Positions 1 through 24,082 of a stretch of 24,082 nt of DNA are shown piece by piece. The DNA comes from a virus, in IMG/VR virus record IMGVR_UViG_3300020439_000080, positions 1 through 24,082 of that record; one strand, written 5' to 3'. A program made the translations under genes and the position numbers. How positions within the stretch are numbered: the stretch's first letter is position 1; each line of letters opens with the position of its first letter. The notes beneath the pieces were generated by a model. The model saw only the letters and a program-made list of their open reading frames with translations, did no database searches and had not been told where the DNA came from.

Positions 1-44
1 CGCCCCCACCGATTAAACAACAAAAGGGTTTTAAGATTATCTTA
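1..44. other. GC-rich window edge with a palindrome; possible terminator or cos-proximal DNA
   Basis: No gene. The first ten bases (cgcccccacc) are almost all G/C, which stands out in this AT-rich genome. A 13-nt palindrome (taagat-t-atctta, 32-44) abuts the stop codon of the last early gene. On the minus strand it is followed by AAAACCC and then a T-rich stretch, so it could act as a weak terminator for the early operon. The GC-rich edge could also be a cohesive end, because HNH and terminase genes flank the two window ends. Both readings are inference. Confidence 0.3.
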
Positions 45-308
45 CCCCCTCCCATTATTTTTTTTTATTATACTAAGCTCATTCTTTAAGTGTTCTATTG
101 CTTTCTCTATACATTCTTGTGGTGATTCATGTTTTCTATCACTTCTTAAAATGTAACTCAATGCAGTTGCACAATTATAATTTAATTTGTAATCCTCAAT
201 GATGTCAAAGGCTTTGTAACCATAGACCATTCCTTTATAGTAATGAGGAGTTTTGTCAATAGGCATATTCCTATCATATTCAAACCAGTGTTTACTTTTT
301 TCGCTCAT
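42..308 (-). CDS. DUF3310-like small phage protein
   Basis: This 88-residue protein shows the DUF3310 pattern: a P-x-H-Y motif (PHYYKG, residues 21-26), a 'DIIEDYKLNY' helix, a 'YILR...K' block near residues 52-59, and a C-terminal 'CIEKAIEHLKNEL' helix. Members are common in phage early regions and are sometimes called nucleotide kinases, but their biochemical role is not established. The ATG lies inside the end of the HNH gene (17-nt overlap), so translation is probably coupled. It is the last gene of the minus-strand early operon. The C-terminus ends in a G-rich coding stretch (NNGRG) next to the unusual left edge. The family call rests on motif recognition only. Confidence 0.6.
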   Translation of the reverse strand: MSEKSKHWFEYDRNMPIDKTPHYYKGMVYGYKAFDIIEDYKLNYNCATALSYILRSDRKHESPQECIEKAIEHLKNELSIIKKNNGRG

Positions 309-627
309 AATTTTTTATTCCTTTTCTATACTCTATGCCTTCGTAACTAGATTTTTTTGCATGACATTTATTACATAGGCTTTGCAAGTTAGATATATCT
401 AATAGCATACCTCCAGTTGATATTGGCTTTATATGATCAACCATTTGAGCCGCAGTAGTTTCTCCTTTACGTTTACACATCTCACACAATGGATTGTCTT
501 TTATATAAAACTTTCTAGTCATTCGCCATGCTTTACTATGATAGAATGCTGAGTTGTCATGTTGCCTAGTATGTTTAGGCATTGTTTTAATCCAGCTCCT
601 TTTTCTAGCTTTAGGTAATGTTGGCAT
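292..627 (-). CDS. HNH endonuclease
   Basis: This is a 111-residue HNH nuclease. Two zinc knuckles, C48-x2-C51 and C85-x2-C88-H89, bracket the active-site part: D64-H65 ('VDHIKPIS') and N80 ('DISNLQSLC'). The N-terminus is basic. In HK97-like phages a small HNH protein is normally encoded beside the terminase genes and works with TerL in DNA packaging or cos cleavage. Here it is at the left end of the window while terminase is at the right end, so joining the ends would restore that order with one small gene between. A free-standing HNH homing-type nuclease is the alternative. It overlaps the genes on both sides by 17 nt. Confidence 0.88.
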   Translation of the reverse strand: MPTLPKARKRSWIKTMPKHTRQHDNSAFYHSKAWRMTRKFYIKDNPLCEMCKRKGETTAAQMVDHIKPISTGGMLLDISNLQSLCNKCHAKKSSYEGIEYRKGIKNYERKK

Positions 628-877
628 AATATTTAGCTTCTTTTATTATTAATTCACTTTCTTTTAACTTCTTTCCAAGTATTTTAAAAAACAAAACCAT
701 TTCATCTTTATATTCATCATTGCTTATTACATAGCCTAATGTTGAAAGCATATAGATTGTTTTTATATATTCTTGTTCATTTTCCCATTCATACTCTTTA
801 CTTATTTCTTTTAATATATTTATTGTTTGCTCTAAGCATTCAGCGGTGCAATAGGTTATTTCATATTGTTTAGACAT
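611..877 (-). CDS. hypothetical acidic helical protein
   Basis: I do not recognise this 88-residue protein. It is rich in Glu, Lys and Ile, looks all-helical, and has no signal peptide or clear membrane segment. Two hydrophobic-patterned helices (around residues 14-30 and 38-52) and a charged C-terminal helix could form a small helical bundle. The ATG overlaps the 3' end of the upstream HNH-like gene by 8 nt and its own end overlaps the next HNH gene by 17 nt, so it is a genuine member of the compact operon. A role as a partner of one of the flanking nucleases is possible but only guilt by association. Confidence 0.6.
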   Translation of the reverse strand: MSKQYEITYCTAECLEQTINILKEISKEYEWENEQEYIKTIYMLSTLGYVISNDEYKDEMVLFFKILGKKLKESELIIKEAKYYANIT

Positions 878-1205
878 TTAGTTCTGTTATTAAATAATAG
901 TATTCTAGATCAACTTCTTTAATATATGCTAAGTTACTAAAATAATCTAAAAGTTTATGCCTATCTTTTGCTGACTCCCATAATGTATGGCAACCAGTTC
1001 TCTCACCAATTGACAAACAATGCAATGTTATATTGTTTTTATCGGTTACTAAATCACCTCTTCTTGATCTAGGTATTATGTGAGAAAAACTAAGAGGAAC
1101 AGCATTGCCATGCTTACCGCAACCAGAGCAACTATTACGTTCTAATAATATCTCATGATATATTTTATTTAATTTCCTTTTTATTTTATCTTGTTTTTTA
1201 CTCAC
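870..1205 (-). CDS. HNH-like zinc-binding nuclease
   Basis: This is a 111-residue protein with a basic N-terminal helix followed by an HNH-like core. It has C26-x2-C29 ('CSGCG'), S-H42-I-I-P-R-S-R-R-G-D, then 'DKNNITLHC' (residues 55-63) and C72-H73 ('GCHTLWE'). The order Cys pair, His, Asn-rich strand, Cys, CH matches HNH/NinG-type zinc nucleases. The start is GTG, overlapping the TGA of the VRR-NUC gene as GTGA, which points to coupled translation. It differs clearly from the other HNH gene nearby, so it is not a recent duplicate. NinG-like Holliday-junction or recombination nucleases are a possible parallel, since a NinB-like gene lies upstream in the same operon. Confidence 0.72.
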   Translation of the reverse strand: MSKKQDKIKRKLNKIYHEILLERNSCSGCGKHGNAVPLSFSHIIPRSRRGDLVTDKNNITLHCLSIGERTGCHTLWESAKDRHKLLDYFSNLAYIKEVDLEYYYLITELNV

Positions 1206-1543
1206 TTTAAATATTTATCTATTTCATTTTTACACTCCTCAAATCCTTTACATATTACAGCCTTATAGCCTCTTTCATTTAATGCTTTTATCCATTCTTT
1301 TTGTGATTTAGTAGCTCTACCAGTTTCTGTTTTAATCTCAATGAATAAGCCATGATAATTTAATCTTTTATTAGGCTCACAGATTTGAAGGTCTGGAAAT
1401 CCAACAACATATCCAGTTTTGCGACCTTTAATTCTTTGAGATACTGATGTATGTAATCCACCTAAACTTGCACAATACCTAGCTTTAGGATATTGCATTT
1501 TTATATAATTAACAACATGAGTTTGTAAATCAGTTTCATTCAT
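1202..1543 (-). CDS. VRR-NUC domain nuclease
   Basis: This 113-residue protein is a minimal VRR-NUC domain of the PD-(D/E)XK superfamily. Motifs are 'GFPD' with D51, the E-x-K pair in 'FIEIKTETG' (E69, K71), and 'SQKEWIKAL' with the conserved Gln (Q81). The 'GGLHTS...KGRKTGYVVGFPD' lead-in is also typical. Stand-alone phage VRR-NUC proteins are thought to cut branched or Holliday-junction DNA, helping resolve replication and recombination intermediates before packaging. It overlaps the methyltransferase stop and its own neighbour by 4 nt each (ATGA and GTGA), so it belongs to a tight DNA-processing cluster. Confidence 0.9.
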   Translation of the reverse strand: MNETDLQTHVVNYIKMQYPKARYCASLGGLHTSVSQRIKGRKTGYVVGFPDLQICEPNKRLNYHGLFIEIKTETGRATKSQKEWIKALNERGYKAVICKGFEECKNEIDKYLK

Positions 1544-2151
1544 ATTATTCTAAGTTGTGATTGATGTTGTTTTAATCTTTTCATTGCAGCTTCATAATAT
1601 TCTTTGTCAAGTTCACATGCAGTTAAATCAAATCCTAAGTTATGACAAGCAGAAGCAATACTACCGCTTCCAAGATGTGTATCAAGTATTTTATCACCTT
1701 GTTTTGCATATACCATTAAAAGCCATTCATATAATTGTACTGGTTTTTGTGTTGGATGAAATCTTTTGCATCTATCTTTTGATAAATGATATTTAAATGA
1801 TCTTAATGCTCTTTCAAAAGATGTATATGCTAACTCCCCATCAGAGAAATCAGATGATCCATTCATTTTATCCCAATAAATCCAACCCATTGAAGGTTTT
1901 TTTATTTTATCAATCATATAATTAGCTCCCCATATTATTTGATTTTTACTTACTCTAAATAATTCGTTAAAATATTCAATGCTTGGAGTTTCATTGTCCC
2001 ATGACTTCCCTTTGTTTTTATATTTTCCAGAGCCTAAAGTCATTTTATTTACGCTGATTCCATAAGGTGGATCAACAATAGCTAAGTCAAAATGATTATC
2101 CTCATATCTTGACATTAAATCCATATTATCTTCGTTAGTAATATTAATCAT
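1540..2151 (-). CDS. orphan DNA adenine-N6 methyltransferase (beta class)
   Basis: This 203-residue protein is an S-adenosylmethionine-dependent DNA methyltransferase. Catalytic motif IV is DPPY (27-30) near the N-terminus. HPTQKP (132-137) and the SAM-binding motif I, 'DTHLGSGS' (157-164), lie near the C-terminus. The order IV then I is that of beta-class m6A/m4C enzymes; DPPY favours adenine-N6. There is only a short segment for target recognition, so recognition is probably of a short site. No cognate restriction enzyme is evident, so it is likely an orphan enzyme that modifies phage DNA against host restriction or marks replicated DNA. It overlaps NinB-like and VRR-NUC genes. Confidence 0.9.
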   Translation of the reverse strand: MINITNEDNMDLMSRYEDNHFDLAIVDPPYGISVNKMTLGSGKYKNKGKSWDNETPSIEYFNELFRVSKNQIIWGANYMIDKIKKPSMGWIYWDKMNGSSDFSDGELAYTSFERALRSFKYHLSKDRCKRFHPTQKPVQLYEWLLMVYAKQGDKILDTHLGSGSIASACHNLGFDLTACELDKEYYEAAMKRLKQHQSQLRII

Positions 2152-2527
2152 ATGTTGGTAGTGTTATATCTAATGTTGTTGAACTCCAATAACTAATGTT
2201 ATTCATTAAATCATTAAACTCTTTTTTTGTTAGTGTTGATGTGCCTTTTAAATATACCTCAGTAAAGCCCTCTTCATTTTGCCTTTCTCTACGCAAAAAC
2301 TTGTAAGAGATAAGCTCCTTTGTTTCTTCTTTTGTGTAACCAGTTTCTTTGCTAATAATATCTACCCATTTCCAGAACAAACTATTTTGATCTTTAGTTC
2401 TATTATTATTTCTTTCAACTATTTTTATTACAACCTCTTTGCCCTCATATTGTTGTAACTGGTCATTAAATAACTCTTTGTTATTTAACTTCAAGATTCC
2501 CTTCTTTACTCTTCCAAAGTGTTTCAT
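2144..2527 (-). CDS. NinB/YbcN-like recombination protein
   Basis: This is a 127-residue protein with the outline of the lambda NinB family. It has a beta-rich start, then 'R-T-K-D-Q-N-S-L-F-W' (43-52, compare the S-L-D-Q-N-x-x-L-W of NinB), a helical middle and 'GTSTLTKKEFNDLMNNI' (95-111, compare the S-T-x-x-x-x-x-x-E-F motif of NinB). NinB binds single-stranded DNA and acts in phage recombination as an Orf-like mediator. The gene sits upstream of VRR-NUC and HNH-like genes, as nin-region genes do in lambdoid phages. The ATG lies inside the 3' end of a small membrane-peptide ORF, so translation is probably coupled. Motif similarity only. Confidence 0.65.
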   Translation of the reverse strand: MKHFGRVKKGILKLNNKELFNDQLQQYEGKEVVIKIVERNNNRTKDQNSLFWKWVDIISKETGYTKEETKELISYKFLRRERQNEEGFTEVYLKGTSTLTKKEFNDLMNNISYWSSTTLDITLPTYD

Positions 2528-2615
2528 GTGTTGCTATTGTTATTGCCGCTAATACTCCTAAAATCATTATTGGAGTAATTAACAACGTTATTATTATTTT
2601 TAGTATTGTTTTCAT
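2481..2615 (-). CDS. small single-pass membrane peptide (44 aa)
   Basis: This is a 44-residue ORF with a one-segment hydrophobic N-terminal half (residues 4-28, Ile/Leu/Val-rich) after MKT, then a short polar tail with Trp and Lys. The ATG at 2615 directly abuts the TAA of the upstream 96-aa gene (TAAATG), and the 3' end overlaps the NinB-like gene by 47 nt in another frame. It fills the only real gap in this part of the operon, which argues that it is translated. It could be a leader or uncleaved membrane anchor, for example a small superinfection-exclusion or toxin-like peptide. I do not recognise a family. Confidence 0.45.
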   Translation of the reverse strand: MKTILKIIITLLITPIMILGVLAAITIATHETLWKSKEGNLEVK

Positions 2616-2906
2616 TTATATTAATCTTATTACAACAATTTTTTTGCAGTTTCTTTCATATAGCTCTTTATGCTGTTCTGTTAATTCAGTTGACCAAATA
2701 TCTTTTATTTCAACACCAGTTTTTTTGTGCCATTCTTTTATTTGCTTTTTAGTACCTATTAATCTAATATCTTGACCAACACTTTTGTAATCAGCAATGT
2801 AACCTCCATTTGTCCCTTTGTCGTAACTCCAAACGCTAGTAGGTAACAAAGAAGGCTTTAGCCACCAGTCCTCAGCAATCAATTTGTCATCATTATCATT
2901 CATCAT
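2616..2906 (-). CDS. hypothetical protein (96 aa)
   Basis: I do not recognise this 96-residue protein. It begins with an acidic run (NDNDDK), then a Trp-rich segment ('EDWWLKP', 'SVWSYDKG'), a charged middle with 'KKQIKEWHKK', and a C-terminal beta strand (KKIVVIRLI). No membrane segment or cysteine pairs are present. The start codon lies inside the end of the HTH gene (11-nt overlap), and its TAA abuts the ATG of the 44-aa membrane peptide. A second in-frame ATG follows directly, so the start may be one codon later. It is in the accessory part of the early operon, where host-takeover proteins are often found, but no function can be assigned. Confidence 0.6.
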   Translation of the reverse strand: MMNDNDDKLIAEDWWLKPSLLPTSVWSYDKGTNGGYIADYKSVGQDIRLIGTKKQIKEWHKKTGVEIKDIWSTELTEQHKELYERNCKKIVVIRLI

Positions 2907-3312
2907 TAGAAAAATTTAATAACTCTTCTTTTTTATATCTAATTGACCTACCTATTCTAAAATAATGTACATTCTCTTTTAATATATTATTTTTTCTCCA
3001 GCTGTTTAAAGTAACTTTTGAAACATTTAATAATTCAACAACCTCATTTTCTTTAATTAATGTTATGTCATCATTTTTTTCATCATTTTCCTCAATTAAT
3101 GTAAATTCACCATTTTCAATGTTTATATTTACTTTTCCATACTTTTCCTCTAAATCTTTTTGTAATTCATCAAACATTGATTCTATTTCATTTATTTGAT
3201 GTAATATTTTGTGCTTTTGATTTTCAAGCCTTCCAAGTTCAATGTGTACTTGATTTAGCTTACTTATATTTTCTTGTAAAGCGGTTAATTCAGTTGCTGA
3301 TATTTTGCTCAT
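2896..3312 (-). CDS. coiled-coil plus MerR/excisionase-type HTH protein
   Basis: This 138-residue protein has two parts. Residues about 6-60 form a likely coiled coil (heptad Leu/Ile in 'LTALQENISKLNQ' and 'QINEIESMFDELQKDLEEK'). Residues about 84-135 form an HTH_17/MerR-type DNA-binding domain: 'ENEVVELLNVSKVTLNSWRK' is the helix-turn-helix and 'YFRIGRSIRYKKEELLNF' the usual wing. Such domains occur in excisionases and small regulators that bend or mark DNA. With no integrase in the window, a regulator or DNA-architecture role fits better than excision. The N-terminal coiled coil probably dimerises it. Confidence 0.75.
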   Translation of the reverse strand: MSKISATELTALQENISKLNQVHIELGRLENQKHKILHQINEIESMFDELQKDLEEKYGKVNINIENGEFTLIEENDEKNDDITLIKENEVVELLNVSKVTLNSWRKNNILKENVHYFRIGRSIRYKKEELLNFSNDE

Positions 3313-3316
3313 TTTA

Positions 3317-3670
3317 TTATTTATTAGTTATTAATTTAGTTTCACTTCTATATGCAAGACGTTTATCTTTTTGGTGGTCTGCAACACCTTCATTATTCCA
3401 AATTATCCCACGCCATAATTTAAGCCATTTATAATAAGTTTTTGCATTAATGCTAAAGTCCTCTGTATTTCTAACACCATTCCAAAAAGCCTCTCTGACA
3501 TCTCTAAAAGATAACGTTGAAAAACTTTTCTTTAAATCAGAGGCTAAACTTTGAGCCATTAAAACTTTTGTTTTTGCATCTATGTTATGTTGACCAAGAT
3601 CAAGATATGTTTTTGATAGTAATTCAACACACATTTTAGTCAATTCAGCTTCACTTATTTTTTTTATCAT
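3317..3670 (-). CDS. hypothetical protein paired with the replication initiator
   Basis: This 117-residue protein is helical and soluble. The middle 'LSFRDVREAFWNGVRN' and 'INAKTYYKWLKLWR' resemble small proteins encoded beside initiators in Bacteroidetes prophages. The ATG at 3670 is inside the 3' end of the initiator gene (20-nt overlap). Initiator and helicase-loader genes are frequently adjacent in phages, so a helper or loader role is a reasonable guess. However there is no P-loop, so it is not a DnaC-type ATPase. No family is named with confidence. Confidence 0.6.
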   Translation of the reverse strand: MIKKISEAELTKMCVELLSKTYLDLGQHNIDAKTKVLMAQSLASDLKKSFSTLSFRDVREAFWNGVRNTEDFSINAKTYYKWLKLWRGIIWNNEGVADHQKDKRLAYRSETKLITNK

Positions 3671-4319
3671 TTTCTTGTATTTGTTTTAATATTTGCATTG
3701 CTTCATTATGTGATTGTAAATGCTTATCTACTTTGCTTATTCCAACGCTGTTTAAAGCCCATTTAGATTCGTTTTTAGCCCATGTTTTAAGCCTTCTTGA
3801 TGTTGACCATGTTTTCATGGTATCTTTTTTTAAAACGCCTTTTTTTGTAGGCTCAGACCAATATTCAAAAAAATCAGTTAACATTTCTTTTGAGTAATTT
3901 TCAAAAGCCATAACCTCATTAAAAAATTGATTTTTACTGTTATCTTTATTAATTTGATTATTTATTATATTATTACTTACTTGTGTTCGATTTTCCGCAG
4001 TCGGAAAAACCGCAGTCGGATTATCGCACTTCGGTGATTCAAATACTATATAATTAACGCCAATAAACATTCCCTCTTTTCTAATTTGTTCTCTTTCTAC
4101 ATATCCATTTTTTATTAGCTCATTCATTGTTGTTCTTATTGATGCTTTGCCTTCTTTTAATATAGCATCTAATCCATTAATTGATAATTTCCAAGAATCA
4201 CTAAAACTCAATAACATTGCTAATAAGCCTTTTGCTTTTAAAGACAACCTTCTATCTTTAAAAATACGATTACAAATAGTAGTGTAATCTTTGCTTTTTA
4301 TTACTCTAACTATGTCCAT
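3651..4319 (-). CDS. winged-helix phage replication initiator (replisome organiser-like)
   Basis: This is a 222-residue protein. Residues 1-93 form a winged helix-turn-helix of the type found in phage replisome organisers: 'DRRLSLKAKGLLAMLLS', 'ELIKNGYVEREQ' and 'GVNYIVFE'. Residues 96-130 are a low-complexity linker (PKCDN-PTAVF-PTAEN then Asn-rich). Residues 131-200 form a C-terminal helical domain with 'FFEYWSEPTKKG' and 'TSRRLKTWAK', often seen at the end of such initiators. The linker is encoded by three 15-bp repeats followed by an AT-rich tract, a layout like the origin within lambda O and Gram-positive replisome organisers. The protein probably binds those repeats and recruits host helicase. 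It starts directly after the TAA of the HTH_39 gene (TAAATG). Confidence 0.8.
   Translation of the reverse strand: MDIVRVIKSKDYTTICNRIFKDRRLSLKAKGLLAMLLSFSDSWKLSINGLDAILKEGKASIRTTMNELIKNGYVEREQIRKEGMFIGVNYIVFESPKCDNPTAVFPTAENRTQVSNNIINNQINKDNSKNQFFNEVMAFENYSKEMLTDFFEYWSEPTKKGVLKKDTMKTWSTSRRLKTWAKNESKWALNSVGISKVDKHLQSHNEAMQILKQIQENDKKNK
3916..3989. other. AT-rich tract beside the iterons; candidate DNA unwinding element
   Basis: This coding segment for the Asn/Ile/Lys-rich linker of the initiator is close to pure A/T over about 70 bp, with runs such as taatttgattatttattata. It lies immediately next to the three 15-bp repeats at 3990-4034. In lambda and related origins an AT-rich stretch beside the iterons melts first. 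The unwinding role is inferred from position and composition. Confidence 0.5.
3990..4034. repeat. three tandem 15-bp iterons, candidate replication origin
   Basis: Three contiguous 15-bp units on the plus strand are attttccgcagtcgg, aaaaaccgcagtcgg and attatcgcacttcgg. The first two share ccgcagtcgg exactly; the third is a degenerate copy keeping cgca and tcgg. Each unit encodes five residues starting with Pro in the initiator linker (residues 96-110). These GC-rich cores stand out in an AT-rich gene. Their position inside the gene of the probable origin-binding protein, next to an AT-rich tract, matches known phage origins. Confidence 0.65.
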
Positions 4320-4598
4320 TTAGCCCCAAATTATTTGTTGTTGTTGATAATACTTTGGAACAGCATATTCATATTTTGCTATTGTTGTTGTATTGCCAAA
4401 TCTATTTTCTTTTTTTATTAGATTAGTTCTTATATTGTAACCTTCATTTTTTAATCTGTATATAATATCAGAAAGCCTAGTTGCTCCATACTCTTTTATT
4501 GCCTCCCAGCTTGTTATGTTGCCATAAGTTTTTAAATGCCACATAATAGCGTCTCTTTGTGTTTTTACTTGTTCTTTAGTTATTTTAATTGTTTTCAT
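4320..4598 (-). CDS. HTH_39-type helix-turn-helix protein
   Basis: This 92-residue protein is mostly one winged helix-turn-helix of the HTH_39 kind. It has 'QRDAIMWHLKTYGNITSWEAIKEYG' with the recognisable 'I-T-S-W-E-A-I-x-E-Y-G' turn, then 'TRLSDIIYRLKNEGYNIRT' as recognition helix and wing. Members are small phage DNA-binding proteins encoded next to replication genes; their exact role is unknown. The ATG is within the end of the DnaA-like gene (14-nt overlap), and its stop is fused to the initiator start. It may act as a regulator of the early operon or as an accessory origin-binding factor. Confidence 0.75.
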   Translation of the reverse strand: MKTIKITKEQVKTQRDAIMWHLKTYGNITSWEAIKEYGATRLSDIIYRLKNEGYNIRTNLIKKENRFGNTTTIAKYEYAVPKYYQQQQIIWG

Positions 4599-4977
4599 TA
4601 GTTTTCATATTTATTTCATTTAACAAACGTTTTAACTCCATTCTTTTTTCATAAAATCCAGTTCCATAAACATTAAATCTTTTCATTTCAATTAAAAAGC
4701 GGTCAAATTGTTTTTTTACATCTTGATATTTTTGAAGCTCAAATTCAAATTTTTTAACATGATGAATGCTTGAGGCATGATTTATATTTTTAATATACTT
4801 TTTCATTCCATTATGCTTTATTTCCATAAAATTATACAGATAATATAAAAACATTCTTTTAGCTTTTATTGTTGCACCATATCTATTATTGTTACTTGTA
4901 ACAAATTTTTTATTAGCATTATAAAGCTCACAACTAACTTTTAGAGCATGATTTATTATTTTTTCTCTTATAGTCAT
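4585..4977 (-). CDS. stand-alone DnaA domain IV-like DNA-binding protein
   Basis: This 130-residue protein has a core resembling the DNA-binding domain IV of DnaA. 'ATIKAKRMFLYYLYNFMEIKH' (35-55) parallels the 'R-x-x-A-M-Y-L-x-R' helix, 'MKKYIKNINHASSIHHVKKF' (58-77) parallels the 'I-G-x-x-F-x-x-R-D-H-S-T-V' signature, and a helix of basic residues follows. There is no P-loop or AAA+ domain. Domain IV alone reads DnaA boxes, so this could bind the phage or host origin, compete with host DnaA, or help the neighbouring initiator. Residues 80-130 are charged helices that could give dimerisation. The ATG overlaps the preceding gene's stop by one base (TAATG). Confidence 0.6.
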   Translation of the reverse strand: MTIREKIINHALKVSCELYNANKKFVTSNNNRYGATIKAKRMFLYYLYNFMEIKHNGMKKYIKNINHASSIHHVKKFEFELQKYQDVKKQFDRFLIEMKRFNVYGTGFYEKRMELKRLLNEINMKTNENN

Positions 4978-5354
4978 TATGGCTGATGTTTTAATTCATC
5001 CTCAGAATAAGTATTGGTTAAGCCTATTGTTTGAACAATACATCTTGCCTTAGCTCTTTTTTCAGCAATCTCAACTTTAAAATGTTGAATACAATTTTTA
5101 TCATTAGCACTTCCAAATGTTTCAATTTGCTTTAGCCAGTCATTATCTTGATTTTGTAAATAACTTGTAGCTTTTATAACTACATTATCTTTTTCACATT
5201 TAAGGACATCAAATTCTATTTTAATATTCTGGTCAAATTGTATTTTTTCAATACCAGACCTAGTTATTATTACAAAACCTCTGCGGTCTTGATATATGTC
5301 ATCTTTAGTTAAATTGTAATCTTTATAGATTTTTGCTAATTCTTTCTTTGTCAT
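4977..5354 (-). CDS. possible ERF/Rad52-like single-strand annealing protein
   Basis: This is a 125-residue protein of a type seen in Bacteroidetes phage early regions. It starts with a helix and then 'VIITRSGIEKIQ', has central strands ('IKIEFDVLKCEKDNVVIKATSYL'), and ends with 'VEIAEKRAKARCIVQTIGL' and 'YSEDEL'. The last block resembles the 'A-E-x-R-A-x-x-R-A-L-x-x-x-G-I' helix of ERF and Rad52-like annealing proteins. It is shorter than typical ERF (about 200 residues). With the NinB-like and VRR-NUC proteins it would complete a recombination set. The assignment is tentative; the sure part is membership in a conserved early operon. Confidence 0.45.
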   Translation of the reverse strand: MTKKELAKIYKDYNLTKDDIYQDRRGFVIITRSGIEKIQFDQNIKIEFDVLKCEKDNVVIKATSYLQNQDNDWLKQIETFGSANDKNCIQHFKVEIAEKRAKARCIVQTIGLTNTYSEDELKHQP

Positions 5355-5569
5355 AGTTTATCCATTATAGCTCCTAACATTAATAATGCAACTGATCCTA
5401 TTGCAACTGTAATAAATGCAATAACATTGCCTAATATTTCTTGAGCTGTTAATTTATCTTTTATAGTATAGTTTTCAATATCTTGAAATTTAAAGAATCT
5501 ATCTAACTCAACTGTATTTAATAAATACTCTTTGTTGTTTTGTTTATGTTTTACTATGTGTTGTTTCAT
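5351..5569 (-). CDS. small membrane protein, first gene of the early operon
   Basis: This 72-residue protein has a polar, Lys/Asn-rich N-terminal half followed by one membrane segment (about residues 46-68, 'LGNVIAFITVAIGSVALLML') and a short 'DKL' tail. The likely orientation is N-terminus in the cytoplasm, tail-anchored. Its TGA overlaps the next ATG (ATGA). As the first gene after the intergenic region it would be made earliest, which suits a host-membrane or superinfection function, but no family is recognised. Confidence 0.6.
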   Translation of the reverse strand: MKQHIVKHKQNNKEYLLNTVELDRFFKFQDIENYTIKDKLTAQEILGNVIAFITVAIGSVALLMLGAIMDKL

Positions 5570-5593
5570 AATTAATATATTGTTTTTGTTATG

Positions 5594-5630
5594 CTAAATT
5601 ATATAATTTTTTTAACATATTGTATAAAAC
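5594..5630 (-). promoter_or_regulatory. candidate promoter of the early operon
   Basis: The 98-bp stretch 5570-5666 between the terminator and the first early gene is the only place for an early promoter. On the minus strand TATAATTTAG (5603-5594) is close to the Bacteroidetes -7 box TAnnTTTG and contains a TATAAT-like hexamer. A weak GTTTT (5630-5626) lies near the expected upstream-box distance. The sequence is so AT-rich that chance matches are likely. Confidence 0.3.
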
Positions 5631-5666
5631 TTTTAATTATTTTAAATTTACTAGATAAGGATATAT

Positions 5667-5696
5667 AAAAAAAAGCCCTCAAATGAGAGCCTTTTT
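5667..5696 (-). terminator. intrinsic terminator ending the late operon
   Basis: On the minus strand the RNA would form a 12-bp stem (AAAAAGGCTCTC with GAGGGCTTTTTT, two G-U pairs) closed by a 4-nt loop ATTT and ending in eight U residues. It lies about 60 bp after the stop of the phosphoesterase gene and before the early promoter region. It therefore separates the late and early transcription units. On the plus strand the two wobble pairs become A-C mismatches, so it works best on the minus strand. Confidence 0.82.
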
Positions 5697-5758
5697 CTAA
5701 CAAGATATTATTAAAAACAATATTTTTAACTTAAAAAAACAGCCAAATATATAAAAAA

Positions 5759-6985
5759 TTATATTACAATTTTAAAAACTGTTTGTTTTTTATGTGTTTT
5801 ATCTAGGCTTTTTGCATTGTAAGCTGATAATTCTTTATTTATTGCATAGCCTTTAAATCCTTTTGTGTGCTGCAAATCAATCCTTATATCATGTCTTTCA
5901 TTATCTTTCATAATATATATGTTTTGAGCCGCTCTAGAGCTTAATAATAAGGCATTTTCACTATATGCATTAGCTCCAACTAATGAACTTGATCTAGCAA
6001 ACATATCAGTTATCTTAGTTTCATGTAAATGACCACACATCATAAAATCAAGTATTATTCCATTTCTAGCATATTTACTAATTACTTTTGCTATTTTATC
6101 ATTTTGCATGTTTCCTAATTGATGCCCATGAATTAGTAGGCATTTGTGACCATTAACCTCAACAACTAATTCTAATCCTCCAGATGTAATAAAATTAATA
6201 TCTGGTAACAAAATCCTAAGTATTTCAAAGATAGAATAATCGTAATTATCACTAGCTACGATGTCTACGAAACCCAGCTCATAAGCTCTTGATTCGTTAC
6301 CAGAAACACAACCAACATTAACATTAGCAATGCTGTTTAAATCTAAAATAAAATGCTTTAATAAATGAACACCAAGAAATGTTGCCTTAGCTCTATTAGT
6401 TGACATAGCCAATTTTTCATCTAGCCTTCTATCTGAGTTAAGTAAATCACCAGTTATTGCTATAAATATTTCATTTACATTGTAAAAACTAGCATATTCT
6501 TTTATATGATGTGCAAACTTTTGTAATCTCTTAGATGCAACCTCAAAATCATATTTGTTGTGCTTTAAATCAACAAGCTCATTAAAATGTGTATCGGCTA
6601 TTTGAACAATAATAGCTTGTTTACCTTTAGATTCATGGTGTTTTATTGTTGTTTTAAGGCTCTCTGCTTTAAGAATATCAATTAAAGCCTTATTATATTC
6701 AACTAAAGCATTTTCAAGCCTTACATGCTCTCTAAATGATTTATTCTTTATTCTGTTTAAGTCAGCTTGTTTTTGGCTTCTTTTAGCCAGTTTAAGGTTT
6801 TCTTCTATTACTTCTTTGTCGGCTATCTCATATTGTATAATGTCTTTTATTCTGTGCCTTAAAGTTGTTTTCTTTACGTTTAAATGATATTTTTCTATTA
6901 AATGTTGTGCAATGCTTTGATACCCATTGCCATTCCAAAAATGTTCTAATATTTCATCAAGATATTGTAAATACTTTGATTCCAT
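5759..6985 (-). CDS. HTH plus calcineurin-like metallophosphoesterase
   Basis: This is a 408-residue protein. Residues about 1-50 look like a DNA-binding helix-turn-helix ('GYQSIAQHLIEKYHLNVKKT'), 55-120 a helical linker, and 123-325 a calcineurin-type metallophosphoesterase. Metal-site motifs are D131-x-H133, G179-D180, G229-N230, H286-G-H288 and G318-H319-x-H321. The usual GNH[D/E] motif reads GNES here, so the catalytic histidine after N230 is replaced by Glu. Phage relatives are assumed to be DNA nucleases or phosphodiesterases. Unexpectedly it is the last gene of the late operon, after the endolysin (TAAATG junction), not in the recombination cluster. A late function such as DNA maturation or host DNA processing is possible. 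Confidence 0.82.
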   Translation of the reverse strand: MESKYLQYLDEILEHFWNGNGYQSIAQHLIEKYHLNVKKTTLRHRIKDIIQYEIADKEVIEENLKLAKRSQKQADLNRIKNKSFREHVRLENALVEYNKALIDILKAESLKTTIKHHESKGKQAIIVQIADTHFNELVDLKHNKYDFEVASKRLQKFAHHIKEYASFYNVNEIFIAITGDLLNSDRRLDEKLAMSTNRAKATFLGVHLLKHFILDLNSIANVNVGCVSGNESRAYELGFVDIVASDNYDYSIFEILRILLPDINFITSGGLELVVEVNGHKCLLIHGHQLGNMQNDKIAKVISKYARNGIILDFMMCGHLHETKITDMFARSSSLVGANAYSENALLLSSRAAQNIYIMKDNERHDIRIDLQHTKGFKGYAINKELSAYNAKSLDKTHKKQTVFKIVI

Positions 6986-7348
6986 TTAATATGTCCAAAT
7001 TACACCCTGAGTTTTATCCTCATCTAAGTCAACATGAATAAAATTGTGACCTATACCAAATCTTGAAAAACCAGCATTCATTAAAGCCGCTAAAATCACA
7101 GCTCTTTCTCTACTATTTTTGACTAATATATCTGCGGCTAATCCTTTTATATGTGAACTATTAGGATTCTTTTTACTTTCTGGATGGTTTTCGCATCTGT
7201 AACCGCTTGTTATAATAAAAGGTATATCTGAGCCATCCTCATTTTTTGAGTATGCTCTAGCGGCATCTAATACTTTTACAAAAGTTCTATTTATTTTGCT
7301 TTTACCGCAGCAATTACAAACAAATTCTCTAAGTTTAAAGTATTTCAT
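6986..7348 (-). CDS. M15-family peptidase, probable endolysin
   Basis: This 120-residue protein is a single Peptidase_M15_3 domain. It has 'TSGYRC' (47-52), the zinc motif H66-x6-D73 in 'SSHIKGLAADI', and 'FIHVD' with H105 as third ligand and D107. These enzymes are zinc D-Ala-D-Ala or L-Ala-D-Glu peptidases that cut peptidoglycan cross-links. The gene follows the holin with two tiny ORFs between, so it is the probable endolysin. An N-terminal Cys cluster ('CNCCGKSK', 11-18) is common in this subgroup. No signal peptide is seen, so release by the holin is needed. Confidence 0.9.
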   Translation of the reverse strand: MKYFKLREFVCNCCGKSKINRTFVKVLDAARAYSKNEDGSDIPFIITSGYRCENHPESKKNPNSSHIKGLAADILVKNSRERAVILAALMNAGFSRFGIGHNFIHVDLDEDKTQGVIWTY

Positions 7349-7466
7349 GTAATAAATATATTTTACAGCCTTTGACTTCTTTGTGCAATATTCTTTTATA
7401 TTGCTTTGTTTTTTCCTCTTTTTGATATTTAGGATTTGTGCTGTTTAGTTTTCTTTTTTTAGCCAT
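7335..7466 (-). CDS. tiny basic protein between holin and endolysin (43 aa)
   Basis: This 43-residue ORF starts with ATG at 7466 inside the last codons of the preceding 56-aa ORF and overlaps the endolysin start by 14 nt in another frame. The protein is very basic (about a third Lys/Arg) and starts MAKKRKLNSTNPKY. No membrane segment is seen. The chained overlaps and the lack of any other gene in this stretch support real translation. Its role is unknown. It could be a nucleic-acid-binding or virion-associated peptide, or simply couple translation from holin to endolysin. Confidence 0.45.
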   Translation of the reverse strand: MAKKRKLNSTNPKYQKEEKTKQYKRILHKEVKGCKIYLLHEIL

Positions 7467-7629
7467 TGTATTTTCCCATTACACCATTATGATGTCTTTG
7501 ATTGCCATACTTTTTAGTTCTTTTATCTATTCTTTTTGGATAAGTATATGTTTTTTTATTTAAACTTCTAGCAACGTTACCAAATTGCATTTCTAAAGTG
7601 TTTATTTTATCTGGATCGTATAACTTCAT
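7459..7629 (-). CDS. small basic protein downstream of the holin (56 aa)
   Basis: This 56-residue ORF starts with an ATG at 7629 that overlaps the holin TGA as ATGA, the same coupling used elsewhere in this genome. The protein begins MKLYDPDKINTLEMQFGN, then becomes basic and Tyr/His-rich ('TYPKRIDKRTKKYGNQRHHNG'). There is no membrane segment or recognisable domain. Its stop overlaps the next small ORF by 8 nt. Together the two ORFs fill the 277 bp between holin and endolysin. Function unknown. Confidence 0.5.
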   Translation of the reverse strand: MKLYDPDKINTLEMQFGNVARSLNKKTYTYPKRIDKRTKKYGNQRHHNGVMGKYNG

Positions 7630-8012
7630 TTTTTTGATTTTTCAAATGAACGCCCTCCAAAATATGCTCCTATACAAGTCATCAAAACAACTTTTAATAA
7701 TTCTACCCAAGATTCATCTACTCTAAATGTAATCACTCCAGAATCTATAAAAATTAATAATACAGTTGAAAAACATAAAAAGATTAAAACCATTGGTCTA
7801 ATATTTTTACTTAGCCAAGAATCACTTTGCATATCAACACGCCATCTTTCACTAACCTCAACTTGAATGGCTTTTTCGTAATCCAATAAAACTTCTTTTA
7901 ACTTTTTCTTAGCTTCTAGTTTTTCTTCTTTTGTTGTTGTTAGATTATCAACTACACTACCAACCTCTTTTACTAATTCACCAGAATTAAATAGTTTACT
8001 AAAAAAACTCAT
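7626..8012 (-). CDS. holin of the gene-transfer-release 3TM type
   Basis: This 128-residue protein matches the GTA_holin_3TM pattern. An amphipathic N-terminal helix is followed by a charged coiled-coil stretch (26-50), the conserved 'ERWRVDMQSDSWLSKNIRP' segment (55-73), and two strong membrane helices (74-90 and 103-119). The tail is basic and positively charged (RSFEKSKK). Such proteins form the inner-membrane lesion that frees the endolysin. It lies directly upstream of the small basic ORFs and the M15 peptidase, and just after another small membrane protein, so the lysis cassette is clear. Confidence 0.82.
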   Translation of the reverse strand: MSFFSKLFNSGELVKEVGSVVDNLTTTKEEKLEAKKKLKEVLLDYEKAIQVEVSERWRVDMQSDSWLSKNIRPMVLIFLCFSTVLLIFIDSGVITFRVDESWVELLKVVLMTCIGAYFGGRSFEKSKK

Positions 8013-8014
8013 AT

Positions 8015-8176
8015 TTATTTTTTAAATGTCCAAAAGTATAACTTGTATAAAGAAATACTAATTGCTAAAATTAACGAAATAAAAGTTAATATTTCATTGC
8101 ACTCTGTTAAACTAATTCCAATAGCTGTTCCATTTGCAGCTAATATTTCCATTGTATCTTTTACTTCATTTTTCAT
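8015..8176 (-). CDS. small membrane protein upstream of the holin (53 aa)
   Basis: This is a 53-residue ORF with a polar N-terminal half and one hydrophobic helix (about 29-46, 'EILTFISLILAISISLYKLYF') ending in a basic tail (TFKK). Its ATG at 8176 overlaps the TGA of the DUF7936-like gene as ATGA, and it stops 2 nt before the holin start. A second small membrane protein beside a holin suggests an antiholin, a second holin or a spanin-like partner. It has no lipobox, so it is not an outer-membrane spanin. No family recognised. Confidence 0.55.
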   Translation of the reverse strand: MKNEVKDTMEILAANGTAIGISLTECNEILTFISLILAISISLYKLYFWTFKK

Positions 8177-8520
8177 GACACCCAAGGTAAAGGCAAAGTT
8201 TCCTCAATAGGATTCTTTTGCAGTTCAATATTTGCAGCTAATTGAGCATCCATTTCAGCTGGAGTTGGGTCAGTCATTTCGTTTAACCACGCTTCTACAT
8301 TTTCCTTAGTTAAATCATTATAAGGAATAAATGTTGCTGGGTCAACTGGTCCAACACTCAAAGCTCCATAAACATCAGCATAATATCCAGTTTCAGTTTC
8401 AGAATTATAGTCATCTGTTTGAGCTGAACGCCTCCAATGAACTGTAACAACTACGTCATCCAGTCCTTCTTCATGGATTTTACTATCCATGCTACTTATT
8501 ATCCAATTATATGTTATCAT
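8173..8520 (-). CDS. DUF7936-like small tail-region protein
   Basis: This 115-residue acidic protein has the outline of a family common in marine phages (DUF7936-like). It starts 'MITYNWIISSMD', has 'DDVVVTVHWRRSA', then 'YADVYGALSV', 'FIPYNDLTKENVEAWLNEM', and ends in 'LPLPWVS'. The family is small, beta-rich at the start and found next to tail or fibre genes; its role is not known, though a structural or fibre-accessory function is likely. It follows the hub/fibre gene across an A/T tetranucleotide leader and overlaps the next ORF by ATGA. Confidence 0.7.
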   Translation of the reverse strand: MITYNWIISSMDSKIHEEGLDDVVVTVHWRRSAQTDDYNSETETGYYADVYGALSVGPVDPATFIPYNDLTKENVEAWLNEMTDPTPAEMDAQLAANIELQKNPIEETLPLPWVS

Positions 8521-8541
8521 TTTTTTTTATTTATTTATTTA
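8521..8541. repeat. short (TTTA)n tract serving as an A-rich leader
   Basis: Between the fibre gene stop and the next ATG, the minus strand reads about four TAAA units followed by a run of A. It includes the fibre stop codon. The position, directly before an ATG, fits the A-rich translation leader of Bacteroidetes genes. The copy number is too low to call it a phase-variable microsatellite. Confidence 0.5.
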
Positions 8542-11500
8542 TTCAAAAGAGGCTAAAGTCCTAGTGACTGTCGTACCTCCAAAATTTATTTTTACTTTTA
8601 AATCACCGCTACTAGAATCCATCCAAATAATAGATTCACCACTTGCTGGATCAGCTGGAGCTGTTTGCTCTGTTAATTCTAATACAGCATCTAAACTAAC
8701 TTTCTTTTGTGTTCCACTTGTTGCTGTAACTCTTGGAATAAATCTTGCTATTTCTACCTCAGTAACTCCAGATGTGTTTGTATTTCCACCAATAGCAACC
8801 TCACCTCCACCAGTTGCACTATTAAAACTTCTATTTGTTAGCATTAATAAATTAGAGCCACCAACTGTTCCAGCCGCCCCAAATTTCAATCCATACCTAT
8901 TACTTCCACTTTCATCATTAAGTGTAAATCCATAATCTTGCGCAGCTTGTATTCCACCACCGACAGCTCTAATAACTCCATTAACGTATAAAGGAACACC
9001 AACATCAGTTGTAGTATTTATTAATAAGTTTTGAGATACATTTACAGTTGTTTGGCTACCATCTAATTGTATATAAGTTGCAGTACCGCCTAAACCATTA
9101 TCTGTTTGAAATATAATATCACTATCATTTGCACTATTTGATATAAAAAGATTACCATTATTATTTGACATATAGCTATTAGTGCCATCATGCAATATTT
9201 GTAAATCTCCACCACTACCAAACTGAGCATCAACATTATCATAAAAACGAATATCTTTAAATGCTTTTGTGTTATTAGCACTACCATCTATTTGTATATA
9301 GTTTTCTGTACCACCACTACCATCATCTGATTGAAAAATTATGTCTTTGTCATTAGCTGTTTGTGTTATATATAAATCTCCAGTATCATTTTGTATAAAA
9401 CTATTTGTTGAATGATAAATTTTTAAATCACCTAATGATGAACTACCAATTCTAATAGCATTGTCATTTAGTTTAATATCTCCATTTACTGTTAGTTTAT
9501 AACCACTATCAGTTGTTGTTCCAATGAGTAGGTTTCCAGAATTAGAACGCATAACTTCACCAGAACTATCAAGAAAAATTAAATTACTTGAGCCAGAATT
9601 TAATCTTAATGTTGAACCACTTTGTGCTGATAAATAAGAGCTGCTTCCACCCTGATATAACCAAACAGAATTAGAATCACTATAAGCTCTAATATATGCG
9701 TTTGCTGATGTTCCTTTAACATCTAAAAAAGTATTTGTAGAAGATGTATTTTCAAAATGTGTATCACCCCCTATAACTTCAAGTTTATGTGTAGGACTTG
9801 TAGTTCCAATTCCTAAACCAGTATCAGTTAACCTCATTCTTTCGGTAGTTGCAGTTCTAAAAACTATTTTACCTCCAGTTGTATAACCTCCAGAAAGTCG
9901 CATTTCATTACTTAGAGCTGTAATATTTGCAACAACATTAGAGCCATAATATAAAAAAAATACACCAACTGGAAAAGTTGTTGAGTTTGTATTTAAAATT
10001 TTTAACCACTCACTTCCATCAGTAGAAATTCCTAAAATACCATCACTAGATGTTGATGTTGTAACTGTTAGTTTATTTGCTGGGGCAGTAGAACTTCCTA
10101 TGTTTACACTATTTGTCGTTGTGTTACCATTATCTGTAACCTCTTGAAGCGTATCGGCTGAGCCAACTTGAGTGTCAACGTATGCCTTTATACTTTCACT
10201 TGTTGCTAAACTTGTAGCACTTGCAGTTGCAAAAGTATCGTCATCAATATATGATTCAATACTCACACTTCCAGAATCAATACTTGTTGCTGTAATATCA
10301 AAGCCACCAACTGTTCCTTTTGTTTTATTTTGGTATTGTGCGGCTAAGTCATTTTGATTTACTAATATTATTGAGCCTTCTAATATATCCTCACTAATTA
10401 ATTTGCTTGTTACTGATATGCTTGTATCACTAGCTCCCTGATCGCTACTTACAGTAAATTGATTAACGTCAGAGCCATCAACATCAGCAATATTCAACAC
10501 ATCATTAGTTTTAAACACAGCTTCACCAATAGCATTAATGCTTATGCTAGTAACTGGAACTTGTTGTTGAACAACTACTTTTTCTATATATCCTTCAAAA
10601 GCGGCACTTGCCTCAAAGATAACCTCAGTTGATCCAGCACAAGTTGAGAATATTTCATAAGTTCCAGATGCACTTAAAACAGTTGCATTTCCAGAGCTAC
10701 CAGCTTTAACAGATAACGCACCAGCACTTAGTGTTAAACTAACAACAATTTTATATGTTAAAGCATTTGTTAGTGTATCTTGTTTTATATCACTTGTTGA
10801 GCCAGTTGGTGAAAAACTAGCTTTGTTACTTGCAATGCTCCAACCAGTTCCTTTTGTCCAACCAGTATCACTTGCAAATATTCCATTTACAGCAATGTCA
10901 TTTCCATAAGCACTTTTTAAAGCTGAGGTAGTTGTAATAAAACTATTTTGAGTAACTTTATTAATTAAGCTATTTGTTTGCGGAGTTTTTTGTCCTATTA
11001 TATTTGTTTTATCTTGTAATATATCTGGTCCAATTATTACGTCATCAGTTTTTGTTAGTGTTTGTGTATCTCTTATGATTTGATAACCCTGATAATCTAT
11101 TTCATCTTTTAATAAATGGAATGATCCGCTTTTAAATATATAATAAGGAGTAGTTCCAGTTGCACTATAACCTTTTAATCTACCTATTGGATTAACATAG
11201 TTTGGCCTAGAGCCGCTACCATCATTTTGATTCTTATTTGTTTCACCAATTACAAGCCTCATTGATGGGCTTTCAATAACTTTAGTTTGACCATAAAGAT
11301 ATTCTGACAATAGCATTTCAGTAAAGCTATTAGTTCCACTTGTTGAGCCTAAGCCCCATGTTCCAATAACATTTGACTTAACAAATGAACTACCATTCCA
11401 AACTTTTAAACTACCTTCGGAACTTGCAAGTAATGTGTCACCCCAAATTAATTCACCAAAATCTACTATTTGAGAATCATTAGTTGTTGGTGATGGGCTT

Positions 11501-13272
11501 ACAGAAACAAAACTCCCATACAAAGCACCACTTGAACTTGTGTTTACAATTAGTAATTTACCTTCAAATGGATTTTGATTTAATGATGTTGTATAAGTAA
11601 CAATATTATTATTTTGACTACCTATATTATTATAATAATTTGGATTGTATGATTGCTGAGTTGTTGTTCCAATTATGCTTAAATTCAATGGGCTTTGATA
11701 AGTTGGATTTAATGTGTTTGTCCAATATATAGTTGTTGCCGAAGGAGTATAAATTGGAGTATATGTAAATGGACCAGTAATTGCATATTGAAAAACAAAA
11801 CTACCATTATTTGATCCCCAGTTATCTATGTCAGTAAATACATCCCATTCACCATTTAATGTTAAAGCCGAGCCATTAACATCTACAAAATCAACTTGTT
11901 GGTGAAAACCAACTTTTGTTTGTGTTCCAACTATATTATCTAATTCAGCTTTCCAAATTGTTTTTTTGAAATTTAGATTTATACTTGAACTATCCTCCCA
12001 GTAATATTTTGGATTATTTGTAGGATCATATCTTAAATAATATGTTGTTACACCATCAGTAATGTATAATCTAAATGTTAAACTCATTGACAAAACTCCA
12101 TTATATTGAGCAACCATTGTAACATCTAAAGGTATAATTAAAATCATTGTGCCATCAGTTGACACATCACTAATTGTTGCTTGTTTTATAACATCAGTTT
12201 GCCCAGTTGTTAAATCAAATGGTAAACCTCCAAAATAGTTTTTGTTACCATAATCAATAAAATTAGCTTGAGTTCTTTTTAGTTGAGGTAAATAATTAAA
12301 TTGTGTTCCAGTTAATTTTTGTATTCCACCCTCTACATCATCAATCAAAAGGTTATATCGTGTCCAATATGAATCACCTAAGTTATCAGAAGAGCCATCA
12401 AAAGCTCCAGTTTTAGTATATGTTCTAGTATCAATATTATCTGGATTTGCATACGTTCCAGATTCAGCTGTATTGTATTCTTGAATTTGAACTATATAAT
12501 AAATGTGTTTCCAATATATAATTCTAGCTCCCCAATGTTTTAAAAGATTTTTAAGTACATCATAACAATTAACAACTGTAAAATTATCATTTGCATCTTT
12601 ACTAAAAAACATTTGTGTATTACACTTAGTTTGATAGAATGGATCAGTTGATTGTGTTATTGTTGGCATAACACTATTAAACCAGTTAATTGCAGTTGTG
12701 AACTTATAATCTTGAGTTGATCCTTCGGCTGTCGTAGATGCTCCAGATTTTAGTAATATTTCTTTTATCCAATATGTAAATCTACCATTACTAGAATACA
12801 TATCACTATCAGTATAACTTCCAGCTGTTCCTGATTGAACAAAATCAATTTCTTTTAGTAATGATAAGCCATCAACCGCAGTTAAAGTTACTGGATAAGG
12901 ATAATATAAATCTGGTGACGCACTTAAATCCATAAGCACAAACCCAGACCACAATGGTGCTACTGAGCTGTAACCACTTGAACTTTCTCTATATAAATGA
13001 ATGTAAACATCTTGTTCATTAAATTGCTCTCTTATATTTTTTACAAAAGCATCCTCAGTTGTATTTGTTACCATAAATGGCAACTCTAATTTACTTGACA
13101 AAATAGAACTAAATCTATCTTGTTCATCAGTTCCATAAGTTATAACTGGTCCACCAGCACCTAATGTTATTTCACTAGCACTTCCACTATAACCTTTAAC
13201 CCAAATTTCTAAGTAATAGTCCCAGCCATTATAACTCTTAAAGCTAGAATAAAATTGTTTTGCTAAAGCCAT
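8539..13272 (-). CDS. tail hub fused to a long tail fibre / receptor-binding protein
   Basis: At 1577 residues this is the largest protein in the window. Residues about 1-270 resemble tail-hub proteins of Bacteroidetes phages ('SSKLELPFMVTN', 'PLWSGFVLMDL', 'YPVTLTAVDGLSLLKEIDF'). The middle (about 270-1000) is Ser/Thr/Asn-rich and beta-structured, suited to stacked domains. Residues about 1000-1577 form a fibre with 'SESIKAYVDTQV' and two copies of a roughly 50-residue 'NDxDIIFQxDxGxGG...YIQxDGS' repeat seen in many marine phage fibres. The C-terminus ('GESIIWMDSSSGDLKVK') is a typical fibre end. There is no S74 self-cleaving chaperone. It follows the tape measure, so one gene probably provides both tail tip and host recognition. 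Confidence 0.8.
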   Translation of the reverse strand: MALAKQFYSSFKSYNGWDYYLEIWVKGYSGSASEITLGAGGPVITYGTDEQDRFSSILSSKLELPFMVTNTTEDAFVKNIREQFNEQDVYIHLYRESSSGYSSVAPLWSGFVLMDLSASPDLYYPYPVTLTAVDGLSLLKEIDFVQSGTAGSYTDSDMYSSNGRFTYWIKEILLKSGASTTAEGSTQDYKFTTAINWFNSVMPTITQSTDPFYQTKCNTQMFFSKDANDNFTVVNCYDVLKNLLKHWGARIIYWKHIYYIVQIQEYNTAESGTYANPDNIDTRTYTKTGAFDGSSDNLGDSYWTRYNLLIDDVEGGIQKLTGTQFNYLPQLKRTQANFIDYGNKNYFGGLPFDLTTGQTDVIKQATISDVSTDGTMILIIPLDVTMVAQYNGVLSMSLTFRLYITDGVTTYYLRYDPTNNPKYYWEDSSSINLNFKKTIWKAELDNIVGTQTKVGFHQQVDFVDVNGSALTLNGEWDVFTDIDNWGSNNGSFVFQYAITGPFTYTPIYTPSATTIYWTNTLNPTYQSPLNLSIIGTTTQQSYNPNYYNNIGSQNNNIVTYTTSLNQNPFEGKLLIVNTSSSGALYGSFVSVSPSPTTNDSQIVDFGELIWGDTLLASSEGSLKVWNGSSFVKSNVIGTWGLGSTSGTNSFTEMLLSEYLYGQTKVIESPSMRLVIGETNKNQNDGSGSRPNYVNPIGRLKGYSATGTTPYYIFKSGSFHLLKDEIDYQGYQIIRDTQTLTKTDDVIIGPDILQDKTNIIGQKTPQTNSLINKVTQNSFITTTSALKSAYGNDIAVNGIFASDTGWTKGTGWSIASNKASFSPTGSTSDIKQDTLTNALTYKIVVSLTLSAGALSVKAGSSGNATVLSASGTYEIFSTCAGSTEVIFEASAAFEGYIEKVVVQQQVPVTSISINAIGEAVFKTNDVLNIADVDGSDVNQFTVSSDQGASDTSISVTSKLISEDILEGSIILVNQNDLAAQYQNKTKGTVGGFDITATSIDSGSVSIESYIDDDTFATASATSLATSESIKAYVDTQVGSADTLQEVTDNGNTTTNSVNIGSSTAPANKLTVTTSTSSDGILGISTDGSEWLKILNTNSTTFPVGVFFLYYGSNVVANITALSNEMRLSGGYTTGGKIVFRTATTERMRLTDTGLGIGTTSPTHKLEVIGGDTHFENTSSTNTFLDVKGTSANAYIRAYSDSNSVWLYQGGSSSYLSAQSGSTLRLNSGSSNLIFLDSSGEVMRSNSGNLLIGTTTDSGYKLTVNGDIKLNDNAIRIGSSSLGDLKIYHSTNSFIQNDTGDLYITQTANDKDIIFQSDDGSGGTENYIQIDGSANNTKAFKDIRFYDNVDAQFGSGGDLQILHDGTNSYMSNNNGNLFISNSANDSDIIFQTDNGLGGTATYIQLDGSQTTVNVSQNLLINTTTDVGVPLYVNGVIRAVGGGIQAAQDYGFTLNDESGSNRYGLKFGAAGTVGGSNLLMLTNRSFNSATGGGEVAIGGNTNTSGVTEVEIARFIPRVTATSGTQKKVSLDAVLELTEQTAPADPASGESIIWMDSSSGDLKVKINFGGTTVTRTLASFE
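9058..9211 (-). repeat. fibre repeat, copy 2
   Basis: This is the second copy of an approximately 150-bp imperfect repeat in the fibre gene (residues about 1354-1405). It encodes 'LQILHDGTNSYMSNNNGNLF', then 'NDSDIIFQTDNGLGG' and 'YIQLDGS'. It lies about 70 bp beyond copy 1. Similar modules recur in marine phage fibres. Confidence 0.75.
9281..9433 (-). repeat. fibre repeat, copy 1
   Basis: This is the first copy of the repeat (residues about 1280-1331), encoding 'LKIYHSTNSFIQNDTGDLYI', then 'NDKDIIFQSDDGSGG' and 'YIQIDGS'. Protein similarity to copy 2 is strong, while the DNA has diverged, so it is an old duplication. Confidence 0.75.
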
Positions 13273-13275
13273 AAA

Positions 13276-14970
13276 TTAAACTGATCTAAATCTGTTTATA
13301 CTCCCTCTTTGATTTGCTAAAAATATGTCATTTCCACTTATACGCCCATAAACTTCAACTTGTTGAACACCCCCATTATTTAACATTCCTTTTAATTTAT
13401 CTAATGGAGCAACAACTTCTGGATTACTTGCAGTTGTTCCAGCCCCTTCACCTACTAAAGCCATTGTTGGACCAGTTACTAATCCACCACTTGCTAAACC
13501 TATAAGGCTATCTTTTGCCGCACTAAATGCCCCTTTTAAATCACCAACTTTAAATCCTTTTCCTCCAAACATAAAATTAATAGCAGTTGTAATTGCTAAT
13601 TGAATTAACATTTGTTTTATAGCTTGTTTTAAATTTTTCATAAAAGCTGTAAAAAATCCTTCTTGACTATAAGCCGCTGACGTCATAGCACTACTAAAAA
13701 CATTTTTAAATGTTTCAGATGCCGCAATCATTCTATCTTGTTGAGTAACTATATTTGCAAATAAATTAGCAACATTATTTAATTTATCAGGAACTTCATT
13801 TAAATCAGTTTTTAAAGGCTTTATAGATAATGTTGGTATTTTTTCAATTTTTTCTATTGGCTTTATTGTAATTTTTTTGCCAGAAACTTTACTTAATGTT
13901 TTATCTACATTTAAAAGAGCATCATTTAATTCATTTATTGAATCAGTAGTTTTATCAGTTTCTTCTTGCACCTCATCCTCAGTTCCTAACCACTTGTCAA
14001 ATGCTCCTAAAGTATCTGCAATGGCAACTCCAATTGCTGCAATACCAGTAGCTAATAAAAGCCATGGATTTTTCTTAATAAGATTAAACATTAAAATGCT
14101 TAATTTTTTAAACGCCCCTCCTAATCTAACAATTAATGGTATTAAGAAAGCTATTGATGTAAATGTTTTTCCTATTAATATAAGAAATGGACCAACAGCC
14201 GCAGTTATTGCACCCCATTTAACAATATTTTTTTTAGTAGCATCAGTTAAGCCATCAAATCTTAATGCTAATTCTTTTACATCTTTTGCTAAATCATTTA
14301 ATGTAGGTAAAATAATCTTTCCAATATCTTCAGATAAATCGCCTAATATATTTTTTAATTGTGTTAATGGACCAAGTCCAACTTTTGAAACAGCTTCAGC
14401 TTGACCACCAAATGCTTTATTTAAAGCCTCTGTTGCTGTGTTTAATCTTTCTTGACTACCTACCGCCCCAGTTATTGTTATTCCATACCTACTTAATGCG
14501 TTTGTTGAACTACCTACTGATTTTGCAACTAAATCTGCGGCTTGAACAAGATTCATTCCTTTTGCAGTTGCCATGTCTTGTACTAAAGGAATAAGCCTCA
14601 TAATAGCCTCTTCCTCTAATCCCATTGTGGCCAACATAGCTTGAGCCGCTATTGTTTCCTCATCACCAAATAAAGTTTGTGTTTGTAATTCTTTTGCCTG
14701 AGCAATTAATCTTTTTTGTACATCCTCACGCCCTTTTAATGCTGTAAGTAATTTGGTTTCAGCTTTAGCTTGAGTATCAAATGCTTTAACAGATGCGGCT
14801 GCAAATGCGGCTAAAGGCAATGTTAAGTTTCTTGATAAATTTTTACCAGTACGCTGCATATTAGTACCAAATTTTTTGATACTTCTTTGAGCCTTTTTCA
14901 TTGCTTTATCAAATCCTCTTAAATCAGCTCCAAATGCAATAGTTAAAAAACCTACACTTTTATTTGCCAT
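13276..14970 (-). CDS. tail tape measure protein
   Basis: This protein is about 564 residues. The start chosen is ATG at 14970; an in-frame GTG two codons upstream (14976) is possible. The N-terminus 'FGADLRGFDKAMKKAQRSIKK' and 'LSRNLTLPLAAFAAASVKAF' is characteristic of tape measures. A long helical region follows, then hydrophobic segments (about 255-283 and 302-320) that could insert in the host membrane. The C-terminal part is Gly-rich ('FMFGGKGFKVGDLKGAF', 'GLASGGLVTGPTMALVGEGA'). The protein sets tail length; at about 0.15 nm per residue this suggests a tail near 85 nm (inference). It directly follows the G/GT chaperones and overlaps GT by 11 nt, the usual siphovirus order. Confidence 0.9.
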   Translation of the reverse strand: MANKSVGFLTIAFGADLRGFDKAMKKAQRSIKKFGTNMQRTGKNLSRNLTLPLAAFAAASVKAFDTQAKAETKLLTALKGREDVQKRLIAQAKELQTQTLFGDEETIAAQAMLATMGLEEEAIMRLIPLVQDMATAKGMNLVQAADLVAKSVGSSTNALSRYGITITGAVGSQERLNTATEALNKAFGGQAEAVSKVGLGPLTQLKNILGDLSEDIGKIILPTLNDLAKDVKELALRFDGLTDATKKNIVKWGAITAAVGPFLILIGKTFTSIAFLIPLIVRLGGAFKKLSILMFNLIKKNPWLLLATGIAAIGVAIADTLGAFDKWLGTEDEVQEETDKTTDSINELNDALLNVDKTLSKVSGKKITIKPIEKIEKIPTLSIKPLKTDLNEVPDKLNNVANLFANIVTQQDRMIAASETFKNVFSSAMTSAAYSQEGFFTAFMKNLKQAIKQMLIQLAITTAINFMFGGKGFKVGDLKGAFSAAKDSLIGLASGGLVTGPTMALVGEGAGTTASNPEVVAPLDKLKGMLNNGGVQQVEVYGRISGNDIFLANQRGSINRFRSV

Positions 14971-15307
14971 GCTCACTCATTTTTTTAATAAACTCAGCTT
15001 TTGCTTTCAATTTTTTATAATCTACTTCTGTTTCTTTTTTGTCCCACTCAAATTTAATTAAATCAGTTGGCTTTAACTTTTTACCTTTTGCTATTTGTAT
15101 ATTAAGCAATAAAGTTGTTTGCCATCTTGTTCTTTCCCATCTACCTCTCTCTCTTATGTTTTCAAGCTCATAAAAGCCATCTAACTTATTCCAAAAATGT
15201 TTAGGTAGGTAGTCATAAAATTCATCAACTCCCATTCCTAAATAACCGAAAGCAATTTTTTCTAAATCACGCCAAGAAAGTTTTTTATTTACTTCTTGGC
15301 TTTCGGC
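14960..15307 (-). CDS. tail assembly chaperone T part, made by -1 frameshift from G
   Basis: An internal ATG (15235) would give 91 residues, but the open frame continues upstream without a stop to the slippery site at 15307. It encodes 24 more residues including 'KKLSWRDLEKIAFGYLG', a conserved start of the T domain in tail chaperones. The product is therefore probably the GT fusion: 103 residues of G plus 115 of this frame, 218 in all. The T domain ('EFYDYLPKHFWNKLDGFYE', 'RWERTRWQTTLLLNIQ') recruits tape measure to the tail tube protein during assembly. Its 3' end overlaps the tape measure start. The frame relation is exactly -1. Confidence 0.82.
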   Translation of the reverse strand, partial: AESQEVNKKLSWRDLEKIAFGYLGMGVDEFYDYLPKHFWNKLDGFYELENIRERGRWERTRWQTTLLLNIQIAKGKKLKPTDLIKFEWDKKETEVDYKKLKAKAEFIKKMSEHGK

Positions 15308-15313
15308 TTTTTT
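15246..15313 (-). promoter_or_regulatory. -1 programmed ribosomal frameshift signal
   Basis: On the minus strand the G frame reads GAA AAA AAG, giving the slippery heptamer A AAA AAG at 15313-15307. Six nt downstream, GCCAAGAA (15300-15293) pairs with TTCTTGGC (15278-15271). A flanking CCGAAAGC (15306-15299) can pair with GCTTTCGG (15253-15246), sharing two bases with the inner stem. After a one-base slip the reading frame opens into the T domain. The G stop TAA (15291-15289) lies in the loop of the inner hairpin. Confidence 0.82.
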
Positions 15314-15615
15314 TCGTTATTCCCTCCCATTTGTTCTGTTAGTATTTCCATTGCTCTTCCAATACTATCAAAATCACCATCTATTAAATCAGCTAAGTCA
15401 TCAATACTTAATTCACATTCTTGCTTTGCAGCTCTATAACCATCCTCAATTCCACAATATATTAAATTTAAAGCGTCATCTAAAGTCATATCAGTTCCAA
15501 GTTTATCTAAATCTTGTAATGATGTTTTTGTTTTTGAGCTGTATTTACGCAAAGCATTAAATCCAAATTTGATTGGTAGCTTTTTTTTATTTATTTCTAT
15601 AAAAGTATAATTCAT
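15289..15615 (-). CDS. tail assembly chaperone G
   Basis: This 108-residue protein lies between the tail tube and tape measure genes. It begins 'MNYTFIEINKKKLPIKFGFNALRKY' and has 'TLDDALNLIYCGIEDGYRAAK' and 'DLADLIDGDFDSIGRAMEIL', the pattern of the G-like chaperone that coats the tape measure before tube assembly. Its Lys-rich C-terminus (EKKPKAKK) is encoded by the slippery sequence. Most ribosomes stop at TAA 15289 to make G and a minority slip to make GT. It is separated from the tail tube gene by a 75-bp intergenic stretch with a hairpin. Confidence 0.85.
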   Translation of the reverse strand: MNYTFIEINKKKLPIKFGFNALRKYSSKTKTSLQDLDKLGTDMTLDDALNLIYCGIEDGYRAAKQECELSIDDLADLIDGDFDSIGRAMEILTEQMGGNNEKKPKAKK

Positions 15616-15646
15616 TTTTTTGTTTAGTTTAGAAGGATCATAGCAA

Positions 15647-15671
15647 AGGCACTAAACAAAAATCAGTGCCT
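15647..15671 (-). terminator. hairpin after the tail tube gene, possible weak terminator or processing site
   Basis: A perfect 7-bp stem (AGGCACT with AGTGCCT) with an 11-nt loop sits between the tail tube and chaperone genes. On the minus strand it is followed by TTGCTATG rather than a U-run, so strong termination is not expected. It could lower read-through or stabilise the 3' end of the upstream message, giving more tube protein than chaperone. Confidence 0.45.
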
Positions 15672-15690
15672 AAGCTAATCACCTTTATTA

Positions 15691-16119
15691 TTATGTTACA
15701 GTTTGAGTTAAAGAGCCAGTGCCTTCAATAGTTAGTGAATATGTTGCAGTGTCCTCAGTTCCACCAGTTAAACTTACAGATGTAATGTAACCACTTCCAG
15801 AATAACTTACGTCACTTGTAGCTTGAGTATCACCAAAAATAAAATCAACTGTCGCTCTTGTTAATATATTACTATTAACTAAGTCATCAGCTCCATTTGT
15901 TAAAGCTGTTCCACTTGCATCAGTCCATGCATAAGCACCATCAACATCAATAGAAAAATCTCTTAATCCTTCTAAGATTTCTTTATATCCGCCACTTTCT
16001 TTGTTTGTAATCTCTCTAGGAGAATGATTTATATTTATTGTACAGTTTTGAGCAAAGGCAACAAGATTAGTTGTTCCAGAGCTATAAACTTTCAATTCAG
16101 TTCCATTTAAAATAGCCAT
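15691..16119 (-). CDS. major tail tube protein
   Basis: This is a 142-residue, beta-rich, Thr/Ser/Gly-rich protein with no Cys pairs apart from one Cys. It begins 'MAILNGTELKVYSSGTTNLV', has 'FAQNCTININHSPREITNKE' and 'YKEILEGLRDFSIDVDGAY', and ends 'YSLTIEGTGSLTQTVT', as in TP901-1-type tail tube proteins. It polymerises into the hollow tube around the tape measure. Placement between the tail terminator and the G/GT chaperones is canonical. It is among the most abundant virion proteins, consistent with its own hairpin-closed 3' end. Confidence 0.88.
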   Translation of the reverse strand: MAILNGTELKVYSSGTTNLVAFAQNCTININHSPREITNKESGGYKEILEGLRDFSIDVDGAYAWTDASGTALTNGADDLVNSNILTRATVDFIFGDTQATSDVSYSGSGYITSVSLTGGTEDTATYSLTIEGTGSLTQTVT

Positions 16120-16141
16120 TTCTTTTTATTTTTTATATTAA

Positions 16142-16312
16142 TTAATTATTTTCTTCGGCAACTTTTTCTTTTGCCTTTTTTTCTTTTTTCTCTTTTAAGT
16201 AACCATTATCTTTTAAATAAGCAATAGTTTCTTCATTCTTTATTTCCATTTCAGTTCCAGCCATAATTACTTGACCAGCATACCTCCAATTTTTTTTCAA
16301 TTTTATTTTCAT
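16142..16312 (-). CDS. small basic protein between tail terminator and tube (56 aa)
   Basis: This 56-residue ORF fills the 203-bp gap between the tail terminator and tube genes. It begins 'MKIKLKKNWRYAGQVIMAGT', then 'MEIKNEETIAYLKDNGYLKE', and ends in a Lys/Glu-rich tail. The first part resembles the small phage proteins with a 'y-x-x-G-x-v ... A-x-x-L-i-x-x-G' fold found near head-tail genes, which are of unknown role. The ATG is 10 nt after the previous stop. An assembly-factor role is possible. Confidence 0.6.
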   Translation of the reverse strand: MKIKLKKNWRYAGQVIMAGTEMEIKNEETIAYLKDNGYLKEKKEKKAKEKVAEENN

Positions 16313-16322
16313 ATCTTTTATT

Positions 16323-16733
16323 TTAACTTGTTGGATTTATTTGTCTAATCTCAAAATCTAAAGCCTTTCTATAAATACCAGCATCACCGCTAGTGTCATC
16401 AAATATATCATTGTAACTTTGAAATTGACTTGATTGTATTTGTTCGCCTCCATAAGTTCCTTCATTTATTCTATCCATTGCAACTCTAATCTTTTGAGCT
16501 AAATCAGATGCTTGAGAATATGTTTCACTATAACAAGAAATCATAACATCATTTGTGTCAAGTGTACTTGCACCATCTTTTGTGTCATTAGGCTGCACAC
16601 CAGTAACATCATAAATGATAAAAGGAAATGTAGTTGTTTGCGGTGCTACGTTAGGAAATATCCTAGTACCTACTAAAGCACTTACATCACTATCATTTGC
16701 TAAAATATTATATATTGATTTTCCTATCTGCAT
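16323..16733 (-). CDS. tail terminator / tail completion protein (DUF3168)
   Basis: This 136-residue protein matches DUF3168. It begins 'MQIGKSIYNILANDSDVSALVGTRIFPNVAP', then 'FPFIIYDVTG', 'TNDVMISCYSETYSQASDLAQKIRVAMD' and a C-terminal strand. Members cap the top of the tail tube and contact the neck. The stop overlaps nothing downstream, but its start overlaps the gp10-like gene stop by one base (TAATG). The order gp10-like, DUF3168, tube is the usual HK97-like arrangement. Confidence 0.87.
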   Translation of the reverse strand: MQIGKSIYNILANDSDVSALVGTRIFPNVAPQTTTFPFIIYDVTGVQPNDTKDGASTLDTNDVMISCYSETYSQASDLAQKIRVAMDRINEGTYGGEQIQSSQFQSYNDIFDDTSGDAGIYRKALDFEIRQINPTS

Positions 16734-17245
16734 TACACTCCAAATTTACCATATTTTTGTAACTTTTTTTCATGACTTTTTATAGCTTTTGCCATTATAA
16801 ATTCAGCATCACCCATTGCATTTTGAGTTACTTTTAAATAATTACTTTTCCATGATGGCTCAATAAATGGCTGGTCTTTTCCATATCCTCTGCCTCCAAA
16901 TTTTACTTGTCCACCATATTCAACCCATGCCCCATAATATCCAGCTTTTTCTTTTCTATATGCTCCTTTGACTCTTGGACCAACAAAACCCCCTAAAAAT
17001 TTTCTACTCCTTCTTGTTGTAAAATATCCAATACTTCTTTTTAGTGTTTCAGTTCTTTTTTTATTTGTTTGATTTTCTTGACCTTTTAAACTATTAAGAT
17101 TTGATCTTGCAGCATCAATAAATGGCTTTGAATTTTTTCTCCAAAATCTTTGCCATATTGTATTTTTTTTGATTTGTTTAGGCAGTTGCATAAACATATC
17201 ATTTAATTCTTTTGTGCCTAATACTGTAACGTTAGATTTTGCCAT
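16733..17245 (-). CDS. HK97 gp10-like neck/tail protein
   Basis: This is a 170-residue basic protein. 'VTVLGTKELNDMFMQLPKQIKK' opens it, followed by a helix with 'FIDAARSNLNSLKG', a basic segment ('KKRTETLKRSIGYF'), and the typical 'GAWVEYGG' and 'DQPFIEPSW' motifs of the HK97-gp10 family. Members act at the head-tail junction or tail completion. It lies between the head-tail joining protein and the tail terminator, sharing one base of overlap with each neighbour. Somewhat longer than average but intact. Confidence 0.87.
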   Translation of the reverse strand: MAKSNVTVLGTKELNDMFMQLPKQIKKNTIWQRFWRKNSKPFIDAARSNLNSLKGQENQTNKKRTETLKRSIGYFTTRRSRKFLGGFVGPRVKGAYRKEKAGYYGAWVEYGGQVKFGGRGYGKDQPFIEPSWKSNYLKVTQNAMGDAEFIMAKAIKSHEKKLQKYGKFGV

Positions 17246-17571
17246 TAATCTTTATTTTCACAAATTATTTCTAAAAACGCAGTTCTACCATCTATTTGAT
17301 TTATTACTTTTGGAAAGTAATATTTACCATCATAAGTTAATCTTGATTGTAAAGATAAATTACTCATGTCTAAATTCCTAATATATATGTGCAACTTAGT
17401 CATTCCAGTTATTTTTTCTGATTGATCTACGCCCTCTGAGCCGCCTCTCCATTCAATCGCAGCCCAAACAGTACGAAATGATTCATAAGTTCTTTGAAGT
17501 TCACCATAAGAATTTCTTGATGTGCTTACATTTTCTATTACAACTCTTCTATCAAGTTCGCCTATTGTCAT
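17245..17571 (-). CDS. head-tail joining (head closure) protein
   Basis: This 108-residue protein fits the SPP1 gp16/Phage_H_T_join family. It begins 'MTIGELDRRVVIENVSTSRNSYGELQ', has 'FRTVWAAIEWRGGSE' and 'YIRNLDMSNLSLQSRLTYDGKYYFP', and ends 'FLEIICEN'. The protein closes the portal-connector channel and makes the platform for tail attachment. The start overlaps the connector gene stop as ATGA and the stop overlaps the gp10-like ATG as TAATG. Confidence 0.88.
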   Translation of the reverse strand: MTIGELDRRVVIENVSTSRNSYGELQRTYESFRTVWAAIEWRGGSEGVDQSEKITGMTKLHIYIRNLDMSNLSLQSRLTYDGKYYFPKVINQIDGRTAFLEIICENKD

Positions 17572-18146
17572 CCTATTATTTGAACTTTATAGGTATCTAA
17601 CAACCATTTTACATTCATTGGCAATTCAGTTGCAGTTTTACCAGTTATCACACTATTTCTATTTTCGTAAAAATTCCCTATTGTTAATAGGATAGCTTGT
17701 TTAATTATTTCTGGAACATCACTTGCTGCACTTCCATAGCCTACTGTATATCTAACTAAAACAGCATCATTTCTTTTTGTAATATCTGGAAAACTTTGAC
17801 CATCAACTAATTGTATTTGTGATGGCTCATAATTTAGTTGAGCATCATAAACACTAGCACTTAATGTTTGTAAACTATTATCACTATCATAATATTTAAC
17901 ATGAGCTACCGAACTTACTTTGCTTTTAAATAAAGTTTCCAACTCTTTAAAACTACTAGCATATTGTTCAATTACAGTATCAATAAAAAATCTATTTGTG
18001 TACTCTTCAGTTAATTGTGTTGCAGCTTTTATTATAGATTCAATATAAGTGTCATCCGCAGTTGTATCAACCTTTAAATGACTTTTAGCCTCAGTTAAAC
18101 TTATTGGATAAGTAGATGCTGGTGTAATTACTTGATATGTTTTCAT
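17568..18146 (-). CDS. head-tail connector (HK97 gp6-like adaptor)
   Basis: This is a 192-residue protein with the gp6-like adaptor pattern. 'PISLTEAKSHLKVDTTADDTYIESIIKAATQLTEEYTNRFF' opens it; a beta insertion follows, then 'VLVRYTVGYGSAASDVPEIIKQAILLTIGNFYENR' near the C-terminus. It forms the ring under the portal. It is the first gene after the capsid terminator, so its expression needs read-through or a weak promoter in 18147-18216. The mid-section insertion is longer than in the shortest family members. Confidence 0.88.
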   Translation of the reverse strand: MKTYQVITPASTYPISLTEAKSHLKVDTTADDTYIESIIKAATQLTEEYTNRFFIDTVIEQYASSFKELETLFKSKVSSVAHVKYYDSDNSLQTLSASVYDAQLNYEPSQIQLVDGQSFPDITKRNDAVLVRYTVGYGSAASDVPEIIKQAILLTIGNFYENRNSVITGKTATELPMNVKWLLDTYKVQIIG

Positions 18147-18160
18147 TTTTAATAGTTTAT

Positions 18161-18197
18161 AAAAAAAGGAGTGATGGTCAGTTCCACCACCCCTTTT
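18161..18197 (-). terminator. intrinsic terminator after the capsid gene
   Basis: On the minus strand AAAAGGGGTGGTGG pairs with CCATCACTCCTTTT (14 bp, two G-U pairs) around a 6-nt loop AACTGA and runs into seven U residues. It lies about 20 bp after the capsid stop and about 15 bp before the connector ATG. It should end most transcripts after the capsid gene. On the plus strand the wobbles become A-C mismatches. Confidence 0.88.
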
Positions 18198-18216
18198 CTT
18201 GAATTAAGTATTAATA

Positions 18217-19434
18217 CTAAGCCTCTAAGTTTTTGTGGAATGTAGTTGCTTGAACAGCACCTGCATCAACTAAAGATGTTAGTACATATCTTGGCTGACC
18301 GATTCCAGCATTAGTATAAATGTCATAAACAACATCTAATCCACCAAACTGAGCAATGTGAACTTTAGAGAAATCTCCAAATAAAGCCGCAGTTTTTGAA
18401 GCTGTTCCACCAGAGTTTAGATTAGATGTTACAAATGAGAAATATCCATTTAACATTTTATCTCTATTATCATATAAAGCTGATACATTTGATACTTGAT
18501 CTAATACTTTAACATCAGCATAAGCAGCTGGATTTAAAATGTAAGCCATTCTAGCTCCTTCTAAATTAACGTCAGCAGCTAATAAATCAGTTTCCATTTT
18601 TAAAACATTTGCAGATGAAATAACTGTTGTTGCAGAAGATGTTGCATCAGCAAATAAAGATGCTGGAGCATCATCAACATCATCATTTGCTAAGAATGCA
18701 GATTCCATTGTTGAAGCAACTGATTGTGCCATATTTCTTCTCAATGCAGCTTCAATAGATGCATTTTGAGTTACAGCCTCAGCTGATACGTTTACAATAG
18801 AAATACATTTCTTTGGGCTTAAAGTTAAAGATGTTGCAGTTCCATTTGCATCTGGAGCTGTTCCACCAGTTTCAGCAACGAATCCAGAATTGATTGATGA
18901 AAATACTGGGAATTTCATGTTGTTAACTCCAGAGTAAAAATTAGCACCAGCACTTGCTAAAACTAAGTTTGCTTCTAGTTGATCAGTCCATGCCATCACT
19001 TCAGTAGCATTTGAATTGCTTGTTGTAACCGCAGCTCTTGTTAATATGCTTGAAGGAATAGCAATTCCTTTGTAAGATTGACCAGTATATCTAGATTCAT
19101 TTCTAGCTTCTTGATCCATTTCTTTTACAAGCCCCTCTAATCGTCCATTTGCAGCTTGTGCTAATGCATCTTGGAAAGAGTAATCTCTTATCTCTTTTTC
19201 TACTTTTGTACTTGTAACTCCAGAAACAACCGCAGCATTACGCTTTATAGTTTCTATTTTTTCAGCTCTTTCAATCTTAGCATCAAGATTATCAACTTCC
19301 GCTAATAACCCATCAACTTGACTGTTTTCGTCAGAGGTCAAATCTCTTTCCTCAGTTGTAGCAACATCTTTAATGTTTTCCAACTGAGAAATAATGTCTG
19401 ATCTTTCCTCCTTTAAAATAATTGATGTTTTCAT
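18217..19434 (-). CDS. HK97-fold major capsid protein
   Basis: This 405-residue protein is an HK97-type capsid protein. Residues about 5-66 form the coiled-coil delta/scaffold domain, rich in Leu and Glu/Lys, and the mature shell follows from about residue 105-120 ('YTGQSYKGIAIPSSIL'). Later motifs include 'GGTAPDANGTATSLTLSPKK', 'EAALRRNMAQSVASTMESAF', 'AYILNPAAYADVKVLDQVSN' and the C-terminal 'VVYDIYTNAGIGQPRYVL'. The delta domain is presumably cut away by the adjacent protease. It has a strong A-rich leader and its own terminator, consistent with very high expression. Confidence 0.92.
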   Translation of the reverse strand: MKTSIILKEERSDIISQLENIKDVATTEERDLTSDENSQVDGLLAEVDNLDAKIERAEKIETIKRNAAVVSGVTSTKVEKEIRDYSFQDALAQAANGRLEGLVKEMDQEARNESRYTGQSYKGIAIPSSILTRAAVTTSNSNATEVMAWTDQLEANLVLASAGANFYSGVNNMKFPVFSSINSGFVAETGGTAPDANGTATSLTLSPKKCISIVNVSAEAVTQNASIEAALRRNMAQSVASTMESAFLANDDVDDAPASLFADATSSATTVISSANVLKMETDLLAADVNLEGARMAYILNPAAYADVKVLDQVSNVSALYDNRDKMLNGYFSFVTSNLNSGGTASKTAALFGDFSKVHIAQFGGLDVVYDIYTNAGIGQPRYVLTSLVDAGAVQATTFHKNLEA

Positions 19435-19452
19435 TTTATAATTTTTTTTTAT

Positions 19453-20544
19453 TTATTTTCTCTTTTTTAATTCAATATTTAATGAGATAAGAGAATTTCT
19501 CACTAAATTGTTTTCCTTTTCTTCTATAATTTCTTCTTTAGTTTCCTCAACTAAACTTTCTTGATATTCTTTTAATCCTCTTTTAGCAACAACTAAATCA
19601 CTTTCAGCCATGTTATATGCTGGATATGTTACTGGAGAAACATCATAAAGCCTATCTATTTTTTTAATTGTTCTAATGTTGTTGCCATCAGCATCAGTTG
19701 ACCAGTCATCTTCAGCCACAGTAAATGCAAATGAGCTTTGTGTTATATCACCACGCTTCATTGAGATAGCTAAATCTTTTCCATAAGATGTTTCTGGCAT
19801 TTCAAATTCATATTTTAATCCTCTTTCATCCGCAGTTAACTTTAATGTTCCAGATGTGTTTCTAGCTAAAATTAAATTTGGATCATGATTTATCAAAGCT
19901 CTAACATCAGATGTGTTTATTAGTTCCTCAGTAAAAGCACCTCTTTCTATAAACTCATAAAAGCCTCCAAGATTATTTGATCTTGAATCATAAACACTTG
20001 CATGACCAACAACCAAATCTCTACCATCCTCAGTTGAATCAACTCTTGTTTCTATGTTAAATATTCTTTTTTCCATTTCATTATAATTTTTTAAATTTCT
20101 TTCATCTTTTTCCTCTTCTGCAATTATTTCATTTCTTTTTCTTTCAGACCACTTGACACCTTCGTCACCAGACCATAATGCCCATGCTATTCTACCAGCA
20201 CTTGGAAAGCCATCTTGATCCGGATAAAATCCTTCACCTTCTTTGTCAACTTCATGCCTCTTCAAATAGCTATACATTCTTGTAACTCTATCTGGAGTAA
20301 GCTCATTATTTATTATCATGTTGGCTGTTTTCAAACCAACCTCAGTTCCACCTCTTCCAAACTCTTCACGCCATTCTTTTCCTTTTTTAGCCTCTTCAAT
20401 CATGCCTTTTGTTGGAGTTAAATCAATATCACTCAATGCTCTATAATCACTATTTGCGTCATCAGATTCTTTTTTAGAATCATAAATGCAAGAGCCATTT
20501 TGACCCCATTTCCATTTGCCATTGTCACATTGTATGCTAGGCAT
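19453..20544 (-). CDS. prohead protease (S78-type) with a fused N-terminal domain
   Basis: The start is taken as ATG at 20544 (363 residues); a TTG three codons upstream is also open. Residues 1-25 carry a 'C-x-x-G-K-x-x-x-G-x-x-G-x-C' motif and 50-145 hold a domain with 'EFGRGGTEVGLKTA', 'RMYSYLKRHEVDKEGEGF' and 'GRIAWALWSGDEG', which also occurs in other phage head proteins. Residues about 157-325 are the HK97-type protease: H220 ('ALINHDPN'), S270/S271 ('TQSSFAF'), and D301 ('YDVSPVTYPAY'). It removes the capsid delta domain. The C-terminal tail is Glu/Lys-rich. An internal ATG at 20076 (M157) with an A/T-rich leader could give the protease alone. The start overlaps the portal stop by 8 nt. 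Confidence 0.88.
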   Translation of the reverse strand: MPSIQCDNGKWKWGQNGSCIYDSKKESDDANSDYRALSDIDLTPTKGMIEEAKKGKEWREEFGRGGTEVGLKTANMIINNELTPDRVTRMYSYLKRHEVDKEGEGFYPDQDGFPSAGRIAWALWSGDEGVKWSERKRNEIIAEEEKDERNLKNYNEMEKRIFNIETRVDSTEDGRDLVVGHASVYDSRSNNLGGFYEFIERGAFTEELINTSDVRALINHDPNLILARNTSGTLKLTADERGLKYEFEMPETSYGKDLAISMKRGDITQSSFAFTVAEDDWSTDADGNNIRTIKKIDRLYDVSPVTYPAYNMAESDLVVAKRGLKEYQESLVEETKEEIIEEKENNLVRNSLISLNIELKKRK

Positions 20545-21712
20545 CCTCACCAACTTTGTCTATTGTTGTCATGTTCATTTGCATGAAATGCTTATCACCT
20601 CCTTCAATAGAGTTCATATTTTCTTTTTGTCTAACTTCATTTATTGACATATAACCATTAGTGATTGCTGTTTTATATGCCTCAGTTCTAGATTTTACAT
20701 CACCTCTTAACAATCCATTTACATTAAACTCTACAAATGTTTTGCCTAGCTCATTAGTTCTAAATAATTTTAGATTCATTTCTTGTTCTATTCTCGTAAT
20801 GTAAGGCATCAAAGTATATGTTACAAATTCTTGAGATTGCATTTCAATATTATTAAAACTTGATTTGCTTAAATCTTTAAGCATGTGAGGTGGAACATTA
20901 AAAATTCTTGCAACCTCTTCAATACTAAATTGCCTACTAGATAAAAACTGAGCTTGTTCTGGGCTTATTGATATTGGCTTAAATGTTAATCCTTCCTCCA
21001 ATACAATAGTTGAATTACTATTTTTTAGTTTGCCATAGTTATTGTTAAAGCTAGTTTTTAATCTTTGTAAAGCTGTATCACTCAGAGCTCTATCTGTTTG
21101 TAATATAGAACTTGGCTTTGCTCCATTAGAAAAGAATGTTGATCCAAACTCTTCTAAACTTACACCCCAGTTTAATGCTTTAGCACATTGGTCAATAGGG
21201 CTTAATCCAGTTACGCCATCGTCAGTAATTGTTTTAAAATGTAATATATCAGATGAATCTAAAACACCGCCATCTATTTGGTAAAAAACTTCATTATTAT
21301 TTACAACAACTGTAACATTACTTGGATCTAAACATATTAATTGAACTGGAGTTCCAGAATTGTTTCTTACTATTTGCACATAACTATTTCCCTCAGTACA
21401 AATACTTAGCATTATAAACTCAAAGAAAGTTATTTTATTTTGATAATAGTTAGGCTTAAATTTTACAAGATTGTAAATAGGGCTTTTTGTATCCTCTAAT
21501 TTATCACCATTAGCTTGTTTTGTGTAAACAGAAATAGGTAGTGATGAAACCGATTCTGCAAGTAATCTAATTGCACACCAAACCGCAGTAAGCGTTAAAG
21601 CCTTGTCAGTATCAAAAACATTAGCGTCAGGAAATATTGTGTTAAGAGATAAATCTCTTTTTTGAGTTTTGGGAGGAATGAATACGTTTGTTATTCTTTC
21701 TAGTAAAGTCAA
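20537..21712 (-). CDS. portal protein
   Basis: This is an HK97-type portal. With TTG at 21712 it is 391 residues (MTLLERITNVFIPP), which fits the family start. A longer TTG form from 21742 gives 401. No ATG precedes the conserved core, so the start is non-ATG either way. Conserved parts are 'TLTAVWCAIRLLAESVSSLP', 'PNYYQNKITFFEFI', 'LHFKTITDDGVTGLSPI', 'NGAKPSSIL' and 'RIFNVPPHMLKDLSKSSFNN'. Portals form the dodecameric DNA gate used by the terminase. A palindrome sits directly upstream of the TTG at 21712 and may affect initiation. It ends inside the protease gene. Confidence 0.9.
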   Translation of the reverse strand: MTLLERITNVFIPPKTQKRDLSLNTIFPDANVFDTDKALTLTAVWCAIRLLAESVSSLPISVYTKQANGDKLEDTKSPIYNLVKFKPNYYQNKITFFEFIMLSICTEGNSYVQIVRNNSGTPVQLICLDPSNVTVVVNNNEVFYQIDGGVLDSSDILHFKTITDDGVTGLSPIDQCAKALNWGVSLEEFGSTFFSNGAKPSSILQTDRALSDTALQRLKTSFNNNYGKLKNSNSTIVLEEGLTFKPISISPEQAQFLSSRQFSIEEVARIFNVPPHMLKDLSKSSFNNIEMQSQEFVTYTLMPYITRIEQEMNLKLFRTNELGKTFVEFNVNGLLRGDVKSRTEAYKTAITNGYMSINEVRQKENMNSIEGGDKHFMQMNMTTIDKVGEDA

Positions 21713-21733
21713 TGTGAAATAATTATTTTCACA
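21713..21733. promoter_or_regulatory. palindrome at the portal start
   Basis: Inverted arms tgtgaaa (21713-21719) and tttcaca (21727-21733) surround a taatta core with one extra base. On the minus strand the right edge touches the TTG at 21712. It could be an operator or an mRNA hairpin limiting translation of the portal gene. Also possible is coincidence in AT-rich DNA, but 7-bp arms with G/C pairs are uncommon here. Confidence 0.45.
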
Positions 21734-21790
21734 ATAATACAATACAATTCAGTTTTAAAAAAATAGTTTTTATATTTTTTTTTAACATAT

Positions 21791-23335
21791 TTATAAAACC
21801 AAAATATCTCTTTCATCATAAACGCTATCACTATTCTCAGTTGTAAGATGACAACCTAAAGCCATTATTAATGCAACTACTGGATCAATTCTATCTACAC
21901 TCTTAGATTTTGATGGCTTGATATTAGATGCGGGGTCTTCTTGCAATGTTACATTACTCATACACCAATTCATGCATGGATTGTTATTGTGAATAATATT
22001 TTTAGATAATATCTCAGCTTCTAATGTTTTAGTTGGCATTGACATTGAAACAAATCCTTGTCCAAATGGGTCCATGTTAGCCCCATCATTTTGCAAATCA
22101 ATTACTAATTGACTAGCATTCCACCTATCATAACAAATGGATTGTATTCTATATTTTAAACTTAATTCATTTATTTTAGCTTTGATAAAATTATAATCCG
22201 CAACATCACCACTTGTTCCATAAACATGACCATCTCTAAGCCATGCAACATAATCAACACCATCTCTTACACTTCTTTTCTTTGCATTTTCTTCTGGAAT
22301 AAATATGTATGGAATAAAAACAAACTTGCCATCTACATTAAATAATAAAACAAACGCTGTTAAATCTCTTGTTGATGCTAAGTCAAGTCCACCCCAACAT
22401 TCTTTTCCTTCTAAAATACTATAATCAAATTCTTGATGACATGCATTCCACTCACCAGATGTAAGCCATGCACTATGTGAATCAGTCCATTGATTTAACA
22501 TTAAACGCCTAAATGTATTTTGATATGAAGGAACATCAATAGCTCTTTGACTTTCCCTTTGCATATATTCTTTTTTTAAACTAATACCATAATTTGGATT
22601 TGCTTTTTTCCATGTTGATTCCAAAGTTATATCGTCATCATTTTCACTTTCATAAATAACAGCATAGAAAGAATCGTCTAAAATACTTTGATCTAAAACC
22701 TTTTTTGCATAACTATAAATTTCAAAACATATTGATTGCTTATCATAACCAGCGGTTGTAATTGCAATAGTTAAAGGCTGACGTCTTGATCCAGTTGATG
22801 TTGTTAGTGTGTCCCATAAATCTCTATTTGGCTGAGTATGTAATTCATCAAAGATTATGCAGTTAGCATTAAAGCCATGTTTTGTTTTAGAATCTGAACT
22901 TATAGCTTGATAAAAATTTCCTTTTGATTCATTAAGAATTGAGTTCCTATATACTTTGCTCCTTTGTGATAACTCAGCATTTTGCATTATCATTCCTTTA
23001 GCTATTTCAAAAACAATACCAGCTTGGCTTCTATCACCAGCGGCACTATAAACTTCACTACCTCTTTCCTCATCTGCAAACAACATATATAATCCTATTG
23101 CCGCACACAATGTTGACTTGCCATTCTTTCTAGGCACTTCAATAAATACAGTTCTATATTTTCTTAAATTTGTTTCTTTATTTTTCCAACCAAATATATC
23201 ACCAACAATTTTACTTTGCCATTTCTCTAATTTTAATGGCTGACCAGTTAGTTCGCCTTTTGTATGTGTCACAAAAGTTTCAATAAAACCAATGGCTTTT
23301 TCTGCGGCTTTTTTATCAAAGTAATATTTACTCAA
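21791..23335 (-). CDS. terminase large subunit
   Basis: This 514-residue protein is a Terminase_1-type packaging motor. The ATPase has a Walker A variant 'VPRKNGKST' (67-75), Walker B 'CIIFDE' (159-164) and coupling motif 'TTAG' (193-196). The RNase H-like nuclease has D318 ('GGLDLAST'), D403 ('CYDRWN') and D484 ('RIDPVVALIMALG'). It cuts concatemers and pumps DNA through the portal. The start is TTG, overlapping the end of TerS (TTTGAGTAA) by 8 nt. A 48-bp A/T-rich gap separates its stop from the portal ORF. Confidence 0.95.
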   Translation of the reverse strand: MSKYYFDKKAAEKAIGFIETFVTHTKGELTGQPLKLEKWQSKIVGDIFGWKNKETNLRKYRTVFIEVPRKNGKSTLCAAIGLYMLFADEERGSEVYSAAGDRSQAGIVFEIAKGMIMQNAELSQRSKVYRNSILNESKGNFYQAISSDSKTKHGFNANCIIFDELHTQPNRDLWDTLTTSTGSRRQPLTIAITTAGYDKQSICFEIYSYAKKVLDQSILDDSFYAVIYESENDDDITLESTWKKANPNYGISLKKEYMQRESQRAIDVPSYQNTFRRLMLNQWTDSHSAWLTSGEWNACHQEFDYSILEGKECWGGLDLASTRDLTAFVLLFNVDGKFVFIPYIFIPEENAKKRSVRDGVDYVAWLRDGHVYGTSGDVADYNFIKAKINELSLKYRIQSICYDRWNASQLVIDLQNDGANMDPFGQGFVSMSMPTKTLEAEILSKNIIHNNNPCMNWCMSNVTLQEDPASNIKPSKSKSVDRIDPVVALIMALGCHLTTENSDSVYDERDILVL

Positions 23336-23804
23336 AGTAATTATTTATTTGTGTATTGTTAGTTGTAACTGGAGCTGATATGTTTGCTCTAGCACTTGGA
23401 GTTATTCCAAAATTTGCAGCTAATTTTAATGCATTATTTAAAGCATCATTTTTCATTTTGACATAAGGCTTTGCTTGAGTTCTAACAATATCACCATTAG
23501 TATTTTTAAAAGTGTCAACCCTACCAATTTCTTTTAGTTTCATTTCACATTCTATGTAAGTTGCCATCTCATTGCAGTAAGCTAATATTAAACTTAGATC
23601 AACCTCATGCAACATCTTTAAATTAAATAATTGTGATGTTATTTTATACCATTCTTTAGTTCCTATTTCTGATAAAAATTCTGGAGCTTCTGGTAGTTGC
23701 AAAACCAAATCAGCTGTCATTTCATTATCAACTAATCTATCAGCTCTAGCTGTTCCCATCATTTCTTTTAATACAGTTGGTGTTTTTTTTCTACCTCTAG
23801 CCAT
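23328..23804 (-). CDS. terminase small subunit (P27 family)
   Basis: This 158-residue protein is P27-like. It has a basic N-terminus 'RGRKKTPTVLKEMMGTARADR', then 'LPEAPEFLSEIGTKEWYKI', 'LLHEVDLSLILAYCNE'-type helices (M-L-H-E-V-D-L-S-L-I), and the C-terminal 'LKLAANFGITPSARANIS' that marks the family. It binds pac or cos DNA and feeds it to the large subunit. The start is an ATG just 2 nt after the zinc-ribbon stop (TAATAATG), and the end overlaps the TTG start of TerL. Confidence 0.92.
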   Translation of the reverse strand: MARGRKKTPTVLKEMMGTARADRLVDNEMTADLVLQLPEAPEFLSEIGTKEWYKITSQLFNLKMLHEVDLSLILAYCNEMATYIECEMKLKEIGRVDTFKNTNGDIVRTQAKPYVKMKNDALNNALKLAANFGITPSARANISAPVTTNNTQINNYFE

Positions 23805-23806
23805 TA

Positions 23807-23995
23807 TTATTTTTTTAATGTTGGCTCAGTTCTAATTAAATAAGGAATGCCAAATTCCTTTTGAACTTCAACCATGTAATCACCACATTTTTCACACTCA
23901 CTATTTTTTGTAATAACTTTAGATTCAACAATTTCTAAAATTGCTTTCTCTAATTTTTTTTCTGTTTTGCATTTTTTACAATGAAATATAAACAT
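23807..23995 (-). CDS. small zinc-ribbon protein upstream of terminase
   Basis: This 62-residue protein has two Cys pairs, C-x2-C at 'FHCKKCKTE' and 'SECEKCGDY', spaced about 25 residues apart, so it is a zinc ribbon. The C-terminus ends 'GIPYLIRTEPTLKK'. Small zinc ribbons beside the terminase are seen in other phages; DNA binding at the packaging site or a nuclease partner role is possible but unproven. It is the first gene of the visible late operon. Its leader is A-rich with no Shine-Dalgarno. Confidence 0.7.
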   Translation of the reverse strand: MFIFHCKKCKTEKKLEKAILEIVESKVITKNSECEKCGDYMVEVQKEFGIPYLIRTEPTLKK

Positions 23996-24082
23996 AGTTT
24001 TTTGGTTTTAGTTTGAACTTAAACTGATATGATATTGATATTGATACCTAAACATTTAATTTTGACAATGAAAACGATAAAC
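23996..24082 (-). promoter_or_regulatory. upstream region of the late operon with direct repeats
   Basis: There is no ORF in this 87-bp stretch. On the minus strand TTGTCA (24066-24061) could be a -35-like box with TATCAAT about 17 bp further on, a weak promoter candidate. The same part holds an ATATCA direct repeat (minus: TATCAATATCAATATC, then ATATCA again, about 24025-24047), which could be protein binding sites for a regulator or for the terminase small subunit. It is too short to settle either. Confidence 0.35.

Follow-up and report, generated by a model that had tools for sequence, protein, structure and literature searches.

The window, that is, the whole 24,082-nucleotide stretch of viral DNA analyzed here, carries on its minus strand a gene for a 222-residue replication initiator, in which a short array of 15-bp direct repeats (iterons) follows the region encoding the N-terminal domain (Table 1). 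An earlier note on this DNA, made from its letters alone, had recognized a winged-helix initiator in this open reading frame (4319-3651), and the comparisons bear this out. The protein matches the Pfam family HTH_36 just short of the curated cut-off (E=3.9e-5) and PHROGs 4707, 186 and 428, annotated as 'replication initiation protein' or 'DnaD-like helicase loader', with E values of 1e-15 to 1e-17. Moreover, tblastn with the protein retrieves many phage initiators, including rep of TP901-1 (annotated in its record as 'replication protein, experimental'), to whose product the N-terminal domain is 36% identical (tblastn 2e-10). The lambda O family gives no Pfam match at E<=0.1, and PHROG 345 ('O-like') has an E value of only 0.012, where other PHROGs reach 1e-17. 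The designation 'lambda O-like' proposed earlier thus holds for the layout of the gene and fails for homology of the protein, which matches HTH_36 and other initiator PHROGs instead.

Table 1. Position of the initiator gene and of the features within it (window coordinates)
Feature	Position	Strand	Basis
Initiator gene, HTH_36-type replisome organiser, 222 aa	3651..4319	-	ORF, Pfam, PHROG, TP901-1 Rep homology
Winged-helix DNA-binding domain, residues 1-95	4035..4319	-	AlphaFold2 block-mean pLDDT 73-93
Codon for wing residue Q78, candidate specificity residue (tentative)	4086..4088	-	Q with G3/C8, R/K with A3/T8
Codon for wing residue F85, second candidate specificity residue (tentative)	4065..4067	-	F with G3, I with A3
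Iteron unit 1, degenerate, CCGAAGTGCGATAAT (PKCDN)	4020..4034	-	sequence, alignment with relatives
Iteron unit 2, CCGACTGCGGTTTTT (PTAVF)	4005..4019	-	sequence, alignment with relatives
Iteron unit 3, CCGACTGCGGAAAAT (PTAEN)	3990..4004	-	sequence, alignment with relatives
A+T-rich tract, candidate DNA unwinding element	3918..3987	-	87% A+T; homolog comparison
C-terminal domain, residues 130-222	3654..3932	-	family conservation; low-confidence helical AlphaFold2 model

In the AlphaFold2 model, the N-terminal domain consists of helices at residues 27-38, 47-53 and 58-70 and of wing strands at 74-81 and 84-92, and is followed by a linker (residues 99-131) modelled as disordered. Among PDB entries, the modelled protein matches generic winged helices, weakly in every case; one of them is 5kbj, whose title describes a Rep-DNA complex. 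A search of solved structures by sequence gave only weak MarR-like and Lrs14-like matches, and a protein search of genome contigs with the family alignment found no relatives. The C-terminal domain, presumed to recruit a helicase or primosome, belongs to no recognised Pfam family and does not match the TP901-1-type C-domain; a RepA_N domain is likewise without a Pfam match in the protein at E<=0.1. No helicase or loader was matched, since the C-terminal domain is of no recognised type and the 24-kb record is possibly a fragment. A 117-aa gene on the minus strand (3317-3670) overlaps the end of the initiator gene; it has no noteworthy Pfam, PHROG or NCBIfam match, and by its position and size it could encode a helicase loader.

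The iteron array and the A+T-rich tract

Initiator residues 96-110 (PKCDN-PTAVF-PTAEN) are encoded by three 15-bp units (4034-3990, minus strand), downstream of which the gene continues with a degenerate stretch and then the A+T-rich tract. The earlier note had placed the three units at exactly these coordinates, each encoding a P-x-x-x-x peptide, and had described a core present twice plus a degenerate copy; indeed, the core CCGCAGTCGG occurs without mismatch at only two sites in the 24 kb, both in the array (units 2 and 3). With two perfect units and one degenerate unit, the window array is below most homologs, in which four units are commonest and three are found in 16 of 72. A repeat search reported no direct repeats of at least 12 bp in the window, where the exact iteron repeat measures only 11 bp; the repeat signal within the window is short, and its real significance comes from relatives.

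The tract of about 70 bp described previously as nearly pure A/T is real, but its purity was overstated: the best 70 bp are 87% A+T, a value that ranks in the top 0.6% among 70-bp stretches of the window, and uninterrupted A/T extends there over 19 bp at most. Across homologs, mean A+T content is 76% in the 60 bp after the array and 60% elsewhere in the gene, and the difference has this sign in all 72 genes compared. The tract was also considered as a DnaA-trio-like element, a reading that was dropped because a trinucleotide period is expected from codons anyway. GC skew is uninformative for the window, as nearly all of its genes lie on one strand.

Conservation of the repeat as DNA

In the close family of the window initiator (twenty members from viral contigs), the iterons form a hypervariable island between conserved domains: the mean amino acid difference is 0.62 there, 0.18 for the N-domain and 0.11 for the C-domain. 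Individual members carry their own units, e.g., CTGACATCACAAAAC (L009), CCAACATTGGATAAT (L017), CCACATGTGGATAAT (L018) and CGGTTAACCGATAAC (L016), always at 15-bp spacing, and unit number varies by whole units, L013, L014 and L017 lacking exactly one. Alignment of related genes had been suggested as a check in the earlier note, and the outcome is the one predicted there: repeat spacing is kept while the peptide varies. The arrays of L006 and L007 (near gene residues 96-110) have a chimeric look, with a window-type unit (CGACTGCGG) beside an L009-type unit (CTGACATCACAAAAC or near), which suggests either recombination or an array in transition from one iteron type to another.

The same period extends to distant homologs (96 non-redundant genes out of 268). 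DNA identity at lag 15 is 0.493 in the linker versus 0.283 in the N-domain, and the linker shows further peaks at lags 30 and 45, with all other lags at or below 0.33. Alignment of the arrays by expectation-maximisation, started blind to positions 2, 3, 8 and 9 and retaining 72 arrays, yields the consensus CCR-N4-YGG-AAAAY with a 15-bp period. Of the 105 position-pair covariations in these arrays, those of the dyad pairs 3-8 (z=14) and 2-9 (z=11) are the strongest. Among the 72 gene-equivalents, 28.9 have G-C at pair 3-8 and 25.1 have A-T; positions 2-9 are often non-complementary in the CAA..TAG class. Among 18 independent pairs of genes differing at position 3, position 8 changes the same way in 15, the opposite way in none and not at all in three, on a tree that excludes wing and iteron columns and in which most branches are unsupported; restriction to supported branches left 3 pairs, too few for significance, and the test with unsupported branches added is the weaker one. 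No extra dyad covariation was found among units within single genes, so the covariation is between genes. It is the pattern expected from a dimer that reads both half-sites with the same residues, and from it we infer a dimer. Synonymous codons are identical between units in 489 of 589 cases versus 262 expected, for which recent duplication could be an alternative source.

Reading frame separates the DNA from the peptide. The units lie in frame 0 in 69 of the 72 arrays and in frame +1 in three (L080, L122 and L133), so that PxxEN is read from iterons in frame 0 and xDxGK from those in frame +1. In L080 and L122, the C-domains that follow the offset iterons are in frame and homologous to those of other initiators, which excludes a sequencing slip as the source of the +1 frame; a frame-0 reading of the L122 iterons would meet a TAG. 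Moreover, when 2.9 million viral contigs were searched for the iteron pair exactly as it stands in the window, eight contigs matched. Four belong to the window family, three hold copies of a single unrelated gene, and the eighth is from an unrelated GC-rich phage (L313). The initiator of L313 was judged HTH_36-like by inspection of its sequence by eye; its gene contains two copies of TTTTCCGACTGCGG, both in the +1 frame (SDCGF-SDCGK). In the unrelated gene, which is GC-rich (L314:6562-6586, L315:10848-10872 and L317:2579-2603), the pair is apparently due to chance in a repetitive coding region.

A generic three-unit scan of the same 2.9 million contigs, which used DNA patterns only and no protein information, found 116 arrays, of which 110 directly follow an HTH_36-type domain and lie within the frame of an initiator. 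Of these 110, 99 are in frame 0, 11 in +1 and none in +2, a frame that would encode a repeated R-x-R-K linker, which may be the cause of its absence. In a bacterial and archaeal collection, 55 of 76 three-unit matches fall in HTH_36-type initiator genes (Clostridia, Bacilli, Actinomycetes and others). Taken together, these comparisons indicate that the repeat is conserved as DNA and not as peptide, the P-x-x-x-x linker being largely a by-product.

Two observations accompany the scans. Iteron arrays followed by an A+T-rich tract also occur alone, at L321:11904-11943 (with flanks) and L458:350-389 and, on the minus strand, at L477:808-847, L479:2450-2489 and L437:276-315; at these sites no open reading frame was found, nor was a winged-helix gene detected within 1.5 kb upstream, and second origins, decoys or remnants are possible identities. 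One of the 110 initiator arrays, L343 (8783-8822 and upstream, minus strand), is counted only with TGA read through: its family initiator gene has about ten in-frame TGA codons, often at positions where relatives have Gly, and TGA may stand for glycine in this phage, as it does in code 25.

The iteron sequence may be matched by the wing of the N-domain. The best associations with iteron position 3 are those of F85 (13.5 independent pairs in favour to 1.4 against) and Q78 (11.4 to 0.1), the next-best N-domain columns having 6 to 8.5 pairs in favour. Within the window family, Q78 is found in 9 of 9 G3/C8 genes and R78 in 6 of 7 A3/T8 genes (the exception is L018). A hold-out set from the DNA-only scans points in the same direction without significance (Q78, p=0.20; F85, p=0.49), the CCA class numbering 12. 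The link between these wing residues and the iteron sequence is therefore put forward as a suggestive hypothesis.

Proposed origin, alternatives and known systems

The array with its A+T-rich tract is best read as an intragenic iteron origin with an unwinding element, bound by a dimer of the initiator, to which we assign a probability of about 0.87. The winged-helix N-domain would bind 10-bp imperfect palindromes of the form CCR-N4-YGG (here CCGACTGCGG), probably as a symmetric dimer, and these palindromes recur every 15 bp in the DNA that encodes the initiator's own linker. Occupancy of several units would then melt the A+T-rich tract beside them, and the replicative helicase would be recruited by the C-domain. 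The units and their period, the covariation of the dyad, the independence from frame, the A+T-rich tract, the variable iterons and the homology to an initiator mapped by experiment are computational results; that a dimer binds, that the tract melts, that the helicase is recruited and that the origin is active in the window phage is what we infer.

The strongest competitor, in which the iterons serve self-repression or limitation of copy number and replication starts elsewhere, is unlikely. As a binding-site reading it explains all comparative data equally well, and it could appeal to the second origin that SPP1 has away from its initiator gene (PMC6316719) and to the solo arrays of some genomes. 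However, the A+T-rich tract lies on the same, downstream side in all 72 homologs, which an operator would not need, and no further exact copy of the core exists in the 24 kb. The repeats of TP901-1 and Tuc2009 have, in addition, been determined to be ori (PMC8965321), and an HTH_36 domain with its origin segment replaced that of pSK41 in pPR9 and supported replication (PMC5703833).

Even less probable is selection at the level of the peptide, whereby a proline-rich PxxxN linker would be maintained for mechanical reasons and the DNA repeat would follow from coding and tandem duplication. Frame 0 and a P at unit position 1 are kept in most homologs, and some matches in the genome collection are unrelated proline-rich proteins that fit the DNA pattern. 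Nevertheless, iterons in the +1 frame yield unrelated peptides (TEVGK in L080, GLSNV in L122, SDCGF in L313), the G3-C8/A3-T8 covariation has no peptide reason, and arrays with A+T-rich tracts exist outside open frames (L321, L477 and L479). Residue 5 of the unit, moreover, alternates between N (AAT) and F (TTT), a radical change in the peptide that is A+T-only in the DNA. That the array is a short functionless repeat in an A+T-rich gene is scarcely credible: its exact repeat of 11 bp is below what the repeat search reports, but only 1 of 200 dinucleotide shuffles contained an exact, GC-rich 10-mer pair at a lag of 10-30 bp, and nearly all homologs have iterons at the homologous position.

The intragenic origin may belong to a wider scheme, namely, a widespread initiator family with a readable origin code, in which the iteron co-evolves with wing residues Q78 and F85, diversifies fast between close relatives and defines replication-specificity groups predictable from sequence, with solo arrays as second origins or decoys; we hold this tentatively, at somewhat less than even odds. 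Few phages have an experimentally mapped origin. A motif defined by DNA alone, 110 of whose 116 viral matches lie inside the initiator gene, would make it possible to locate origins from sequence for many uncultured phages as well as plasmids and integrative elements. It also accounts for the common PxxEN / QLNTN linker of HTH_36-type initiators as a shadow of origin DNA, and it makes a change of replication specificity testable, as iterons differ between phages with nearly identical flanking domains. The generality of iteron, dyad and frame independence was not found stated in the literature searched, which covers older phage papers thinly and leaves novelty unproven.

Several known systems share this layout. 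In SPP1, direct repeats and an A+T-rich unwinding element lie within the initiator gene (gp38 and oriL; PMC6316719), as they do in the window. The ori-lambda has palindromic iterons and an A+T tract in the middle of the gene of its dimeric initiator O (PMC7466680); the likeness is one of layout, since the window protein is outside the O family and the lambda iterons are 19-bp imperfect inverted repeats, in contrast to 10-bp palindromes every 15 bp. By analogy, the window origin would work like ori-lambda without homology to O. The RepA protein of pSK41 (RepA_N family) combines a winged-helix N-domain, an in-gene origin and a dispensable linker peptide (PMC5703833), and a Rep-DNA complex, 5kbj, is among the weak fold matches; RepA shares domain type and layout with the window and differs by its RepA_N domain. 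The plasmid pPR9 has a DNA-binding domain of the same Pfam family as the window protein (HTH_36, pfam13730), which moves together with the origin as one module ahead of a pSK41-type C-domain (PMC5703833); its RepA_N-type C-domain and its plasmid nature set it apart. Of the same kind as the window initiator are TP901-1 ORF13 (Rep) and Tuc2009 ORF16 (Rep2009), which bind direct repeats within their own genes that constitute ori (PMC8965321), in agreement with the Gram-positive replisome-organiser layout described in the earlier note. TP901-1 Rep has a homologous winged-helix N-domain, and its gene carries CCAGATTCCGATTTT, CCAGATGTGGCTTTT and CCAGATGTGGGAAAT at the place of the window's iterons, i.e., three 15-bp units right after the N-domain and then an A+T-rich tract. 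The iteron class (CCG..CGG in the window, CCA..TGG in TP901-1) and the C-domain differ between the two. The window array is a well-supported candidate for an origin within the initiator gene of the TP901-1 kind.
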